A stretch of 64,000 nt of DNA. It comes from an uncultured Microbacteriaceae bacterium. Its GTDB lineage: Bacteria; Actinomycetota; Actinomycetes; Actinomycetales; Microbacteriaceae. The notes under the pieces were generated by a model. The model made no database searches and was not told where the DNA came from. It worked only from the letters and a program-made list of their open reading frames with translations. The DNA is taken from the NCBI GenBank assembly GCA_947487835.1, contig CANKXX010000002.1, forward strand, positions 248,001 through 312,000. Direction: 5' to 3'. A program made the position numbers and the translations under genes. This document shows positions 1 through 64,000 of this stretch, in pieces (the stretch's first letter is position 1; each line of letters opens with the position of its first letter).

Positions 1-776
1 ACCGGACCATCGCGTTCGAGGAGCTCGCCCCGACGCTCGGCCGGCTCGGCATCGACGGCACCGTCCTCGTGCAGGCCGCCGACAACGCGGAGGACACGCT
101 GCTGATGCTCGACGTCGCGGCGCGGCATCCCGAGGTCGTCGGGGTCGTGGCGTGGGCGCCTCTCGACCGCCCGGGCGACCTGCCGGAGCATCTCGCCGCC
201 CTGCGCCGCTCGCCGCTCGTCGTGGGCGTCCGCGTGCTCATCCATGAGCGGGAGGCCGGCTGGCTCGCCCAGCCGCACGTGGATCGCGGCCTCGCCGAGC
301 TCGCGCGCGCCGACCTCCCGTTCGACTTCGTGACGTCGGGACCGGCCGCCCTGGCCGAGCTTCCGGGCATCGGCGCCCGGCACCCCGACCTCCGCATCGT
401 GATCGACCACCTCGGCAAGCCGCCGATCGGCCAGGGGCAGGAGGAGCGGGCCGCCTGGCGCTCGCTGCTCGCCGACGCCGCCGCCAACCCGCGGACCGTC
501 GCGAAGCTCTCCGGCCTGTACTCGAGCGTCGGCGACCTGGCGGACTGGACCGTGGACGGCGTGCGGCCGTTCGTGCAGGACGCCCTCGAGCTGTTCGGCC
601 CCGACCGCCTGCTCTACGGCGGCGACTGGCCCGTCTCCCTGCTGGCCGGCGGCTACGAGCGCACCTGGGCCGCCGTGACGGAGATCGTCGGCGCCCTGAG
701 CGAGGACGAGCGCGCCGCGATCCTCGGTGGCACGGCCGAGTCCGTCTATCGGCTCCCGGTGAGGAGGCCCGCGTGA
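1..776 (+). CDS. Amidohydrolase family 2 (lactonase-like), 5' truncated
   Basis: The reading frame is open from base 3, so the start lies outside the window and about 258 C-terminal residues are present. The fold is that of the amidohydrolase-2 family (COG3618), whose characterised members hydrolyse sugar lactones such as L-fucono-1,4-lactone. Visible hallmarks are the strand-end motif HLGKPPI in the middle and YGGDWPVSLL near the C-terminus, whose Asp is the expected metal/catalytic residue. The stop overlaps the start of the mutarotase gene by 4 bases (GTGA), so the two are translationally coupled. Together they suggest handling of a deoxysugar such as L-fucose or L-rhamnose; the substrate is inferred. 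Confidence 0.85.
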   Translation, partial: RTIAFEELAPTLGRLGIDGTVLVQAADNAEDTLLMLDVAARHPEVVGVVAWAPLDRPGDLPEHLAALRRSPLVVGVRVLIHEREAGWLAQPHVDRGLAELARADLPFDFVTSGPAALAELPGIGARHPDLRIVIDHLGKPPIGQGQEERAAWRSLLADAAANPRTVAKLSGLYSSVGDLADWTVDGVRPFVQDALELFGPDRLLYGGDWPVSLLAGGYERTWAAVTEIVGALSEDERAAILGGTAESVYRLPVRRPA

Positions 777-1135
777 CCGCCGCGACCGCCGCGTCCGAGG
801 GTCCCCGCCCGCCCGTGCGCTACGGCATGGCGGCCCGCCTCCGCCCCGAGCTGCGCGAGGAGTACCTCGCCCTGCACCGGGACGTATGGCCCCAGGTCGA
901 GTCCACGATCACCGCGTGCGGCATCCGCAACTTCACGATCTTCGTGCTCGGCGACGTGATCTTCGGCTACTTCGAGTACGTGGGCGAGGACTACGAGGCC
1001 GACCAGGCGAGGATGGCCGAGGACGAGGCGACGCAGCGCTGGTGGGCCCGCACCGGGCCCTGCCAGCTGCCGTTCACCGACGGCTCGGACGCGCCGAACT
1101 GGGAGATGCTCGAGGAGGCCTGGCACCTCGACTGA
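773..1135 (+). CDS. L-rhamnose/L-fucose mutarotase family protein
   Basis: This 120-residue protein matches the L-rhamnose mutarotase family (former DUF718), which interconverts alpha and beta anomers of 6-deoxysugars. The conserved core is visible: YGMAARLRPE at the start of the fold, YLALHRDVWPQV, IRNFTIF, FGYFEYVG, and WW..T.PCQ with a C-terminal WxxLEE-like tail. The length is slightly above the usual ~105 because of a 15-residue N-terminal extension before the core. The GTG start overlaps the upstream stop. It would feed the anomer used by a sugar dehydrogenase or permease. Whether the natural sugar is fucose or rhamnose cannot be decided here; the lactonase neighbour favours an oxidative route. 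Confidence 0.88.
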   Translation: MTAATAASEGPRPPVRYGMAARLRPELREEYLALHRDVWPQVESTITACGIRNFTIFVLGDVIFGYFEYVGEDYEADQARMAEDEATQRWWARTGPCQLPFTDGSDAPNWEMLEEAWHLD

Positions 1136-1174
1136 CGCCGGGCACCCGCCCACCGCTCAGCCGGGTCAGCCGGG

Positions 1175-1936
1175 TCAGCCGTGCTTCGCGTTCGGCAGGC
1201 GCCGGCGCTGCCACGCGTCCGCGATGTGGGCGCGCATGGCCGCCTCGGCTCCCGCCGCGTCGCCCGCCGCGATCGCCTCGAGGATGCGGCCGTGCTCGTC
1301 GAGCGTGGCCTGGAAGGCCTCGTCCGTGGGCGCGCCCGTGAACCGGATGCTCTCCCGGGCCCGCTGGAACAGCACCCTGGTGATGTTCTCCGCGAGCCGG
1401 TTGCCCGAGAAGGCCATGACCAGGAAGTGGAAGTCGACGTCGGCCTGGCTGTACGCCTCGCCGTCGGCGATCGTCTCGGCCATGTGGTCGAGCGCCGCGC
1501 GGAGCTCCGCGACGTCGGCGTCGCTGCGCCGGAGCGCCGCATCCGCCGACATCGAGCCCTCGAGCGCGCTGCGAACCGTCGCGAGCTCGTCGAGCACCCC
1601 GAGCGAGTCGTCGTTCTCCACGAGCGCGCCGAGCACGACCGGGTCGAGCATGTTCCAGGAGTCGGCCGGCTCGACGCGGGTGCCGCGACCCTGCACCACG
1701 GTCACGAGGCCCTTCTCCTCGATCCGCTTCACCGACTCGCGCACGACCGTGCGGCTCACGCCGAAGTGGGCGCTGAGGGTGCCCTCGGGCGGAAGCGACT
1801 CGCCCGGCGCGACCTCGCCCGTCACGATGGCGCTGACGAGGTCGTGCACGACGGCGACGCCCAGCCGGGCGGCGGGGGTCCGGGCATCGGAGGCGCCGAG
1901 AAAGGATCGGGCGGGCGACGCGGCGGGCTGGCTCAT
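1175..1936 (-). CDS. FadR/GntR-family transcriptional regulator
   Basis: A 253-residue regulator with an N-terminal winged helix (about residues 25-90, with PPEGTLSAHFGVSRTVVRES as recognition region) and a C-terminal FCD ligand-binding domain (about 105-240). Candidate metal or ligand residues of the FCD domain are D166, H170, H215 and H237. FCD regulators usually sense sugar acids or other small organic acids. It is the last gene of the long leftward catabolic operon and its ATG overlaps the aldehyde dehydrogenase stop (ATGA), which decides the start at 1936 against a longer open frame. It probably represses its own operon and the divergent transporter genes until an intermediate of the pathway binds; this is inferred from position. 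Confidence 0.9.
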   Translation of the reverse strand: MSQPAASPARSFLGASDARTPAARLGVAVVHDLVSAIVTGEVAPGESLPPEGTLSAHFGVSRTVVRESVKRIEEKGLVTVVQGRGTRVEPADSWNMLDPVVLGALVENDDSLGVLDELATVRSALEGSMSADAALRRSDADVAELRAALDHMAETIADGEAYSQADVDFHFLVMAFSGNRLAENITRVLFQRARESIRFTGAPTDEAFQATLDEHGRILEAIAAGDAAGAEAAMRAHIADAWQRRRLPNAKHG

Positions 1937-3462
1937 CGCGCCGACCCCGCCAGCCGCAGCTCGCCGTCGACGCGGCGGGGCACGCCGTCGAAGCCGTCGC
2001 GCAGCTCCTCGGGCAGCAGGGCCTCCGGTGCGCTCTGCCAGGCGATGGGGCGGAGGAAGCGGCGCATCGCGGTGACGCCCACCGAGGTGTGCGCGGAGTT
2101 GGTGGCCGGCCACGGTCCGCCGTGGTGCTGGCCCCAGGAGACCCGCACGCCGGTGGGGTAGCCGTTGAAGACGAGCCGGCCGACGAGCTCCCGCAGGTCC
2201 TCCGCGAGCGGGGCGACGGCGTCCAGGTCGGACTCCTCGGAGTGGATGGTCGCGGTCAGCGAGTCGGGAACCGCGGCGAGTCCGGTGCGCACCTCGTCGA
2301 GGTCGTCGTAGCGGGCGAGCACGAGGAGCGGCCCGAACGCCTCCTCGGTCACAGCGCTCGTCATGTCGCGGGCGTCGATCTCGAGCACGCCGGGGGTGAC
2401 CGTGAAGCCGTCGTCGCCGGGACGCGACGAGACGAGGGAGCGCGCCCCGCCGTCGGACACCAGGCGGCCGGTGATCTCGTCGAACGCCTCGTGGATGCGG
2501 GAGTTCAGCAGCGGCTGGGCGGCCGCGTCCTCGGCCCGGGAGACGATCGCGGCGACGAGGTCGTCCGCCTCCGCGCCACGCGGCAGGAAGGCGATGCCGG
2601 GCTTGGTGCAGAGCTGACCGGCCGATGCGGTGAAGGAGGTGAAGAGGCCCTCGGCGATCGCCTCCGCGCGGGCGGCCGCCGCGGCGGCCGTGACGATGAG
2701 CGGGTTGAGGCTCGAGAGCTCCCCGTAGAACGGGATGGGCCGCTCGCGCCCCTCGATGATCTCGAGCAGGATCCGGCCCGTCGCCAGCGACCCGGTGAAG
2801 CCGACGGCCGCGACGCGGGGGTCCGCGACGAGCGTCGACCCGGCGCGCTGCCCGTAGACGATACCGATGGTGCCCTCGGGGGCGCCGTACGCGTCGGCGG
2901 CATCCCGCAGCGCCTCGAACGACGCCCGCGACGTGAGCGGGTGGGAGCCGTGCGCCTTGGCGATGACCGGGTTGCCGGCCGCGAGCGCGGACGCCGTGTC
3001 CCCGCCCGCGACGGAGAACGCGAACGGGAAGTTGCTCGCCCCGAAGACGGCGACGGGCCCGATAGGGATGAGCATGCGGCGGATGTCGGGGCCGGGACCC
3101 ATCGGGGTGTCCCCGGCGTGGTCGATGGTGGCCTCGAGGTAGCCGCCCTCCTCGACCGCGTCCGCGAAGAGCCGCAGCTGGAACGCGCTGCGGGTGAGCT
3201 CGCCGTCGAGGCGCGGCGTCGCGGCGAGGCCGGTCTCGGCCTCCGCAGTCGCGACGAGGTCTGCGCGGCGGGCCTCGAGCCCGTCAGCCATCGCACGCAG
3301 CAGGCCCGCGCGCCAGGATCGGGGCCGGTCGCGAAGGGCGCGGAACGCCCCGTCCGCGGCCGCGGTCAGCTCGGCGACGGCGGCGTCGCTCGTGGGCTCG
3401 ATGCCGGTGCTCCGGGTCACGCCGGAGCGGGGATCGGTCGAGGGCAGGGTTGCGGTGCTCAT
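1933..3462 (-). CDS. Aldehyde dehydrogenase, alpha-ketoglutarate semialdehyde type
   Basis: This 509-residue ALDH has the catalytic Cys285 (in SAGQLCTKPG), the general-base Glu248 (FYGELSS), Asn144 and Lys169. It resembles the NADP-linked subgroup that oxidises 2,5-dioxopentanoate (alpha-ketoglutarate semialdehyde) to 2-oxoglutarate, the last step of oxidative pentonate and hexarate pathways. The FAH-family enzyme encoded just upstream would supply that semialdehyde, because Weimberg-type pathways pair exactly these two families. Its ATG overlaps the FAH stop by 4 bases. Other aldehydes remain possible, since ALDH specificity cannot be read from sequence by eye. Confidence 0.87.
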   Translation of the reverse strand: MSTATLPSTDPRSGVTRSTGIEPTSDAAVAELTAAADGAFRALRDRPRSWRAGLLRAMADGLEARRADLVATAEAETGLAATPRLDGELTRSAFQLRLFADAVEEGGYLEATIDHAGDTPMGPGPDIRRMLIPIGPVAVFGASNFPFAFSVAGGDTASALAAGNPVIAKAHGSHPLTSRASFEALRDAADAYGAPEGTIGIVYGQRAGSTLVADPRVAAVGFTGSLATGRILLEIIEGRERPIPFYGELSSLNPLIVTAAAAAARAEAIAEGLFTSFTASAGQLCTKPGIAFLPRGAEADDLVAAIVSRAEDAAAQPLLNSRIHEAFDEITGRLVSDGGARSLVSSRPGDDGFTVTPGVLEIDARDMTSAVTEEAFGPLLVLARYDDLDEVRTGLAAVPDSLTATIHSEESDLDAVAPLAEDLRELVGRLVFNGYPTGVRVSWGQHHGGPWPATNSAHTSVGVTAMRRFLRPIAWQSAPEALLPEELRDGFDGVPRRVDGELRLAGSAR

Positions 3463-4652
3463 GCGGGTACTCCCGGGAGAAGACCGCGGGCCGCGAGGCT
3501 CGCGATGAGGGCGTGGATTCCGAACGTCCACGGCTCGACGTCCTCCGTGCGGCGCACCCGGTTGGTGAGGGCGCCGAGCGACGGGGACGCGATGCGGACG
3601 ATGTCGTCGACGTGGTGGGTGAAGCCGTGCCCGGGCACGTCCCGGTCGTCGTTCGGTGCGAACATCGTACCGAGATACAGCACGAGGCCGTCGGGATACT
3701 GGTGCATGGCGCCGAGCGCCTGCCCGGCGAGGTCGGCCGGATCCCGGCTGATCTCGGCGAGCGGGGACGTGGCCTCGAGCACGAAGCCGTCCGCGCCGTC
3801 GACGCGCAGGGTGACGGTCTCGCTGCGCAGCTCGTCCAGCCCGAAGGCGTCGTCGAACAGCCGGAGGAACGGCCCGATCGCCGCGGAGGCGTTGTTGTCC
3901 TTCGCCTGGCCGAGCAGCAGGGCCGATCGGCCCTCGATGTCGCGGAGGTTCACGTCGTTGCCGAGCGTGGCGCCGACGATCCGCCCGGTGGAGGCGATCA
4001 CGAGCACGACCTCGGGCTCCGGATTGTTCCATTCCGAGTCGGAGCGCACCCCTACGTCGACGCCCGTGCCGACCGTGGCCATCACCGGGGCCTTCGTGAA
4101 GATCTCCGCGTCGGGGCCGATGCCCACCTCGAGGTACTGGCTCCACAGCCCGCGCTCCACGAGCACGCGCTTCAGGCGGCCCGCCTCCGGCGAGCCGGGC
4201 ACGAGGTCGCGGAGGTCGGTGCCGAGAGCGCCCTGCACCTCCCGCCGGATGGCGTCGGCCGACTCGGCCTCGCCCCGGGCCTTCTCCTCGATGATGCGCT
4301 CGAGCATCGACACGGGGAACGTGACGCCCGCGGCCTTCACGACGTGCAGGTCGATGGGGGAGAGGAGCCAGGGCCGGCCCGGGTCGCGGGTGTCGGCGGG
4401 GGTGTTCGCGAGCAGTTCGTCGACCGTGCCGAGCACGGGTCCCGTCGCGGCGGCCGCCGCCGTCCCCGGGTCGGCGGCCTCGGTGAGGTCGCGCATCAGC
4501 GGGAAGGTCGCGCTGAGGTCGAGGACGGCACCGTCCCGCACCGCGACGACGACCGGCCCGCCGGCCTCGGCATTCCACACCCGCCCCACGAGGGTCGCCC
4601 GCTCCCCGTCGGCGGGCAGCGCGTCCGCCGCCCGTCCTATCCACTGCGTCAT
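3459..4652 (-). CDS. Fumarylacetoacetate hydrolase-family enzyme, XylX-like
   Basis: The 397-residue protein has the FAH catalytic fold in its C-terminal two-thirds. Candidate Mg2+ ligands are E212 and E214 (EPEVVLVI) and D233 (GNDVNLRD). The length of about 390 residues matches the 2-keto-3-deoxy-pentonate dehydratases (XylX type) better than the ~285-residue 2,4-diketo-3-deoxy-L-fuconate hydrolases. Followed immediately by the ALDH gene, it most likely dehydrates a 2-keto-3-deoxy sugar acid to a semialdehyde. A hydrolase acting on a diketo-deoxy acid is the alternative, which the lactonase and mutarotase genes upstream would favour. The ATG start follows a 14-nt gap after the enoyl-CoA hydratase-type gene's downstream end on the opposite side of 4667. 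Confidence 0.82.
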   Translation of the reverse strand: MTQWIGRAADALPADGERATLVGRVWNAEAGGPVVVAVRDGAVLDLSATFPLMRDLTEAADPGTAAAAATGPVLGTVDELLANTPADTRDPGRPWLLSPIDLHVVKAAGVTFPVSMLERIIEEKARGEAESADAIRREVQGALGTDLRDLVPGSPEAGRLKRVLVERGLWSQYLEVGIGPDAEIFTKAPVMATVGTGVDVGVRSDSEWNNPEPEVVLVIASTGRIVGATLGNDVNLRDIEGRSALLLGQAKDNNASAAIGPFLRLFDDAFGLDELRSETVTLRVDGADGFVLEATSPLAEISRDPADLAGQALGAMHQYPDGLVLYLGTMFAPNDDRDVPGHGFTHHVDDIVRIASPSLGALTNRVRRTEDVEPWTFGIHALIASLAARGLLPGVPA

Positions 4653-4666
4653 GTGCACTCCTTCGA

Positions 4667-5452
4667 TCAGCTCCGGCGGAAGACGCCGGGTCGTTTCTCG
4701 GCGAAGGCGGCGCGGCCCTCGGTCGCGTCGTCCGTCGCGAACGTGATGCCCTGCAACTCTCGTTCGTACGCGACGGCCTGCGCGAGCGGAAGGTTGAACG
4801 CCGCGGTGAGGTTCGCCTTCGCCGTCTCCGCCGCGATCGGCGGGCGTGACGCGATGACGGCCGCCAGCTCGCGGGCCCGCGGCAGCAGCCGCGCGGGTTC
4901 GACGACCTCGCTCACGAGGCCCCAGGCGAGCGCCCGCTCCGCGTCGATCGGGTCGCCGGTCATCAGCATCAGCGCGGCGTTGCTGGCGCCGATGGAGTGG
5001 GCGAGCAGGGCGGACATCCCGCCGCCGCCGATCCAGCCCAGCTTGATCTCCGGGGCCGCGAAGGACGCGCTGCTCGATGCGATCCGGATGTCGCAGGTGA
5101 GCGCGGTCTCCAGCCCGCCCCCGAACGCGTAGCCGTTGATGGCCGCGATCACGGGCTTCCGGAGGTCGCGCAGCGCGTCGCAGTAGTCCCGCCGGTTCCG
5201 GAAGTCCCAGGGGGTGGCGTAGGTGTCGAGGGTCCGGATGTCCGAGCCCGCGCAGAAGGCGCGGTCGCCCGCGCCGGTGAGCACGACGACCCGGATGTCG
5301 TCCGTGCCGTTCGCCCACGCCGCGACGCGCTCGAGCGCCGCGGACATCTCCGGGGTCACGGAGTTGAGCTTCTCGGGGCGCGCGATGGTCACGACGGCGA
5401 CGGCGCCGTCGACCTCCACGCCGATGGTCGAGGTGCCGGGGTCGAAGGTCAT
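4667..5452 (-). CDS. Enoyl-CoA hydratase/isomerase family protein
   Basis: A 261-residue crotonase-fold enzyme. The oxyanion-hole segments AFCAGSDIRTL and NGYAFGGGLETALTCD are present, as is the IKLGWIGGGG segment where hydratases and isomerases differ in their acid-base residues. The family works on acyl-CoA thioesters in the cytosol. Finding it inside a sugar-acid operon next to a CoA-transferase suggests that a CoA-activated intermediate occurs in this pathway. Its start overlaps the end of the solute-binding-like gene (ATGA at 5449-5452), and the FAH gene begins 14 nt after its stop. The exact reaction cannot be told from sequence. Confidence 0.88.
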   Translation of the reverse strand: MTFDPGTSTIGVEVDGAVAVVTIARPEKLNSVTPEMSAALERVAAWANGTDDIRVVVLTGAGDRAFCAGSDIRTLDTYATPWDFRNRRDYCDALRDLRKPVIAAINGYAFGGGLETALTCDIRIASSSASFAAPEIKLGWIGGGGMSALLAHSIGASNAALMLMTGDPIDAERALAWGLVSEVVEPARLLPRARELAAVIASRPPIAAETAKANLTAAFNLPLAQAVAYERELQGITFATDDATEGRAAFAEKRPGVFRRS

Positions 5453-6600
5453 GCTGTCCTCCCTGCGGACGGGACGGGGGCGGAGCCGGCCCTCGCGCTC
5501 CGGTGCGCGGAGTCGAGGCGGCGGAGGGCCTCGGCCGCGCTGCTCCCGCCGAGCACGCCGTCCCGCACGATGGCGGAGGCCGCCGACTGGAACGGGATGT
5601 AGCCGGCGAAGCGGGGGCGCACCCACGAGCGCTCGATGGTGGCGAGGGTATCGGAGTAGAAGCCGCCGGCCTCCGCGTCCACGACCGGGTCGAGCCAGGC
5701 CGACCGGGCGCTCGGCTGGCCGCGGTGCGCGGGCAGGAAGCCGGCCTGCGCCTCCGGCGAGAGCAGCCAGCGCAGGTGGTCGAGCAGCGCGGGGGTCGGC
5801 TCTGCGCGGCGGGAGACGGCGATGCCCGTGCCGCCGATCGTCGACCCGACGCGCTGCGCGGCGGGGGGAGCGCCGAACGCGACCCGGCGGCTCCGTCCCG
5901 GCACCGAGTACGGAACGTAGCCGTAGATCAGCGGCACGTAGCCGAGGTCGTCGGCCGAGGTCATGCGCTCCAGCAGGCCGATGGGATTCTGCTCCGCGGT
6001 GCCCGCGGGCGCGGCGGCGGCGAGGGCGGCGAGGATGCCGAGGGCCTCGGCGCCGACGTCGGGCGGCAGGAAGGCGTCCGCATCGGTGGCGCCGGGCTCG
6101 GCGCCGAGCGACACGGCGATGGAGCACAGGCTGAGGAACGCGTGCGGCCCGGCGAGGCTGGGGGCGACCAGGCCGCCGCGGGCGAGCCGCAGGGCGTCCT
6201 CCCAGTGGACGGGCGAATCCGGGACGAGGTCGGCCCGGCGGGCGGCGACCTGGGTGGCGGCGTCGAGCGGCAGCGCCCACGGCCGGCCGTCGAGCAGGTA
6301 GGACTGCGCGCTCGGGCCGACCGCGCCGTCCGCCCAGGCGGCGAGCTCATCCGCGGGGAACAGCTCGTCGAGGGGCACGAGGCAGTCGGCGGCGAGGGCG
6401 TCGCCGAGGTGCGGGTGGTCGAGCACGAGAAGGTCGTAGGACGCCGCGAGCTGCTCGATCGGGCTCGACTCGAAGCCCTCGAGCGGCTGGACGTCCCAGT
6501 GCAGGCGATCCGGGCCGGTGCGGGAGAACGTGGCGGCCGCAGCCTCCAGCGCGTCCCGGCCGCGGGGGTGGTCCCAGGTCAGGCCGGTGAAAGCCGTCAC
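5449..6600 (-). CDS. Solute-binding-protein-like protein without signal peptide
   Basis: This 383-residue protein has the pattern of a family 1 extracellular solute-binding protein: an N-terminal FTGLTWDHPRGRDALEAA segment, a central hinge region, and a C-terminal SPEAQAGFLPAHRGQPSAR segment typical of sugar-binding proteins. However, the N-terminus (GTG start fixed by a 4-base overlap with the CoA-transferase stop) has no hydrophobic leader, lipobox or twin-arginine motif, so it should stay in the cytosol. It sits between a family III CoA-transferase and an enoyl-CoA hydratase and no permease gene adjoins it. It may bind a pathway intermediate or act as an accessory to the CoA enzymes; this is inference. 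The GTG-to-stop length is full for a binding protein, so it is not a truncated one. Confidence 0.75.
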   Translation of the reverse strand: MTAFTGLTWDHPRGRDALEAAAATFSRTGPDRLHWDVQPLEGFESSPIEQLAASYDLLVLDHPHLGDALAADCLVPLDELFPADELAAWADGAVGPSAQSYLLDGRPWALPLDAATQVAARRADLVPDSPVHWEDALRLARGGLVAPSLAGPHAFLSLCSIAVSLGAEPGATDADAFLPPDVGAEALGILAALAAAAPAGTAEQNPIGLLERMTSADDLGYVPLIYGYVPYSVPGRSRRVAFGAPPAAQRVGSTIGGTGIAVSRRAEPTPALLDHLRWLLSPEAQAGFLPAHRGQPSARSAWLDPVVDAEAGGFYSDTLATIERSWVRPRFAGYIPFQSAASAIVRDGVLGGSSAAEALRRLDSAHRSARAGSAPVPSAGRTA

Positions 6601-7835
6601 GACGCCGCCACGGCGCCGGACGTGAGCAGGGCGTCGATGCGCTCCGCCGGCACGCCGAGGTCGGCGAGCACCTCGCGCGTGTGCTCCCCGGCGAGGGGCG
6701 CTCCGCGATCGATGCGCGCCGGCGTCTTCGAGAACCGGTACGGGAAGCCGGGCGTCTTCACCCGTCCCTCGGTGGGGTGGTCGTACTCGACGAACGTGCC
6801 GTTGTGCGCGATCTGCGGGTCGTCGACCAGGTCCTGGTAGCTGTAGACCGGCCCGGCCCAGATGCCCGCGGCGAGCAGCTCGTCGAGCCACTCGGCGGTG
6901 CTCCGGGTCGCGAGCCGCGCCTCGGTCTTCGCGTACAGCTCGTCCCGGTGGGTCCAGCCCTCGATCTCGGGCACCATGCCGGCGAACGACGGCTCGCCGA
7001 TGACCCGGCCGAGCGTCTCGAGGTCCGCGAAGCCGAGCGCGAGGTAGCCGTCGCTGGTGGCGAACACCCCGTAGGGCGCGCGGATGTAGACGTGCGCGTT
7101 CGGCTGCTCGCCGCGCTCCTGCGGCACACCGCCGACGGTGAACACGGACAGCTCCTGCATCTGCAGGGTGGTCAGCGCGTCGAGCATGTTGACGGTGACG
7201 AGCTGGCCCTCGCCCGTGCGCTCGCGGTGCAGCAGGGCGGCGAGCACCGCCTCGAACGCGGTGGACGCGGTCACCGCGTCGGCGAGGTACTGGCCGGCGG
7301 GGGTGGGCGGCTCGCCCTTCCGGCCGGCGGACAGCATGGCGCCGGACATGGCCTGCAGCAGCAGGTCCTGGCCCGGGCGGTCCTTGTACGGCCCGGACTC
7401 CCCGTAGCCGGAGATGGAGACGTAGACGAGGGACGGGTTGATGGCGCGCAGCGACTCGTAGTCGAGCCCGAGCCGCCCGGCGACGCCGGGTCGGTAGTTC
7501 TGCAGGAAGACGTCCGCGCTCGCGATCAGGTCGCGCACCACGACCGCGCCGTCGGGTGATTTGAGGTCGACGGCGAGCGAGCGCTTGTTGCGGTTGAGGG
7601 AGAGGAAGGACACGTTGATCCGGTTCCCCGCCGCGCCGCCGGCCGCCGCGAAGCGCTGCCACTCGCCGGCGGTCGGCTCGACCTTGATCACATCCGCGCC
7701 GAGGTCGCCGAGACGCTGGGCGGCGAAGGGTCCCGCCATGGCGATGGAGCAGTCCACCACCCGGTAGCCGCTGAGGACCCCGCGGGGCGTCCCGGCCTCC
7801 GCGTGCACAGTCGCATCAGCAGTCGCTTCAGTCAT
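6597..7835 (-). CDS. CaiB/BaiF family III CoA-transferase
   Basis: The 412-residue protein is a formyl-CoA transferase-type enzyme. The N-terminal VVDCSIAMAGPFAAQRLGDL, the ADVIKVEP strand, NRNKRSLAVDLKS, and the nucleophilic Asp (D186 in YLADAVTAS) are all present, and length is normal. It would move CoA between carboxylic acids in the cytosol, or form a CoA thioester of a hydroxy acid. The stop overlaps the start of the solute-binding-like gene by 4 bases and the ATG lies inside the last 8 bases of the oxidoreductase gene, so it is an internal operon member. The donor and acceptor acids are unknown. Confidence 0.9.
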   Translation of the reverse strand: MTEATADATVHAEAGTPRGVLSGYRVVDCSIAMAGPFAAQRLGDLGADVIKVEPTAGEWQRFAAAGGAAGNRINVSFLSLNRNKRSLAVDLKSPDGAVVVRDLIASADVFLQNYRPGVAGRLGLDYESLRAINPSLVYVSISGYGESGPYKDRPGQDLLLQAMSGAMLSAGRKGEPPTPAGQYLADAVTASTAFEAVLAALLHRERTGEGQLVTVNMLDALTTLQMQELSVFTVGGVPQERGEQPNAHVYIRAPYGVFATSDGYLALGFADLETLGRVIGEPSFAGMVPEIEGWTHRDELYAKTEARLATRSTAEWLDELLAAGIWAGPVYSYQDLVDDPQIAHNGTFVEYDHPTEGRVKTPGFPYRFSKTPARIDRGAPLAGEHTREVLADLGVPAERIDALLTSGAVAAS

Positions 7836-8886
7836 GGACCCGTACCTCTTTCCCGTCTGCGGCGGATGACGCGAGCAGCGCCTCGATGAGCTCGACGGAA
7901 CGCGCGGCCACCTCCACCGTGCTGTTGTTCTCGGTGCTCGCGCCCGTGATCAGGTCGATGAACCGTGCGGGCGGGACGAGGCACTCGTACTCGCCCTCGC
8001 CCGGCGCGATGGCCACCTCGTGGCGCCGGCCGTCGTAGCGGCTGAGGGTCACGCGCTCGCGCTCGACGTCGAGCATCAGCACGCCCTCGCTGCCGAAGAT
8101 GCGGATGTCGACCTGGTACCTGTCGCCGTCCGCGAGCGTCGCCGCGCCGGACAGCGTGCCGAGGGCGCCGGAGTCGAAGCGCACGACGGCCGCGTCGAAG
8201 AGGTCGACGGCGGAGCCGGCGTTGGCGACGCGACCCGCGACCGTCGCGGCCCGCAGCCCAGTGAGCCAGAAGAACAGGGCCGAGGAGTGGGTCACCTGGC
8301 CGTGCGCGTAGCCGCCGCCGTGCTCGGGGGCGGACCAGGTGCTCGCCTGGGGCGCGGTCGCCGTCGCCGAGTCCCAGCGCTCGAGCATGTGCGTCGGGTC
8401 ACCGCCGAAGAGGCCGCGGGTGGGGGAGGCCATGTGGCAGAGCGCGTACTGGATCTGCCCGACCTCCCCGGCGTCGAGCAGCTGTTTCGCGGCGACGGTG
8501 AACGGCTTGTAGTTCCAGCCGTACGGCACGAGCAGGTGGGTGCCCGCGCGCTCGCGGCGCTCCACGAGCTCCCACGCCTGGTCGCCGCGCAGCGTCATGG
8601 GCTTCTCGCACAGCACGTGCAGGCCGCGGTCGAGGGCGGCGGACGCCACGTCGAAGTGCAGGTCGTGCGGGGTGGAGATGACGACGGCGTCCAGCCCGGC
8701 GTCCAGCAACTCGTCGACGCGGTCGGTGGCGAGGCCGAAGCCGAACCGGTCGCGCACGGCCCCGAGGTCGGGACCGAGCCCGCACACGCCGACGAGCTCG
8801 ACGTCCTCGCGCTCGGCGAGCAGGGGGAAGTGGTTGCTCGTCGCCCACCAGCCGGCGCCGACGGCGCCGACGCGGACGCGGCTCAC
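7828..8886 (-). CDS. Gfo/Idh/MocA-family oxidoreductase
   Basis: The 352-residue NAD(P)-dependent enzyme begins with a Rossmann glycine motif (GAVGAGWWATSNHFPLL) and carries the family CEKPM signature, whose Lys and Pro line the nicotinamide pocket; the C-terminal domain forms the substrate-binding sheet. Members oxidise or reduce a hydroxyl on sugars, inositols and sugar acids. The GTG start at 8886 overlaps the metallo-beta-lactamase-fold gene's stop (GTGA) and leaves no room for the longer open frame. It may oxidise the sugar or a keto-deoxy acid in this pathway. Substrate not determined. Confidence 0.88.
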   Translation of the reverse strand: MSRVRVGAVGAGWWATSNHFPLLAEREDVELVGVCGLGPDLGAVRDRFGFGLATDRVDELLDAGLDAVVISTPHDLHFDVASAALDRGLHVLCEKPMTLRGDQAWELVERRERAGTHLLVPYGWNYKPFTVAAKQLLDAGEVGQIQYALCHMASPTRGLFGGDPTHMLERWDSATATAPQASTWSAPEHGGGYAHGQVTHSSALFFWLTGLRAATVAGRVANAGSAVDLFDAAVVRFDSGALGTLSGAATLADGDRYQVDIRIFGSEGVLMLDVERERVTLSRYDGRRHEVAIAPGEGEYECLVPPARFIDLITGASTENNSTVEVAARSVELIEALLASSAADGKEVRVHD

Positions 8887-9851
8887 GCGGCGCTCCAGGT
8901 CCAGGTGCGGTGCCCACGGTCCGTCGCGTCCGCCATGGTGACGAGGCCCCGGGCGGTCAGCCGCTCCAGGTTCCCGGTGACGGGGAAGATGAGGTAGTCC
9001 GCCGCCGCGGGGGACCACTCACCGACGTCCGGCGCGATCCGGCGGATCAGGTCGAGGCTCGTGAGTGCCCTGCCCGCTTCCCGCAGGGCCGCGGTGATGG
9101 CGGCGTCGAGGCGCTCGGTGTAGGCGGCGGAGGCGTCGAGGAACGCGGCGACCGCGGCGCCCTCGTAGACGGGGTAGTGGGCGGTGAGCAGCAGCTCGGG
9201 GTCGAGCGCCCGGAAGACCTCGATACTCGCGAGGTAGGGATCCGTGTCGCGGTAGGTGGGCGGGAAGGCCGGGGCGCCGTCGGCGGTCGGCACGGTCTCG
9301 CCCAGCGTCGCGTCGGCGATGAGGAGCGCGGAGCGGTCGGCGTCCCACAGCGCGAGGTGCCCGTCGCTGTGCCCGGGCGTGTGCAGGACGCGGATGGCGC
9401 GGTCGCCGAGGTCGAACTCCTCGCCGCCGCGGAGGCCCCGCGCGACGGGAGCGACCTGGGCCGCCTCCCGGATGTACGCGGTGGTCTCGGGCGGGTCGTC
9501 GAAGCCGTCGGCCTCGCGGAACTCGCCGTAGCGGAGGTCGATGAGCACGTCGAGGTCCTCGGCGAGCGGCAGGTCGAGCTCGCCGGCGAGCAGCTCGGCG
9601 TGCGGCGCCGCGGCGAGAAGAGCCGCGTTGCCGCCGGTGTGGTCGAAGTCGCAGTGCGAGCTGACCACCCAGCGCAGCCGCGCGAGGTCGAAGCCGATGC
9701 TCGCGAGGTAGGGCAGGAGCGTACCGGTAACGCTCTCCGCGACGCCGGTGTCGAAGAGCAGCGCGCCTTCCGGCCCCTCGAGCAGGTACATGGCGATGAA
9801 GCGCTCGCCGAGCGGCGCCTGGATGCGGTGCAGGCCGGGACGCAGCTCCAT
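8883..9851 (-). CDS. Metallo-beta-lactamase-fold hydrolase with variant metal motif
   Basis: A 322-residue MBL-fold protein with a C-terminal helical or winged extension (about residues 245-322). The metal motif reads H66-C-D68-F-D70-H71 instead of the usual HxHxDH, so the second His is replaced by Asp. The other ligands are present: H161 (TPGHSDGH), D180 (LLIADATLGE) and H225 (LLTAHYPVYEG). MBL proteins of this size often hydrolyse lactones or thioesters, so acting on a sugar lactone or a CoA thioester of the pathway would fit. The stop overlaps the oxidoreductase start, and its own start shares bases with the enolase stop (TGATG). Confidence 0.85.
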   Translation of the reverse strand: MELRPGLHRIQAPLGERFIAMYLLEGPEGALLFDTGVAESVTGTLLPYLASIGFDLARLRWVVSSHCDFDHTGGNAALLAAAPHAELLAGELDLPLAEDLDVLIDLRYGEFREADGFDDPPETTAYIREAAQVAPVARGLRGGEEFDLGDRAIRVLHTPGHSDGHLALWDADRSALLIADATLGETVPTADGAPAFPPTYRDTDPYLASIEVFRALDPELLLTAHYPVYEGAAVAAFLDASAAYTERLDAAITAALREAGRALTSLDLIRRIAPDVGEWSPAAADYLIFPVTGNLERLTARGLVTMADATDRGHRTWTWSAA

Positions 9852-11011
9852 CAGTTGACCCGCTCCGCGATGTCGTCCGGGACGAGCCGCAGCCCGGCCC
9901 GCTGCGAGCGCACGTGCGGCCCGTCGACGGAGAGCCACGTGCCCGACGTCTCGTTCGCTTCGATGGCGGCCTCGTCCACCTCGACGCCGGCGCCCGGCCG
10001 GTCGCCGAGCACGATCCCGCCGTCGGCGAGGACCTCGTCGACGGTCAGCCCGAACGGGGTGCCGAGGTCCTGCACCTCTGCGGAGAGGTGGTTGGGCACT
10101 CCGGCCGCGGCGTGCGCCACGGCGGGATTCGAGGTGAGGCCGACCGGGCTCACCGGAAGGTCGCGCGAGTGCGCGGCGACCGCGACGCGGAGGAAGTGGG
10201 TGATGCCCCAGATGGCGCCGGCCTGCACGATGTCCACGGCCCGGTGGTCGAAGAGCGGGGCGTACTGCTCCAGGCCGGTCAGGTTCTCGCCGGTGGCGAC
10301 GGCGGCGCGGATGGAGGAGGACAGGCGCGCGTGGCCCGCGGCGTCCCAGCGCCGCAGCGGCTCCTCCACCCAGGTCAGGTCGACGCGCTCCTCGACCGCG
10401 GAGACGTAGCGGACCGCCTGCTTGAGGTTCCACGACTCGTTCGCGTCGAGCATGAGCGCGGGGCGGGCGGTGTTGACGCTCAGCGCGTCCGCGACGATGC
10501 CGAGGCGGCGCACGTCGGCGTCGATGTCCAGGCCGCCCTTCAGCTTCCCGCTCGTGAACCCGCGTTCGGCGAGGGAGCGGTAGAACGCGGCGAGCGCCTC
10601 GTCGTCGAGCGCGATGTCGAGCCCGGACGCGTAGCCGGGGACGAACCGGTCCCGGGCGCCGAGCAGGCGCCAGAGCGGCTCGCCGGCGATCTTCGCCTTG
10701 ATGTCCCAGAGGGCCATGTCGAGCGTGCCGATGCCGCCGAACGTTGCGCCGCCGTGCCCGGACTTGAACACCCGGGCGAGCATCCGGTCGTACAGGGCCG
10801 TGACGGCGCGCGGGTCCTCGCCCTCGAGGGCCGGGAAGAGGCGGTCGATGTCGCTCGTGGAGCCGATGCCGACGCCCGTCACACCCTCGTCCGTCTCGAG
10901 CAGCACGATGGGCACCTCGGTCACGCCCGAGGCGATGAAGCCGTTCACGTCGCCCACCGGCCGCCCCCAATTCCGGAAGGTGCGCAGGGCTCGATAGCCG
11001 GTGATTCTCAT
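9851..11011 (-). CDS. Enolase-superfamily sugar-acid dehydratase (mandelate racemase type)
   Basis: The 386-residue protein has the mandelate-racemase barrel: K156-x-K158 (SGKLKGG), and the Mg2+ ligands D189 (MLDANESWN), E216 (WVEEPLRRW) and E242 (ATGENLTG). D260 is a candidate for the Asp of the Asp-His dyad. The seventh-strand segment where a His usually follows Pro reads VSPVG (287-291), with H281 just before it, so the usual base may be altered. Dehydration of an aldonate to a 2-keto-3-deoxy acid is the expected reaction. ATG at 11011 is chosen because AAGGA lies 4-5 bases upstream; an in-frame ATG at 11023 lacks a ribosome binding site. First gene of the operon. Confidence 0.87.
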   Translation of the reverse strand: MRITGYRALRTFRNWGRPVGDVNGFIASGVTEVPIVLLETDEGVTGVGIGSTSDIDRLFPALEGEDPRAVTALYDRMLARVFKSGHGGATFGGIGTLDMALWDIKAKIAGEPLWRLLGARDRFVPGYASGLDIALDDEALAAFYRSLAERGFTSGKLKGGLDIDADVRRLGIVADALSVNTARPALMLDANESWNLKQAVRYVSAVEERVDLTWVEEPLRRWDAAGHARLSSSIRAAVATGENLTGLEQYAPLFDHRAVDIVQAGAIWGITHFLRVAVAAHSRDLPVSPVGLTSNPAVAHAAAGVPNHLSAEVQDLGTPFGLTVDEVLADGGIVLGDRPGAGVEVDEAAIEANETSGTWLSVDGPHVRSQRAGLRLVPDDIAERVN

Positions 11012-11177
11012 AACGTCCTTCATCGTCGAAACACGGTGCGAGCAGACTCGCGAGAAACAACATACATCACATGTGTGCACTATCGCGCGACTTCATTGGC
11101 CGCCAATAGTATGACGTCGTATCTGCGCCGGCCATCGACCCCCGGAGGCGGCGCGCCGACCGGACGAAGGAGTTCGC
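11012..11177. promoter_or_regulatory. Divergent control region of the sugar-acid locus
   Basis: This 166-bp region separates the leftward catabolic operon from the rightward beta-helix gene. It is clearly less GC-rich than its surroundings, as expected for promoters. It contains the perfect 8-bp palindrome CACATGTG at 11068-11075 and the sequence GTATGAC at 11109-11115. GTATGAC recurs inside the ABC-transporter promoter at 13322-13328, which makes it a candidate for part of the FadR-type operator. No confident -35/-10 pair could be assigned by eye. Confidence 0.5.
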
Positions 11178-13313
11178 ATGCCGACCGACCGCCTCGAGGT
11201 CTACATCGGGCCGCACGGATCCCACCACGGCATCGGCTCCGCCACCTATCCGGTCCGCGAGCTGGGCCAGGCGATGCGCCTCCTCCGCGTGCGGCGGGCC
11301 CCCGGCCAGCAGGCCGTCATCTGGGTCCTGCCCGGCACCTACCGCATGCCGGAGACGCTCGAGCTCGGCCCCGACGACTCGCACACGACCATCGCCGCGA
11401 CGGGGGACGGGGCGGTGTTCGACGGCTCCGCCGAGATCGCCGGCTGGAGCGAGACCGTCGTGCGCGGCCGCACGGTGTGGAGCGCGCCCGCCCCGGAGCG
11501 CCGGTTCGTGAGCCTGTACGTGAACGGCGCGCGTCGCTCGCGGCCCCGCTATCCGCGGACCGGTGAGCTGCGCATGGAGCGCCAGGCGGGGCTCGACGTG
11601 CGCGGCGACTTCGACGGCACCCTCTTCGACGGGTCCGACCGGTTCGAGTTCGCGGACGGCGACCTGCCGCCGCTCGCCGATCCCACGGAGGTCGAGGTGG
11701 TCGTGCCGCACTTCTGGGTGCAGGAGCGCATGCCGATCGCCTCGGTCGACCGCGACCGGCGGGAGCTCGTCAGCTCGCGGCGCAGCATCTTCGCCCTCCG
11801 CGACGACGCGACCAAGCGGTTCGCCCGCTACTGGCTCGACAACGTGGGGGAGGCCTTCGGCGAGGAGGCGGGCGAGTGGTACCTCGACCGCAGCGGCGCG
11901 GTCTCCGGCGCGAGCGAGCCGCGGCTGCTCTACGCCCCGCTGCCCGGCGAGCAGCTGGGCGACGCCGTGATCGCCGCCCCCGCCATCGAGCGCTTCGTGC
12001 GCGTCGCCGGAGACCCCGCGGGCGGGCGCGCCGTCCGCAACGTGCGGATCGAGGGAATCACGTTCCGCCACGCCGGCTACGAGGAGACCCCGCCCGCCCG
12101 CGCGCCGTTCGGCGTGCGCGAGGACGAGATGCTCCCGCGGGACGTGGAGTACGCCGCGGCCGTGCAGGGCGCGACGGAGGCGACCGCGGCGGTCGTCCTC
12201 GAGGGCGCGCGGGACTGCGTGTTCCTGGGCGGCGGGGTCGAGCGGGTCGACGGGTACGCCATCGAGCTGGGGGCGGGCACGCGCGGGGCGCTCGTCAGCG
12301 GCGCGCTGCTCCGCGACCTCGGAGCGGGTGCCGTGCGCGCCGGCGGCTCGGCGGACGCGTCGAGCGAGGGGTTCTGCCGCGCCAACGAGGTGAGCGACTG
12401 CGAGATCGTCGAGGGCGGCCGGGTCTACCCCAACGCGGTCGCCGTCCTCTTCCAGCACGGAGCCGACAACGTTCTCGCGCACAACCACATCCACGACTTC
12501 TTCTACACCGGCGTCTCCGTGGGCTGGGTCTGGGACTACGCGCCCAGCCCGTCCTCGAACAACCTCATCGCGTTCAACCACATCCACGACCTGGGGAAGC
12601 GGCGGCTGAACGACACGGGCGGCATCTACCTCCTCGGCATCGCGGCGGGCACCGTCGTGCGGGGGAACCACGTGCACGACGTGGTCTGCCGCAACTACGG
12701 TGGCTGGGGCATCTACCTCGACCAGGGGTCGTCGCATGTGATCGTCGAGGGCAACGTCGTGCACGACTGCAGCCACCAGACCTTCCACGTGAACTACGGG
12801 CGGGAGAACGTCGTGCGGCACAACATCCTGGCGTTCGGCGGCGAGAGCCAGGTGGCGGTGACCAAGCCCGAGGCGCACCGGCCGTTCACGTTCTCGCACA
12901 ACATCGTGGTGGGCCGGGGCGCGCCCGCGTTCGCCGGCCGCCAGGACCACCGGGATGTCCGGGGGCTCGCCGTGGAGAGCGACCTCAACCTGTTCTGGGA
13001 CGAGCGGCCCGTGGAGGGCGCTCTCCTCGCGGGCAACGGCGGGTACGACGCGGACCTGCGCTGGGAGCTCCGCGAGCCGCTCGATGACGTGTGGTCCGCG
13101 GCGGGCCGGGACCGGCACTCCGTGATCGCGGATCCTGGCTTCGCCGACGCGGCCCGCGCGGACTTCCGCGTCGAGCCGGGCGGCCCCGCGGAGGGCCTGG
13201 GCATCCTCGTGCCCGACCCGTCGCTGGCCGGACCGCGCCCCGAGCCGGAGCGCACGCACCCGCTGCGCCGCCGCACGCTGCCCGACCTCGCACTCGCGCC
13301 CGAATACGTTTGA
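11178..13313 (+). CDS. Right-handed parallel beta-helix protein, GH141-like
   Basis: A 711-residue protein without signal peptide. The N-terminal part (about 1-250) has the strand pattern VIWVLPGTYRMPETLEL and a PHFWVQERMPI segment seen in large beta-helix glycosidases. The central part (about 290-640) repeats helix coils, including NHIHDFFYTG, NHIHDLGKRRLND and NHVHDVVCRNYGGWG. The arrangement resembles family GH141 and related beta-helix glycosidases, which include alpha-L-fucosidases; that would fit the deoxysugar enzymes at the left edge. A cytosolic location implies action on an imported oligosaccharide. A canonical AGGAG-like site (gaagga at 11164-11169) precedes the ATG. The family assignment is by pattern only. 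Confidence 0.72.
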   Translation: MPTDRLEVYIGPHGSHHGIGSATYPVRELGQAMRLLRVRRAPGQQAVIWVLPGTYRMPETLELGPDDSHTTIAATGDGAVFDGSAEIAGWSETVVRGRTVWSAPAPERRFVSLYVNGARRSRPRYPRTGELRMERQAGLDVRGDFDGTLFDGSDRFEFADGDLPPLADPTEVEVVVPHFWVQERMPIASVDRDRRELVSSRRSIFALRDDATKRFARYWLDNVGEAFGEEAGEWYLDRSGAVSGASEPRLLYAPLPGEQLGDAVIAAPAIERFVRVAGDPAGGRAVRNVRIEGITFRHAGYEETPPARAPFGVREDEMLPRDVEYAAAVQGATEATAAVVLEGARDCVFLGGGVERVDGYAIELGAGTRGALVSGALLRDLGAGAVRAGGSADASSEGFCRANEVSDCEIVEGGRVYPNAVAVLFQHGADNVLAHNHIHDFFYTGVSVGWVWDYAPSPSSNNLIAFNHIHDLGKRRLNDTGGIYLLGIAAGTVVRGNHVHDVVCRNYGGWGIYLDQGSSHVIVEGNVVHDCSHQTFHVNYGRENVVRHNILAFGGESQVAVTKPEAHRPFTFSHNIVVGRGAPAFAGRQDHRDVRGLAVESDLNLFWDERPVEGALLAGNGGYDADLRWELREPLDDVWSAAGRDRHSVIADPGFADAARADFRVEPGGPAEGLGILVPDPSLAGPRPEPERTHPLRRRTLPDLALAPEYV

Positions 13314-13338
13314 CATGACACGTATGACCAATTACATT
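13310..13338 (+). promoter_or_regulatory. Sigma-70-type promoter of the sugar ABC operon
   Basis: TTGACA at 13310-13315 and TACATT at 13333-13338 are separated by exactly 17 bp, a near-consensus vegetative promoter. The -35 box overlaps the stop codon of the beta-helix gene. The spacer carries GTATGAC, shared with the divergent control region at 11109-11115, which could be an operator half-site. It predicts a 5' leader of about 90 nt for the binding-protein gene. Confidence 0.75.
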
Positions 13339-13390
13339 CGGCGTACCGGCGCAGTGCTGCACCAAGGCTGCCCGCGCCATCACCCGGCGA

Positions 13391-13410
13391 GGCGCTCCGC
13401 CCCGAGCGCC
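13391..13410 (+). other. Leader hairpin before the sugar-binding-protein gene
   Basis: GGCGCTC (13391-13397) and GAGCGCC (13404-13410) form a 7-bp stem with a 6-nt loop in the leader, ending 11 nt before the GGAAGG ribosome binding site of the gene at 13437. It could stabilise the 5' end of the mRNA or influence translation; no function is shown. Confidence 0.45.
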
Positions 13411-13436
13411 CGCACACATATGGAAGGCACTTCGCA

Positions 13437-14669
13437 ATGAAGCGATTGATCAGCTCCGCAGCACTCGGTCTCGCCGCGGCCCTCACCCTCACGGCATGCG
13501 GCGGCGCGAGCACCGGCGCAACAGGCGGCTCCGGTGGCGGCGGCGAGGGTGGCTCGGCCGACAGGCTCGTCATCTGGAACTGGGGCGCGTCGGACGACGC
13601 CGCCGCGGCCTTCCAGGAGGACGTCGTCGCGAACTTCAACGAGACCCACCCCGACGTCGAGGTCGAGATCGTCTCGCAGCCGTTCGACCAGTACTACACG
13701 CTCCTCGGCAGCGCGATCGAGGCGGGCACGGGCCCGGACGTCGCCCTGTTCAACGGTGGCACGCAGCTGAAGAGCCGTGCCGACTCGCTCATCCCCGTCA
13801 CCGACGAGCTGTCCGACATCACGGGCGACCTCGCCGGCTGGCCGGCCTTCCAGGCGGACGGCGAGACGTACTCCGCGCCGATGTTCCTCCAGGGCTTCCC
13901 CATCTACTTCAACAAGGCCATCTTCACTTCGGCCGGCCTCGACCCCGAGAACCCGCCGAAGACGTGGGAGGAGCTCGGCGCCGCCTGCGACGCCATCGAG
14001 GCGGGCACCGAGGTGGACTGCTTCGCCCTCGGCAACAAGGAGGGACTCGGCATCGAGTTCTTCATGTCCGGCCTCGGCTCCGGAATCTTCACCGCGGACG
14101 AGTACGACGCCTGGATCGACGGCGAGCGCGACTGGACGAGCGAGCACGCCCGCCAGGTGCTCACCATGTGGGCCGAGTCGAGCGCGAACGGCTGGTACAA
14201 CGACGGCGCGAACTCGACCGCCATGTTCAACGACTCCTTCGACCTCTTCTCCGGCGGCAAGGCGGCCATGGTCATCGGGCTCTCCTCGGGTATCGCCCAC
14301 TGGAAGCAGTTCGACGAGTTCCTCGGTGAGGACCTCGGCTTCATGATGCCCGTCACCACGAACGAGGGCACGACGATCGCGCTGCCCATCGAGGGTGGCA
14401 TCGGTTACGGCGTGCTCAACGAGGACAAGAAGGACATCGCGGTCGACTGGATCAAGGCGACCGTCGAGCGCGACGCCCAGGCCGACTACGCGCTGGCCGG
14501 CGGCCAGATCGTCTCCAACACCACGGTCGAGCTCGACACCGACATCACCTCGGCGCAGGAGATCATCGCGGAGCTGCCCGGCAGCAAGCCGCTGCTGCAC
14601 ACCGCGCTCTCCGGTGACACGCTCGACCTCCTGCACCGCTCGGCCAGCAGCTGCTGGTCGGCGAGGTGA
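13437..14669 (+). CDS. Sugar ABC transporter binding lipoprotein, C-terminal frameshift
   Basis: A family 1 carbohydrate-binding lipoprotein. Signal peptide and lipobox end at C21 (LTLTACGG), followed by a Gly/Ser-rich linker and a full two-lobe domain. After codon 399 the frame runs into a foreign 11-residue tail and stops at 14669. The -1 shifted frame from 14636 instead continues as PLGQQLLVGEVTVDDAVAQL and ends at 14713, just before the permease start. This is how such proteins normally end. One base therefore appears to be missing between about 14625 and 14640: either a real frameshift that trims about 25 residues or a sequence error. GGAAGG at 13422-13427 is the ribosome binding site. 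The two permease genes follow. Confidence 0.88.
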   Translation: MKRLISSAALGLAAALTLTACGGASTGATGGSGGGGEGGSADRLVIWNWGASDDAAAAFQEDVVANFNETHPDVEVEIVSQPFDQYYTLLGSAIEAGTGPDVALFNGGTQLKSRADSLIPVTDELSDITGDLAGWPAFQADGETYSAPMFLQGFPIYFNKAIFTSAGLDPENPPKTWEELGAACDAIEAGTEVDCFALGNKEGLGIEFFMSGLGSGIFTADEYDAWIDGERDWTSEHARQVLTMWAESSANGWYNDGANSTAMFNDSFDLFSGGKAAMVIGLSSGIAHWKQFDEFLGEDLGFMMPVTTNEGTTIALPIEGGIGYGVLNEDKKDIAVDWIKATVERDAQADYALAGGQIVSNTTVELDTDITSAQEIIAELPGSKPLLHTALSGDTLDLLHRSASSCWSAR

Positions 14670-14717
14670 CCGTAGACGACGCCGTCGCCCAGCTGCAGGC
14701 ATCGGAAGAGTGAGTTC

Positions 14718-15662
14718 GTGACCGCATTGCTCGGGTCCCGGCCGGACGTCCCCACGGACGTCCGGCCCGGGGCCGCGTCCCCGAAGCGCCGCCCCCGCCG
14801 GCGCTTCAGCCTCGAGCGCTCCGCGCCGCTCGTGCTCGTGTTCCCCGCGATCGCCATCCTGCTCGTGTTCCGGGTCTACCCGCTGGTGCTCGGCGTGAAC
14901 TTCTCGTTCACCGGCGACCAGGAGCTGAACGGCGTCTTCATCGGGCTCGACAACTACGTCACCCTCTTCACCGACGTCCGCTTCCACGCCGCGGCGCGCA
15001 ACGTGATCGTCGTGCTGCTGTTCGTGCCGCTCGAGGTGCTCGTCGCCGGCATCCTCGCGACCTTCATCTTCCTCAAGGTGCCCGGCCACCGGTTCTACCG
15101 CAGCGTGTATTTCCTGCCGGTCGTGCTGTCGCCCATCATCATCGGCGCCATCTTCAACATCGTGCTCGCGGCCAACGGCCCCCTCAACGACGTGAACAAG
15201 GCGCTCGGTCTACCCGTGATCGACTGGCTCGGCCAGTCGAACAGCGCGCTGCCGAGCGTGCTCGGCGTGCACATCTGGGCCACCTTCGGCATGGCGCTCG
15301 TGATCTTCCTCGCCGGCTTCTCGACCGTCGACCAGGAGCTGCTCGACGCCGCCCGCATCGACGGCGCGAGCCTCGCGCAGACCATCTGGTACGTCGTCAT
15401 CCCCGAGCTGTCGCAGACGATCCAGTTCGTGTTCGTCACCACGACCATCGGCATGCTGACCGGCATCTTCGGACTCCTCTACACGATGACGGCAGGCGGC
15501 CCCGGTGCCGCCTCCTACCTGCCGGAGTTCCTCATCTGGAAGCTGAACGGCGAGGCGAAGCCCGCCCTCGCGTCCGCCGCGTCCGTCGTGCTGCTCCTGC
15601 TGATCCTCGTGATCGGCCTGCTCCAGATCCGCGTGCTCCGCCGCGCCACCAAGGAGGTCTGA
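14718..15662 (+). CDS. Sugar ABC transporter permease (MalF type)
   Basis: A 314-residue integral membrane protein with about six transmembrane segments after a basic 25-residue cytoplasmic tail. The cytoplasmic EAA loop appears as LDAARIDGASLAQTIWYVV in the C-terminal third, the site that contacts the ATPase. It starts with GTG at 14718, with GGAAG 10 bases upstream inside the end of the binding-protein region. Its stop shares one base with the next start. It forms the translocation channel with the MalG-type partner; a shared MsiK-type ATPase encoded elsewhere would energise it, because no ATPase gene is present here. Confidence 0.93.
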   Translation: MTALLGSRPDVPTDVRPGAASPKRRPRRRFSLERSAPLVLVFPAIAILLVFRVYPLVLGVNFSFTGDQELNGVFIGLDNYVTLFTDVRFHAAARNVIVVLLFVPLEVLVAGILATFIFLKVPGHRFYRSVYFLPVVLSPIIIGAIFNIVLAANGPLNDVNKALGLPVIDWLGQSNSALPSVLGVHIWATFGMALVIFLAGFSTVDQELLDAARIDGASLAQTIWYVVIPELSQTIQFVFVTTTIGMLTGIFGLLYTMTAGGPGAASYLPEFLIWKLNGEAKPALASAASVVLLLLILVIGLLQIRVLRRATKEV

Positions 15663-16489
15663 TGCGCAGCAGAGGCGCGGCCCGCTGGATCATCGCGGCC
15701 CCGATGGCGCTCCTCGCCATCGCCACCATCTACCCGATGCTCTACACGCTGAACATCGCCCTGAAATCCCGGGTCGACTACGTGCTCGACCGCGGCGGCC
15801 TCACGACCGATCTCAACTTCCAGAACTTCGTCGACGCCTGGACCCAGGCCAACATGGGCCGGTACTACCTGAACTCGATCTTCGTGACGGTCGTCTCGGT
15901 CGCGCTCATCCTGCTCATCTCGTCGATGGCGGGCTTCGCGCTCAGCCACCTGACGTTCCGGGGGAGCAGGGCGACGTTCCTGCTGATCCTGGCGGCGATG
16001 ATGATCCCGTTCCAGGTCATCATGGTGCCGTTCATCAAGACGCTGAGCGACTTCTCGATGATCAACACCTACCCGGGGCTGATCGTCGCGTACGTCTCGC
16101 AGTTCCTGCCGTTCACGATCTACTTCATGACCGCGTACTTCGCGCGGATCCCGAAGGAGATCACCGAGGCGGCCCGCGTCGACGGCAACACCATCTACGG
16201 CGTCTTCGGCCGCATCATGCTGCCGCTCGGCCGCCCGGCGCTGCTGTCGATGGGCATCCTGAACGCCCTGTTCTGCTGGAACGACATCCTGATCTCGCTA
16301 CTCGTCATGCAGTCGCCCAGCCAGCGGACGCTGATGGTCGGCGTGAGCGCGCTGCGCGGTCAGTACCCGGACAACGTGCCGACCTACCTGGCCGGCGTGC
16401 TGCTCGTGGTGCTGCCGCTCATCGTCGTGTACCTGATCTTCCAGCGCCAGATCACGACCGGCGTCACGGCCGGCGCGACGAAGGGCTGA
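15662..16489 (+). CDS. Sugar ABC transporter permease (MalG type)
   Basis: The 275-residue partner permease has about six transmembrane segments and the EAA loop EAARVDGNTIYGVFGRIMLP, with the following LPLGRP typical of the CUT1 family of oligosaccharide importers. Its ATG overlaps the stop of the first permease by one base (TGATG). It ends the transporter operon; the convergent patatin gene begins 11 nt downstream. The nearby beta-helix glycosidase-like protein without secretion signal suggests that the imported solute is an oligosaccharide broken down inside the cell. Confidence 0.93.
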   Translation: MRSRGAARWIIAAPMALLAIATIYPMLYTLNIALKSRVDYVLDRGGLTTDLNFQNFVDAWTQANMGRYYLNSIFVTVVSVALILLISSMAGFALSHLTFRGSRATFLLILAAMMIPFQVIMVPFIKTLSDFSMINTYPGLIVAYVSQFLPFTIYFMTAYFARIPKEITEAARVDGNTIYGVFGRIMLPLGRPALLSMGILNALFCWNDILISLLVMQSPSQRTLMVGVSALRGQYPDNVPTYLAGVLLVVLPLIVVYLIFQRQITTGVTAGATKG

Positions 16490-16500
16490 GTGGGGGCGGG

Positions 16501-17364
16501 TCAGCGCCAGAAGGCGCGGACCCGCTCGGCCACGTCCGCGGCCTGGGCGAAGCCGGCGAGCGCGGACGCGGTGCTCGACTCCGGCAGCAGCGGGTTCGTG
16601 CCGAAGGCCGCCGTGCTCTCCGCGTCCGCGACGATCACGAGCACCTCGGCGGTCGACCGGAGCGCCTCCGCCGCGACGGTGAGCGTCGGGCCGAGCGGGC
16701 TCACGGCGAGCTCGGGTCCGCAGGCCACGATGAGCACGCGATCGCAGTCCGCCGCCACGTCGGCGTTCGTGCTCGACCGCATCCCGCCGTCCATGAGCAG
16801 CCGCCCGTCGACCATCGTCGCCGGGTAGACGCCGGGCACCGCGCAGCTCGCGGCCACGGCCCGCGACAGCGGGACGCCGGACGTGGAGTCGAGCACCCGG
16901 AACGTGCCGTCCAGCGCGTCGACCGCGGTGACCCGCAGCTCGCCTGCGGGCCACTCGGTCGTCGGCAGCAGGCGCTCGAAGCGGGTGACGGCCTGGTCGT
17001 CGGTCTCGGGCGTGTGCGCCCGCGCGGCGACCCGGCCGATGATCGACCGCGCCTGCTCCTCGGTGCCCGTGCTCTGCGCGGCCGCGGCGCCCGCGGCCAG
17101 CAGCGGCTCGAGGTCGAGGCCCTCGACGCCGGCGAGGTCGTAGGACGGCGGCTCGAGCAACGAATCGTAGGTGGACTGCAGCGCGCCGGCGCGGAGGACG
17201 GTGCCGACGACGGAGCCCGCCGACGTGCCGACCACGACATCCGCGTCCGAGACGTCGATGCCCCGCTCGAGGAGTCCGGCGAGCAGGCCGGTCTCCCAGG
17301 CGATGCCGGCCACCCCGCCGCCGCCGAGCACGAGTGCCGTGCGTCCGTCGCCCTGCTTCGCCAT
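16501..17364 (-). CDS. Patatin-like phospholipase family protein
   Basis: The 287-residue protein has the complete patatin active site: oxyanion hole GGGGVAG (14-20), nucleophile Ser48 in GTSAG, and Asp192 in the DGG motif that completes the Ser-Asp dyad. It is predicted to hydrolyse acyl esters of lipids. No signal peptide is present. The ATG at 17364 is preceded by AGAGGA at suitable distance; the longer open frame upstream lies in low-complexity repeats and is not coding. It stands alone, convergent with the sugar permease gene and divergent from the J-domain gene. Confidence 0.88.
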   Translation of the reverse strand: MAKQGDGRTALVLGGGGVAGIAWETGLLAGLLERGIDVSDADVVVGTSAGSVVGTVLRAGALQSTYDSLLEPPSYDLAGVEGLDLEPLLAAGAAAAQSTGTEEQARSIIGRVAARAHTPETDDQAVTRFERLLPTTEWPAGELRVTAVDALDGTFRVLDSTSGVPLSRAVAASCAVPGVYPATMVDGRLLMDGGMRSSTNADVAADCDRVLIVACGPELAVSPLGPTLTVAAEALRSTAEVLVIVADAESTAAFGTNPLLPESSTASALAGFAQAADVAERVRAFWR

Positions 17365-17632
17365 CTGGATGTCCTCTCGCCGTGCCTCGGTGCTGCGGTG
17401 CCGCTGTGCTGCGGGCCGCTGGTAATGCGGTGTCGCTGTGCTGCGGTGCCGCTGCGCTGCGGTGGGGGCCGACTGCTGCATTGCCCCGTACAAGGAAACC
17501 ACCACCGGGCACGCCGAGCGGCGCTCTCGCCCGCGAGTCCCGCGCGAGCCGCGTGCCCGCCCGCCTCAGCATCCCTCCCAGGCCGCGCCGGTATTCTCGA
17601 ATCCCCCGTACGCCCATCAGAAGGACCGCCCG
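17365..17632. other. Divergent intergenic region with short GC repeats
   Basis: This 268-bp region contains imperfect tandem copies of a CTGCGGTGCCGCTGTG-like unit between about 17389 and 17470, then a less regular stretch. It should hold the promoters of the patatin and J-domain genes, but no convincing -35/-10 pair was seen. No gene is supported here. Confidence 0.5.
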
Positions 17633-18562
17633 ATGCTCGACAGCCCCGCCTCGCCGACGCCGTACGAGGTGCTGGGCGTGCAGGCGACGGCGGATCAGAA
17701 CGAGCTCCGCCGCGCGTATCGCCGGCTGCTGCGCGAGACGCATCCCGACACGGGCGGCTCCGCGGACCGCTTCCACGCCGTCCAGGCGGCTTGGGAGCGC
17801 ATCGGTGACCCCACCGCCCGCGCGCTGTACGACCGGGGCCGCGCCTCGGGGACCGCCGAGCCGGAGCACGAGCCCTTCGCGCCGCCGTCGCAGCCGCCGA
17901 AGCGGCCGCGCTCGGCCGTGCGCGCCCGGATGTACGGGCACCCCGGCGGGTCGACGCGCGAGCGCTTCCTCGTGCTCATGCGGGAGTGGGCCGGCCGCGG
18001 CGCCGCGCTCGAGGATCCGTACGACCCCGCGCTGGTGCGCTCCGCCCCGCTCGAGCTCCGTCTCCTGCTCTCGAAGGCCCTCGCCGAGGAGGCGACCGCC
18101 CGGGCCGTTTCGGGGCTCGGCATCGCGTACTCGATCTGGAACGACGTGCTCGCGGGCCGCGCGCCGCACCACATCGACCACGTCGTGCTCGGCCCGACCG
18201 GCCTGTTCGTGCTCGAGTCCGAGGACTGGGGACCGGGCGAGCTGCGCCTGGTGCGCGGCGAGCTCGTCGGCGAGTCGATGCTCGAGGGGCACGAGCCGCT
18301 CGCGTCGCTCACCCAGGGCGCCAAGGCCCTGGCGCGGGAGCTGCGCGTGCGGGTGACGGCGAGTGTGCTGGTCGTTCCGGACGACGCGCTGTCCCTTCCC
18401 GTTCTCTCCGTCGACCGTGGCCGCACCTCGGGCGCCGTCGTCGTGCGCCGGTCCGTCCTGCCGCACCTGCTGCGCACCGGTGCTCCCGGCCGCGGCGACG
18501 TCGCGGCGCCGGACATGTTCGAGCTCCGCGCCCGCCTGCAGGACCGCGTCCGCTACGCCTGA
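17633..18562 (+). CDS. J-domain protein with C-terminal NERD-like region
   Basis: A 309-residue protein. The N-terminal 65 residues are a J domain (YEVLGV, helix II RAYRRLLRE, then H37-P38-D39) that would stimulate an Hsp70. A Pro-rich linker follows, and the C-terminal part (about 165-300) contains IDHVVLGPTGLFVLESE, a strand pattern like that of NERD nuclease-related domains. ATG at 17633 is chosen because it begins the conserved domain and is preceded by AAGGA; upstream codons in the frame are low complexity. It may target a nucleic-acid or stress function to DnaK. The C-terminal assignment is tentative. Confidence 0.8.
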   Translation: MLDSPASPTPYEVLGVQATADQNELRRAYRRLLRETHPDTGGSADRFHAVQAAWERIGDPTARALYDRGRASGTAEPEHEPFAPPSQPPKRPRSAVRARMYGHPGGSTRERFLVLMREWAGRGAALEDPYDPALVRSAPLELRLLLSKALAEEATARAVSGLGIAYSIWNDVLAGRAPHHIDHVVLGPTGLFVLESEDWGPGELRLVRGELVGESMLEGHEPLASLTQGAKALARELRVRVTASVLVVPDDALSLPVLSVDRGRTSGAVVVRRSVLPHLLRTGAPGRGDVAAPDMFELRARLQDRVRYA

Positions 18563-18635
18563 CCCGCCGCCGGTATACCCGCCGCTACGGTGGGACGGAC
18601 GGCCGGAGAGCCGGCGCGAACCACGAGGGAGAGCC

Positions 18636-18800
18636 ATGACCGACTTCGACGAGAAGCGCAGGGACCAGCTGACCAGCGCCCCGGAGGCGGTGGAGTCGGA
18701 CGCCGACCCGCGCATCGACGTCTCCGAGGGCACGAACGGCGCGACCCGTATCGACATCCGCGACGACGCCCAGGTCCGCCCGGGCCCCGCCGACGAGTAG
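18636..18800 (+). CDS. Small acidic hypothetical protein (54 aa)
   Basis: A 54-residue hydrophilic, strongly acidic protein with no recognisable domain. GAGGGAGA lies 5 bases upstream of the ATG as a good ribosome binding site. Codon use has the high third-position GC of its neighbours, and the gene lies 73 nt after the J-domain gene in the same direction. It resembles the short disordered multi-residue Asp/Glu proteins common in actinobacteria. Its stop lies 11 bases before the repeat array starts. No function can be given. Confidence 0.6.
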   Translation: MTDFDEKRRDQLTSAPEAVESDADPRIDVSEGTNGATRIDIRDDAQVRPGPADE

Positions 18801-18811
18801 AACCCACCTCG

Positions 18812-19672
18812 CGTCCCTTTGACAGCCTTGGGGACCGAAGTGGTGCCGTCGGTCTGCATTAGCAGTTCTCGAGAGCTTCGCGAGCAGCGACGATATGTGG
18901 ATGGTGTCACGCGCGGTCCGCGGCCGTCGCGAACACGGTCGTTCCCCACATGGTCGTTCCCCACACGGTCGCTGAGCCAGCGGTCGCTGAGCTTGTCGAA
19001 GCGACGCAGGCCGACCTCGCGTCCCCTCGACAGGCTCACGGACCGAGGTGGTGCCGTCGCTCTGCACTGGCCGTTCCCGAGAGCTTCGCGAGCAGCGACG
19101 ATGATGCGGATGGTCACCGCGCCGAGGCGGGTAGGCGTCCCGTACACGGTCGTTCCCCTCACGGGCGCTGAGCCAGCACGGTCGCTGAGCCACCACGGTC
19201 GCTGAGCTTGTCGAAGCGACGCAGGCCGACCTCGCGTCCCTTCGACAGGCTCACGGACCGAGGTGGTGCCGTCGGTCGGCGCTGGCCGTCCACAAGAGCT
19301 TCGCGAGCAGCGACGATATGTGGATGGTCACCGCGCCCAAGCGGGCAGGCGTCCCGTACACGGTGATCCCGTACACGGTCGCTGAGCCCACACGGTCGCG
19401 AGCCAGCACGGTCGCTGAGCTTGTCGAAGCGACATGCGTCGACCTTGTGTCCCTTCGACAGGCTCAGGGACCGAGGTGGTGCCGTCGGTCGGCGCTGGCC
19501 GTCCACAAGAGCTTCGCGAGCAGCGACGATGATGCGGATGGTCACCGCGCCCAGGCGCGCAGGCGTCCCGTACACGGTGATCCCGTACACGGTCGCTGAG
19601 CCCACACGGTCACTGAGCTTGTCGAAGCGACGCGAGCCGACCCTCCGTCCCTTCGACAGGCTCAGGGACCGC
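18812..19672. repeat. Tandem array of ~210-bp units with REP-like hairpins
   Basis: Four units begin at 18812, 19021, 19236 and 19449 (periods 209, 215, 213) and a fifth partial one at 19647. Each starts with a GTCCCTTCGACAGG-type hairpin and continues through GAGCTTCGCGAGCAGCGACG. It then has a variable stretch rich in GTCCCGTACACGGT and ends with GGTCGCTGAGCTTGTCGAAG in the opposite sense. The first unit is the most decayed. Open frames across the array follow the repeat period and are not genes. The array lies directly downstream of the DUF222-HNH gene; a single related unit lies in the same place beside the second copy at 58.8 kb. Confidence 0.92.
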
Positions 19673-19712
19673 GAAATCGGCCTTTCGTCGAGTGGGTGCG
19701 GCGGAAGCACGG

Positions 19713-21179
19713 TCATCCTCCTGGTGGCGGCGGCTCGGGTGGATGAGCCGAGGCTCGGTCGTGCTGCTGCGGGCGGTGTCGGCGGAGGTTCCAGTCCTGG
19801 ACCGCTCTGCTCTTCGTCGCCAGGTGTCTGCCCTCTCGGGTCGGGCTAATGGATCTCGGCGGGACCAGCGTGTACGTCCCACCGGTTCTGGTGATGTCCC
19901 AGCCGCGGTTGTGCAGGAGCAGGTGGTGGTGCTTGCAGAGAAGGACGCCGTCGGCGATGTCGGTCTTGCCGTGGTCCCGTTTCCACTGGTTGATGTGGTG
20001 CGCCTCGCACCAGGACGGCGGTCTGTCGCAGCCCGGCCACATGCAGCCACCGTCCCGTACCGCGAGGCCGGTCCGTTGGCGGGCGGTGAAGAGGCGTTGT
20101 TCGCGTCCGACGTTGACGCACTGGCCGTCGTCGTCGAGGACCACGGCGATGGTGCCGGTGGTGCATATCTCGCGGCGGATGGTGTCGATCGAGACGGCCT
20201 CACCGGTGTCTTGGATCGACCCGTGACCCTCGCCCGACTGCAGAGACTCGCGGGTCACTATTACCCGCACCGCCGGCCTCCGTGACCCGTAGACCTGGCC
20301 GGGGTCGGCGTCTGCGCCGATGCGGAGGAGTTCGAGGAACCCGTCGGCGGCGAGGCGGTCGGTGGAGCGTGGGTCTGTCGCGATGGCGTCGATGCGTGCG
20401 CGGTCCTCTTCCTTCACGAACCGCGGCCCGCCTCGGCGGGGGTTGGTGAGCTCGTCCAGGACGGAGAGCAGGAAGGCGCCGGGTTCGGGTGCATAGAGGA
20501 ACTTGCCTTCCACCATGCCGTCCGCGCGCTTCCACGCCTTCAGGTGCTGTTGGTCGAGTTGGGCCTTCTCTCGGTCGGCCACCTCGGTGTCGTCCAGGTC
20601 GTCACGAAATTGCCGGGCACGGCGGTGCAGTTGACCCGCGGTCAGCGTCATGGCGTCTTCGAGGAGCTCCGACGCCGCCTCGCGCAGCGCCTCCGGCGGA
20701 ACGGCGTCCGTGGGCAGACCCAAGCCGGCTCGGATAGCGTCCGCCTGCGCGATGGAGATTCGCCCGTCCGTGACCGCGTGAGCAATGGGTGCCTGCCATG
20801 GTGTGGGCGGTGCGGGAAGTTCTGGGTGCTCGCGCTGCAGGATTTCGACGGCGTCCGTCTCGGCGAGCATCTTGCCCACCTCCACGATCGAGACCGCGCC
20901 ACCCTTCGTCACGCCCGTCACCGCTTCGACCATCGCCTGGGGCGTCCGGTAGCCCTCCTGCTGCGCCAGACCGTTCGAGCCGAGGTCGGTGCTCGACCGT
21001 CGGTCCAGCTCACCCGCAATCCAGGCGGTGAAGGTGTCGCAGCACTGTCTGAGGTCGGCGATAGCGTGCAGCGCGTGAACGAGGTCCTGCTTCGGGAGCG
21101 GCGCGAAATCCGCGGGGGAGTTGCCCAGGCGTGCGACCGCATCCGCTGTGCGGAGGAGCGTCGTCGCCGGGTTTCTCAT
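19713..21179 (-). CDS. DUF222 domain HNH endonuclease, copy 1
   Basis: A 488-residue protein with an N-terminal helical DUF222 region (about 1-330) and a C-terminal HNH nuclease domain: C379 and C384 (CMWPGC), H394-H395 (CEAHHINQW), C415, H417-H419 and H423-N424 (LHNRGWDI). The four Cys/His positions fit a zinc-ribbon-supported HNH core. The second copy at 59103-60569 has the same length and differs at about 41 residues by hand count, none in the HNH core. The ATG at 21179 is preferred over one 9 bases upstream because the -10 box overlaps the upstream one. The family is abundant in actinobacteria (the 13E12 repeat group) and its role is not known. Confidence 0.92.
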   Translation of the reverse strand: MRNPATTLLRTADAVARLGNSPADFAPLPKQDLVHALHAIADLRQCCDTFTAWIAGELDRRSSTDLGSNGLAQQEGYRTPQAMVEAVTGVTKGGAVSIVEVGKMLAETDAVEILQREHPELPAPPTPWQAPIAHAVTDGRISIAQADAIRAGLGLPTDAVPPEALREAASELLEDAMTLTAGQLHRRARQFRDDLDDTEVADREKAQLDQQHLKAWKRADGMVEGKFLYAPEPGAFLLSVLDELTNPRRGGPRFVKEEDRARIDAIATDPRSTDRLAADGFLELLRIGADADPGQVYGSRRPAVRVIVTRESLQSGEGHGSIQDTGEAVSIDTIRREICTTGTIAVVLDDDGQCVNVGREQRLFTARQRTGLAVRDGGCMWPGCDRPPSWCEAHHINQWKRDHGKTDIADGVLLCKHHHLLLHNRGWDITRTGGTYTLVPPRSISPTREGRHLATKSRAVQDWNLRRHRPQQHDRASAHPPEPPPPGG

Positions 21180-21186
21180 AGCACAC

Positions 21187-21224
21187 ATTCTACCAGGTAG
21201 AAAGTTTCTTCGACGAAGAACTTT
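21187..21224 (-). promoter_or_regulatory. Leaderless promoter and dyad of the DUF222-HNH gene
   Basis: On the minus strand TAGAAT (complement of 21187-21192) lies 7 bases before the ATG, predicting a leaderless mRNA. Upstream, AAAGTTTCTTCG (21201-21212) and CGAAGAACTTT (21214-21224) form an inverted repeat with one bulged base. The same two elements precede the second copy at 60577-60614 with few changes, so they are conserved parts of the module. A repressor or autoregulator site is likely. Confidence 0.65.
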
Positions 21225-21274
21225 CGTCCTGTGGAGAACTCGTGGCCGGTAGGGCTGTGGCTCGACCGGGTCGC

Positions 21275-21406
21275 GTCCCTTCGACAGGTTCAGGGACCGT
21301 GGTGGGTCGGTGCGCCCGCGGGTGGCGGGCGGCCCGTCGGCAGGCTCAGGACCGTGGGTGATCGCGTTTCGGGCGCGAGTAGGTGTGATTCCTGAGCCTG
21401 CCGACG
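21275..21406. repeat. REP hairpin and 17-bp inverted repeat downstream of SIS gene
   Basis: A REP-like hairpin occupies 21275-21297. Then CGTCGGCAGGCTCAGGA (21335-21351) and its exact reverse complement (21390-21406) form a 17-bp perfect inverted repeat with a 38-nt loop. Each arm is a variant of the REP core, so this is a pair of REP elements in opposite orientation. It lies 47 bases past the stop of the SIS-domain gene and could end its transcript. Confidence 0.8.
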
Positions 21407-21453
21407 CGGATCAGCCGACGCGGGCTGACCGGGGCGGCGCCGACGTCACCGCG

Positions 21454-22473
21454 TCAGTAGTCCACCTTCCACATGTAGCGGCGGCCCTCCAGGGCGTAGC
21501 CGCGCACCGCCGCGTAGTGCGCCGCGAGCCGGGCCACCAGCGCCGCGTAGACGAGGGGCGCGACGTAGCCGCGCTGGTCCGCGGGGATCCCGGGCAGCTC
21601 GAGGTCCGCGCTGTCGACGTAGTAGGTCTCGCCGCCGTAGGTCGTGAGGAAGCGGCGCACGCGCTCGCCCATCGGCCGGGTCTCGTCCTCGCCCAGGAAC
21701 ACGATCGTCTTCGACTCGCGGTCGATGACCTCGAACGGGCCCTGGAAGAACTCGTCCGCGTTGATCGTCTGCGCGTGCAGCCACTGCATCTCCTGCAGGT
21801 AGCACATGGTGAACGTGCTCGCGGGCCCGAAGAGCGGCCCGGACGCGAGAACGTAGGTCACCGGCACCTCCGCCATGTCGGTCGCGATCTGCTCGGCGCG
21901 CGGCTCGAACGCCTCGACGGCGGCCAGGAGCGCGGCGGGCAGCGCGCGCAGCGCCTCGAGCTGCGCCGTCACGTCCACGCCGTCGCGCTTGAGCACGGCG
22001 AGCGCGAGCAGCTGCAGCAGCATCTGTGTGCCGTTGCCGGTGCCCGCCACGAACGCCGTGTCGAGGGACTGCGCGAGCGGCCCGTCGGCGCGCAGCGTCA
22101 CCCCGGCGACGGATGCGCCGCGCTCGCGCGCCCACTCGCCGGCCCGGATGGTCTCGGGGGTGTTGCCGGTGCCCGAGAGCACGATCACGAGCGTGCCCGG
22201 TCCGACGCTCGCGGGGGCGCGGAAGTAGAACTCGTCGGAGTTGATGGCCACGGACGGGGTGATCGCGTGGCGGTCGAGCACGTACTGCGCGGCCTGGACG
22301 CCGAGGTACGAGCCGCCGGCGCCGACCAGGAAGACCCGCCGGAGCGGTCCCGGGATGGCGGCGACGAACGCGTCGATCTCGTCCCAGAGCTCGAGCGCGC
22401 GCTCCTGCGACGAGACGATGTCGTCCGGGATGGTCGCGACGGGGCCGGTGCCGACGTAAGTGCCGTCTGTCAT
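21454..22473 (-). CDS. SIS-domain protein, fructosamine-6-phosphate deglycase-like
   Basis: The 339-residue protein has two SIS (sugar isomerase) domains, with VGAGGSYLGVQAAQYVL at about 50-66 and SGTGNTPETIRAGEWARE as the phosphosugar-binding Ser/Thr loop. The domain order and C-terminal LEGRRYMWKVDY match the FrlB-type deglycases, which split fructosamine 6-phosphates into glucose 6-phosphate and an amino compound. The PfkB kinase encoded upstream in the same operon would make that substrate. It is the last gene of the operon, separated from the kinase by 163 bp containing a hairpin. Sugar-phosphate isomerase activity is the alternative. Confidence 0.85.
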   Translation of the reverse strand: MTDGTYVGTGPVATIPDDIVSSQERALELWDEIDAFVAAIPGPLRRVFLVGAGGSYLGVQAAQYVLDRHAITPSVAINSDEFYFRAPASVGPGTLVIVLSGTGNTPETIRAGEWARERGASVAGVTLRADGPLAQSLDTAFVAGTGNGTQMLLQLLALAVLKRDGVDVTAQLEALRALPAALLAAVEAFEPRAEQIATDMAEVPVTYVLASGPLFGPASTFTMCYLQEMQWLHAQTINADEFFQGPFEVIDRESKTIVFLGEDETRPMGERVRRFLTTYGGETYYVDSADLELPGIPADQRGYVAPLVYAALVARLAAHYAAVRGYALEGRRYMWKVDY

Positions 22474-22571
22474 GCGTGTTTCTCCTTGTGGTGGTGGAAC
22501 TTGTGGTGGTGGAACGTGTGTTGGTGGGGATGTGGTGATGGCCTGGTATTCACTCGACGGTTTTGGCTCGT

Positions 22572-22631
22572 GTGATGCCGTGCCGGGGTGATGCCGTGCC
22601 GGGGTGATGCCGTGCCGGGGGCCGGCACGGC
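22572..22631 (-). repeat. Three 16-bp tandem repeats ending in a 10-bp hairpin
   Basis: GTGATGCCGTGCCGGG occurs three times exactly (22572, 22588, 22604). The last copy pairs with the following bases as GCCGTGCCGG (22609-22618) and CCGGCACGGC (22622-22631), a perfect 10-bp stem with a 3-nt loop. It lies 5 bases after the kinase stop on the minus strand. The lack of a U-tract suggests an mRNA 3' stabiliser or partial attenuator between kinase and SIS genes rather than a full terminator. Confidence 0.7.
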
Positions 22632-22636
22632 GCCGA

Positions 22637-23470
22637 TCAGGACAGGGTGAGGGCCGCGGCCGGCACGTCGACGGGCACGCCGTGCCCGAACGCGCCGACG
22701 ACACCGCAGGTGGCGGCCGCCGCGCGGGCGGCCTCCGCGAGGGACTGCGCGGGGGACTCTCCGGAGAGCAGGCCGACGAGCACCCGGGCGGCGAACGTGT
22801 CCCCGGCGCCCAGCGTGTCCACCACGGTCGCGGGTACGGCGGCGCACTCGTGGAGCTCCGTCCCGTCAGTGAGCAGCGCCCCGTCCGCGCCCCGGGTGAG
22901 CAGGGTCCAGCGCGCGCCGGCGGCGGATGCGGACCGCAGAAGGGCGTCCGCCTCCGGCCGGGAGAGACCGCCGCCCGAGAAGGACGCGAGGAAGCAGACC
23001 GGCGCCACCCGGGCGACGTGCCCGGGATCGGTCGACGTCGCGAAGTCGTAGGACAGCACCGCGACGCCGGCGAGCTCGGCGAGGTGCTCGTCGAGTCCGC
23101 TGGAGCGGCCGACGTGCACGGCGTCGAAGGTGCCGATGTAGGCGAGGTCCTCGCCGCTCGGCTCAAACCGCGACACCCCGGGGTCGGACTCCACGAACAC
23201 GCGGTCGCCGTCCTCGTGGTCGATCACGCAGTACGCCGTGAAGCCGTCCACGACCCGGAGCCGGTCGAGCCCGACGCCCTCTTCACCCAGCGCGCGGCGA
23301 AGGAGGGCGCCGGCCGGATCCGCGGCCACGGCGCCGACGTACGCGGACTCGGCGCCGAACCGGGAGGCGTACGCGGCCACGTTCACGCAGTTGCCGCCGG
23401 GGAACATGACGGCGTGCTTGCGGTAGCAGTCGACGACGTTGTCGCCGACCGCGACGATGCGCGGCGCCAC
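22637..23470 (-). CDS. PfkB-family carbohydrate kinase, fructoselysine 6-kinase-like
   Basis: The 277-residue kinase has the PfkB signatures: an N-terminal GGNCVNVAAYASRFG motif and the C-terminal VVDTLGAGDTFAARVLVGL, in which the Asp of GAGD is the catalytic base. The short length and MFPGGNCVN region resemble the FrlD-type kinases that phosphorylate fructosamines at C6. It starts with GTG at 23470, 3 bases after the FAD enzyme stop, and is followed by the deglycase-like gene, which would consume its product. A generic sugar kinase is the alternative. Confidence 0.85.
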   Translation of the reverse strand: MAPRIVAVGDNVVDCYRKHAVMFPGGNCVNVAAYASRFGAESAYVGAVAADPAGALLRRALGEEGVGLDRLRVVDGFTAYCVIDHEDGDRVFVESDPGVSRFEPSGEDLAYIGTFDAVHVGRSSGLDEHLAELAGVAVLSYDFATSTDPGHVARVAPVCFLASFSGGGLSRPEADALLRSASAAGARWTLLTRGADGALLTDGTELHECAAVPATVVDTLGAGDTFAARVLVGLLSGESPAQSLAEAARAAAATCGVVGAFGHGVPVDVPAAALTLS

Positions 23471-23473
23471 CTG

Positions 23474-24610
23474 CTAGACGGTCGCGAGCCGGGTCGCGAA
23501 GCGCGAGGGGCGGAACGGCTCGAGCAGCGGGGTGGTCGCCCCCGTGAGGATCTCGTTCGCCGTGAGCTGGCCGAGGATGAGGCCGAGGGTCGCGCCGCTG
23601 TGCGTGAACAGCACGTGCAGCCCGGGCACCTGCTCGAGCTCGCCCGCGACCGGCTCGCCGTCGCCCGGGATGGGCTTCGGGCCGACGCCCCAGCCGTCGA
23701 GCTCCAGCTCGGGCTCGCCCGCGAGCACGTGCGACGCCTCGCGCAGCAGCCCGCGCACGGTCGACTCGCGCACCTCGTAGGTGCCGTCGCCGCGGGGCAC
23801 GACCTCCTCCTCCGACCAGGCGGAGTCGAGCACGAGGGTGCCGAACGCGGTCGGCCGCACGGCGACGCGCGGCGTGTTGAGCACCGCGCGCAGCGGCAGC
23901 CGCACCGGCTTGGTGCGCACGAGCAGGGAGATGGGGGTGGCGTCGGGGATCTCGATCCCGAACGGCGCGAGGTCGGCGGGCACGGACGGGCCGGTCGCGA
24001 GCACGACGGCGTCCGCCTCGAGCTCGGCGCCGGATGCGGTGCGCACGCCGCTGGCGCGGCCGCCGCGGGTCTGCACGGTCACGGCGCCGACGCCCTCCTG
24101 CAGGAAGCCCCCGGCCGCGCGGAACTCGCGGAGCAGGTGCTCGATGAGCAGCGGCAGCTCGACCCAGCCCTCGCCGGGGTTGAAGACGGCGCCCTCCTCG
24201 GCGATCGCCTCGGGGTTGACGCCGGGCGTCCACGCCGCAACCTCCTCCGGGCGGAGCCAGACGGTGTCGTAGCCGATGGTCCGCTCGTGCTCGAACCGGT
24301 CGCGGTAGGAGGAGCCGGGCGGCGCCCAGGTCAGGCCGCCGTCGAAGTGCAGGAAGGATGCGCCGGGGAGCCGCGCCGCCATCGTGCGGTAGCGGTCGAT
24401 GCCGAGGGTGCGCAGCAGGTGGTAGGCGTCGGAGCGCGGACCGGCCGAGTTGAGCCAGGAGAGCGAGCGGCCGGAGGCACCGGACGACGCGGCGGCCTCG
24501 GTGACGAGGGTCACATGCGCGCCGCCGCGGGCGAGGGCGGTGGCGGTCGAGACGCCGAGCACGCCGGCGCCGACGACGAGGACGCGGGGGGCGGTGGTGG
24601 TGTGAGTCAT
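23474..24610 (-). CDS. FAD-dependent oxidoreductase (DAO family)
   Basis: This 378-residue enzyme begins with the dinucleotide motif VVGAGVLGVSTATALARGG, followed by the SSGASGRSLSWLNSAG segment typical of D-amino-acid oxidase/glycine oxidase relatives. A C-terminal GLHVLFTHSGATLGLILGQL closes the FAD site. Such enzymes oxidise C-N bonds of amines or N-substituted amino acids. In an operon with a deglycase and kinase, oxidation of an Amadori compound or removal of an amino-acid moiety is a reasonable guess. It lies 35 bases downstream of the Gfo/Idh gene with GGAGGGGAGAG-like purines in the gap. Substrate unproven. Confidence 0.83.
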   Translation of the reverse strand: MTHTTTAPRVLVVGAGVLGVSTATALARGGAHVTLVTEAAASSGASGRSLSWLNSAGPRSDAYHLLRTLGIDRYRTMAARLPGASFLHFDGGLTWAPPGSSYRDRFEHERTIGYDTVWLRPEEVAAWTPGVNPEAIAEEGAVFNPGEGWVELPLLIEHLLREFRAAGGFLQEGVGAVTVQTRGGRASGVRTASGAELEADAVVLATGPSVPADLAPFGIEIPDATPISLLVRTKPVRLPLRAVLNTPRVAVRPTAFGTLVLDSAWSEEEVVPRGDGTYEVRESTVRGLLREASHVLAGEPELELDGWGVGPKPIPGDGEPVAGELEQVPGLHVLFTHSGATLGLILGQLTANEILTGATTPLLEPFRPSRFATRLATV

Positions 24611-24645
24611 GACTTCTTTCGCTTGTGGAGGGGAGAGAGGAGTGG

Positions 24646-25686
24646 TCAGGCCGGCGTGGGAACGGCCGAGCGGATGCGCTCGAGTACCTCGAGCACGCGC
24701 ACGGCGTCGCGCGGATCGACGGGGAGGTCCCCGCCGCGCAGCAGCGCGTCGGCGAGCAGGGAGTAGAAGGAGTCGTAGGAGCCGCGCTCGGTGGGCACGC
24801 GCCGGACGTCGGGATCGACGCCGAGCACGCCCCAGGCCGACTCCGGCTCGAGCCCGTAGCCCTCGTCGGTGGGCAGGGCGCCCGCCTTCAGCCGGCCCTC
24901 CTGCTCGTCGAGGCCCCACTTGGTGTAGCCGGCCCGCGAGCCGAGCACGCGGAAGCGGGGGCCGGACTGCGCGGCGAGCGAGCTCATCCAGAGGTGCGAG
25001 CGCACCCCTGAGGCGTGCAGCAGGGAGACGAATGCGTCGTCCTCCGCGGCGCCGCCGGGGCGACGCGTGTCGAGCTCGGCGTGCAGGTCCTCGACGGCGC
25101 CGAACAGCTGCACGGCCTGGTCGACGAGGTGGGTGCCGAGGTCGAACAGGATGCCGCCGCCCTCGGTCGCCGTCGCCGCGGCCTTCCAGCTCTTCGCCTC
25201 CTGCGGCTTCCACCAGGTGAAGCGCGACTCGAACCGGTGCACGTCGCCGAGGGCGTCCTCCTGCAGGAGCGAGCGGAGGGTGAGGAAGTCCCCGTCCCAG
25301 CGCCGGTTCTGGAAGACCGTGAGCGGCACGCCGCTGCTCACGGCGTGATCGACGAGGTCGGACCCCTCACGGGCGTCGACGGCGAACGGCTTGTCGACGA
25401 CGACGGCGAACCCCGCGTCGATGGCGCGGTGCGCCAGCGGCGCGTGCGTCGCGGGCGGCGAGCCGAGGATCACGAGGTCGAGGTCGCCGGCCAGGGCGAA
25501 CAGCTCGTCCGGCGTGCCGACGACGCGGGCGCCGGGATGCAGGCGGCCGGCCTCGGCCGCGCGCTCCGGGTCTCCCGTGACGATCACGTCGAGGGAGTAG
25601 TCGGGGTTCGTGCTCACGAAGGGGGCGTGGAAAACCCGGCCGGACGTGCCGAAGCCGACGATCCCGGTGCGGAGGACGCGGCCCAT
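24646..25686 (-). CDS. Gfo/Idh/MocA-family oxidoreductase
   Basis: A 346-residue NAD(P)-dependent oxidoreductase. The Rossmann start reads VGFGTSGRVFHAPF and the family motif VVDKPFAVD provides the Lys-Pro pair. The C-terminal half contains FDLGTHLVDQAVQLFG, where the His is a common active-site residue. The close relation is to the YhhX/YdgJ-type oxidoreductases of sugar operons. Its ATG shares a base with the stop of the ABC ATPase gene. It could oxidise the sugar part of the imported compound; no substrate can be read. Confidence 0.88.
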   Translation of the reverse strand: MGRVLRTGIVGFGTSGRVFHAPFVSTNPDYSLDVIVTGDPERAAEAGRLHPGARVVGTPDELFALAGDLDLVILGSPPATHAPLAHRAIDAGFAVVVDKPFAVDAREGSDLVDHAVSSGVPLTVFQNRRWDGDFLTLRSLLQEDALGDVHRFESRFTWWKPQEAKSWKAAATATEGGGILFDLGTHLVDQAVQLFGAVEDLHAELDTRRPGGAAEDDAFVSLLHASGVRSHLWMSSLAAQSGPRFRVLGSRAGYTKWGLDEQEGRLKAGALPTDEGYGLEPESAWGVLGVDPDVRRVPTERGSYDSFYSLLADALLRGGDLPVDPRDAVRVLEVLERIRSAVPTPA

Positions 25687-26456
25687 CAGAGCACCTGCGA
25701 GAGGAAGCGCTGGAGCCGCGGGCTGCGCGGCGCATCGAAGATCTGCTCGGGCGGCCCCATCTCCACGACCCGGCCCTCGTCCATGAACACGACCTGGTCG
25801 GCCACGCGCCGGGCGAAGTTCATCTCGTGGGTGACCACCACCATGGTCATGCCGCGCTGACCGAGGGCGGCCATGAGGTTGAGCACGCCCTTCACCAGCT
25901 CGGGGTCGAGCGCGCTGGTCACCTCGTCGAAGAGCATGACCTCGGGCTCCATGGCGAGCGCGCGGGCGATGGCGACGCGCTGCTGCTGGCCGCCGGAGAG
26001 GTCCCGCGGCCGGTGGTCGGCGCGCTCGGCGAGGCCGACCTCGGCGAGGCGCTCGTTCGCGATGCGGAGGGCGTCCTGCTTCCGCATCCCCTTCACCTTG
26101 CGCAGCGAGAGCGCCACGTTCTCGAGCGCGGTGTGGTCGGGGAAGAGGTTGAAGTGCTGGAACACCAGGCCGATGCGCCGGCGGAGCACGTCGGGCCGGA
26201 GCGCGAGGGCGTCCTCCCCGGCGAGCAGCACCCTGCCGGACTTCGGCTCGTGCAGGCGGTTGATGCCGCGGAGCATGGTCGACTTGCCGGAGCCGGAGGG
26301 GCCGACGATGCAGGTCGTGGTGCCGGGGGCGACCGAGATGCTCACGTCGCGCAGCACGTCGATGGCGCCGTAGGCCATGCCGAGGTTCACGAGCTCGAGG
26401 CTCGAGCCCTGGTAGAGGTGACCGTCGGTCACGGGGACGGGCGAGGTGTACGTCAT
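25686..26456 (-). CDS. Polar amino-acid ABC transporter ATPase
   Basis: The 256-residue ATP-binding subunit has Walker A GPSGSGKST, Q-loop FQHFNLFPD, signature LSGGQQQR and Walker B VMLFDEVTSALD, with the H-loop in VVTHEMNF. The FPDHTALENV segment is typical of GlnQ/HisP-type importers. Its ATG overlaps the permease stop by 4 bases (ATGA). A 20-residue N-terminal extension precedes the usual start of the domain. With the permease and binding protein upstream it makes a complete importer for an amino acid or amino-sugar conjugate. Confidence 0.95.
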   Translation of the reverse strand: MTYTSPVPVTDGHLYQGSSLELVNLGMAYGAIDVLRDVSISVAPGTTTCIVGPSGSGKSTMLRGINRLHEPKSGRVLLAGEDALALRPDVLRRRIGLVFQHFNLFPDHTALENVALSLRKVKGMRKQDALRIANERLAEVGLAERADHRPRDLSGGQQQRVAIARALAMEPEVMLFDEVTSALDPELVKGVLNLMAALGQRGMTMVVVTHEMNFARRVADQVVFMDEGRVVEMGPPEQIFDAPRSPRLQRFLSQVL

Positions 26457-27238
26457 GTGTTGCTCCCGTAGGTCAGGGTGACGGGTGCCAGCTCCTCGAC
26501 CTCGTCGAGACCGCTCTTCGGCGGCGCGGCCTTGCGCCGCCCGGTGCGGAACCGGTTGTCGAAGTAGTTGACGAGGTGGGTGAGGGGCACGGTGATGATC
26601 AGGTAGAAGAGGCCCGCGAGTACGAGCGGGGACAGGTTGCCGGTGAGCACGGCGGCGTCCTGGCCCACCCGGAACAGCTCGCGCTCGGTCACGAGCAGCC
26701 CGAGGAAGTACACGAGGCTCGAGTCCTTCACGATGGCGATGAACTGGTTCACGAGGGCGGGCAGCACCCGGCGGATGCCCTGCGGCACCACGACGAGGCG
26801 CATCGCCCTGCCGTAGCTCATGCCGAGCGCGCGGCAGGCCTCGAGCTGGCCGCGGTCGACGCTCTGGATGCCGGCGCGGAAGATCTCGCCGATGTAGGCG
26901 CTCGCGATGAGGCTCAGCGCGAGGATGCCGAGGGGATAGGGGGAGGGGCCGAAGATCGCCTGGCTGAAGCGCGTGAAGCCCTGGCCGATGAGCAGGATGG
27001 TCAGGATCGCCGGCAGGCCGCGGAACACGTCGGTGTAGATCCGGGCCGGCACGCGCAGCCAGCGCGACGGGGAGATGCCCATCACGGCGATGATCATGCC
27101 GAGCACGACGCCGATGACGGTCGCGGCGGCGGAGATGACGAGGGTGTTGACGAGGCCGGTGCCGAGAAGCTGCGGCAGCACCGCGAGCATCGCCTCGATG
27201 TCGAAGAAGGTGCTGAGGAGGGTGTCGAGCCAGTCCAT
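26453..27238 (-). CDS. Polar amino-acid ABC transporter permease
   Basis: A 261-residue HisM-type permease with about five membrane segments. The motif EIFRAGIQSVDRGQLEACRALG, shown here in part as RAGIQSVDRGQLEA, is the conserved ATPase-contact loop of polar amino-acid importers. The hydrophilic C-terminal tail is longer than usual. It follows the binding-protein gene after a strong hairpin at 27270-27299. A single permease gene implies a homodimeric channel. Confidence 0.94.
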   Translation of the reverse strand: MDWLDTLLSTFFDIEAMLAVLPQLLGTGLVNTLVISAAATVIGVVLGMIIAVMGISPSRWLRVPARIYTDVFRGLPAILTILLIGQGFTRFSQAIFGPSPYPLGILALSLIASAYIGEIFRAGIQSVDRGQLEACRALGMSYGRAMRLVVVPQGIRRVLPALVNQFIAIVKDSSLVYFLGLLVTERELFRVGQDAAVLTGNLSPLVLAGLFYLIITVPLTHLVNYFDNRFRTGRRKAAPPKSGLDEVEELAPVTLTYGSNT

Positions 27239-27269
27239 GGGATTCCTCTAGACGGTGTCGGTGTGGGGA

Positions 27270-27299
27270 GGGGTGGTGCGGGCGGTCCCGCACCACCCC
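27270..27299 (-). terminator. 13-bp hairpin between binding protein and permease genes
   Basis: GGGGTGGTGCGGG (27270-27282) and CCCGCACCACCCC (27287-27299) form a perfect 13-bp stem with a 4-nt loop. It begins 8 bases after the binding-protein stop on the minus strand. There is no U-tract. Such hairpins commonly protect or partly terminate the transcript so that the binding protein is made in excess over the membrane subunits. Confidence 0.8.
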
Positions 27300-27306
27300 G
27301 TGCGGG

Positions 27307-28179
27307 TCAGGACTCCGGAGCGGGAGTGGGGGTCGAGGTCTGCTCGGCCTGGGGCAGGTACTGCTCGGGCATCGGGGAGCCCGGGAACCACTTCTGGTAC
27401 AACTCCTTCCAGGTGCCGTCCTCCATCGCCTCGGCAAGACCCTCGTTGAGGGCCTCGCGGAGCTCGTCATTGCCCTTCTTCAGGGCGAAGCCTGCCGGGG
27501 CGTCGAACGAGGGGATGTCCGCGACGCTGACGAGGTCGTACTGCTCGATGTAGGCCTTGGTGGACTCGTAGTCGAGGAAGTGCGCCTGGACGGTGCCGTT
27601 GTTCAGCGCCGCGATCGCGGTGTTGTTGTCCGGGAACCGGACCAGCTCCGCGTCGGAGAAGTTCTTCACCGCGTAGGCCTCCTGCAGGGTGCCCTGCACG
27701 ACGCCGAGGCGGGTGCCGGCGAGGTCGTCGGGGGACGAGACGCCGCTGTCCTTCGTGCTGAGCAGCGTGAGGTAGCCGGCGAGGTAGCCCTCGCTGAAGT
27801 CGACCGTCTGCTTGCGCTCGTCGGTGATGCCGATCGCCGCGACGCCGACGTCGAACTGCCCGTTGGCGACGGCGGCGAGGAGACTCGAGAAGTCCTGGCC
27901 GGTGAAGACGACGTCGTCGATCCCGGCGCGCTCGGCCACGTCGGTGAAGAGCTCGATGTCGAAGCCGCTGAACTTCCCGTCGGCGTCGGCGAACGCATAG
28001 GGCTTGATGTCGCCGACGCTGCCGACGCGGATCTCGCCCGGGGTGATGAGGCTGTACGGGTTGTCCTCCGTCGAGCTCGCCGCCTGGCCGCCGCCGGAGC
28101 TGCAGGCGGCGAGCGAGAGGAGGGTGGCCGCGCCGGCGGCGGCCGCGATCACCGGGCGAAGCGTGGTGCGAATGTTCAC
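27307..28179 (-). CDS. Polar amino-acid ABC binding lipoprotein
   Basis: A 290-residue family 3 binding protein. The signal peptide ends in a lipobox LSLAACSS, after which the two-lobe domain contains [17 protein letters not shown] and [25 protein letters not shown], both family hallmarks. A Pro/Thr/Glu-rich tail ends the protein. The GTG start at 28179 is supported by AAAGGA four bases upstream and by the start of the signal peptide. It captures the substrate outside the membrane and is the first gene of the operon controlled by the two operators at 28271-28308. The ligand may be an Amadori compound such as fructosyl-amino acid, inferred from the downstream genes. Confidence 0.93.
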
Positions 28180-28270
28180 AGCTGTCCTTTTCGTGTGGGG
28201 GGGTGGCCGAGGGCGACCGGGCACCGTCGGGGGTGGGACCGAAGGTGTGTGTTTCGGGTGAGGCGCTTGT

Positions 28271-28308
28271 TGAGTCCGGTCTCAGTCGCTATGTTGAGAC
28301 CGGTCTCA
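28271..28308. promoter_or_regulatory. Two LacI-family operators between divergent genes
   Basis: TGAGACCGGTCTCA at 28295-28308 is a perfect 14-bp palindrome and fits the LacI-family pattern TGNNANCGNTNNCA at every fixed position. TGAGTCCGGTCTCA at 28271-28284 is a one-mismatch copy whose centre is 24 bp away. They lie between the transporter operon (starting 28179, leftward) and the LacI-type regulator gene (28389, rightward), so one regulator could repress both by binding the pair. Confidence 0.88.
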
Positions 28309-28388
28309 TTCGCTTGAGTAGGCAACCTACCCGCCGCTGTGAAGACCAGTCAAGGGTCAATTTTCGAGAGCGACAGGAGCTTGTGTTC

Positions 28389-29465
28389 ATGGTCGAACCG
28401 GGTGATCGGCAGCGCGCCGTGACCGTGGCGGACGTTGCGCGGCGGGCGGGGGTGTCGAAGGCGACGGCCGCCCGGGCACTCGGCGACTACGGCGCCGTGA
28501 GCGACAGCGTCCGCGAGCGCGTGCAGGCCGCGGCGGAGGAGCTCGACTACCGCCCGAACGAGCTGGCCCGCAGCATGAACACGGGTAAGTCGAAGACCAT
28601 CGGCGTCATCGTCGGCGACATCGAGAACGGCTACTTCGGGCTCGCCATGCGCGGGATCTCCGACACCGCGAAGGCGGCGGGCTACGACGTGATCCTCATC
28701 AACACCTCCGAGGACGTGCGGACCGAGATAGACGCGGTGCGGGTGCTGCTCGACAAGCGGGTGGACGGCCTCATCGTCGCCCCGGCGTCGAGCTTCGAGA
28801 CGGGGCACCTCCGCTGGGTGGGCGAGGCGGGCCGGCCGCTGGTGCTCCTCGATCGCCGCGTCGCCGGGCTGGAGGCCGTGTCGGTCGAGGTGGACATCGC
28901 TCCGAGCGCGGGCGCCGCGACCGCCGCGCTGCTCGATGCCGGACACACCCGCATCGCCTTCGTGTCCGCCCTGCAGACCGAGGGGGAGACGTATTCCGAC
29001 CGGCTCGAGCTCCGGGTGTCGTCGGTGACGGACCGCCTCGCGGGCATCGTCGGTGCGCTGCGTTCCCGCGGCATCGAGCCCTCGGCCGAGCTGATCCGCT
29101 TCGGTGCGCACGGCCGGGACCGCACCCGGTCGATCGTGGAGGACCTGCTCGACCTCGCCGACCCGCCCACGGCGATCCTCGCCTCCGACAGCCTCATCGC
29201 CCTTGACGTGCTGCGCACGCTGAAGGATCGCGGCCTGCGGGTGCCGGGCGACCTCTCCTTCGTCATGTTCGACGACTTCGAGTGGGCCGCACTCACGGAT
29301 CCTCCGCTCACGGTGGTCGCCCAGCCCATCTACGACGTCGGCGTCGCCGCGGCCACCATTCTGCTGCGCCGGCTCGCCGGCCTGCCCCACGGCGACGTCG
29401 ACGCGCACCTCCCGGCGACCCTCGTGCTCCGCGACTCCGTGGGTCCGGTGCCCGTCCGCGCCTGA
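28389..29465 (+). CDS. LacI-family transcriptional regulator
   Basis: The 358-residue regulator has the LacI helix-turn-helix VTVADVARRAGVSKATAARAL (positions about 12-32, given in part) with hinge YRPNELARSM, and a periplasmic-binding-protein-like sensor domain with IGVIVGDIENGYF. ATG at 28389 lies 9 bases after AGGAG (28375-28379); the in-frame GTG 6 bases earlier would be too close. It almost certainly binds the two palindromes just upstream and controls the seven-gene operon, releasing when the sugar conjugate or its phosphate is present. A hairpin after its stop ends the transcript. Confidence 0.93.
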   Translation: MVEPGDRQRAVTVADVARRAGVSKATAARALGDYGAVSDSVRERVQAAAEELDYRPNELARSMNTGKSKTIGVIVGDIENGYFGLAMRGISDTAKAAGYDVILINTSEDVRTEIDAVRVLLDKRVDGLIVAPASSFETGHLRWVGEAGRPLVLLDRRVAGLEAVSVEVDIAPSAGAATAALLDAGHTRIAFVSALQTEGETYSDRLELRVSSVTDRLAGIVGALRSRGIEPSAELIRFGAHGRDRTRSIVEDLLDLADPPTAILASDSLIALDVLRTLKDRGLRVPGDLSFVMFDDFEWAALTDPPLTVVAQPIYDVGVAAATILLRRLAGLPHGDVDAHLPATLVLRDSVGPVPVRA

Positions 29466-29471
29466 CCGCAG

Positions 29472-29495
29472 GGGGCGGGGAATAGATCCTGCCCC
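29472..29495 (+). terminator. Probable terminator hairpin after the LacI-type gene
   Basis: GGGGCGGG (29472-29479) pairs with CCTGCCCC (29488-29495) through 8 bp including one G-T wobble, with an 8-nt loop. It starts 6 bases after the regulator stop. The following bases are only weakly T-rich, so termination strength is uncertain. Confidence 0.5.
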
Positions 29496-29504
29496 GTGGC
29501 GTTC

Positions 29505-29520
29505 TTGCACCTGTATGCAA
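29505..29520. promoter_or_regulatory. Inverted repeat upstream of the flavin reductase gene
   Basis: TTGCA (29505-29509) and TGCAA (29516-29520) are exact inverted arms with a 6-bp spacer, the size and spacing of a dimeric repressor site. It lies 24 bp before the reductase ATG, where it would cover the promoter. No cognate regulator is identified. Confidence 0.4.
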
Positions 29521-29543
29521 ACGCATAGAGGAAGAAGAGGATC

Positions 29544-30173
29544 ATGACCACCCGGACCATCGCCGTCGTCTCCGCCGGCCTCGGCGTTCCCTCGTCCACC
29601 CGCCTGCTCGCGGACCGGCTCGCCGCTGCCGCCGTCGACCGGCTCCGCGCCGAGGGCGTGCAGGCGATCGTCGAGCACATCGAGGTCCGCGACCTCGCCC
29701 AGGACGTGACGAACAACCTCCTCACGGGGTTCCCGAGCCCCGATCTGCGCCGCGCCCTCGCCACGCTGACCGGCGCCGACGGCATCATCGCCGTGACGCC
29801 CGTCTTCAACGGCAGCTACAGCGGGCTGTTCAAGTCGTTCCTCGACGTCGTCGAGCCCGGCGCCCTGGACGGCGTCCCCGTGCTCGCCGCGGCGACCGGC
29901 GGCAGCGAGCGGCACTCGCTCGTGCTCGATCACGCCCTGCGTCCCCTGTTCAGCTACCTGCACGCCGTCGTCGTGCCGACCGGCGTCTTCGCCGCGTCCG
30001 CCGACTGGGGCGCGGGCACCGAGGGCGGCCAGGGTCTGGAGAGCCGCATCGACCGTGCCGCGGGGGAGCTCGCGGACCTCGTCGCGCGCTCGCGGCCCGC
30101 TTCGTCGCCCGCTCCGCTCGCGGTCGGCGTGGACTTCGCGTCGCTTCTCGCCGGGGCCTCTGCCCGGCGCTGA
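29544..30173 (+). CDS. NADPH-dependent FMN reductase (CE1759 type)
   Basis: A 209-residue flavodoxin-fold protein of the NADPH-dependent FMN reductase family. The N-terminal SAGLGVPSSTRLLADRL is the phosphate-binding loop, VTPVFNGSYSGLFKSFLDVV is the conserved FMN contact region, and ATGGSERHSL follows. It would supply reduced FMN to a partner monooxygenase or reduce quinones, but no partner gene adjoins it. AGAGGA lies just upstream of ATG. It is the only gene of its transcript; an inverted repeat at 29505-29520 may control it. Confidence 0.9.
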   Translation: MTTRTIAVVSAGLGVPSSTRLLADRLAAAAVDRLRAEGVQAIVEHIEVRDLAQDVTNNLLTGFPSPDLRRALATLTGADGIIAVTPVFNGSYSGLFKSFLDVVEPGALDGVPVLAAATGGSERHSLVLDHALRPLFSYLHAVVVPTGVFAASADWGAGTEGGQGLESRIDRAAGELADLVARSRPASSPAPLAVGVDFASLLAGASARR

Positions 30174-30345
30174 CCGGCGGCCGGCGCGGCGGCACCGGGT
30201 CCGCTCGAGCGGGAGCCCGTCGTGCCGGGGCGGAACCGGCCCGAACGGGGGCCGGTCACCGCGGCGCAATACCCCCGGAACAGTCGCGCACCCGCAACGC
30301 GCCAGTGTAGATTCGGGGCACCCTAGTTCCCCAGGTGGAGGACTC

Positions 30346-30735
30346 ATGCCGAGCATTGAGGAGATCCCGGACACGATCCGGCGCTCGCCCCAGCACGCTC
30401 AGGCCATCTGGTCCGAAGCCCACGACTCGGCCGTGAAGACGTACGGGGAGGGGGAGCGGGCCCACCGCACCGCCTTCGCCGCGCTGAAGCACTCGTACGA
30501 GAAGGTGGGGGACCACTGGGAGGCCAAGGAGAGATCCGGCCCCTCGGATGCCCGTGCGGCGGGGGACACCTCGGCCGACACCGCGGGCGGGGTGGACGCG
30601 AACGCGTCGAAGCAGCACCTGTACGACATCGCCAAGAAGCTCGACGTCCCCGGCCGTTCCTCGATGACGAAGGACGAACTGGTCGACGCGATCCGCAAGG
30701 CGAACGACCGCAAGACGCGGCAGAGCCGCGGTTAG
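30346..30735 (+). CDS. ChaB-domain protein with Rho N-terminal-type domain
   Basis: A 129-residue protein of two small domains. Residues 1-60 match ChaB (IPDTIRRSPQHAQAIW, then the GEGERAHRTAFAALKH helix), a family of helical proteins without settled function. Residues 88-122 match the Rho N-terminal/SAP-like fold (LYDIAKKLDVPGRSSMTKDE LVDAIRKAN), which binds nucleic acid. GGTGGAGGA lies 5 bases before the ATG, and TGTAGAT at 30307-30313 could be its -10 box. The combination suggests a nucleic-acid-associated stress protein; that is inference. Confidence 0.82.
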   Translation: MPSIEEIPDTIRRSPQHAQAIWSEAHDSAVKTYGEGERAHRTAFAALKHSYEKVGDHWEAKERSGPSDARAAGDTSADTAGGVDANASKQHLYDIAKKLDVPGRSSMTKDELVDAIRKANDRKTRQSRG

Positions 30736-30875
30736 ACCTCGGCGCGTACCCGCGCGCCGATCGCTTACCCAAGCACAGCAGTACCGGCACCACAGCACTA
30801 CAGCACCACCCGCGACACGCGTCCACCCAGGCGCACCGTCGTCAGTACTTCACACCCGAATGCGAAGGACCTCCC

Positions 30876-31181
30876 GTGCGTACCCGAGAACACCCCACCC
30901 CGAAAGCCGACGACCTGAGGATCACGCCGATCTCGCGGACGAGATGGCGCGTCGCCGACCGGCGGCTCGACGGTCTCCCCGGCATCAGCCTCCTCGGCTT
31001 CGTCGACCTCTGCGACGGCCGCTACGAGGTGACGCGCTTCGACTCCCCGACGCACGCGTCGGCCCACGACGTGCTGTCCAGCGCGCTCGCCGAGTTCCTC
31101 GGCTGCCCCGGCGGCTCCGAGTACCTGTGCCCGGAGGATGCGGAGACGCTGAGCGCCAGCGCGTTCACGCTCCTGGCCTGA
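30876..31181 (+). CDS. Small hypothetical protein (101 aa), family A
   Basis: The 101-residue protein has no named domain. Its core ISRTRWRVADRR, followed by LLGFVDLCDGRYEV, aligns with the protein at 56437-56706 (LSDHEWRVCDGE, then ILAYIEKCDGLYEV), so the window holds two members of one family. A conserved W-R-V plus C-D-G-x-Y-E-V pattern suggests a small beta-sheet fold. GTG start with GAAGGA 6 bases upstream. Its last 17 bases overlap, tail to tail, the end of the leftward inhibitor-like gene. Confidence 0.68.
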   Translation: MRTREHPTPKADDLRITPISRTRWRVADRRLDGLPGISLLGFVDLCDGRYEVTRFDSPTHASAHDVLSSALAEFLGCPGGSEYLCPEDAETLSASAFTLLA

Positions 31182-31512
31182 CGGCTCCGTCCGGTCCTGA
31201 CGGCTCGTCGTCGTCGGCGTCGAGCGGCTCCAGGGCGCGCCCGCGCTCCTTGGTGCCCGTGGCACGCACCCGGTCGACGAGCTCGCGCCACGGACCCTGC
31301 ACCCGCTGCTCCGGCAGCGTCACCCGCCGCCCGTTGGCGCGGATGAGGTAGAGGAAGCGGTCGGGCACGGGCGGGTCGTCGGGCTCGTCGTCCCACGGGC
31401 AGGCGTCGATGAGCACGAACCAGTCCGAGTACTCCGGGCCCTCGCCGACATCGACCACCCAGCGGACGGCGATGCCCGTGACCCCACCGCTGCGCGCGAC
31501 GACGACCCTCAT
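31165..31512 (-). CDS. Probable emfourin-type protealysin inhibitor
   Basis: A 115-residue cytosolic protein starting MRVVVARSGGVTGIAVRWVV, a pattern seen in the emfourin family of M4-protease inhibitors, which are encoded beside protealysin-like proteases. Its ATG overlaps the stop of the protease gene (ATGA), so the two are made from one transcript and in matched amounts. The C-terminal 30 residues are acidic and probably disordered. The assignment rests on the N-terminal pattern and gene order; no experimental link is visible. Confidence 0.72.
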   Translation of the reverse strand: MRVVVARSGGVTGIAVRWVVDVGEGPEYSDWFVLIDACPWDDEPDDPPVPDRFLYLIRANGRRVTLPEQRVQGPWRELVDRVRATGTKERGRALEPLDADDDEPSGPDGAVRPGA

Positions 31513-32579
31513 TCCGACACCGGCACCCCGACGGCCGCCCAGGCGTCCGCGACGGCGGCGCTCTCGGGCGACTCCGCGCCGAACAGCCGCGTCGCCGTGG
31601 CGAGGGTCGCCGTGGCGAACGTCGCGAAGTCGGTCGTCGGCGTGAGGGACGCGCCCGTGAGGGTCTCGTACCAGATCCGGCCGGGCGCCTCCCAGGCGGA
31701 GCCGCCGATGGCCGTCGCGGCCAGCACGAAGGCGCGGTTGGGGATGCCCGAGTTGATGTGCACCCCGCCATAGTCCTCCGTCGTCTGCACGAAATCGTCC
31801 ATGTGCCCCGGCTGCGGGTCCTTGCCGAGCAGGTCGTCGTCGTACGCCGTGCCCGGCTCCTTCATCGACCGCAGCGCCACCCCCTCCACAGCGTCGGTGA
31901 AGAGCTCGGCGCCCACCAGCCAGCTCGCGGCCGCGGCGTCCTGCCCGCGGGAGTGCTGCTCCACGAGCGCACCGAACACGTCGGACAACGACTCGTTGAG
32001 CGCGCCGGGCTGGCCCTGGTACTCGAGGTTCGCCGTGGTCTGGATGACCCCGTGACCGAGCTCGTGCCCGATGACGCTGATCGACGCGGTGAAGCGCGTG
32101 AAGATCTCGCCGTCCCCGTCCCCGAAGACCATGCGCTCCCCGTCCCAGAACGCGTTGTCGTACTCCTCGCCGTAGTGCACCGTCGCGTGCAGCGGCATCT
32201 CACGGTCGTCGATGGACGCCCGGCCGAACGCCTCGGCGAACATCGCGTAGGTCTGGCCGAGGCCGTCGTACGCCTCGTTCGCCGCGGCGTCCTCCACGAC
32301 CTCCGGCTCGCCCTCGGCTCGCACCCGGAAGCCGGGCAGCTCCTCCGCGTTGCGGGCGTCGTAGACGGTGCGCTGCGGGCCCCGCGGCTCCCGGGCCAGG
32401 GCCGTCGGCGGCACGCTCCCGCCGAAGTCGGGATAGCGGGGGCGCGCGGCGCGGGCGAGGCGCACGGGCTCGTCATCCCGGAGGGCGTGCCGTGCGGCCT
32501 GCGCGGCCCGCGGAAAGCGGTCGCCGGCCGAGTCGGCGACGTGGGCGAGGAGGTACGGAGGAATGATGAAGTGACGCAT
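31509..32579 (-). CDS. Protealysin-like M4 metallopeptidase
   Basis: A 356-residue thermolysin-family protease. Zinc site HELGH at 172-176 with the third ligand E196 in NESLSD; the C-terminal catalytic His lies in the VHINSGIPNRAF region. The N-terminus has no signal peptide but the short MRHFIIPPYLL propeptide, which marks the protealysin-like group. These enzymes self-process and are thought to act inside or after release from the cell. ATG at 32579 is chosen because it begins this conserved propeptide. Encoded together with the inhibitor-like gene downstream. Confidence 0.9.
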   Translation of the reverse strand: MRHFIIPPYLLAHVADSAGDRFPRAAQAARHALRDDEPVRLARAARPRYPDFGGSVPPTALAREPRGPQRTVYDARNAEELPGFRVRAEGEPEVVEDAAANEAYDGLGQTYAMFAEAFGRASIDDREMPLHATVHYGEEYDNAFWDGERMVFGDGDGEIFTRFTASISVIGHELGHGVIQTTANLEYQGQPGALNESLSDVFGALVEQHSRGQDAAAASWLVGAELFTDAVEGVALRSMKEPGTAYDDDLLGKDPQPGHMDDFVQTTEDYGGVHINSGIPNRAFVLAATAIGGSAWEAPGRIWYETLTGASLTPTTDFATFATATLATATRLFGAESPESAAVADAWAAVGVPVSE

Positions 32580-32720
32580 GGTCGATGGTGGCACGGCACC
32601 ACCGACATCCGACGGCGGACCGCTTCACTTCTTCGCGCCCCCGGCGTTGACTTTCCGGGTGCCGGGAACCGGGAACGGATCCGCAGGGGGTCCGCGGGCG
32701 GGCGAGACGAGGAGAGCGCG

Positions 32721-33932
32721 ATGAAGGCAGTTGTGTGGCATTCCGAGGGCGACATCCGCCTCGACACCGTGGCGGATCCGACGATCCTCGAGCCGACGGA
32801 CGCGATCGTGCAGATCACGAGGAGCGCGATCTGCGGCACCGACCTGCACATGGTCCGCGGAACGATGGCCGGCATGGAGGAGGGCACCATCCTCGGCCAC
32901 GAGGCCGTCGGCGTCGTCATGGAGGTGGGTGCCGCCGTGCGCGGGTTCAGCCCCGGCGACCGCGTGATCGTCTGCTCCACCATGTCGTGCGGAACGTGCG
33001 CCATGTGCCGGCAGGGCAACACGGCGCAGTGCGACCGTGCGAACCCGAACGGCCCCGCCGCCGGCACGGCGTTCTTCGGCGGCCCCTCGACCACGGGGTC
33101 GATCAACGGCCTGCAGGCGGAGTACGCGCGCGTGCCGTGGGCCTCGCACACCCTGATCCCGATCCCCGAGAACGTCTCGGACGACTCGGCGATCCTGCTC
33201 TCCGACATCTTCCCGACCTCGTGGTTCGGGGCGGAGCTCGCCGGCGTGCGGCGCGGGGACACGGTGGCGGTGTTCGGCGCGGGAATCGTGGGGCAGCTCG
33301 CCATCGCGTCGGCGTACCGCCAGGGCGCGGGTCGCGTCTTCGCCGTCGACGGGATCGAGACCCGGCTCGCCCAGGCGCTGGCCCAGAACGCCGAGGTCAT
33401 CGACTTCAATCGCGAGGACCCGGTCGCCGTGCTGCAGGAGCTCACCTTCGGCGCCGGCGTGGACGCGGTGATCGATGCGGTCGGCGTGGACTCCCAGCGG
33501 CCGAAGTCGGGCCCCGCAGCCGAGGCGGCGGAGCAGAACGCCGAGGCGTTCGCGGCGGAGGTGGCTCAGGTGGCGCCCGGCGCCCAGCCGCACGGTGACC
33601 TCTGGGTCCCGGGCGACGCGCCGAGCCAGGCGTCGCAGTGGGCGGTGGAGTCGGTGGCCAAGGCCGGCCGGATCGGCATCATCGGCGTGTACCCGCCGCA
33701 GCTCACCAGCTACCCCATCGGACAGGCGATGAACAAGAACCTCACCATCCGGATGGGCAACTGCAATCACCGGGCCGTGACGCCGCCCCTTATCGACCTC
33801 GTCGCCTCGGGGCTGTTCGACCCCACGGCGTTCATCACGCAGCAGATCGAGATCCCGTCGGCGATCGACGCCTACGAGAGCTTCGACCGCCGCGAGGAGG
33901 GCTGGGTCAAGACCGTCATCGACGTGTCCTGA
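32721..33932 (+). CDS. Zinc-dependent alcohol dehydrogenase
   Basis: The 403-residue MDR-type dehydrogenase has the catalytic zinc motif (CGTDLH, GHEAVG) and the structural zinc loop CGTCAMCRQGNTAQC, and NAD binding at VAVFGAGIVGQLAIASA. An insertion of about 40 residues before the C-terminal GVYPPQLTSYP segment places it with the formaldehyde-dehydrogenase-like subgroup that acts without glutathione. GAGGAGAG precedes the ATG by 4 bases. It stands alone, followed by a hairpin at 33940-33965. Physiological substrate unknown. Confidence 0.88.
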   Translation: MKAVVWHSEGDIRLDTVADPTILEPTDAIVQITRSAICGTDLHMVRGTMAGMEEGTILGHEAVGVVMEVGAAVRGFSPGDRVIVCSTMSCGTCAMCRQGNTAQCDRANPNGPAAGTAFFGGPSTTGSINGLQAEYARVPWASHTLIPIPENVSDDSAILLSDIFPTSWFGAELAGVRRGDTVAVFGAGIVGQLAIASAYRQGAGRVFAVDGIETRLAQALAQNAEVIDFNREDPVAVLQELTFGAGVDAVIDAVGVDSQRPKSGPAAEAAEQNAEAFAAEVAQVAPGAQPHGDLWVPGDAPSQASQWAVESVAKAGRIGIIGVYPPQLTSYPIGQAMNKNLTIRMGNCNHRAVTPPLIDLVASGLFDPTAFITQQIEIPSAIDAYESFDRREEGWVKTVIDVS

Positions 33933-33939
33933 CCGCGCG

Positions 33940-33965
33940 GGGCGGGCCGCGAACGCGACCCGCCC
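33940..33965 (+). terminator. Hairpin after alcohol dehydrogenase gene
   Basis: GGGCGGG (33940-33946) and CCCGCCC (33959-33965) form a 7-bp stem 7 bases after the stop. The 12-nt loop itself contains CGCG-AA-CGCG and could pair further. No T-tract follows, as is common for terminators in GC-rich actinobacteria. Confidence 0.55.
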
Positions 33966-33995
33966 GGACCTCGCGGGGCCGCGGAGGGCGGTCGG

Positions 33996-34001
33996 TAGAC
34001 T
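33996..34001 (+). promoter_or_regulatory. -10 box giving a leaderless mRNA
   Basis: TAGACT ends 7 bases before the GTG at 34009, so transcription should begin at or next to the start codon. No ribosome binding site precedes that codon, which agrees with a leaderless message. A clear -35 box was not seen. Confidence 0.6.
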
Positions 34002-34008
34002 CGGCCCC

Positions 34009-34614
34009 GTGGACACCGCCGGCGGCTCCGGGACCAGTCGCGTGCTCACCGTGCCCAATCTGCTGAGCGTCGCGCGGCTCGCCCTGGTGCCCGTCTTCCT
34101 GTGGCTCCTGCTGAACGGCGACGACGTGCTCGCGCTCGTCGTGCTGGCCGTCGCGACGTTCACCGACCTCCTCGACGGCTACATCGCCCGGCGCTTCGAT
34201 CAGATCACCCGGCTCGGGCAGCTTCTCGATCCCGCGGCCGACCGGCTGTTCATGCTGGCCTGCCTCCTCGGGCTGGCGGCGCGCGAGATCCTGCCGTGGT
34301 GGCTCGCCCTGCTGATCGTCGCGCGCGACGTGTTCCTGATCGTGGTCGGCGTGGTGCTCGTCAACCACGGTTACGGTCCGTTACCCGTGCACCGCCTCGG
34401 GAAGATCGCCACCTTTTGTTTGTTCTACTCGCTCCCTATGATCGTGCTCGGACAGGCGCTCCCCGTCGTCGCCCCGTTCACCGATCCGGTCGGCTGGGCG
34501 TTCGCTCTCTGGGGAGCATTTCTGTACTGGTGGGCGGGGATTCTCTACGCCCGCCAGACAGGCCGTCTTCTCCGCGACGGCGGGGCGAACGCTCGCTCCG
34601 ATCCGATACGCTAA
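34009..34614 (+). CDS. CDP-alcohol phosphatidyltransferase
   Basis: A 201-residue membrane enzyme with about five to six hydrophobic segments. The full family signature D-x2-D-G-x2-A-R-x8-G-x3-D-x3-D is present at about residues 59-85, giving the Mg2+ site that transfers a phosphatidyl group from CDP-diacylglycerol. It may make phosphatidylglycerol phosphate or cardiolipin. GTG start, leaderless. The FHA-protein gene follows after 23 bases, an arrangement common in Microbacteriaceae, so it is probably co-transcribed with the FHA-MerR group. Confidence 0.9.
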   Translation: MDTAGGSGTSRVLTVPNLLSVARLALVPVFLWLLLNGDDVLALVVLAVATFTDLLDGYIARRFDQITRLGQLLDPAADRLFMLACLLGLAAREILPWWLALLIVARDVFLIVVGVVLVNHGYGPLPVHRLGKIATFCLFYSLPMIVLGQALPVVAPFTDPVGWAFALWGAFLYWWAGILYARQTGRLLRDGGANARSDPIR

Positions 34615-34637
34615 AGGGCTAATGAGGAGGTACGGGC

Positions 34638-35150
34638 ATGGATGACCGCGGTCTCGATGACACACCGGAACACGGTCGGATACCTGTAGGCGGGGTTCCC
34701 GAGCAGCAGCCGGAGTACATCAGTACGGACACGACTGCGACGTTCAGCGACGACCTCGCCGCCCAGCTCGCCGCCCTCGACTCGAGCGTCTCCACGGAGG
34801 AGCGCGAGGCGGTCGGCAGCCTCCCGTCCGGCTCGGCCCTGCTCGTGGTGCGCCGCGGCCCCAACGCGGGCGCCCGCTTCCTGCTCGACGCCGACGTGAC
34901 CACGGTGGGCCGCCACCCGGACGCCGACATCTTCCTCGACGACGTCACGGTATCGCGCCGGCACGCCCAGTTCCTGCGCCACGGCACCTCGTTCCAGGTC
35001 AAGGACCTCGGCTCCCTCAACGGCACGTACTTCGACGGCGTCCGCATCGACACGGCGCTGCTCAGCGACGGGGCGGAGGTGCAGGTGGGCAAGTTCCGCC
35101 TCACCTTCTACGCGTCGCGGCTCGACCTCGCGCGCGCGCTGAGCAAGTAG
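34638..35150 (+). CDS. garA: FHA-domain regulator (GarA/OdhI type)
   Basis: A 170-residue protein with a disordered N-terminus and a C-terminal FHA domain (about 65-160). The FHA hallmarks are VTTVGRHPDADIFLDD, SRRHAQF and LGSLNGTYFDG. The N-terminal DTTATF (about 31-36) corresponds to the double-Thr motif that Ser/Thr kinases modify in GarA/OdhI. The phosphorylated tail then binds the FHA domain and switches off inhibition of 2-oxoglutarate dehydrogenase and related enzymes. AGGAGG precedes the ATG by 8 bases. Stop overlaps the next start (TAGTG). Confidence 0.88.
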   Translation: MDDRGLDDTPEHGRIPVGGVPEQQPEYISTDTTATFSDDLAAQLAALDSSVSTEEREAVGSLPSGSALLVVRRGPNAGARFLLDADVTTVGRHPDADIFLDDVTVSRRHAQFLRHGTSFQVKDLGSLNGTYFDGVRIDTALLSDGAEVQVGKFRLTFYASRLDLARALSK

Positions 35151-35863
35151 TGGCAGCGTCCTCCGCCGCGGCGAGGCTGCCTGCGCCGGCACCGCTGCTC
35201 AGCATCGGTCAGGTGCTCGCCCGGCTCACGCCGGAGTTCCCCGACCTCACGCCGTCCAAGCTGCGCTTCCTCGAGGAGCAGAAGCTCGTGTCGCCCGCCC
35301 GCACGGAGTCCGGCTACCGCAAGTTCTGCGCCGCCGACGTCGACCGGCTGCGGCTCATCCTGTCGATGCAGCGGGACCACTACCTCCCGCTCAAGGTCAT
35401 CCGCGAGTACCTGCACGACGTCGACGCGGGCCGCACGCCCGAGTTCCCCGGTGCGGGGGCCGGCGCCGTCGCCGGGCCGCGACCGTCGATGCTGTCGCAG
35501 GAGCGCCGCTTCAACCGCGAGGAGCTGCTCCGCGAGGCCGGGGCGTCGCCCATGCTGCTGAACGACGCCGTGTCCGCCTCGGTGATCGTGCCCGCCGAGG
35601 TGTACGGCGACGACACGCTCGCGGTCCTCCGCGCCCTCGTGGAGCTGCAGCGCTGCGGGATCGAGCCGCGGCACCTGCGCGGCTTCCGCGCGGCCACGGA
35701 GCGCGAGCTCGGGCTCATCGAGAGCGCCCTCGCGCCGCTCGCCCGCAGGCGGGATGCATCGAGCAAGGCGGCCGTCGCTGAGCGCGCCAAGGAGATCGCG
35801 AACCAGCTCGAGGTGGTCCGCGGCAGCCTGATTCGATCCGCTCTCGGGCGCCTGGCCCAGTAG
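35150..35863 (+). CDS. ftsR: MerR-family regulator, FtsR-like
   Basis: A 237-residue MerR-type DNA-binding protein whose HTH begins at LLSIGQVLARLTPEFPDL and continues SKLRFLEEQKLVSPART. The second half contains a YGDDTLAVLRALVELQRCGIEPRHL segment found in the FtsR group. Gene order FHA-MerR-MerR is the same as around Rv1827-Rv1830 of mycobacteria. FtsR controls ftsZ expression in corynebacteria; the same role is inferred here. The GTG start shares its G with the stop of the FHA gene, so translation is coupled. Confidence 0.85.
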   Translation: MAASSAAARLPAPAPLLSIGQVLARLTPEFPDLTPSKLRFLEEQKLVSPARTESGYRKFCAADVDRLRLILSMQRDHYLPLKVIREYLHDVDAGRTPEFPGAGAGAVAGPRPSMLSQERRFNREELLREAGASPMLLNDAVSASVIVPAEVYGDDTLAVLRALVELQRCGIEPRHLRGFRAATERELGLIESALAPLARRRDASSKAAVAERAKEIANQLEVVRGSLIRSALGRLAQ

Positions 35864-35964
35864 ACTGATCCGAAACCTCCCTCCGACATCCGACACGCCG
35901 GGGGCTTCGGTCGAATGTCCCTCGGGGCGACCGTCGTCGTCGGTACCTTTGACGGAGTTGGTTC

Positions 35965-35980
35965 GGCCGGGATACCGGCC
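35965..35980 (+). other. Hairpin before second MerR gene
   Basis: GGCCGG-GATA-CCGGCC forms a compact 6-bp stem with a 4-nt loop, just before the AAAGG ribosome binding site of the gene at 36002. TAGACT at 35860-35865, overlapping the preceding stop, may be the -10 box, which would give a leader of about 130 nt containing this hairpin. Translational control is possible. Confidence 0.4.
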
Positions 35981-36001
35981 GAAAGGGTGAAAGGCAGTCC
36001 G

Positions 36002-36547
36002 ATGAGTGATCTCAGCCGTAACGACGGAGCGCGTTACGACCTCGGTCTGCTGTTCACCGACGGTTTGCCCGAGATGGACGCGAACGCCGGCTATCGCGGC
36101 GCCGTCGCCGCTCGCGCGGCGGGCATCAGCTATCGCCAGCTCGACTACTGGGCGCGCACCGGACTCGTGGAGCCCACCGTCCGCGGCGCCGCCGGGTCCG
36201 GATCGCAGCGCCTCTACGGCTTCCGCGACATCCTCGTGCTCAAGCTCGTGAAGCGGCTCCTCGACACGGGCATCTCCCTCCAGCAGATCCGCACCGCCGT
36301 CAACCAGCTCCGCGAGGCGGGCGTGAACGACCTGGCCCAGACGACGCTCATGAGCGACGGCGCCAGCGTCTACCTCTGCACCTCGAACGACGAGGTCATC
36401 GACCTCGTGAGCCGCGGCCAGGGCGTCTTCGGCATCGCCGTCGGCAAGGTCCTCCGCGAGGTCGAGACCAGCCTCGTCGAGCTCAACACCGAGACGGTCG
36501 ACCCGATGGACGAGCTGGCGGCCCGCCGGGCGAGCAAGGCCAGCTGA
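36002..36547 (+). CDS. MerR-family regulator, second of pair
   Basis: A 181-residue MerR-type regulator with the HTH in YRGAVAARAAGISYRQLDYW and wing VRGAAGSGSQRLYGFRDILVL, related to Rv1830 of mycobacteria. The C-terminal part is predicted to form a dimerisation helix and a small sheet (GASVYLCTSNDEVIDLV). ATG at 36002 follows AAAGG by 8 bases; the longer upstream frame crosses the hairpin leader. Probably controls growth-linked genes together with the FtsR-like partner. Its stop codon is the first triplet of a 46-bp repeat. Confidence 0.85.
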   Translation: MSDLSRNDGARYDLGLLFTDGLPEMDANAGYRGAVAARAAGISYRQLDYWARTGLVEPTVRGAAGSGSQRLYGFRDILVLKLVKRLLDTGISLQQIRTAVNQLREAGVNDLAQTTLMSDGASVYLCTSNDEVIDLVSRGQGVFGIAVGKVLREVETSLVELNTETVDPMDELAARRASKAS

Positions 36548-36855
36548 CCCATCACGGTCCCTGAGCTTGTCGAAGGGACGTAACGCCGCTGCGGTTGCAC
36601 TGAGCGGCTGATGCACGCAGCGCAGGCTCCGGCACCTCCGCGACGGTAACCGTTCCCGGATCGCCGCGCCGCCCCCTGTGAGGGAGCCTGCGTTGGTTAC
36701 GCGGCTGGCCTGCATTCAGCACCCACGCTGCCCTGAGCCTGACCCATCACGGTCCCTGAGCTTGTCGAAGGGACGTAACGCCGCTTCGGCAGGCTCAGCG
36801 ACCGCGTGGGTGCGTCCCCGGGGTGGCGTGTGTCGCTTCGGCAGGCTCAGCGACC
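36545..36855. repeat. REP-like elements and an exact 46-bp duplication
   Basis: A 46-bp sequence starting with TGACCCATCACGG occurs at 36545-36590 and exactly again at 36740-36785. Each copy contains a REP hairpin (36557-36579, 36752-36774). Two further REP variants with CTTCGGCAGGCTCAGCGAC lie at about 36783-36803 and 36834-36855. The stretch 36548-37036 holds no supported gene. Confidence 0.85.
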
Positions 36856-36905
36856 GCGAGGAGACCTCCGCGGGTACGTTCCGTCGGCGGATCTGTCGGT
36901 TGCCG

Positions 36906-36989
36906 GACGCAATTCAGCAGACCTCGGGCGACACGCCGCGTCCGGGTGCGGACACGCCGGGCTTCCGGGCTGATCTGCTGAATTGCGTC
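36906..36989. repeat. 84-bp element bounded by 16-bp inverted repeats
   Basis: GACGCAATTCAGCAGA (36906-36921) and its exact reverse complement (36974-36989) flank 52 GC-rich bases that include ACACGCCG twice. The element lies 47 bases past the convergent fliW gene end. It has the form of a miniature palindromic element or a bidirectional terminator. No flanking target-site duplication was recognised. Confidence 0.75.
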
Positions 36990-37036
36990 GAGAGCCGGCC
37001 CGCAACGGGAAGGAACGTCACCGAAGCGCACCCGCG

Positions 37037-37417
37037 TTACGCGGCGGCGCGGAGCTCCTGGCGCAGGGAGTAGTTCTGGCCCTCCAGGATGAACTGGGCG
37101 CTCGCCCCGGTGGACGCGTTCACCACGATGGGCGCGAGAAGGTTCACCGTGGTGCCGTCCTCGGCCGGGTTCGCGACGACGAGGACGATCGCGTCCTCCG
37201 GCGTCCGCACGTCGACCGAGGCGCACTGCTCGTCCGTGAGCATCGGCGCGTAGTCGGGCAGGTGCACCTGCGCGTCGAGCAGGAAGAGGCGCAGCTCGGA
37301 ATCGAGGTTGGCGTGCATGGCGTAGAGGCCGTCCGCGCCGTCGATCTTGTCGAGCGAGAAGTCGACGAGCGGGGCGAGTCCGGGCGGCGGGGCGACGAAG
37401 GTCAGTACAGGGTTCAC
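37037..37417 (-). CDS. fliW: Flagellar assembly factor FliW
   Basis: A 126-residue FliW protein. Conserved segments are FVAPPPGLAPLVDF-like N-terminus, LFLLDAQVHLPDY and VVANPAEDGTTVNLLAPIVVN. FliW binds flagellin and, when freed, antagonises CsrA, which links flagellin synthesis to export. csrA is not in the window. The GTG start overlaps the flgL stop (GTGA). It ends the leftward operon transcribed from the sigma-28-type promoter at 40330-40357. Confidence 0.9.
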   Translation of the reverse strand: MNPVLTFVAPPPGLAPLVDFSLDKIDGADGLYAMHANLDSELRLFLLDAQVHLPDYAPMLTDEQCASVDVRTPEDAIVLVVANPAEDGTTVNLLAPIVVNASTGASAQFILEGQNYSLRQELRAAA

Positions 37418-38298
37418 GAGAGGAAGTCCATCAGGGTCGGCTGGAGAACGCGGGCGGTTACGGCGAGGGCGGACTGGTAGGAGACCTCCTGCAGCTTGAG
37501 GTCGAGGATGACCTTGCTCAGGTCGACGTCCTCGATGCCGGCTCTCTGGGCTTCCAGGGTTCCGGACAGCGTCATGAGCGTCTCCTCCGCCTTCAGTATC
37601 TGGGCATGGCGGGTGCCGAGCTCGGCGTGACCCGCGATGACGGTGTTGAGCCGCGCGTCGACGGCGTCGAGGTGGGTGCTCACGCTGACGCCGGCGCGGA
37701 GGTCCGAGGAGATGCGGTTGATCAGCGCGAACGCGGAGTCGCCCCCGGCGCCGAAGATCGCGGCCCCGTCGGCGTCGACGCGGACGGTGGTGTCCGCGCC
37801 GATGCGCCGCTGCACGGCGCCGTTCCCCGCTCCGCTGAAGCTGAAGTCGGGGGCGAACGCCGACGCGGAGTCGGAGTTGCCGGCGAAGACCGAGCGGCCC
37901 TGGTACTTGGTGTTGGCCTGGCCGAGCAGCTCGCTGCGCAGGCCGTCGAGCTCTGAGGCGATGGCCTCACGGGTCGCCGGCGTCAGCGTGGCCTCGTTCG
38001 CGCCCTGCACGGTGAGGTCGCGCACGCGGTTGAGGATGCGCTCGCTCGCGCCCAGGGCGGCGTCGCCCATGGTGAGCCAGCCGTTGCCGTTGTCCGCGTT
38101 GCGGGCGTACTGCTCGGCGGCGCGCTGCTGCCCGCGTACGCGGAGCGAGTCGCCGGTGCCCGTGGGGTCGTCGGAGGGCTTGGTGATCGCCTTCTGCGAC
38201 GACGCCTGGCTCTGCAGCGTCGCCAGGCGCGCCATGCTCGTCTGCAGGTTGCGCTGGGCAGACGTCATCAGCGTCTGGTTGGTGACACGGGAGACCAT
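37414..38298 (-). CDS. flgL: Flagellar hook-associated protein 3 (FlgL)
   Basis: The 294-residue hook-filament junction protein begins MVSRVTNQTLMTSAQRNLQ and ends in a flagellin-like helix (LQEVSYQSALAVTARVLQPT), the two parts that form the coiled D0/D1 domains. The middle holds a short variable domain. It forms the junction ring with FlgK before the flagellin filament. It lies between flgK and fliW; its ATG follows the flgK stop by 3 bases. Secreted by the flagellar type III system without cleaved signal. Confidence 0.92.
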   Translation of the reverse strand: MVSRVTNQTLMTSAQRNLQTSMARLATLQSQASSQKAITKPSDDPTGTGDSLRVRGQQRAAEQYARNADNGNGWLTMGDAALGASERILNRVRDLTVQGANEATLTPATREAIASELDGLRSELLGQANTKYQGRSVFAGNSDSASAFAPDFSFSGAGNGAVQRRIGADTTVRVDADGAAIFGAGGDSAFALINRISSDLRAGVSVSTHLDAVDARLNTVIAGHAELGTRHAQILKAEETLMTLSGTLEAQRAGIEDVDLSKVILDLKLQEVSYQSALAVTARVLQPTLMDFLS

Positions 38299-38301
38299 CG
38301 G

Positions 38302-39726
38302 TTACCTTCCCACCAGTCCGGTGCGGTTGATCAGCACGTCGAGCATCTCGTCGACCGCGGTCATGACCCGGGCGGCGCCCTGGTAGGCGTGCTGGAACGT
38401 CAGCAGGTTCACGTTCTCCTCGTCCATGTCGACCGTGGAGTTGGCCAGCTGCTGGTTCTTGGCGGACGTCGCGGCGACGTCGGTGAGCACCGAGTGGTGC
38501 GCCTCCGTCTTCGCGGCGACGGCGATCGTGGTCACGAAGGCAGTCCAGCGGGAGTCGGGGGAGCCGGCCCCGACGCCGAGCTGCGAGATGGAGTCCGCGA
38601 CCGACCCGTCCTTCGCACCCGCACCGGGCGTGCCCGAGGCGATGCCGGCGGCGTCGGTGGGCAGCACGGTCAGACCCTTGGCGGCGGGCACTCCCGCGGT
38701 GAAGCCGAAGAAGTCGCGCCCGGTGGCTCCGGACGGGGTCGCCCCGCCGCTGTGCACGGTGTTGACCTGGGCGGCCAGCTGGGTGGCGAACGCGTTGTAG
38801 GTGGCGGCGACCTCGGCGAGCGTGCCGCCGGTGCCGGATGCGGTGGCCGGCGCGAGCACGGACAGCCAGCCCGCGATGCGGCCGCCGTCGAGCGCGACGG
38901 GGGCCCCGGGGCGGTGCGACCACTCCAGTGCGACGGGCGAGCCCGCGGCTCCGCTGAGGGACCGGGATCCCACGACGGTCACGGATCGCGCGCTGTCGCC
39001 GGTCACGAGGGCGTTGCCGCCGATGAACACGTCGACGGTGCCGTCGGCCTTCTCCCGCACGGCGCCGCCGGCGAGGGACGCGATGCTCTCCGTCAGCGAG
39101 GCGCGCCTGTCGATCAGCTCGTTGGCGTTGCCGCCCGACGAGAGGGTGGACCGGATCGCGACGTTCAGATCCGCGACCTGCGCGGCCGCGCTGTTCAGCT
39201 GGGAGCCGAGGGTGTCGACGACGGAGCGCTGTTTCGTCCACTCGTCCTCGACCTGGCTGTAGCGGTCGGCGAGAGAGGTGGTGAGCACGGAGGCGTTGCT
39301 GAGCACGAGGGCGCCGGCGGCCGGATCGCCCGCGCGGTTCGACAGGTCCTGCCAGGCCGCCCACATCTCCTGCAGCTGGTCGGAGATGCCGTTCTCGCCG
39401 GGTTCCTGCAGCGACGTCTCGACCGTGGCGAGCACGTCGGCGCGGGTCGACTGGTAACCGGACGCGGCGGACGACGAGCGCACCTGCGCGTCGAGGTGGA
39501 GGTTGCCGAGCCGCGCGATGGAGTCGACGGAGACGCCCTGGCCGGGTCGCACGCCGGACGAGAAGAGGCCGGTGTGGGCCGGGGCGGCGACGGAGGAGGT
39601 CTGCACGCGCTGGCGGGTGTACCCCTCGGTGTTGGCGTTCGCGATGTTCTGGCCGACGACGTCCAGCCCGGCGCGGGCGGCGACGAGGCCGCTGTACGCC
39701 GTGGACAGGCCACTGAATGTGCTCAT
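38302..39726 (-). CDS. flgK: Flagellar hook-associated protein 1 (FlgK)
   Basis: A 474-residue protein. The N-terminal rod-type motif GLDVVGQNIANANTEGYTRQRV (given in part as NIANANTEGY) and the C-terminal NLLTFQHAYQGAARVMTAVDEM helix are the D0 domains shared with hook and rod proteins. It caps the hook and starts the filament junction. ATG at 39726 is supported by the conserved N-terminal STFSGLSTAYSGL. It follows flgN by 11 bases. Confidence 0.93.
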   Translation of the reverse strand: MSTFSGLSTAYSGLVAARAGLDVVGQNIANANTEGYTRQRVQTSSVAAPAHTGLFSSGVRPGQGVSVDSIARLGNLHLDAQVRSSSAASGYQSTRADVLATVETSLQEPGENGISDQLQEMWAAWQDLSNRAGDPAAGALVLSNASVLTTSLADRYSQVEDEWTKQRSVVDTLGSQLNSAAAQVADLNVAIRSTLSSGGNANELIDRRASLTESIASLAGGAVREKADGTVDVFIGGNALVTGDSARSVTVVGSRSLSGAAGSPVALEWSHRPGAPVALDGGRIAGWLSVLAPATASGTGGTLAEVAATYNAFATQLAAQVNTVHSGGATPSGATGRDFFGFTAGVPAAKGLTVLPTDAAGIASGTPGAGAKDGSVADSISQLGVGAGSPDSRWTAFVTTIAVAAKTEAHHSVLTDVAATSAKNQQLANSTVDMDEENVNLLTFQHAYQGAARVMTAVDEMLDVLINRTGLVGR

Positions 39727-39737
39727 GGTGCTGACTC

Positions 39738-40223
39738 CTACAGGGTCCGGTCGACGAGCCGGCTGCCCGCGGCGACGACGCCGGATGCCCCGGTCGCGTC
39801 GTAGGTGGTGGGATCGAGGTTCACGCCGGCAAGGGTCTCCTGGGTCGACCGGGCGGCGGCGCGGAGGAACTGCTCGTTCTCGTCGCGGAGTCCCTTGATC
39901 TGGCCGGTCAGCTGCGTCATCGCCTGCAGGTGCCCGGCGAAGATGTCCGACCACGGACCGGCGGGGGCGTGCGCCACCAGCTCGCGCAGCGGCGCGTCCT
40001 CGTCCGCTCCCCACTCGCGGGCGAGCGACGCGGCCTCGACGGACCGGGCGAGGCCGGTGCTGCGCAGCCGTGCGAGCACCTGCTCCACCTCGCGGGTGGC
40101 GTGCTGCACCCAGCGCGACTTGCCCGCGGTGAGCAGGAGCTGCTCCTCCTCGAGCTTGAAGCTGAGCAGTTCGAGCAGCTCGCGCTCCCGCCAGAGCAGC
40201 GCCGACAGTTCGTTCGCGCCCAC
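39738..40223 (-). CDS. flgN: FlgN-type export chaperone
   Basis: A 161-residue helical protein, GANELSALLWRERELLELL at the start, continuing through KLEEEQLLLTAGKSRWV. This is the pattern of FlgN chaperones, which hold FlgK and FlgL before export; its place just upstream of those genes agrees. GTG at 40223 has GGAGGA 6 bases upstream, which rules out the longer frame. First gene of the leftward hook-junction operon, with a leader of about 100 nt from its sigma-28-type promoter. Confidence 0.8.
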   Translation of the reverse strand: MGANELSALLWRERELLELLSFKLEEEQLLLTAGKSRWVQHATREVEQVLARLRSTGLARSVEAASLAREWGADEDAPLRELVAHAPAGPWSDIFAGHLQAMTQLTGQIKGLRDENEQFLRAAARSTQETLAGVNLDPTTYDATGASGVVAAGSRLVDRTL

Positions 40224-40329
40224 GCTGTTCCTCCGACTCTTTCTTTTCGTCCGTGTTGTCGTGACCGGGGTGTCCGAGGTGGCCCTTCGGCCGTCGTCCC
40301 GGGGCGGTGAGTACCGCCTTCGGGGAGCA

Positions 40330-40357
40330 CTATCGGCCGGGGGCGCCGGGATGTTAG
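40330..40357 (-). promoter_or_regulatory. Sigma-28-type promoter of flgN-flgK-flgL-fliW
   Basis: On the minus strand TAAC (40353-40356) is followed, after exactly 15 bases, by GCCGATAG (40330-40337). This is near the FliA consensus TAAA-N15-GCCGATAA and identical in box sequence to the promoters before fliC and flgB. The expected transcript begins near 40322, about 100 nt before the flgN start. Confidence 0.85.
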
Positions 40358-40534
40358 CGAGCGGGCCCGATCCGTTCCGCAACACGTCCCCTCTATGGGT
40401 GTGCCACCAAAGGGGGGCACCCGAACCCCCGTTGTGGGGGCTCCGGAATCAACACGGGAAAGACGCCGATCACTAGCGTGAGAGAGCAGGCGAGAACGAC
40501 TCTCGCCGGGGGGATTTTCCGGGGGGAAAACACA

Positions 40535-41356
40535 ATGGATCGTGCTGCGCGCAATCGCCTGGTCGTCGAGAACCTGCCGCTCGTCGGCTACCTCGTTTCC
40601 GAGGTCTGCGCCCGAGCCAGCCACCTCTCGCGGGACGACCTGGCCTCGGCCGGCGCGCTCGCCCTGGTGACCGCGGCGGACGCCTTCAACCCCGACCTCG
40701 GCATCCCGTTCGGTGCATACGCCCGCAAGCGCATCGTCGGCGCCTTCGCCGACGACATGCGGGCGAGCGACTGGGCCAGCCGTGGCACGCGCCGCCGCAT
40801 CAAGGACACGATGGCGGTGCAGGAGACGCTCACCGCGAGCCTCGGCCGCACGCCGACCGTCGACGAGCTGGCCGCGGCCCTCGGCACCGACCGGGAGACC
40901 ACCGTCTCCGCTCTCGCCGACGCGTCCCGCACCGTGACCGCGCTGGACGACGTGACCGCGGAGTTCCTGGCCGCCGAGACCGTGCTGCCGGAGGAGAGCC
41001 TGCTCGAGTCCGAGAAGCTCCGCTACCTGCACGCCTCGGTCGACGCGCTCCCGGAGCGCATGCGCCTCATCGTCCGCGCCATCTACTTCGAGGACCGCAC
41101 GGTCAAGGAGGTGGCCGAGGAGCTCGGCATCACCCACTCCGCCGTGTCCCAGCAGCGCACCGAGGCCATGCGCCTGCTGCGCGACGGCTTCGGCACCCAC
41201 TACGCGGACGACCCCGCGGCGGAGTACACGCCCGAGTCCCGCACCGCCCCCGCCCGCCGCGCCGCGTACCTCGCGCGCATGGCCGAGGGCACCATGGCCG
41301 GCATGGCGCGCGCCCTGCAGCCGACCGTCCTGGCGCACTCCAGCGTCGCGTCCTGA
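40535..41356 (+). CDS. fliA: Flagellar sigma factor FliA/WhiG type
   Basis: A 273-residue sigma factor with region 2 (ENLPLVGYLVSEVCARA, then GIPFGAYARKRIVGAFADDMR), region 3 and region 4 (VDALPERMRLIVRAIYFED, HTH in VKEVAEELGITHSAVSQQR). This is the FliA/SigD/WhiG group. It should read the three TAAC-N15/16-GCCGATAG promoters in this window. ATG at 40535 follows a purine run GGGGGGAAAA; the longer frame starts in the promoter region. A -10-like GCCGATCA at 40465-40472 with GAAT 15 bases upstream hints at self-activation, but the -35 match is poor. Confidence 0.9.
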   Translation: MDRAARNRLVVENLPLVGYLVSEVCARASHLSRDDLASAGALALVTAADAFNPDLGIPFGAYARKRIVGAFADDMRASDWASRGTRRRIKDTMAVQETLTASLGRTPTVDELAAALGTDRETTVSALADASRTVTALDDVTAEFLAAETVLPEESLLESEKLRYLHASVDALPERMRLIVRAIYFEDRTVKEVAEELGITHSAVSQQRTEAMRLLRDGFGTHYADDPAAEYTPESRTAPARRAAYLARMAEGTMAGMARALQPTVLAHSSVAS

Positions 41357-41357
41357 T

Positions 41358-41375
41358 CCGAAGAAAAAACTTCGG
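41358..41375 (+). terminator. Hairpin after fliA
   Basis: CCGAAG-AAAAAA-CTTCGG forms a 6-bp stem with a six-A loop, 2 bases after the fliA stop and just before the fliC promoter. It may separate the two transcripts. No T-tract follows. Confidence 0.5.
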
Positions 41376-41383
41376 CGGACTCC

Positions 41384-41410
41384 TAACCACGGCGTCGGCA
41401 CTGCCGATAG
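41384..41410 (+). promoter_or_regulatory. Sigma-28-type promoter of fliC
   Basis: TAAC (41384-41387), 15 bases, GCCGATAG (41403-41410). The boxes match those before flgN and flgB. The predicted start near 41418 gives a leader of about 54 nt that ends in GGAGGA before the fliC ATG. Confidence 0.88.
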
Positions 41411-41471
41411 CTATTCACGTCAGCCCACGGAAGGGCAGACAGTACGACCCACATCACGGAGGAGAACAACA

Positions 41472-42308
41472 ATGGGTATGCAGATCAACACCAACCTCGC
41501 GGCGAACAACTCGTACCGCAACCTCAGCACCACGCAGAACGACCTGTCCAAGTCGCTGGAGAAGCTGTCCAGCGGCCTCCGCATCAACCGCGCAGCGGAC
41601 GACGCGGCGGGTCTCGCCATCTCGGAGGGCCTGAAGTCGCAGGTCGGAGGCCTCTCGGTCGCCGCCCGCAACGCTCAGGACGGCATCAGCGTCATCCAGA
41701 CCGCTGAAGGCTCGCTCACCGAGGTGCACTCCATCCTGCAGCGCGTGCGTGACCTCGCTGTTCAGTCCGGCAACGACTCGAACAACGCGGACTCCCGCGC
41801 CGCGATCGCGACCGAGGTCACGGAGCTCGGCAAGGAGCTCACCCGTATCGGTGACTCCACGAACTTCAACGGCATCAACCTCCTCGACGGCGCCAAGACC
41901 TCGCTGACCTTCCAGGTCGGCGCGGGCTCCAACGCCGCCGCGGACCAGATCACCGTCGACCTCACCGACGTCAAGGCGATCGGAACGGCCATCAGCGGCC
42001 TCGCAGCCGCCGGCTTCGCCGATGCAGCCGCGTCGCTCACCACGATCGCCGCCGTTGACACGCAGATCAAGGGCGTTTCTACCGCTCGCGCCGAGCTCGG
42101 TGCCAGCCAGAACCGCTTCGAGTCCGTCGTGCGCAACATCTCCGTCTCGAAGGAGAACCTGTCCGCGGCCGGATCGCGCATCCGCGACACGGACATGGCT
42201 GAGGAAATGGTCAAGTTCACCCGCGCGAACATCCTCTCGCAGGCCGGTACGTCCATGCTCGCGCAGGCGAACCAGTCCAACCAGGGCGTCCTCTCGCTCC
42301 TCCGCTAA
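41472..42308 (+). CDS. fliC: Flagellin
   Basis: A 278-residue flagellin with conserved N-terminal D0/D1 (MGMQINTNLAANNSYRNLS, then SSGLRINRAADDAAGLAIS) and C-terminal D1/D0 (SRIRDTDMAEEMVKFTRANI, then QANQSNQGVLSLL). The central variable domain is short, as in many soil actinobacteria. GGAGGA lies 7 bases before ATG. Transcribed from its own sigma-28-type promoter and ended by a long hairpin at 42346-42401, so it can be made at a high level. Codon use is strongly biased, with few rare codons. Confidence 0.97.
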   Translation: MGMQINTNLAANNSYRNLSTTQNDLSKSLEKLSSGLRINRAADDAAGLAISEGLKSQVGGLSVAARNAQDGISVIQTAEGSLTEVHSILQRVRDLAVQSGNDSNNADSRAAIATEVTELGKELTRIGDSTNFNGINLLDGAKTSLTFQVGAGSNAAADQITVDLTDVKAIGTAISGLAAAGFADAAASLTTIAAVDTQIKGVSTARAELGASQNRFESVVRNISVSKENLSAAGSRIRDTDMAEEMVKFTRANILSQAGTSMLAQANQSNQGVLSLLR

Positions 42309-42345
42309 GCGAAGCGGCTAGAGAACCCCTCGCACGAGGATCGAT

Positions 42346-42401
42346 GGCCGGTGGTGTTGGAGGGATGGGGTTGACACTCCGTTCCGCCTTCACCACCGGC
42401 C
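42346..42401 (+). terminator. Large hairpin between fliC and fliD
   Basis: GGCCGGTGGTG (42346-42356) and CACCACCGGCC (42391-42401) form a perfect 11-bp stem with a 34-nt loop, followed by CTCTCTCGTT. It probably ends or thins the abundant flagellin transcript before fliD. A smaller stem CCTCG-CA-CGAGG lies at about 42328-42339. Confidence 0.7.
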
Positions 42402-42482
42402 TCTCTCGTTCGCCCCGGCGCACGCCGCCCGCGCGCGCCGGACACGCACCACCGACCTGACCAGCGGGAAAGAGAAGCACCC

Positions 42483-43847
42483 ATGTCACTCGCCATCGAC
42501 GGCCTGATCAGCGGCCTGGACACGACGTCCATGATCACGTCGCTCATGAAGATCGAGGCAGTCCCGCAGACGCTGCTGAAGAACAAGGTCACGAGCACCC
42601 AGAACTACATCTCGGCCCTGCAGGCCCTGAACACGAAGGTCGCGTCGCTCGGCGAGCTCGCGACCAAGACCGCCAAGCCCGAGTCGCTCCAGCTGCTCAC
42701 CGCGACGACGAGCGCGCCGTCCGTCACCGCGAAGACGGCCACCGGCGCCGTCCAGGGCGGCGTCGAGTTCCTCGTGGACAGGCTCGCCCAGAGCCAGCAG
42801 ACCGTCTCGCCCGTCCTGACCGAGTGGATGGACCGGCCTCCCGTGCTGACGTTCGTCGGCAAGGACGGCACGAGGACCGAGGTCACGGCCGCGTCCGCCT
42901 CGCTCGACGACGTCGTGAAGGCGGTCAACGCCTCCGGCGCCGGGGTCAGCGCGACGAAGGTCGACGCGGGCGGCGGGAGCTACCGCGTGCAGTTCACCGC
43001 CACCGAGACCGGCGCGGCGGGCGGCTTCGACGTCTATCGCGGCGCCCAGGGCGGTGCACCGAAGGCGAAGGACGCGCTGACCGCATCCGGTGGCGTCACC
43101 GTGCGCTCCGCGCAGGACGCCGCCGTCACCCTCTGGGCCGGCACCGCGGCGGCCCGCTCGGTCACCTCGCCGACCAACACGTTCGACGGGCTGCTCACCG
43201 GCGTGGCCGTGACCGTCACCGAGGTCTCCACCAAGCCCATCTCCGTCACCGTCGGCCGCGACGACGCCGGCATCGCCGGTGTCGCGAAGAGCCTCGTCGA
43301 CGGTCTCAACGCCATCTTCACCTCCGTCGAGAACCAGACGAAGGTGTCCACGACCACCAACTCCGCGGGCAACACCGTGACCACGGGCGGCGTCTTCTCG
43401 GGCGACAGCACCGTCCGCGACGTCGACCAGCGTCTCCTCTCGGCCGCCACGATGCCCGTCAACGGGCGCTCGCCGTCCTCGATCGGTATCTCGATCACGA
43501 AGACGGGCTCCATCGAGTACGACGCGGAGAAGTTCGCGACGGCGCTGAAGGACGACCCGGCCGGCACGCAGGCCATGGTTTCCGAGATCGCGTCGCGCGT
43601 CTCCACCGCGGCGAGCGCATCGTCGGACAAGTACACCGGGCAGATCACCATGAAGATCACCGGTCAGCAGTCCGAGGTCCGCGTGCTCGGCGACCAGGTC
43701 GAGGCCTGGGACCGCCGGCTCGACACCCGCCGCAGCACGCTCGAGCGCACCTACGCCGCCCTGGAGGTGGCGCTCAGCAACCTTAACTCCCAGTCCTCCT
43801 GGCTCTCGGGGCAGCTCGCCTCCCTCAACTCGGGAAGCTCCTCATGA
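42483..43847 (+). CDS. fliD: Flagellar filament cap protein FliD
   Basis: A 454-residue cap protein (HAP2). The N-terminal GLISGLDTTSMITSLMKIE and the C-terminal coiled region (QVEAWDRRLDTRRSTLERTY, ending NLNSQSSWLSGQLASLNSGS) are the family parts that form the terminal helices. It sits at the filament tip and directs flagellin folding. AAAGAGAAG precedes the ATG. Its last 33 bases are the start of a tandem duplication that carries on into the space before fliS. Confidence 0.93.
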   Translation: MSLAIDGLISGLDTTSMITSLMKIEAVPQTLLKNKVTSTQNYISALQALNTKVASLGELATKTAKPESLQLLTATTSAPSVTAKTATGAVQGGVEFLVDRLAQSQQTVSPVLTEWMDRPPVLTFVGKDGTRTEVTAASASLDDVVKAVNASGAGVSATKVDAGGGSYRVQFTATETGAAGGFDVYRGAQGGAPKAKDALTASGGVTVRSAQDAAVTLWAGTAAARSVTSPTNTFDGLLTGVAVTVTEVSTKPISVTVGRDDAGIAGVAKSLVDGLNAIFTSVENQTKVSTTTNSAGNTVTTGGVFSGDSTVRDVDQRLLSAATMPVNGRSPSSIGISITKTGSIEYDAEKFATALKDDPAGTQAMVSEIASRVSTAASASSDKYTGQITMKITGQQSEVRVLGDQVEAWDRRLDTRRSTLERTYAALEVALSNLNSQSSWLSGQLASLNSGSSS

Positions 43848-43928
43848 CCCTCGTGATCCTGACGTCCGGCACCCACGCTCGCCTCGACTCCCTCGCCTCC
43901 CTCGACTCCGGAAGCTCCTCATGACCCT
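43815..43928 (+). repeat. Tandem duplication at the fliD-fliS junction
   Basis: A 37-bp segment covering the end of fliD and the next start (43815-43851) is repeated at 43892-43928 with two mismatches, and similarity continues for about 25 bases with a short gap. The offset is 77 bp. The duplication creates the small frame at 43844-43924 and puts a second ATGA overlap in front of fliS. Confidence 0.9.
43844..43924 (+). CDS. 26-codon frame from the fliD-fliS duplication
   Basis: The frame begins at the ATGA overlapping the fliD stop and ends at an identical ATGA overlapping the fliS start. Its first residues (MTL) copy the FliS N-terminus and its last residues (LDSGSSS) copy the FliD C-terminus. 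It is a product of the tandem duplication, probably kept because it preserves translational coupling from fliD to fliS rather than for its peptide. Confidence 0.45.
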   Translation: MTLVILTSGTHARLDSLASLDSGSSS

Positions 43929-44352
43929 GATGACCGGCACCTACGCCCAGCGCTCGCAGTACAACCGCGACGCCATCCTCTCCGCGACCCCCGTGCGCCT
44001 GCTCACCATGCTGTACGACCGCCTGCTGCTCGACCTCGGTCGCGCCGAGGTCGCCCAGCTCGACGGCCGCTGGCCCGCCGCGTCCGAGAACCTCGTGCAC
44101 GCGCAGGCGATCGTCGCGGAGCTCATGTCGACGCTCAAGGTCGAGGTGTGGGACGGGGGAGAGGGGCTGCTCGCGCTGTACACGTACGCGTCCACGGCCC
44201 TCATCAACGCGAACATCCAGCGTGACGTCGCCCTCACCCGCGAGTGCATCGGGCTGCTCGAGCCGCTGCGCCAGGCGTGGCACGAGGCCGCCGCCCAGCT
44301 GCCCGCGTCCGCCCAGCAGACCGTCGGCGCCGGCACGCTCGGCGTCGCCTGA
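43921..44352 (+). CDS. fliS: Flagellin export chaperone FliS
   Basis: A 143-residue helical chaperone. The start YAQRSQYNRDAILSATPVRL, the LLTMLYDRLLLDL helix and LIVELMSTLKVE-like segment (AIVAELMSTL) are family features. It binds the flagellin C-terminus and prevents early polymerisation. Its start overlaps the small duplicated frame by 4 bases. Confidence 0.92.
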   Translation: MTLMTGTYAQRSQYNRDAILSATPVRLLTMLYDRLLLDLGRAEVAQLDGRWPAASENLVHAQAIVAELMSTLKVEVWDGGEGLLALYTYASTALINANIQRDVALTRECIGLLEPLRQAWHEAAAQLPASAQQTVGAGTLGVA

Positions 44353-44353
44353 C

Positions 44354-44731
44354 GTGCCGCCCGCACCCGACACCGCCCCCGACGCCGCGCCGATCGAGGG
44401 ACGACAGCACGACGCCTGGGTTGCCGCGCTCGACGAGCTCGAGCGCACCGCGGCGATGGCCGCGCACCCGTCGTTCCGCGGCACCGCCGGTGAACCGCAC
44501 GAGCCTGGCGAACCGGGTGAGCTCCTCGCCCCCTGGTCGCCGCCCGCCGGCATCGGGCCGCTCCCCGCGGCTCTCGCCGACCGCGCGACCCGCCTGCTTG
44601 GCGCGCAGCGGGACGCGGAAGCCCTGCTGCAGGGGGAGCGGGCGCGCGTCGCGCGCCACCTGGTGACCGTGCGCGCCGTCGACCCCGCACGCCCGGCCCG
44701 GGACTCCGTCTACCTCGACGTCCTCGGCTGA
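44354..44731 (+). CDS. Hypothetical flagellar-cluster protein, FliT-position
   Basis: A 125-residue protein beginning with GTG one base after the fliS stop. The first half is Ala/Pro-rich with one helix (HDAWVAALDELERTAAMAA); the second half has a helix ending RVARHLVTVRAVDP. No named domain is recognised. FliT chaperones commonly follow fliS, so an analogous helper role is possible, but the similarity is not convincing. It ends the fliD operon, 56 bases before the flgB promoter. Confidence 0.65.
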   Translation: MPPAPDTAPDAAPIEGRQHDAWVAALDELERTAAMAAHPSFRGTAGEPHEPGEPGELLAPWSPPAGIGPLPAALADRATRLLGAQRDAEALLQGERARVARHLVTVRAVDPARPARDSVYLDVLG

Positions 44732-44787
44732 CGGCGCCGCGTACAGCGCCCCGTACCCCCCGTTCGGGATTTCCCCTTCCGCTTCGC

Positions 44788-44815
44788 TAACCGACCGGCT
44801 GGCTGCAGCCGATAG
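44788..44815 (+). promoter_or_regulatory. Sigma-28-type promoter of the flgB operon
   Basis: TAAC (44788-44791), 16 bases, GCCGATAG (44808-44815). Boxes equal those of fliC and flgN, with one extra spacer base. It predicts a leader of about 70 nt for flgB. A basal-body operon under the late sigma factor would be unusual. Confidence 0.8.
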
Positions 44816-44893
44816 CACTCAGTGAGCATGGATCGCTCACTCCCTGGCCACGGATCGGCCGCACGTCCTTACTTCCTCTCGAAGCGAGCACCC

Positions 44894-45235
44894 ATGCTGG
44901 AATCCGTGACCTCGGCCGCGCTCACGAGCGCGCTCGATGGCCTGGCGCTCAGGCAGCGCACCATCGCCAACAACATCGCCAACGTCAACACGCCCGGCTA
45001 CACCGCCAAGCGCGTGCAGTTCGAGGACGCCCTCGCGACCTCCGTCCGCGCCGGCAGCGGTTCCGTCACCGCGACGACGGAGCGCTCGCTCGAGCCCACG
45101 CGCCTCGACGGCAACAACGTCAACCTCGACACCGAGACCCTGTCCAACGTCGACACCGTGCTGCGCTACCAGTTCGCCTCGCGCGCCGTCGAGGGCACCT
45201 TCTCCGGCGTCCGCACCGCGATGCGGACCAGCTGA
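44894..45235 (+). CDS. flgB: Flagellar basal-body rod protein FlgB
   Basis: A 113-residue proximal rod protein. The rod motif RQRTIANNIANVNTPGYTAK and the C-terminal VDTVLRYQFASRAVEG helix are present. ATG at 44894 is chosen for the conserved start of the domain; the longer upstream frame would begin inside the promoter. The ribosome binding site is weak (GAAGCGAG). First gene of the basal body-hook operon. Confidence 0.92.
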   Translation: MLESVTSAALTSALDGLALRQRTIANNIANVNTPGYTAKRVQFEDALATSVRAGSGSVTATTERSLEPTRLDGNNVNLDTETLSNVDTVLRYQFASRAVEGTFSGVRTAMRTS

Positions 45236-45627
45236 TGACCTTCGACGCCATCGGGATCGCCGGCTCCGGCCTCACCGTGCACCGTAAGTGGCTCGACGCG
45301 GTCTCCGACAACATCGCCAACGCGAACACCGCGAAGTCCACCGACGGCGCCGCGTTCCAGGCCCGCTACATCCTCGCCCAGGAGGGGGAGGGCACCACCG
45401 GCGCCTACGTCGCCGGCACGGAGTACGGCAGCGAGGCCGGCCGCGTCGTCTTCGAGCCCGACCACCCGCTCGCCGACGCCGAGGGCTACGTGCGCTACCC
45501 GGACATCGACCTCGGAGCCCAGATGGGCTCGCTCATCATGGCGCAGCGTGGCTACCAGGCGAACGCCGCGGTCGTGGACCGCGCCAAGGAGACCTACCAG
45601 GCAGCCCTGCAGATCGGACGCAACTGA
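45235..45627 (+). CDS. flgC: Flagellar basal-body rod protein FlgC
   Basis: A 130-residue rod protein. N-terminal [20 protein letters not shown] and [10 protein letters not shown]-terminal [20 protein letters not shown]. It forms part of the proximal rod with FlgB. Its ATG shares a base with the flgB stop (TGATG), as does its stop with the fliE start. Confidence 0.94.
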
Positions 45628-45932
45628 TGCCCATCGCACCCATCGGATCGGTACTGCCCGTTACGGGTACCCAGGGCGTCGCGGGCACCGCCGCGACGAC
45701 CGGCACCGGCGGCTCCGGCTTCGCCACCGCCATGACCGGCGCCGTCGACGAGCTGCAGCAGCTGCAGAGCACGTCCAACGACCTCGCCGTCAAGGCGGTC
45801 ACCGGTGACCTCAACGACATCCACAACGCCACCATCGCGTCGACCCGCGCCCAGGTCACGCTCGAGCTCGTCGCCGCCGTGCGCAACAAGGGCGTCGACG
45901 CGTTCAACGAGATCATGAGGATGCAGGCCTGA
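45627..45932 (+). CDS. fliE: Flagellar hook-basal body complex protein FliE
   Basis: A 101-residue protein. The C-terminal [23 protein letters not shown] is the typical FliE end, and [20 protein letters not shown] precedes it. FliE joins the MS ring to the rod. ATG at 45627 overlaps the flgC stop; the longer frame upstream is a shadow. Confidence 0.92.
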
Positions 45933-47542
45933 TGCCCGCTCAGCTTCGCGGCATGTTCGGCCGCCTCGGCAACTCCATCCGCGAGTTCACCATCGCCCAG
46001 CGCACCATCGCGCTCCTCGGCGTCGCCGTGCTCGTGCTCGGCTCTGTCGCCCTCGCCTCCTGGGCCGCCAAGCCCTCGTACACCCCGCTGTTCTCGGGCC
46101 TCGCCCCGGCGGACGCGAACACCATCGTCGAGCAGCTGCGCACCGACGGCGTGCCCTACGAGCTCACGAGCGGCGGATCCACGATCCTCGTCCCCGAGGA
46201 GAGCGTCTACGACCAGCGCCTCAAGGCCGCGGCCGCCGGCCTTCCGACCTCCGACAGCGGCGGCTACTCGCTGCTCGACAGCATGGGCGTCACCTCGTCC
46301 GAGTTCCAGCAGTCGGTGACCTACAAGCGCGCCCTCGAGGGCGAGCTCGCCACGACCATCGGCGCCCTCGACGGAGTCAAGACCGCCTCGGTGCGGCTCG
46401 CCATGCCCGAGGAGACGGTGTTCGTCTCCGAGAAGGCCGACCCCACCGCATCGGTGTTCATCGAGACCGACCAGGGCGTCACACTGAACGCCGACCAGGT
46501 CCAGGCCATCGTGCACCTCACCTCCGCCTCCATCGAGGACATGAAGCCCACCGACGTCGCCGTGATCGACGCCGCGGGCACCGTGCTCTCCGCGGTCGGC
46601 GCCGGCGCGACCGGCAGCACCGCCAAGCAGGCGACGGACTACGAGGACCGGGTGCGCGGCTCGGTGCAGGCCATGCTCGACCGCGTGGTCGGCGCGGGCA
46701 ACGCCACCGTCGTCGTCGCCGCCGACATGAGCCAGGAGTCAGGCGAGCGGGTGGAGGAGACCTTCACCACGCCCGAGGGCGCCCCGGCGCTGAACGAGAC
46801 CACCCAGACGGAGGACTACACCGGAGCGGGCGGCACCGCCGCGGGCGTGCTCGGCCCGGACAACATCGCCGTGCCGAACGGCGGCAACGGCGACGGCACC
46901 TTCGCCTCCGAGTCCACGACCAAGAACAACGCCGTGAACAAGATCACCGAGTCCACGACCATCCCGGCCGGCACCGTGGCGCGCCAGACCGTGTCCGTGG
47001 CCGTCAACAGGGCCGCCGCGGGCGGGCTCAACGTGAACACCGTGTCCGACCTCGTGGCGTCCGCCGCGGGCATCGACGCCACCCGCGGCGACGCCGTGAC
47101 CGTCGAGGTCGTCGACTTCAACACCGACGCCGCCGCCGACGCGAAGGCCGCCATCGCCGCGGCCGAGGCCCAGGCCGCCGCCGAGGCGCAGGGCGCGCTC
47201 CTGCGCACCGCCGTCATCACGCTCGGCGTCGTCGCGGTGCTCATCACCTCGCTCATCCTCATCGCGAAGCGCTCCCGCAAGCAGAGCCGCGAGGAGGTCG
47301 ACCTCGGTGTCCTCGCGAACGCGCCGACCACCTGGGATGCCGCCGCCGTGCCGCTCGCGATCAACGACCCCGGCACCGCGCTCCCGATCGAGACGGTCGC
47401 GCTGCCCACCCCGCCGGCCCTGCCGGCCGAGCCGCTGCCGATCGACCAGAAGCGCGCCGACATCGACGCTCTCGCCGAGCGCGACCCGCAGAAGACCGCT
47501 GACTTCCTGCGCAGCCTGATGGACGAGAGGCAGCCCGTATGA
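45932..47542 (+). CDS. fliF: Flagellar MS-ring protein FliF
   Basis: A 536-residue membrane protein. Transmembrane helices lie at about 22-44 and 426-446. Ring-building motifs between them include YTPLFSGLAPADANTIVEQL and a long variable loop around 290-340. The C-terminal cytoplasmic part binds FliG. It nucleates the export apparatus in the membrane. It begins at the fliE stop (TGATG) and its end overlaps the fliG start (ATGA). Confidence 0.95.
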   Translation: MPAQLRGMFGRLGNSIREFTIAQRTIALLGVAVLVLGSVALASWAAKPSYTPLFSGLAPADANTIVEQLRTDGVPYELTSGGSTILVPEESVYDQRLKAAAAGLPTSDSGGYSLLDSMGVTSSEFQQSVTYKRALEGELATTIGALDGVKTASVRLAMPEETVFVSEKADPTASVFIETDQGVTLNADQVQAIVHLTSASIEDMKPTDVAVIDAAGTVLSAVGAGATGSTAKQATDYEDRVRGSVQAMLDRVVGAGNATVVVAADMSQESGERVEETFTTPEGAPALNETTQTEDYTGAGGTAAGVLGPDNIAVPNGGNGDGTFASESTTKNNAVNKITESTTIPAGTVARQTVSVAVNRAAAGGLNVNTVSDLVASAAGIDATRGDAVTVEVVDFNTDAAADAKAAIAAAEAQAAAEAQGALLRTAVITLGVVAVLITSLILIAKRSRKQSREEVDLGVLANAPTTWDAAAVPLAINDPGTALPIETVALPTPPALPAEPLPIDQKRADIDALAERDPQKTADFLRSLMDERQPV

Positions 47543-48561
47543 GCGCCACCGCCATCGCCGGCCTGAGCGGGGCGCAGAAGGTCGCCGTCATCCTCATGCA
47601 GATGGACCAGGCCCGCGCGGCCCAGGTGATGCAGCAGTTCTCCGAGGTCGAGGCCGAGGAGATCACCGCGGAGATCGTGCGGCTGCGCCGCGTCGACTCG
47701 GCCGTCGCCGACAGCGCGGTCGCCGAGTTCCACGAGATCGCCATGAGCGGCAAGCGGCAGAGCCGCGGCGGCCGCGACATCGCCGTCGGCCTGCTCGAGG
47801 CGTCCTTCGGCTCCGAGCGCGCCGCGGGCGTCATGGACCGCCTCGCGTCCTCGATGGCCGGCAAGTCCTTCGAGTTCCTCGCCGAGGTCGAGCCCGGTCA
47901 GCTCCGGACCCTCCTCGACGGCGAGCTGCCGCAGACCATCGCGCTCGTGCTCGCCCACCTGCGCGCCGACCGCGCGTCCGCCGTGATGGCCGGGCTCGAC
48001 GGCCCGCTGCGCACCGACGTCGCCCAGTGCATCGCCACCATGGGCACCGCCACGCCCGAGTCGGTCAATATCGTCGCGTCCGCGCTGAAGGTGCGGGCGG
48101 GTGCGGTCGTGACCCCGCGCGAGCCCGTCGAGGTGGTCGGTGGCATCCAGCCGCTCGTCGACATCATCAACCGGTCCGACAGCTCCACCGAGCGCTCGCT
48201 GCTCGAGGGGCTCGAGGAGCGCGACCCCCGGCTCGCCGAGGAGGTGCGCTCGCGCATGCTCACGTTCGAGGACCTGGTGAAGCTCGAGGCCCGCGACATC
48301 CAGCAGGTGCTGCGCGGCATCGACTCCGCCATGCTCGCGCTCGCCATGAAGGGCGCGCCGGAGGCCGTCGTCGCGGCCATCCGCAGCAACGTCTCCGAGC
48401 GCAACCGCGAGCTGCTGGACGACGAGATCTCGTCGATGGGCCCTGTGCGCCTGTCGCAGGTCGAGGAGGCCCGCGCCGAGGTCGTGCGCTCGATCCGGTC
48501 GCTCGCGGCCGAGGGGACCATCACGGTCCAGCGGGGGGACGAGGACGCGTATGTCGACTGA
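47539..48561 (+). CDS. fliG: Flagellar motor switch protein FliG
   Basis: A 340-residue rotor protein in the usual three domains. The C-terminal torque domain contains MLTFEDLVKLEARDIQQVLRG and DEISSMGPVRLSQVEEA. Charged torque-helix residues are present in that last segment, so it should work with a MotA/MotB stator, though those genes are not in the window. Overlaps fliF by 4 and fliH by 11 bases. Confidence 0.95.
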   Translation: MSATAIAGLSGAQKVAVILMQMDQARAAQVMQQFSEVEAEEITAEIVRLRRVDSAVADSAVAEFHEIAMSGKRQSRGGRDIAVGLLEASFGSERAAGVMDRLASSMAGKSFEFLAEVEPGQLRTLLDGELPQTIALVLAHLRADRASAVMAGLDGPLRTDVAQCIATMGTATPESVNIVASALKVRAGAVVTPREPVEVVGGIQPLVDIINRSDSSTERSLLEGLEERDPRLAEEVRSRMLTFEDLVKLEARDIQQVLRGIDSAMLALAMKGAPEAVVAAIRSNVSERNRELLDDEISSMGPVRLSQVEEARAEVVRSIRSLAAEGTITVQRGDEDAYVD

Positions 48562-49264
48562 GACGGTGTTCTCGCGCATGGCGTTCCCCGCGCTCCGAGA
48601 CGACAGCCGCGCCGCCGCCGAGGCCCGCGGTGTCGCCCAGGGGCACGCCGCCGGCTACGCGGCCGGCCTGCGCGCCGCGGCGGCCGAGATCGCGGAGCGC
48701 GACGCGCGCCGCGACGCCGAGCACGTCGCCGCCCTGCGTGCGGCCGAGGCCCGGACCGAGCGCGCGCTGAGCGCGCTGGCCGCCGCCACCCGCGCCCTCG
48801 ACGAGCGCGCGCTGCCGCTGGTGTCGGAGGCCGAGGAGTCGATCGTGACCCTCGCCGTGCAGCTCGCCGAGGCCCTCGTGGGCCAGGAGCTGAGCGTCGC
48901 CGAGGCGGCCGCCCGGCTCGCGGTCGAGCGCGTGCTCGCCGTGGCCGGACCCGAGTCAGTGCGCGCCGTGCGGCTCAACCCGGGCGACCTCGCCGCCCTC
49001 GACGAGAACGTGCGTCGCCGCTCCCGCGTGACCCTCGTCGCGGACCCGACGCTCGCCTCGGGCGACGCCGTGGCCGACCTCGACGACGGCTTCCTCGACG
49101 CGCGCGTCAGCACCGCCATGGCCCGGGTGCGCGAGGCGCTCCTGCTCTCCGCCGGCACCGGCACCACCTCCGCCGACCCGGCGGCCGTTCCTTCTTCTTC
49201 TTCTTCTTCCGCGTACTCCGCATCCGTCCCGAGCGCCACGACCCTGAAGGGAGCGAACTCATGA
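48551..49264 (+). CDS. fliH: Flagellar export ATPase regulator FliH
   Basis: A 237-residue protein with a basic N-terminus, a long Ala/Glu/Arg-rich coiled region (about 20-100), a FliH domain (LAVQLAEALVGQELSVAEAA) and a C-terminal disordered tail. The tail holds seven consecutive serines encoded by a TTC/TCT-repeat tract at about 49192-49211. It binds FliI and holds it at the export gate. Overlaps both neighbours. Confidence 0.88.
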   Translation: MSTETVFSRMAFPALRDDSRAAAEARGVAQGHAAGYAAGLRAAAAEIAERDARRDAEHVAALRAAEARTERALSALAAATRALDERALPLVSEAEESIVTLAVQLAEALVGQELSVAEAAARLAVERVLAVAGPESVRAVRLNPGDLAALDENVRRRSRVTLVADPTLASGDAVADLDDGFLDARVSTAMARVREALLLSAGTGTTSADPAAVPSSSSSSAYSASVPSATTLKGANS

Positions 49265-50589
49265 CCATGGTCTGGACCCCGCGCCCCACGGCCGTCTCCT
49301 CGGCGCTCACCGCGGCCCGCCCCGAGCGCGTCGGCGTCGTGTCGTCGATCGTCGGCCTCGGCGCCGTCGTCCGCGGCCTGGACGCGGCCATCGGCGACAT
49401 CGTCACCATCGGCGCCGGCGCCGGGGTCGACGCGGAGGTCGTCGCCACGACCCCTGACGGCGTCCGCTGCATGCCGCTCGGACGCATGGCCGGCGTGAGC
49501 GCCGGAGCCCCCGCGCGCTCCAAGGGCTCGCCCATCCTCGTCCCCACCGGCCGCGGGTTGTTCGGCCGCGTGCTCGACGGCCTCGGCCGCCCGATCGACG
49601 GCAAGGGCCCGCTCGAGGTCGACGCCCTGGTCCCGCTCGACCACGAGACCCCGAACTCCATGCAGCGCGCCCGCATCGACACGCCGCTCCAGCTCGGCGT
49701 GCGCGTGCTCGACACCATGACCACCGTCGGCCGCGGTCAGCGCCTCGGCCTGTTCGCCGGATCCGGCGTCGGCAAGTCGTCGCTGCTGTCGATGATCGCC
49801 CGCGGCACCGACGCCGAGGTGTCCGTCGTCGCCCTGGTGGGGGAGCGCGGCCGCGAGGTGCGCGAGTTCCTCGAGGACGACCTCGGACCCGAGGGCCTCG
49901 CGCGCTCCATCGTCGTCGTGTCCACCTCGGACGAGCCGGCCATGATGCGCCTGCGCGCCGCCTTCGTCGCCACCCGCATCGCCGAGTCCTTCCGCGACGG
50001 CGGCTCCGACGTCGTGCTCATGATGGACTCGCTGACCCGCGTGGCCATGGCGCAGCGCGAGATCGGCCTCTCCGTGGGCGAGCCGCCCGCGACCCGCGGC
50101 TACCCGCCGTCGACCTTCTCCGTGCTCGCCCAGCTGCTCGAGCGCGCCGGCACGGACCGGACCGGCTCCGTCACCGGCATGTACACCGTGCTCGTGGACG
50201 GCGACGACCACAACGAGCCGATCGCCGACGCCGCGCGCTCCATCCTCGACGGCCACGTCGTGCTCGACCGCAAGCTCGCCGTCGTGGGCCACTTCCCGTC
50301 CGTCGACGTGCTCGGCTCCGTCTCGCGCGTCGCCTCCAAGGTGCTGCCGCGCGAGCAGACCGCCATGGCCACGAGCCTGCGGAGCGTGCTCGCCGCGCGT
50401 CGCACCGCCCAGGACCTGCTCGACGTCGGCGCCTACCAGCGCGGCACCAACCCGCTCGTCGACGCCGCCGTGGACAACGAGGCCGCCATCAACGCGTTCC
50501 TCCGCCAGCGGATGGACGACGGCACGTCGTCCGCCGACGCCTGGCAGCGCCTCGCCGCGCTCTGCCGCACGCTGGGGGTGGCCGCATGA
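49261..50589 (+). CDS. fliI: Flagellum-specific ATPase FliI
   Basis: A 442-residue hexameric ATPase of the F1-beta type. Walker A GLFAGSGVGKSSLL, Walker B VVLMMDSLTRVA, and YPPSTFSVLAQLLERAG are in place. It energises unfolding of export substrates. Overlaps fliH by 4 bases (ATGA) and fliJ by 4 bases. Confidence 0.97.
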   Translation: MTMVWTPRPTAVSSALTAARPERVGVVSSIVGLGAVVRGLDAAIGDIVTIGAGAGVDAEVVATTPDGVRCMPLGRMAGVSAGAPARSKGSPILVPTGRGLFGRVLDGLGRPIDGKGPLEVDALVPLDHETPNSMQRARIDTPLQLGVRVLDTMTTVGRGQRLGLFAGSGVGKSSLLSMIARGTDAEVSVVALVGERGREVREFLEDDLGPEGLARSIVVVSTSDEPAMMRLRAAFVATRIAESFRDGGSDVVLMMDSLTRVAMAQREIGLSVGEPPATRGYPPSTFSVLAQLLERAGTDRTGSVTGMYTVLVDGDDHNEPIADAARSILDGHVVLDRKLAVVGHFPSVDVLGSVSRVASKVLPREQTAMATSLRSVLAARRTAQDLLDVGAYQRGTNPLVDAAVDNEAAINAFLRQRMDDGTSSADAWQRLAALCRTLGVAA

Positions 50590-51020
50590 GCCGCAGCTTC
50601 CCGCTCGCCGGTCTGCTCCGGCTCCGCCACGCCCAGCAGGACGAGGCGGGCAGCGCCCTTGCGTCCGCGAACGCCCGGCTCGCCGAGGCGACGGCTCGCC
50701 GCGCCCGCACGGCCGCCGTGCTGACGGGGGAGCCCGTAGCCATCACGGACTCCGCCACGCTCTTCGCGGTGAGTGCCGCCCGCGCATCCACCCGCGGCAT
50801 GCTCGCCGAGCTCGACGCCATGGCCGCGTCGCGCCGCGCGGAGGCCGATAGCGCGCAGGCCGCCTTCAACGCCGCCCGCACCCGATCCATCGGCCTCGAG
50901 AAGCTCGAGGTCAAGCACATCGAGCGCGTGCTGACCGAGGACGCCCGGGCCGAGCAGCTCGTGCTCGACGAGGTCGCGTCGACCGCGTGGCACCGCACCT
51001 CCCCGGAGGCGACCCGATGA
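50586..51020 (+). CDS. fliJ: Flagellar export protein FliJ
   Basis: A 144-residue antiparallel coiled-coil protein (FPLAGLLRLRHAQQDEAGSAL, then LGRIELEK-like LEKLEVKHIERVLTEDARAE). FliJ is the stalk inside the FliI hexamer and a chaperone escort. Identified by helix pattern and position between fliI and the peptidoglycan hydrolase gene, since its sequence is poorly conserved. Confidence 0.82.
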   Translation: MSRSFPLAGLLRLRHAQQDEAGSALASANARLAEATARRARTAAVLTGEPVAITDSATLFAVSAARASTRGMLAELDAMAASRRAEADSAQAAFNAARTRSIGLEKLEVKHIERVLTEDARAEQLVLDEVASTAWHRTSPEATR

Positions 51021-51793
51021 GCATCGGCGACGTCCTCGGCCGGGTCCAGCAGATCCAGTCGACCATCACCCAGCTGTCCCCGGGCGTCTCGGGCAGCGCG
51101 GCGAAGACCGCGTCCGCGGCATCGAACGCGGCGACCTTCGCCGGCGCGCTCGCGCAGGCGGAGAGCACCACCGGAACGACCGCGCCCGCCACCGGGGCCA
51201 CCATCGCCGGTGCCACGGGAGCCGCGGCGGGCGCCGCCACCGGAGCCGCCGGCACGAAGGCGACCGGCTCGACCGGTTCGCCCGTGCCCGGCGCGGGCGG
51301 CCTCACCGGCGACGCGATCGTCGAGACGGCGAAGAAGTACCTCGGTGTGCCCTACGAGCTCGGCGGCGAGGATGCGAACGGCATCGACTGCTCCGGACTC
51401 GTGCAGCGCGTGATGAAGGACCTCGGCGTCGACGTGCCCCGGCTCGTATCCGGCCAGTCGACGCTCGGCACCGAGGTGAAGTCGCTGAAGGACGCCAAGC
51501 CCGGTGACCTCATCGTCAACGACAACGGCGGCCACATCTCCATCTACCTCGGCGACAACAAGATCCTCTACGCGCCCAAGCCCGGCGACCGGGTCAAGAT
51601 CAACTCCGTCTACTTCCCGGAGTCCGAGATCGTGACCATCCGTCGCGTCGCGCCGGAGAACAGCGTCGCAGCGGCCGCCGCCGCCCTCGCCTCCCCGGCC
51701 GTCAGCGGCGCGACCGTCCGCGCCAGCGCGACCGGCACGACCGACCTCGCCACCGCGGCCCTGCGGAGCAGAATGAGCGGAGCACCGCTGTGA
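51017..51793 (+). CDS. NlpC/P60 peptidoglycan hydrolase of the flagellar cluster
   Basis: A 258-residue protein with a helical N-terminus, a Gly/Ala/Thr linker and a NlpC/P60 domain (about 105-205). The nucleophile Cys lies in GIDCSGLVQRV and the catalytic His in NGGHISIYLGD. There is no signal peptide, so it is probably exported by the flagellar system. It likely opens peptidoglycan for the growing rod, the role of FlgJ in proteobacteria. Overlaps fliJ and fliK by 4 bases. Confidence 0.88.
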   Translation: MSIGDVLGRVQQIQSTITQLSPGVSGSAAKTASAASNAATFAGALAQAESTTGTTAPATGATIAGATGAAAGAATGAAGTKATGSTGSPVPGAGGLTGDAIVETAKKYLGVPYELGGEDANGIDCSGLVQRVMKDLGVDVPRLVSGQSTLGTEVKSLKDAKPGDLIVNDNGGHISIYLGDNKILYAPKPGDRVKINSVYFPESEIVTIRRVAPENSVAAAAAALASPAVSGATVRASATGTTDLATAALRSRMSGAPL

Positions 51794-53538
51794 ACCTGAT
51801 CCTCAGCGCGCCCCGCGCGACCGCCACCGTCGCGCCCGACGCGTCGGCCGGCTCCTCCGCATCGTCCGGTGCGGACGGCTTCGGCGCGGCCATGCTCGCC
51901 GCTGCCACGCCCACCGCTCCCGCCCGTACCGCGGGCGGCACGGCGACGGGTGCCTCCGCGGCGTCCGCGTCGGGCCCCGCGACCGGTGCGGTCGTCTCCG
52001 GTGTCGTCTCCGCCGAGCAGGGTGCAGCGCCCGCCGCACCGCCGGTGGCGTCGGCCGCGGCGTCGACCGGCGCCGCCTCGGCTGCCGGCTCGGCTGCCGC
52101 GGAGCTCGTCGCGCCGGGCGCTCAGCCGACCACTCCAGCCGTCGCGCCGCTCGTGGCCTCCTGGCCGCCGGCTCTGGCCGTCTCGGCCGCCGCCCTCGGC
52201 GTCGCGTCGACGGGACGCCCCGTCGATGCCGCCCCCGCGGACAGTATCGACACCAAGACGGACACCGACACCGACACCGGAACCGCTTCGCTGCTCGACG
52301 CGTCTGCCGCCGATGGGAGCGGGCAGAATGCGGCCGCTGCCGCCGCATCGACGACCGTGCTGCCCGCAGCCACGCCGGCCGACGGGGCTGCGGCCGGCCA
52401 GGTCGCCACCTCCATCACCACCGCTGCCGCGACATCTGCGCCCGCCACCGACAGCACGGCCGTCCGTGCCGCCGTCGGACCGACCACCGTCGCTCCCGTC
52501 GCTCCCGTCGCTTCGGCGCTCACCGTCCCGGCTTCCGGCGCGGCGGCGACTGCCGAGCCGACCATCGCCGACTCGGCCGCGGCGGCGGTGACAGTGCCCA
52601 CCACCACGACCACTGCGGCGACTCCGGCGCCGACGTCCGCCACCGCCACCACGACTGCGACGCAGACGCCGACGTCCGCCACCGCCACCACGACTGCGAC
52701 GCAGACGCCGACCACGCCCGCAACCGCATCTGCGGCGCCGACGTCCGCCGAGGCGGTCGAGGTCGTCGTGGCCGGCGACGTCCGCACCGGCCCCGTCGCC
52801 GGTGTCCCCGCTGCATCCGCCACGGCCGTCGCCGGCGTCCCCGCTGCATCCGCCGCGCCGGCCACCGCACTTCCCGCCGGAGTCACGGTGGCCGCCGCCG
52901 CCGCCGCCGCCGCCGCACCGGCGACGGCCGGCGTACCGTCCACCGCGGCCGCTCGGTCCGCAGCGGGCTCGCGCTCGGACGACGCGGCGGTGCAGTCGAC
53001 GTCGACGTCGACGTCGACGTCGGCGACGCCGGCACCGACGGCCACCGCGCCGCAGGCCGCCCCGGCCGCCGTTGCGTCTCCCGCGGCTCCCGCCGCCGCA
53101 CCCCAGGCGCCGGCCCAGGCTCCGCTGCCCGCCCAGCTCGCGAAGCCGATCTTCAGCCTCGCGGCCGCGGGTCACGGCGAGCACGTCGTGACCGTCACCG
53201 TGACCCCGGACAACCTCGGGCCCGTCACCGTGCGCGCGCACGTCTCCGCCGAGGCGATGCAGGTGCAGCTTTTCGCCGCATCCGACCTCGGCCGAGACGC
53301 GGTGCGCGCGATCCTTCCCGACCTCCGTCGGGACCTCGCCGGCGCGGGGCTGCAGACGAGCCTCGACCTGTCCTCGCAGAACCAGCCGTCCGACCCGCGC
53401 GGGCAGTCGCCCGAGCGGCCCCCGGCCTTCGGCGAGCGCGCCGATGGCCTCGCCCGGCAGTCCGCCGCCCCCGTGATCGAGCACGCCACCCGCGCCTCGG
53501 CCTACGGTCCGCTCTCCACCATCGACGTGATGGCCTAG
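51790..53538 (+). CDS. fliK: Flagellar hook-length control protein FliK
   Basis: A 582-residue protein. About 430 N-terminal residues are extremely Ala/Thr/Pro/Ser-rich and low in complexity, the ruler part. The C-terminal Flg_hook domain (about 465-545) contains VTVTVTPDNLGPVTVRAHVS. It measures the hook and switches export from hook to filament proteins. GTG start overlaps the hydrolase stop. The ruler contains a 39-bp exact tandem repeat. Confidence 0.85.
   Translation: MNLILSAPRATATVAPDASAGSSASSGADGFGAAMLAAATPTAPARTAGGTATGASAASASGPATGAVVSGVVSAEQGAAPAAPPVASAAASTGAASAAGSAAAELVAPGAQPTTPAVAPLVASWPPALAVSAAALGVASTGRPVDAAPADSIDTKTDTDTDTGTASLLDASAADGSGQNAAAAAASTTVLPAATPADGAAAGQVATSITTAAATSAPATDSTAVRAAVGPTTVAPVAPVASALTVPASGAAATAEPTIADSAAAAVTVPTTTTTAATPAPTSATATTTATQTPTSATATTTATQTPTTPATASAAPTSAEAVEVVVAGDVRTGPVAGVPAASATAVAGVPAASAAPATALPAGVTVAAAAAAAAAPATAGVPSTAAARSAAGSRSDDAAVQSTSTSTSTSATPAPTATAPQAAPAAVASPAAPAAAPQAPAQAPLPAQLAKPIFSLAAAGHGEHVVTVTVTPDNLGPVTVRAHVSAEAMQVQLFAASDLGRDAVRAILPDLRRDLAGAGLQTSLDLSSQNQPSDPRGQSPERPPAFGERADGLARQSAAPVIEHATRASAYGPLSTIDVMA
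52632..52709 (+). repeat. 39-bp exact tandem repeat inside fliK
   Basis: Two exact 39-bp copies (52632-52670, 52671-52709) encode a repeated 13-residue Thr/Ala unit. The period is a multiple of three, so copy changes would lengthen the ruler by 13 residues without a frameshift. A second, 48-bp-spaced repeat (GVPAASA twice) lies at about 52797-52860. Confidence 0.88.
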
Positions 53539-53553
53539 ACACCAGGAGTCCCC

Positions 53554-54051
53554 ATGCCCATCGACGCCATCACCGCAACCACCCCGCCCGCGAGCACGCC
53601 GACGCGCGCGCCCAAGCAGACCATGGACGGCGAGGTCTTCATGTCGCTGCTCGTGTCGCAGCTGCGCAACCAGGACCCGAGCTCGCCCATGGACACGAAC
53701 GAGATGATCGCCCAGACCACGCAGCTCGCCATGATGGAGAAGATCACGGCGATGACCACCACGAGCGAGGAGAACTTCTCGCTGCAGATGCGCATGGCGT
53801 CCGCCTCGCTTATCGGCAAGCAGGTCTCCTACGAGGGCACCGACGGCGCGACCGTGACCGGCACCGCCACCGCGGTCTCCTACGCCGGCGCCGTGCCGCA
53901 GGTGACCGTGGACGGCAAGGCCGTCTCCCTCGACGTGATCGCGGGCATCACCGGGGGAGGCACGGGCGCCTCCGCGCCGGCACCTTCTCCCTCCGCGTCC
54001 TCTGCCACTGCACCGTCGGCGCCCGCGCCGACGTCGCCCTCCTCGCTCTGA
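53554..54051 (+). CDS. flgD: Flagellar hook cap protein FlgD
   Basis: A 165-residue protein with the FlgD N-terminal motif MDGEVFMSLLVSQLRNQDP, then SPMDTNEMIAQTTQLAMME, the conserved export and capping region. A short beta-domain follows and a Pro/Ser/Ala-rich tail ends the protein. It lacks the larger Fn3-like domain of proteobacterial FlgD. It lies 15 bases after fliK and directs hook subunit assembly. Confidence 0.92.
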   Translation: MPIDAITATTPPASTPTRAPKQTMDGEVFMSLLVSQLRNQDPSSPMDTNEMIAQTTQLAMMEKITAMTTTSEENFSLQMRMASASLIGKQVSYEGTDGATVTGTATAVSYAGAVPQVTVDGKAVSLDVIAGITGGGTGASAPAPSPSASSATAPSAPAPTSPSSL

Positions 54052-54112
54052 CCCGCACGCCCCGTACTTTCCACACACCTCACCGCTCCACCACCTTCGA
54101 AAGGCAGTCCTC

Positions 54113-55285
54113 ATGCTTCGCTCGCTCTACTCCGGCATCTCCGGCCTCCGCTCGCACCAGACCATGCTCGACGTGACCGGCAACAACATCGCCAATGTCA
54201 ACACCGCCGGCTTCAAGGGCTCCGCCGTGCAGTTCCAGGACACGCTCTCGCAGCTCACCCAGGGCGCGGGCGGCCCGCAGGCCGGCCTCGGCGGCACCAA
54301 CCCCGCCCAGGTGGGCCTCGGCGTGCAGGTCGCCGGCATCAGCACCAACTTCGCCCAGGGCTCGTCGCAGGCGACCGGCCGCGCGACGGACATGATGATC
54401 TCCGGCGACGGCTTCTTCGTGACCCGCCAGGGCGGTGAGACGCTCTACTCCCGCGCCGGTGCCTTCGACGTCGACGCGGCGGGTCGCCTGGTCACGCCCG
54501 ACGGCTCCATCGTCCAGGGTCTCCCCGCCGTGAACGGCGTCGTCAACGAGGGCGGCCGCATCGGTGACCTCACCCTCCCGATGAACACCGTGGCCGGCGC
54601 GATCGCGACGAGCACGGCCACGATCGACGGCAACCTGCCGTCCGACGCGACCGTCGGCACGCAGCTCGTCCGCGACATCGAGGCCTTCGACGCCGCCGGC
54701 AAGTCCCGCACCCTCACCCTGACCTTCACCCGCTCGGCTGCGGGCTGGGACGTCGCCGGGGCCGACGGCACGGGTGCGACCGGCGCCGGATCCCTCGCCT
54801 TCGCCAACGGCCTGCAGACCGCCGGCGGCAACGTCACCGTGGGCGGCGTCACCGTGCAGCTCGACTCCATCACCGGCTACGCCAAGCTGAGCACGCTCGC
54901 CGTGAGCGGCCAGGACGGCCGCAGCGCCGGGACGTTCGCCGGGTTCAGCGTCGGCAAGGACGGCACCATCATCGGCTCCTTCACCAATGGCGCGTCCGAA
55001 GCCGTGGGCCGGCTCTCGCTCGCCACCTTCGCGAACTCGGCCGGCCTCGAGAAGGCGGGCGGCTCCACCTACCGCGCCACGTTCAACTCCGGCGACGCGA
55101 CGATCGGCGCTCCCGGCGCCGAGGGCCGCGGCACGGTCAGCAGCGGCACGCTCGAGATGTCGAACGTCGACCTCTCGCAGGAGTTCACCAACCTGATCGT
55201 CGCGCAGCGCGGCTTCCAGGCGAACGCCCGCATCATCACCACCTCGGACGAGGTGCTCCAGGAGCTCACCAACCTGAAGCGCTAG
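54113..55285 (+). CDS. flgE: Flagellar hook protein FlgE
   Basis: A 390-residue hook protein with N-terminal MLRSLYSGISGLRSHQTMLDVTG, shown in part, and NIANVNTAGFKGSAVQFQD. The C-terminal FTNLIVAQRGFQANARIITT helix closes D0, with two middle beta domains. GAAAGG precedes the ATG. It is the last flagellar gene here; a 15-bp-stem terminator follows, so no further flagellar gene is co-transcribed. Confidence 0.95.
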   Translation: MLRSLYSGISGLRSHQTMLDVTGNNIANVNTAGFKGSAVQFQDTLSQLTQGAGGPQAGLGGTNPAQVGLGVQVAGISTNFAQGSSQATGRATDMMISGDGFFVTRQGGETLYSRAGAFDVDAAGRLVTPDGSIVQGLPAVNGVVNEGGRIGDLTLPMNTVAGAIATSTATIDGNLPSDATVGTQLVRDIEAFDAAGKSRTLTLTFTRSAAGWDVAGADGTGATGAGSLAFANGLQTAGGNVTVGGVTVQLDSITGYAKLSTLAVSGQDGRSAGTFAGFSVGKDGTIIGSFTNGASEAVGRLSLATFANSAGLEKAGGSTYRATFNSGDATIGAPGAEGRGTVSSGTLEMSNVDLSQEFTNLIVAQRGFQANARIITTSDEVLQELTNLKR

Positions 55286-55296
55286 TCCTGCGCACG

Positions 55297-55333
55297 CGGC
55301 GCCGGCCCGGGCTCGATGCCCGGGTCGGCGCCG
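55297..55333 (+). terminator. Strong terminator hairpin after flgE
   Basis: A left arm CGGCGCCGGCCCGGG (55297-55311) pairs with CCCGGGTCGGCGCCG (55319-55333) over 15 bp with one G-T wobble and a 7-nt loop, starting 12 bases after the flgE stop and followed by TTCGTGT. This is the most stable hairpin seen in the window and marks the end of the flagellar operon. Confidence 0.88.
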
Positions 55334-55439
55334 TTCGTGTACGCGGGGGAGGCGGCCGGTCGCGCCCCGCTCTGTCGGGCGACGGGGTCGGCGGGGTAGC
55401 GTCGGCCCCAGCGAACACCCGACGAAGGGACGCCCGGCC

Positions 55440-56006
55440 GTGGCCCGACTTCTGTACACCGGCATCACCTCCCTGGACGGCTACGTCGCCGACACGAGTG
55501 GGCGCTTCGACTGGAGCGTGCCCGACGAGGAGGTGCACGCGTTCGTCAACGAGGTCGAGCGGCCCATCGGCACCTACCTGTACGGCAGGCGCATGTACGA
55601 GGTGCTCTCGGTGTGGGAGACGCTCGGCGGCGAGGGCGAGCCCGGGGTGATGCGTGAGTACGCCGACATCTGGCGCGCGGCGGACAAGGTCGTCTTCTCC
55701 TCGACGCTGCCGGAGAGGGCGGTGACGGCACGGACCCGAATCGAGCGGGAGTTCCACCCCGGCCGCATCCGCGCCTGGAAGGCGGAGGCCGAGCGCGACC
55801 TGTCCGTCAGCGGGCCGCACCTCGCGGCCCAGGCGCTGCGCGCCGGACTCGTCGACGAGGTGCAGCTGTTCGTCTCGCCCGTGGCGGTCGGCGGCGGCAA
55901 CCGATTCCTGCCCGAAGGGTTGCGCGTCGACCTCGAGCTGCGGGCCGAGCGCCGTTTCGGCAACGGGGTCGTGTACCTGCACTATGCCGTCGCCGAGCGG
56001 TCCTAG
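55440..56006 (+). CDS. Dihydrofolate reductase/RibD-like protein
   Basis: A 188-residue protein of the RibD-C/DHFR superfamily: YTGITSLDGYVADTSGRFDW at the start, YGRRMYEVLSVWETL, and VSGPHLAAQALRAGLVDEVQLFVSPVAVGGG. The small stand-alone members are NADPH-dependent reductases of uncertain substrate. GTG start with GAAGGGA 8 bases upstream. It sits just after the flagellar terminator and is unrelated to motility. Confidence 0.88.
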   Translation: MARLLYTGITSLDGYVADTSGRFDWSVPDEEVHAFVNEVERPIGTYLYGRRMYEVLSVWETLGGEGEPGVMREYADIWRAADKVVFSSTLPERAVTARTRIEREFHPGRIRAWKAEAERDLSVSGPHLAAQALRAGLVDEVQLFVSPVAVGGGNRFLPEGLRVDLELRAERRFGNGVVYLHYAVAERS

Positions 56007-56436
56007 TGACGTCTTGCCTTTCGATACCGTGCTCGTGAGCGGTATTAGTGCAGCCCCTTTCCCCAAGCGAATTCACAGCATGGAGAGGTCCTTTCCCCTT
56101 TTCTTCTGGTAGCACCACTGGCACGACGCGCTTGCCCGTCGTGCGCCGGGTCTTTCCTCGCTGATGCGACCACTGTTCATCGCATCCTTGTAGAGCGTTT
56201 CCCGCGTTGTCCTATCGTTATCGCCACGTTGCGCGCCCGATGCCGATAGACAGCATCGAGCGGTGGTACGTGCAGTTCGCTATCGAGCGTTCCGCCGTCG
56301 TAATCGACCCCGCGGAGAAGCCACGGACACGGACTCGGCTGAAAAGTCAAGTCCCTGGGCGATGATCGGGGCTCCGCGTACGGTTCTATTCATAGGGTGA
56401 TTTCGCGGCGGTATGCCGCATTAGGGGCGAGCAACA
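56007..56436. other. 430-bp gene-free, less GC-rich region with hairpins
   Basis: No convincing gene. Base composition is visibly less GC-rich than the rest of the window. Hairpins are ATACCG-N10-CGGTAT at 56024-56045 (probable end of the DHFR-like transcript), GCACGACG-N8-CGTCGTGC at 56121-56144 followed by TCTTTCC, and a CGATGC/GCATCG stem at about 56239-56259. A GCCGATAG occurs at 56243-56250 but without a TAAC box. It may be acquired DNA or hold a small RNA; neither is shown. Confidence 0.5.
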
Positions 56437-56706
56437 ATGACGACCGGATACAGCGACGCACTTGAAGTCGTCGCACTCAGCGACCATGAATGGCGCGTGT
56501 GCGACGGCGAGATGGAAGCGGGGGACGCCAGGCGCATCCTCGCTTACATCGAGAAGTGCGATGGGCTTTACGAGGTAATGTCGATGAAGCCGATGCCGTG
56601 CGTGTGCGGCCGCTTCTGTTCGTTCGACGAAGCCCTCTCCCGCATCAGCAGGGATCGGGAGTCCGGCGTCCACCGACTCGCGATAAGCGCCGGGGTGGGG
56701 TCGTGA
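56437..56706 (+). CDS. Small hypothetical protein (89 aa), family A
   Basis: An 89-residue protein related to that at 30876-31181: LSDHEWRVCDGE then ILAYIEKCDGLYEV. It has a Cys-rich middle (PCVCGRFCSF) absent from the other copy and a C-terminal helix. Codon use is less GC-biased than that of neighbours, suggesting more recent arrival. A GGGGCGAG purine run is the likely ribosome binding site. Its stop overlaps the next start (GTGA). Confidence 0.7.
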   Translation: MTTGYSDALEVVALSDHEWRVCDGEMEAGDARRILAYIEKCDGLYEVMSMKPMPCVCGRFCSFDEALSRISRDRESGVHRLAISAGVGS

Positions 56707-56876
56707 GCGACGTCGACGTCGTGCGCCGGGATGTTCCCGCCGCGTACTTCCTGTCCCACGGCTTCGACACGGATCTCCTCGACGGCGCTCCCGGCGAGGG
56801 ACCGTACTCCACGCGGGACGACGCCGAGCAGGCGGCGGCGCAGCTGCTCCTCGCCCTCAGCGGCACCGACGGCTGA
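56703..56876 (+). CDS. Small hypothetical protein (57 aa)
   Basis: A 57-residue protein starting with GTG in a 4-base overlap with the preceding gene, which supports it as a real coupled gene. It contains a short strand-helix pattern (AAYFLSHGFDTDLLDG, then STRDDAEQAAAQLLLAL) but no named domain. After its stop come four imperfect copies of CCGGCTGAGGTGCG (56883-56939), a short tandem repeat that ends at the next gene's stop. Confidence 0.6.
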   Translation: MSDVDVVRRDVPAAYFLSHGFDTDLLDGAPGEGPYSTRDDAEQAAAQLLLALSGTDG

Positions 56877-56933
56877 GAGCCGCCCGGCTGAGGTCAGCCT
56901 GGCTGAGGTGCGTCCGGCTGAGGTGCGCCCGGC

Positions 56934-57824
56934 TCAGAGCTGAGCGGTCGGCACCGAGAAGGTGTCGCACGCGCCCGCGCCGCCCTGGCGGCCGGCCTCG
57001 AACCAGCGCTGACGCTGCTCGGCCGACCCGTGGGTCCACGAGTCGGGATCGACCTGACCGCCGCTGGCTGCCTGGATCCGGTCGTCGCCGACCGCCGCCG
57101 CGGCGTTCAGCGCATCAGCGACCTGCTCAGGAGTGACGGGCTCGAGGAACGTGACCCCGTTCTCGTCCGCGACGGTGGAGGCCGCGCCGACCCACGCGCC
57201 GGCGTAGCAGTCCGCCTGCACCTCGAGGCGGATGGTGTCCGACCCGGGGCCGGTGTCGCTGCGGTCGGCGCGCTCGAAGGCGCCGCTGAGCTGCTGGATG
57301 TGGTGGCCCCACTCGTGACCGACGACGTACATCTGAGCGAGCGGGCCGCCGCTCGCGCCGAACTGGCTGCGCAGCTGATCGAAGAAGGCCGTGTCCACGA
57401 ACAGGGCCTGGTCGGGCGGGCAGTAGAAGGGGCCGCTCGCGCTGGTGGCGTTGCCGCAGCCGGTGGTCGTGCCGTCCGTGAAGAGGAAGAATTCGGGCGT
57501 CGTGTAGTTCGCGATGCCGATCGCGGGGGCCTCGGTCGCCCAGTAGGTGTCGAGGGAGTCCGCGGCGCCGGCCATGCGGCAGTCGATGCTCGCGTTCGCG
57601 TCCTCGCCCGTCTGGCAGTCGGCGAGCGGCTCGGAGACCGCCGGGCCGCCGCCGGTGCCCGTGGTGCCTCCGCCGACGAGCCCGGAGAGGTCGACGCCCG
57701 TGAACTGGGCGATGAGGAACACGGCGATCACGGCGATGCCGCCGCCACCGGCCGCGATGCCGGTGGTGCGCCCGCGGCGCTTCACCTTGCTGCTGTCGAT
57801 CCGGGCGTTGTCGTTGAAGGACAT
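56934..57824 (-). CDS. Neutral zinc metallopeptidase (YpfJ family)
   Basis: A 296-residue membrane-anchored protein. One transmembrane helix near the N-terminus (about 24-44) is followed by a linker and the peptidase domain. The zinc motif is HEWGHH in VVGHEWGHHIQQLSG, with the downstream EVQADCYAGAW giving the third ligand. The domain would face outside the membrane. Leftward, with the alpha/beta hydrolase gene 66 bases upstream on the same strand. Confidence 0.9.
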   Translation of the reverse strand: MSFNDNARIDSSKVKRRGRTTGIAAGGGGIAVIAVFLIAQFTGVDLSGLVGGGTTGTGGGPAVSEPLADCQTGEDANASIDCRMAGAADSLDTYWATEAPAIGIANYTTPEFFLFTDGTTTGCGNATSASGPFYCPPDQALFVDTAFFDQLRSQFGASGGPLAQMYVVGHEWGHHIQQLSGAFERADRSDTGPGSDTIRLEVQADCYAGAWVGAASTVADENGVTFLEPVTPEQVADALNAAAAVGDDRIQAASGGQVDPDSWTHGSAEQRQRWFEAGRQGGAGACDTFSVPTAQL

Positions 57825-57890
57825 GAGTCGACCGTACCGGGGCGGGGGAGTGGTCGCTGTCCGCCGCCGCCGCCGTCGCTGCTGCTTTCC

Positions 57891-58760
57891 CTACGTTGCG
57901 TGGGCGAGGAGCCAGTCGAGCGCGGCGGGGCACTCGGCGAGCACCGAGACGTGCCCGTCCTCCGGTCTCCGCCACAGTTCGGCTGTCGGGCAGTGCGTCG
58001 CCAGCCACTCCGAGTGCGAGGGCGGCACGACGCGGTCCCGCCCGCCGTGCACGAGGAGCACGGGCGCCTGCACCGCGGCCACGTCGAAGCCCCACGGCAT
58101 CACGTAGGCCACGTCGTCGTCGATCAGCCCGTCCGGTCCGTCGGCCATCGCGACTCCGACGTCGTCGTTCAGGGCTGACCAGGCGCCCGCGAGCGCGTCG
58201 TAGTCGCGCTGCACGAAGCTGTCGGGGTCGAACTCCGCGGTCGCCTCGTACTCCGCGCGGGCCTGGCGTCCTCCGAGTGCCGCGCGGAGCGATGCGCCGT
58301 CGGAGGCCATGCCGCCGAACCAGTCGATGCCGTCGGCGTCGATCGGGGCCAGCCCGGCGATACTCACCACGCCGCTCACCCGATCCGGAAGGAGCGCCGC
58401 GCAGGCGAGCGCGTGCGGGGCGCCGCCGGACGCACCCATGACCGCGAACCGGCCCAGCCCCAGCTCGTCGGCTATCGCCGCCACGTCCTCCGCAGCCGTC
58501 GCGACCGACCGCCCCGGCATCGGGGTGGACCCGCCGTAGCTCGGACGGCCGTACGACACGAGCCGGATGCCCCGCTCCGCGGTCCACGCGAGCAGCGGCT
58601 CGAGGAGCGCGCCGGTCTGCGGCGACCCGTGATGCCACACCACGGTCAGGCGCCCGCGGATTCCATCACGTCCGCGATCCCCGTGATGCCCGCGATCCCC
58701 GCTGTCGTGCACCCGGAGGGTCCGCCCGCCGGCCGTCCGCACCTCCCGCGTCTCCACCAT
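57891..58760 (-). CDS. Alpha/beta hydrolase
   Basis: A 289-residue hydrolase. Oxyanion HHGSPQTG, nucleophile Ser in VMGASGGAPHALAC, Asp in HGGRDRVVPP and catalytic His in EDGHVSVLAEC are all present. The N-terminal strand region holds an unusual Gly/Asp/His/Arg stretch made of imperfect repeats (about residues 17-36), an insertion relative to the family. Substrate unknown. No signal peptide. Confidence 0.87.
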   Translation of the reverse strand: MVETREVRTAGGRTLRVHDSGDRGHHGDRGRDGIRGRLTVVWHHGSPQTGALLEPLLAWTAERGIRLVSYGRPSYGGSTPMPGRSVATAAEDVAAIADELGLGRFAVMGASGGAPHALACAALLPDRVSGVVSIAGLAPIDADGIDWFGGMASDGASLRAALGGRQARAEYEATAEFDPDSFVQRDYDALAGAWSALNDDVGVAMADGPDGLIDDDVAYVMPWGFDVAAVQAPVLLVHGGRDRVVPPSHSEWLATHCPTAELWRRPEDGHVSVLAECPAALDWLLAHAT

Positions 58761-58796
58761 GCCCTCACCGTAAAGCCCCGCCCGTCACCGCGCACG

Positions 58797-59062
58797 CCAC
58801 GGTCGCTGAGCTTGTCGAAGCGACGGGAGGCGGCGTCGCGTCCCTTCGACAGGCTCAGGGACCGAGGTGGTGCTGCCGGTCCGCGCTGGTCGTTCCCAGG
58901 AGCTTCGCGAGCAGCGACGATGATGTGTGCGGCCCGGTTCCCGAGGCTCCTTCCGTCACGTGTGATCGCTGATCACACACGGTCGCTGAGCCCATACCGT
59001 CGCTGAGCTTGTCGAAGCGACGTGCGTCGACCTCGCGTCCCTCCGACAGGCTCAGGGACCGT
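58797..59062. repeat. REP-like hairpins with one ~197-bp repeat unit
   Basis: One unit of the type tandemly repeated at 18.8-19.6 kb runs from 58840 to the next hairpin at 59037 and includes the same GAGCTTCGCGAGCAGCGACG and inverted GCTGAGCTTGTCGAAG segments. An extra hairpin starts at 58799. Within it TGTGATCGCTGATCACA (58969-58985) is a clean 17-bp palindrome absent from the other copies. It lies just downstream of the second DUF222-HNH gene. Confidence 0.9.
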
Positions 59063-59102
59063 GAGGATGGGCTTTGCTCGTCGAGCAGCGTTGCGAGCAT
59101 GG

Positions 59103-60569
59103 TCAGCCTTTCGGTGGGGCCGGTTCGAGTGGATGGGCAGGTGCTCGGTCGTGCAGCCGGAGGCGGTGGCGACGGGCGTTCCAGTCCTGGACCGCCCTGC
59201 TCTTGGTCGCTAGGTGCCTTCCCTCTCGGGTCGGGCTGATCGACCTCGGTGGGATCAGCGTGTACTGCCCGCCGGTTCTCGTGATGTCCCAGCCGCGGTT
59301 GTGCAGCAACAGGTGGTGGTGTTTGCAGAGCAGGACACCGTCGGCGATATCGGTCTTGCCGTGGTCTCGTTTCCACTGGTTGATGTGGTGTGCCTCGCAC
59401 CAGGACGGTGGTCGATCGCAGCCGGGCCACATGCAGCCGCCATCCCTCACCGCGAGTCCTATGCGTTGGCGGGCAGTGAAGAGGCGTTGTTCGCGTCCCA
59501 CGTTGACGCATTGGCCGTCATCGTCGAGGACCACGGCGATGGTGCCGGTGGCGCAGATCTCGCGTCGGATGGAGTCGATCGAGACCGCCTCGCCGGTGTC
59601 CTGGATCGAGCCGTGGCCTTCGCCGCTCTCGAGTGACTCCTTGGTCACGATCACCCGGACCGCCGGCCGCCGCGATCCGTAGACCTGGCCCGGGTCGGTG
59701 TCCGCACCGATGCGAAGGAGTTCGAGGAAGCCGTCCGCTGCGAGGCGGTCGGTCGAGCGCGGGTCTGCCGCGATCGCGTCGATGCGCGCCCGGTCCTCTT
59801 CCTTGACGAAGCGCGGGCCACCCCGACGCGGATTCGTCAGCTCGTCGAGCACGGACAGGAGGAATGCTCCCGGCTCGGGGGCGTACAGGAACTTACCCTC
59901 GACCATGCCGTCCTGGCGCTTCCAGGCCTTGAGGTGCTGCAGTTCGAGCTGCGCCTTCTCTCGATCCGCTACTTCGGTGTCGTCGAGGTCATCGCGCAGT
60001 TGCCGTGCGCGGCGGTGCAGTTGTCCTGCTGTCAGGGTCGCGGCGTCTCCGGTCAACTCGATCGCAGCCTCGGACAGCGCCTCGGGTGACACCGAGTCCG
60101 TGGGCAGACCCAAGCCGGCTCGGATGGCATCCGCCTGAGCGATGGAGATGCGCCCATCTGTCACCGCGTGCGCGATCGGTGCTTGCCACGGAGTCGGTGG
60201 CGCCGAAAGCTCGGGGTGCTCGCGCCGCAGGGTCTCCACCGCGTCCGTCTCGGCGAGCATCTTGCCCACCTCGATGATCGACACTGCGCCGCCCTTGGTG
60301 ACTCCTGTCACCGCTTCGACCATCGCCTGAGGCGTTCGGAAGCCCTCCTGCTGAGCCAGCCCGGCCGAGCCGAGGTCGGTCGTCGACCGACGGTCGAGTT
60401 CTCCCGCGATCCAGGCGGTGAAGGTGTCGCAGCACTGTCTCAAGTCGGCGATAGCCTGCAGCGCGTGCAGGAGGTCCTGCTTCGGCAGCGGGACAAATGC
60501 GGCGGGGGAGTCGCCCAGGCGTGCGACCGCATTCGCTGTGCGGAGGAGCGTCGTCGCCGGGTTTCTCAT
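59103..60569 (-). CDS. DUF222 domain HNH endonuclease, copy 2
   Basis: The same 488-residue protein as at 19713-21179, differing at about 41 residues by hand count, all outside the HNH core (CMWPGC, CEAHHINQWKRDHGK, LCKHHH, LHNRGW). Differences cluster at the N-terminus, around 155-180 and at the extreme C-terminus. Identical length with no indels or stops argues that both copies are under selection. The same leaderless promoter layout precedes it, and REP-like repeats flank both ends. A mobile or dispersed repeat-associated nuclease is the simplest view. Confidence 0.92.
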   Translation of the reverse strand: MRNPATTLLRTANAVARLGDSPAAFVPLPKQDLLHALQAIADLRQCCDTFTAWIAGELDRRSTTDLGSAGLAQQEGFRTPQAMVEAVTGVTKGGAVSIIEVGKMLAETDAVETLRREHPELSAPPTPWQAPIAHAVTDGRISIAQADAIRAGLGLPTDSVSPEALSEAAIELTGDAATLTAGQLHRRARQLRDDLDDTEVADREKAQLELQHLKAWKRQDGMVEGKFLYAPEPGAFLLSVLDELTNPRRGGPRFVKEEDRARIDAIAADPRSTDRLAADGFLELLRIGADTDPGQVYGSRRPAVRVIVTKESLESGEGHGSIQDTGEAVSIDSIRREICATGTIAVVLDDDGQCVNVGREQRLFTARQRIGLAVRDGGCMWPGCDRPPSWCEAHHINQWKRDHGKTDIADGVLLCKHHHLLLHNRGWDITRTGGQYTLIPPRSISPTREGRHLATKSRAVQDWNARRHRLRLHDRAPAHPLEPAPPKG

Positions 60570-60576
60570 AGCCGAC

Positions 60577-60614
60577 ATTCTAGCAGGTAGAAAGTTTCTT
60601 CGATGAGGAACTTT
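60577..60614 (-). promoter_or_regulatory. Leaderless promoter and dyad of DUF222-HNH copy 2
   Basis: TAGAAT on the minus strand (complement of 60577-60582) lies 7 bases before the ATG, as in copy 1. The dyad AAAGTTTCTTCG (60591-60602) with GAGGAACTTT (60605-60614) is kept with two changes. Conservation in both copies, while the flanking DNA differs, supports a functional site. Confidence 0.6.
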
Positions 60615-60664
60615 GGCCCCTGTGTACAATTCGCCCGGGCCGCAGTAGCGGGAGGCAGGGGTGC

Positions 60665-60831
60665 GTCCCTTCGACGAGCTCAGGGACCGTAGGGATGGCG
60701 GCTTTGAAGAAACGGTGGGTCCCTTCGACAGGCTCAGGGACGTAGGGCGGGCGGCCTCGGAGAAACAGTGCGTCCCTTCGACAGGCTCAGGGACCGTGGA
60801 GTAGCAGCTCCCTTCGACAGGCTCAGGGACC
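60665..60831. repeat. Four REP-like hairpins before the gamma-glutamyltransferase gene
   Basis: Four copies of the GTCCCTTCGACAGGCTCAG-type element in the same orientation begin near 60665, 60719, 60773 and 60806. Stretches with GAAACAGTG or GAAACGGTG separate the first three. They fill the space between the second HNH gene and the secreted enzyme gene; no coding sequence is supported there. Confidence 0.85.
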
Positions 60832-60961
60832 CGCGCAGAACCGCGCCGCCCCACCCCGAGCACCCGCATCCCTCGGATTCATTGCCGCGGGGCAGGGTCG
60901 GGGGTAGCGTCAGCCACCTAGACGCCGACGTTGACGCCGAACCCCGGGGAAGGGGACGCTC

Positions 60962-62896
60962 ATGCTCACGCACCGCTCACAGGCCCGCCGCATCGCAATC
61001 GGACTCGCCGCAGCTCTCACCGTCGGGGTGGTGATGACGGGGGCGCCGGCCACGGCGGGCGTCCTCGAGCAGGACGCCGACTCGCGAGGCACGGACGCCG
61101 GCACCCAGGGGAAGGACCACCGCGGCGGGTGGTGGCGACCCGGGCATGGGACCAGCGGTCCGCAGCCCACCTCCGTCGGCTACGGCGGAGCGGTGTCGTC
61201 CGTGGACGAGTCCGCCAGCCGGGTCGGCCTCGAGGTGCTCCGGCACGGCGGCAACGCCGCGGATGCCGCGGTCGCCACCGCCTCCGCCCTCGGCGTCACC
61301 GAGCCCTACAGCGCGGGCATCGGCGGCGGCGGGTACTTCGTCTACTTCGACGCGAAGACCGGAACGGTCAGCACGATCGACGGCCGCGAGACCGCGCCCG
61401 CGGGCGTCACCCCCGACGCCTTTCTCGACCCCGCAACGGGAGCGCCCTACCCGTTCACGCCCGACCTCGTCTCCTCGGGCGTCTCCGTCGGCGTCCCCGG
61501 CACGCTCGCCACCTGGGAGACCGCGCTCGACCGCTTCGGCACCAAGCCGCTCGGGCTGATGCTCGCGCCCTCCATCCTGCTGGCCGCCCGCGGCTTCACC
61601 GTGGACGAGACCTTCCGCAGCCAGACCGAGCAGAACCTCGCCCGCTTCCGCGCCTTCCCCGACACAGCGGAGCTCTTCCTTCCCGGCGGCGAGCTGCCGG
61701 AGGTGGGCAGCCGCTTCCGCAACCCGGACCTCGCCCACACGCTCACGCGCATCGCGCTCGGCGGGACCGAGGAGTTCTACGAGGGCCGCATCGGCCGCGA
61801 GATCGCGGACGTCGTGCAGAACCCCCGCGTCGCCCCCGGCTCGACGCTCCCGGCGCCCGCCGGAACGATGACCGCCGACGACATCGCGAACTACTCCGTC
61901 GTCGAGCAGGCGCCGACCCACGTCGACTACCGCGGGCTCGACGTCTACAGCATGGCCCCCTCCTCCTCCGGCGGAACGACGGTCGGCGAGGCCCTCAACA
62001 TCCTCGAGAACCATGACCTCGGCACCGAGAACCTGGGCGACACCCTGCACCTCTACCTCGAGGCCTCCGCCCGCGCCTACGCCGACCGCAACGCCTACGT
62101 CGGCGACCCCGCCTTCGTCGACGTGCCGACCGAGACGCTGCTCAGCCAGGAGTTCGCGAACTCGCGCGACTGCACGATCGATCCCGACCGCGCCGCCCTC
62201 AAGCCCGTGCTCCCCGGTGCCCTCGACGGTACGGACTGCACCGTCGCGCCGCTGCCCGAGGAGCGCGACACGGAGAACGTGTCCACGACCCACCTCTCTG
62301 TGGTGGACAAGTGGGGTAACGCCGTCGCCTACACGCTCACGATCGAGCAGACCGGCGGATCCGCCATGACGGTTCCCGGCCGCGGCTTCCTGCTCAACAA
62401 CGAGTTGACCGACTTCAGCACCGTGTACGACGAAGCCGACCCGAACCGCATCGAGCCCGGGAAGCGCCCGCGCTCCTCGATGGCCCCGACGATCGTGCTC
62501 GAGGACGGGCAGGTGCGCTTCGTGGTCGGCACCCCCGGCGGCGCGACGATCATCACCACGGTCCTGCAGATCCTCGTCAACCGGATCGACCTCGGCATGA
62601 CCCTGCCGGAGGCGGTGGCGGCCCCGCGCGCGTCGCAGCGCAACACGGCCGGCGCCGATGACCTGACCCCCGAGACGCCACGAACGCCCGCCGAGCCCGC
62701 GTTCGTCGACGCGTACTCCGACCTGCTCGCGCCATACGGACACGAGCTGATGAACGCCGGCGACGCTCTTACCGCAGCGGCGGAGATAGGTGCCGCGGCG
62801 GCGATCGAGCGGGATGCGTCCGGCCTCCTGACGGCGGCCGCCGAACCCGTCCGCCGCGGTGGAGGCACCGGCCTGGTGGTCCGCCCCGAGCGGTAG
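60962..62896 (+). CDS. ggt: Gamma-glutamyltransferase, secreted
   Basis: A 644-residue Ntn-hydrolase precursor. A signal peptide (about 1-32, IAIGLAAALTVGVVMTGAPA) is followed by a large subunit and self-cleavage before Thr442 in VSTTHLSVVDKWGNAVA. Downstream, LLNNELTDF and RPRSSMAPTIV are family motifs. After the nucleophile the usual N-x-x-F-G-S segment reads EQTGGS, a small deviation. It degrades glutathione or other gamma-glutamyl compounds outside the cell. GGGGAAGGGGA precedes the ATG; TAGCGT at 60904-60909 may be its -10 box. Confidence 0.92.
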   Translation: MLTHRSQARRIAIGLAAALTVGVVMTGAPATAGVLEQDADSRGTDAGTQGKDHRGGWWRPGHGTSGPQPTSVGYGGAVSSVDESASRVGLEVLRHGGNAADAAVATASALGVTEPYSAGIGGGGYFVYFDAKTGTVSTIDGRETAPAGVTPDAFLDPATGAPYPFTPDLVSSGVSVGVPGTLATWETALDRFGTKPLGLMLAPSILLAARGFTVDETFRSQTEQNLARFRAFPDTAELFLPGGELPEVGSRFRNPDLAHTLTRIALGGTEEFYEGRIGREIADVVQNPRVAPGSTLPAPAGTMTADDIANYSVVEQAPTHVDYRGLDVYSMAPSSSGGTTVGEALNILENHDLGTENLGDTLHLYLEASARAYADRNAYVGDPAFVDVPTETLLSQEFANSRDCTIDPDRAALKPVLPGALDGTDCTVAPLPEERDTENVSTTHLSVVDKWGNAVAYTLTIEQTGGSAMTVPGRGFLLNNELTDFSTVYDEADPNRIEPGKRPRSSMAPTIVLEDGQVRFVVGTPGGATIITTVLQILVNRIDLGMTLPEAVAAPRASQRNTAGADDLTPETPRTPAEPAFVDAYSDLLAPYGHELMNAGDALTAAAEIGAAAAIERDASGLLTAAAEPVRRGGGTGLVVRPER

Positions 62897-62904
62897 GGAC
62901 GAAC

Positions 62905-62980
62905 ACGGGCGCTGAGCCTGTCGAAGCGACGTGGGTGGCCTCGCGAGGTGCGCCGCGCCCCTTCGACAGGCTCAGGGACC
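62905..62980. repeat. Two REP-like elements after the gamma-glutamyltransferase gene
   Basis: A GCTGAGCCTGTCGAAGCGAC-type copy (about 62908-62930) and a CCCTTCGACAGGCTCAGGGA-type copy (about 62957-62979) face each other between two convergent genes. They could act as a bidirectional terminator. Confidence 0.8.
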
Positions 62981-63010
62981 GTACGGGCGAGCCCGCGCCG
63001 CCGCCGCGCC

Positions 63011-63763
63011 TCACCCCGCGGCGGGGCGGAGGCGGCGGCGGAGGATCGCGCGTTCCAGCAGGGTCCACGTCGTCGTTACCGCGAGGTAGAGCGTCGCGGC
63101 GAGCGGCACGAGCGCGGCGAACACGACCGTCACGAGCGGGGCCCAGCTGAGCGCGCGGGTCATGCGCAGCACGGCCTCGGGCGTGTCCTCCGCGGGCGGC
63201 TCCGCGTTCCGCAGGGCGTGGACCCGGCTGACCGCGGCCACCGCGGCGATCCCGGCGAGCAGCACGAGGTAGACGAGCACGCCGGGCCACGCCGCCACGC
63301 CGGCCCCGAGGAAGGACGGCAGCGATGCCCCGAGCGGCACCGAGAGCAGGGTCTCGGTCAGCAGCCCGTTCGGGTGCCCGTCGATCGTGGCGAGCACGAA
63401 GAGCCCGTAGAGCACGGACAGCACCGGCGCCTGCAGCAGGGTCGGCAGGCACCCGGCGAGGGGTGACGCCTTCTCCTCCGCGTACAGCTCCACGGTCTTG
63501 CGCTGCAGGAGCTCGGGGTTCTTCCCGTACCGGCTGCGCAGGTCGCGCAGCTTGGGCGCAAGGCGGCGCCGGGTGAACTCGGCGCGCACCTGCGAGACGC
63601 CGACGGGGATGAGGAGGAGGCGCACGACGATCGTCACGGCGACGACGGCGAGGGCGGCGGAGAGCCCGCCGGAGAGGGGCGTCAGGGCGTGCGCCAGCGC
63701 GTTGACGAGCGTGTAGGCGAGGTCGAGCACGGTCGCGACGGGCGCGAGTGAATAGATGTCCAA
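63011..63763 (-). CDS. yidC: YidC/Oxa1-type membrane protein insertase
   Basis: A 250-residue insertase with five predicted membrane segments. The conserved core VVRLLLIPVGVSQVRAEFTRRR shows in part as RLLLIPVGVSQ with the hydrophilic-groove Arg, then AGCLPTLLQAPVLSVLYGLF. It is shorter than the main actinobacterial YidC, which sits by rpmH-rnpA near the origin, so this is probably the second copy. It lies next to a small gene whose end is at the window edge. Confidence 0.87.
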   Translation of the reverse strand: MDIYSLAPVATVLDLAYTLVNALAHALTPLSGGLSAALAVVAVTIVVRLLLIPVGVSQVRAEFTRRRLAPKLRDLRSRYGKNPELLQRKTVELYAEEKASPLAGCLPTLLQAPVLSVLYGLFVLATIDGHPNGLLTETLLSVPLGASLPSFLGAGVAAWPGVLVYLVLLAGIAAVAAVSRVHALRNAEPPAEDTPEAVLRMTRALSWAPLVTVVFAALVPLAATLYLAVTTTWTLLERAILRRRLRPAAG

Positions 63764-63840
63764 GGAGAGGTCCGATCGGTCGGGGGAGCGGGGGTCGCGT
63801 GGGCGACCGCGCTGCCCCGTACCGAGGGGCCGGAACGGGA

Positions 63841-64000
63841 CTAGGCGGTCGCGACGACCCGCGCCGGGGCGCGCGAGCGCGGACGACCGGCGGTGTTGGG
63901 ATGCCGCGGCGCGGCCATCCTCGTGAGGACCTCCTCGTGCTGCCGCGCCCGGGAGCCCACCGTCAGGGTGAACGCCACGATGAGTACCGCGAGGTAGCGC
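63841..64000 (-). CDS. Small protein next to yidC (DUF6412-like), 5' truncated
   Basis: The last 52 codons are in the window. A hydrophobic segment (YLAVLIVAFTLTVG) is followed by SRARQHEEVLTRMAAPRHP and a basic, Arg/Ala/Pro-rich tail. This end pattern is that of short actinobacterial membrane proteins (DUF6412) that lie beside a YidC paralogue. It precedes yidC in the same direction, 77 bases away, so they are likely co-transcribed. The start lies beyond base 64000. Confidence 0.6.
   Translation of the reverse strand, partial: RYLAVLIVAFTLTVGSRARQHEEVLTRMAAPRHPNTAGRPRSRAPARVVATA

Follow-up and report, generated by a model that had tools for sequence, protein, structure and literature searches.

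A multicopy family of DUF222-HNH nuclease genes bracketed by hairpin repeats in a Planctomonas-like bacterium

Why should two nearly identical nuclease genes, each accompanied by similar small repeats, lie less than 40 kb apart in one genome? The question arose from a 64,000-nucleotide stretch of an uncultured Microbacteriaceae bacterium (contig CANKXX010000002.1 of assembly GCA_947487835.1, positions 248,001 to 312,000), hereafter the window. An earlier note, made from the sequence alone, had proposed that a DUF222-HNH nuclease and a structured repeat form a self-contained dispersed element in which the nuclease travels with, or acts on, the repeat. Several scenarios may explain such an arrangement. 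The nuclease could act on the repeat, the genes could be old paralogs beside which unrelated repeats have lodged, the module could be a conventional transposon, or the repeats could be regulatory. To evaluate these possibilities, we examined the two genes, their relatives in the same genome, and the corresponding loci in other species.

The observation itself is confirmed, and it is larger than first described. Copy 1 (19713-21179) and copy 2 (59103-60569) are both on the minus strand, 37.9 kb apart, and encode proteins of 488 aa that share 447 of 488 residues (92%) and the same HNH core. Both match Pfam DUF222 (PF02720) at 82.5 and 77.3 bits, over the curated cut-off of 24.4; the match of copy 1, scored on a stretch three codons longer, has an E value of 4.6e-23. 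DUF222 was the only Pfam match, and no NCBIfam match was found. In an alignment of 24 relatives, C384, H394, H395, and N397 are invariant and C379, C415, H418, and H419 are nearly so, as expected for a C-terminal HNH domain. A search of PDB by sequence gave one meaningless hit, and a predicted model (mean pLDDT 71, with the HNH part poor) matched no PDB fold at E 0.001.

The 5' region of copy 1 (21187-21225, minus strand) contains a TAGAAT box (21187-21192) located 7 nt before the ATG, which by inference is leaderless, and the dyad GAAAGTTCTTCGTCGAAGAAACTTTC (21200-21225). The earlier note described this region as shared, and it is: among the 16 intact copies of the same clade in this genome, TAGAAT stands 7 nt before the ATG in 15 (the locus L037 has CAGAAT), and the dyad is recognizable in all 16, although its left half varies. 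On the 3' side of copy 1, the repeats extend over 18813-19669 as four +/- hairpin doublets, at 18983(+)/19021(-), 19198(+)/19236(-), 19411(+)/19449(-), and 19609(+)/19647(-), plus a degenerate ninth arm at 18813(-). Copy 2 has two doublets in 58802-59059, at 58802(+)/58840(-) and 58999(+)/59037(-), rather than the single unit reported previously. The unit length of about 200 bp given in the note is local, since spacing among loci of this clade ranges from 102 to 404 bp and is mostly 160 to 290 bp. What the note missed is that repeats in the opposite sense also lie upstream of each gene, so the gene is bracketed. Copy 1 has one at 21275-21297 and a weak one, with 5 mismatches, at 21331 (together 21275-21353, minus strand), and copy 2 has an array of four at 60665, 60719, 60772, and 60808 (60665-60830, minus strand). 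Two free-standing hairpins on the plus strand (36557-36579 and 36752-36774) lie away from any DUF222 gene, and a free-standing +/- pair lies at 62908-62979. No Rfam family was found in the window.

The note also missed that the genome holds 35 or more further copies of the gene. A search of the 3.9-Mb, 32-contig assembly gave 37 DUF222 matches, which fall by their HNH core into clade A (16, including both window genes), clade B (8), and clade C (12), with one truncated gene, L045. Two more clade A copies are broken across contig ends. The assembly breaks inside clade A modules, at ends of contigs C1, C2, and C4, so copy number from draft genomes is underestimated.

The repeat core is a 6-bp stem (GTCSCT and AGSGAC) around the loop GAGCYTGTCGA, with CG before it and G after it. 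Allowing up to 3 mismatches, we found 458 sites in the genome (229 on each strand) and 0 for the reversed control pattern. A search with the exact loop gave 110 distinct copies in the loci of this genome, in which stem pair 3 is C-G or G-C and is paired in 93%, compared with 54% expected if the two sides were independent. The same pair covaries in Planctomonas deserti (93% versus 58%) and Planctomonas psychrotolerans (94% versus 73%), and in a genome of another genus (G023) pair 6 also covaries (9 distinct copies, 89% versus 42%). The other stem pairs hardly vary. Folded as DNA, single arms scored z values of -3.0 and -2.6 and one doublet -5.1. Pairing and loop are kept while some stem letters change, which favors recognition of a folded strand, although that step is an inference.

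Next, we determined how the repeats are placed relative to the genes. Between -2200 and +900 of the 37 stop codons, which is 2.9% of the genome, there are 189 repeats with up to 3 mismatches (overlaps were removed, so the ratio to 458 is approximate). Upstream sites are in forward sense in 67 of 69 cases, while downstream 63 are reversed and 55 forward, in clade A mostly as +/- doublets. A forward repeat upstream and a reversed repeat downstream occur at 33 of 37 loci; the exceptions are L019, L022, L025, and the truncated L045, which has both but outside our cut. In two contigs and part of a third, 54 of 100 perfect sites lie within 1.3 kb of 18 DUF222 hits that cover 3.8% of the sequence (binomial p 3e-49). 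Yet 46 are elsewhere, five of them within 1 kb of contig ends. In a P. deserti stretch (L071, 6884-6970), a sequence of about 83 bp matches this genome at many places, in several on both strands, and is probably a second palindromic repeat family; whether it is tied to any gene was not examined.

To evaluate whether the module travels, we compared loci between species. P. deserti 13S1-3 has 38 DUF222 matches, of which 37 stretches were analyzed. Of our 37 loci, 32 have both flanks at the same P. deserti locus, all on the same side and in the same orientation, 3 match on one flank, and 2 (L019 and L045) match on none. Two apparent empty sites between these genomes, sought with L071 and L077, were rejected because the flanks sit at contig ends carrying element fragments, so the copies exist here too. 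No insertion polymorphism was found between these two closest species, with L019 and L045 unresolved. Independent insertion at the same places would have to match place and orientation 32 times.

Although the loci are shared, the genes cluster by genome. In clade A flanks, positional partners are 79-91% identical in 100-bp bins and non-partners about 56-64%, whereas inside the module the two are equal. Over the gene, clade A partners (14 pairs) are 81.5% identical, non-partner cross pairs 81.6%, and copies within this genome 85.2%. The partner ranks on average 9.6th of 16 (random 8.5), and the nearest copy is in the own genome in 16/16 and 16/16 cases; across these pairs, the genes keep no memory of which locus they sit in. 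Clade B (7 pairs) gave a rank of 3.6 (random 4.0; permutation p 0.07), with 8/8 and 7/7. Clade C (11 pairs) keeps some locus memory, with a rank of 4.2 (random 6.0; p 0.012) and 12/12 and 10/11. In B and C, these traces are mostly at the gene ends. Linkage among clade A copies falls to the unlinked value within about 15-60 bp in this genome and about 120 bp in P. deserti; clade B comes close at longer range, and clade C stays above it. A star-like burst could mimic low linkage, but it cannot make shared loci lose their partners. These patterns are gene conversion inside fixed loci. Homology between paralogs begins near -1600 and fades around +400 in clade A and near the stop codon in B and C, close to the repeats. 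The dN/dS values of 0.09, 0.11, and 0.20 in A, B, and C indicate purifying selection.

Turnover is seen at greater distance. P. psychrotolerans J5903 has 25 DUF222 matches and 741 repeats. Of 20 loci examined, 8 have arms on both sides, 9 upstream only, and 3 none, and none of 7 clade A loci has a downstream arm. Positions differ from ours: in a comparison limited to 7-kb stretches, 1 of 20 loci is possibly shared, namely L093, which lies near our L034 but about 2 kb further from asd, while others share a neighbor gene on another side or in another orientation. The note had named the comparison of loci with and without the module as a way to find its ends, and empty sites without a clean boundary as evidence against it. 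We saw one clean absence. Behind the tig terminator, this genome and P. deserti carry the module, while in P. psychrotolerans the two flanking aligned stretches (tig side and clpP side) are 232 bp apart instead of 2429; the exact ends were not defined there, nor could a target-site duplication be, and the comparison does not distinguish gain from loss. The L034 query was no test of an empty site, since both matched flank genes lie on one side and a clade A gene lies about 2 kb further on, and the two flanks of L027 fall about 600 kb apart in P. psychrotolerans. At the place of our L017, that species has a repeat array and no nuclease gene, and between the aspartate kinase gene and asd it has 8 repeats where the other two species have none. 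Repeats and genes can each be gained or lost, the direction being unknown. Arrays of the same core with 23-bp and about 35-bp periods and no nuclease gene in the stretch (L151, 1823-1985, and L152, 898-1210) suggest that tandem growth of the repeat is common in this species, where a clade B gene (L087) also has on both sides a near-identical inverted repeat of about 118 bp, different in sequence from the hairpin core.

A closer association of DUF222-HNH genes with the repeat in related genomes had likewise been put forward in the note as the criterion for its proposal. Among 40 genomes (this one and 39 relatives), 28 have DUF222 genes. This repeat is abundant only in three Planctomonas and G023 (458, 741, 604, and 168 sites; 0-2 in the other 36); all four have DUF222 genes, but 24 of the 40 have such genes without this repeat in numbers. 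In G023, 9 of 9 loci carry it, 4 with a forward repeat upstream and a reversed one downstream. Two further genera, represented by G009 and G013, share an unrelated palindromic repeat, GCTGCCGCGCNCTNCGNGCTTGCC. By eye, a stem is suggested by the change GCCC/GGGC to GCGC/GCGC, yet the G009 arm does not fold better than shuffles (z 0.20). In G009, 14 of 14 repeat matches lie at DUF222 genes. Of 8 loci examined there (12 DUF222 matches in the family search), 8 have the upstream arm, 6 a clear downstream arm, and L199 a weak one; in the three inspected in sequence, the upstream arm lies inside the 5' coding part, so it may be kept for the protein. In G013, 13 of 15 matches are at DUF222 genes; the repeat is present, on one side only, at 8 of 9 loci chosen without regard to it, plus L208, which was chosen because of it. 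The other 38 genomes have 0-1 matches.

In the remaining groups sampled (G003, G004, G008, G010, G011, G018, G022, G025, G028, G031, G033, Arthrobacter, Microcella, Salinibacterium, and three MAGs; 1-6 loci each), we saw no convincing bracket. These negatives are weak: counting inverted or direct sharing, the de novo scan for flanking repeats finds all 12 sampled loci of this genome, but on inverted matches alone it misses 5 of 12, and it missed G013 and L168. Its null (265 pairs) reached 24, close to the G009 scores of 23-25.5, so the G009 claim rests on the genome-wide pattern search. L181 is marginally above the 99% null, and L187, from G031 in another family of the order, has a long direct duplication (score 83.5) flanking the gene. 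Where paralogs could be compared in these groups, homology mostly stops near the gene ends. The association is thus not general, and the coupling is lineage-restricted or arises repeatedly. Overall, the earlier interpretation is partly supported: the nuclease is tied to a structured repeat and the module has edges, but that it travels is not supported as stated, since between this genome and P. deserti it is sequence that moves, by gene conversion.

We tentatively favor a REPtron-like module. The sequences directly demonstrate the bracketed architecture, the covarying stem pair with its fixed loop, purifying selection on the nuclease, shared loci between two species with homogenization within each genome, homology that ends near the repeats, and a similar coupling in three further genera, two of them with an unrelated repeat. 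The activity, in contrast, is inferred: in this view, the HNH nuclease recognizes the repeat, perhaps extruded or single-stranded, and nicks or breaks DNA there, and repair copies another module across, with repeats and gene body as homology. This would homogenize existing copies and, rarely, place a copy into a repeat array elsewhere, an intragenomic form of homing. Such a cycle would explain why edges lie near repeats, why copies blend, why arrays and gene occur together, and why repeats exist without the gene. Neither binding nor cutting, including that of an unoccupied site as expected of a homing endonuclease, was assayed here. The 46 perfect repeats away from DUF222 genes, the 24 genomes with DUF222 genes but without this repeat in numbers, the incomplete brackets in P. 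psychrotolerans, the traces of locus identity in clades B and C, and the poor folding of the G009 arm count against this reading. The weak point is that within a genome the repeat follows the host and not the nuclease clade. On the protein tree, A, B, C, and G023 are separate, yet A, B, and C share one repeat, and L162 of G013, grouped with clade C relatives, shares its repeat with L163 and L164 of G013, which group with G009. Either any clade can act on the local repeat, or the repeats spread by other means.

Passive conversion of old paralogs is a serious, if less likely, rival. In that scenario, the genes have another job, were amplified long ago, and are homogenized by ordinary RecA gene conversion, which could act on 85%-identical paralogs with no nuclease, while the hairpins are REPs spread by another enzyme, for example a RAYT, that lodged beside them. 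The distribution of the repeat on the protein tree, the many free-standing repeats, and the arrays that come and go without the gene agree with it. Yet the regular sense of the repeats at 33 of 37 loci, the concentration of matches at DUF222 genes in G009 and G013, and the edges of homogenization near the repeats argue against it; the genomes were not searched for a RAYT. A conventional insertion sequence, with DUF222-HNH as a transposase acting on terminal inverted repeats, is unlikely. Inverted arms are present in this genome and, at 24-28 bp, in G009, one place lacks the module in P. psychrotolerans, and positions differ between that species and the other two. The observations at that one place leave target-site duplication and recent insertion undecided, however, the loci are fixed between this genome and P. 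deserti, and no transposase family was matched. No phage record and 5 plasmid records match by protein, none over 80% of the query, which fits a chromosomal resident. It is also unlikely that the family is a stress- or defense-related nuclease whose copies give dosage, with the repeats as terminators or operators. The shared dyad and promoter and the strong purifying selection are compatible with this, but there was no PADLOC or PHROGs match, and the repeats also occur far from the genes and in long arrays.

Among known systems, the REP-RAYT REPtron (REPIN-RAYT, TnpA-REP) shares small hairpin repeats in high copy, inverted doublets, arrays, and a nuclease gene bordered by the repeats. It differs in its HUH (Y1) enzyme, in the conserved GTAG at the foot of the hairpin, where here the conserved flanks are CG before the stem (94-95%) and G after it (84%), and in having in most cases one nuclease gene (PMC8266576) instead of 37 or more. 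Moreover, here several nuclease clades share one repeat, unlike co-evolving RAYT/REP pairs, and the copies undergo concerted evolution. By domain, the family is that of the mycobacterial REP13E12, or 13E12 repeat family, a repetitive element named together with HNH and DUF222 (PMC10589994), and one plasmid relative is annotated "13E12 repeat family protein." No bracketing hairpin is described in the text we consulted. REP13E12 has a link to prophage phiRv1, which was not tested here. HNH homing endonucleases share the nuclease type and the proposed break-and-copy spread, but the present system would act within one genome on a dispersed repeat, without intron or intein. CGTC-tagged REPs are dispersed palindromes for which no dedicated transposase was found (PMC3733652); that text does not contain the word actinobacteria, and no relation was tested. 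MSMEG_1275, an HNH nuclease that cuts mycobacterial DNA (PMC9416677), was not tested for DUF222 and is not used here. PMC9569102 and PMC12046097 gave nothing on point. In literature searches that did not extend to most subscription journals, no listed title or abstract opening named a hairpin repeat with DUF222, and three repeat-core strings returned no papers.

The DUF222 family has no assigned function in Pfam, and a repeat that brackets its genes gives a concrete substrate. If the nuclease acts on it, REP spread is not tied to HUH chemistry, and there are at least two enzymatic routes to the same genome architecture. A bolder possibility, held more tentatively still, is that DUF222-HNH proteins are a second, HUH-independent class of REP-associated nucleases that recognize hairpin repeats and drive an intragenomic homing cycle, keeping dozens of dispersed nuclease genes recombining like alleles of one freely recombining population inside a single chromosome. 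The concerted evolution seen across the 14 clade A locus pairs is notable in itself.
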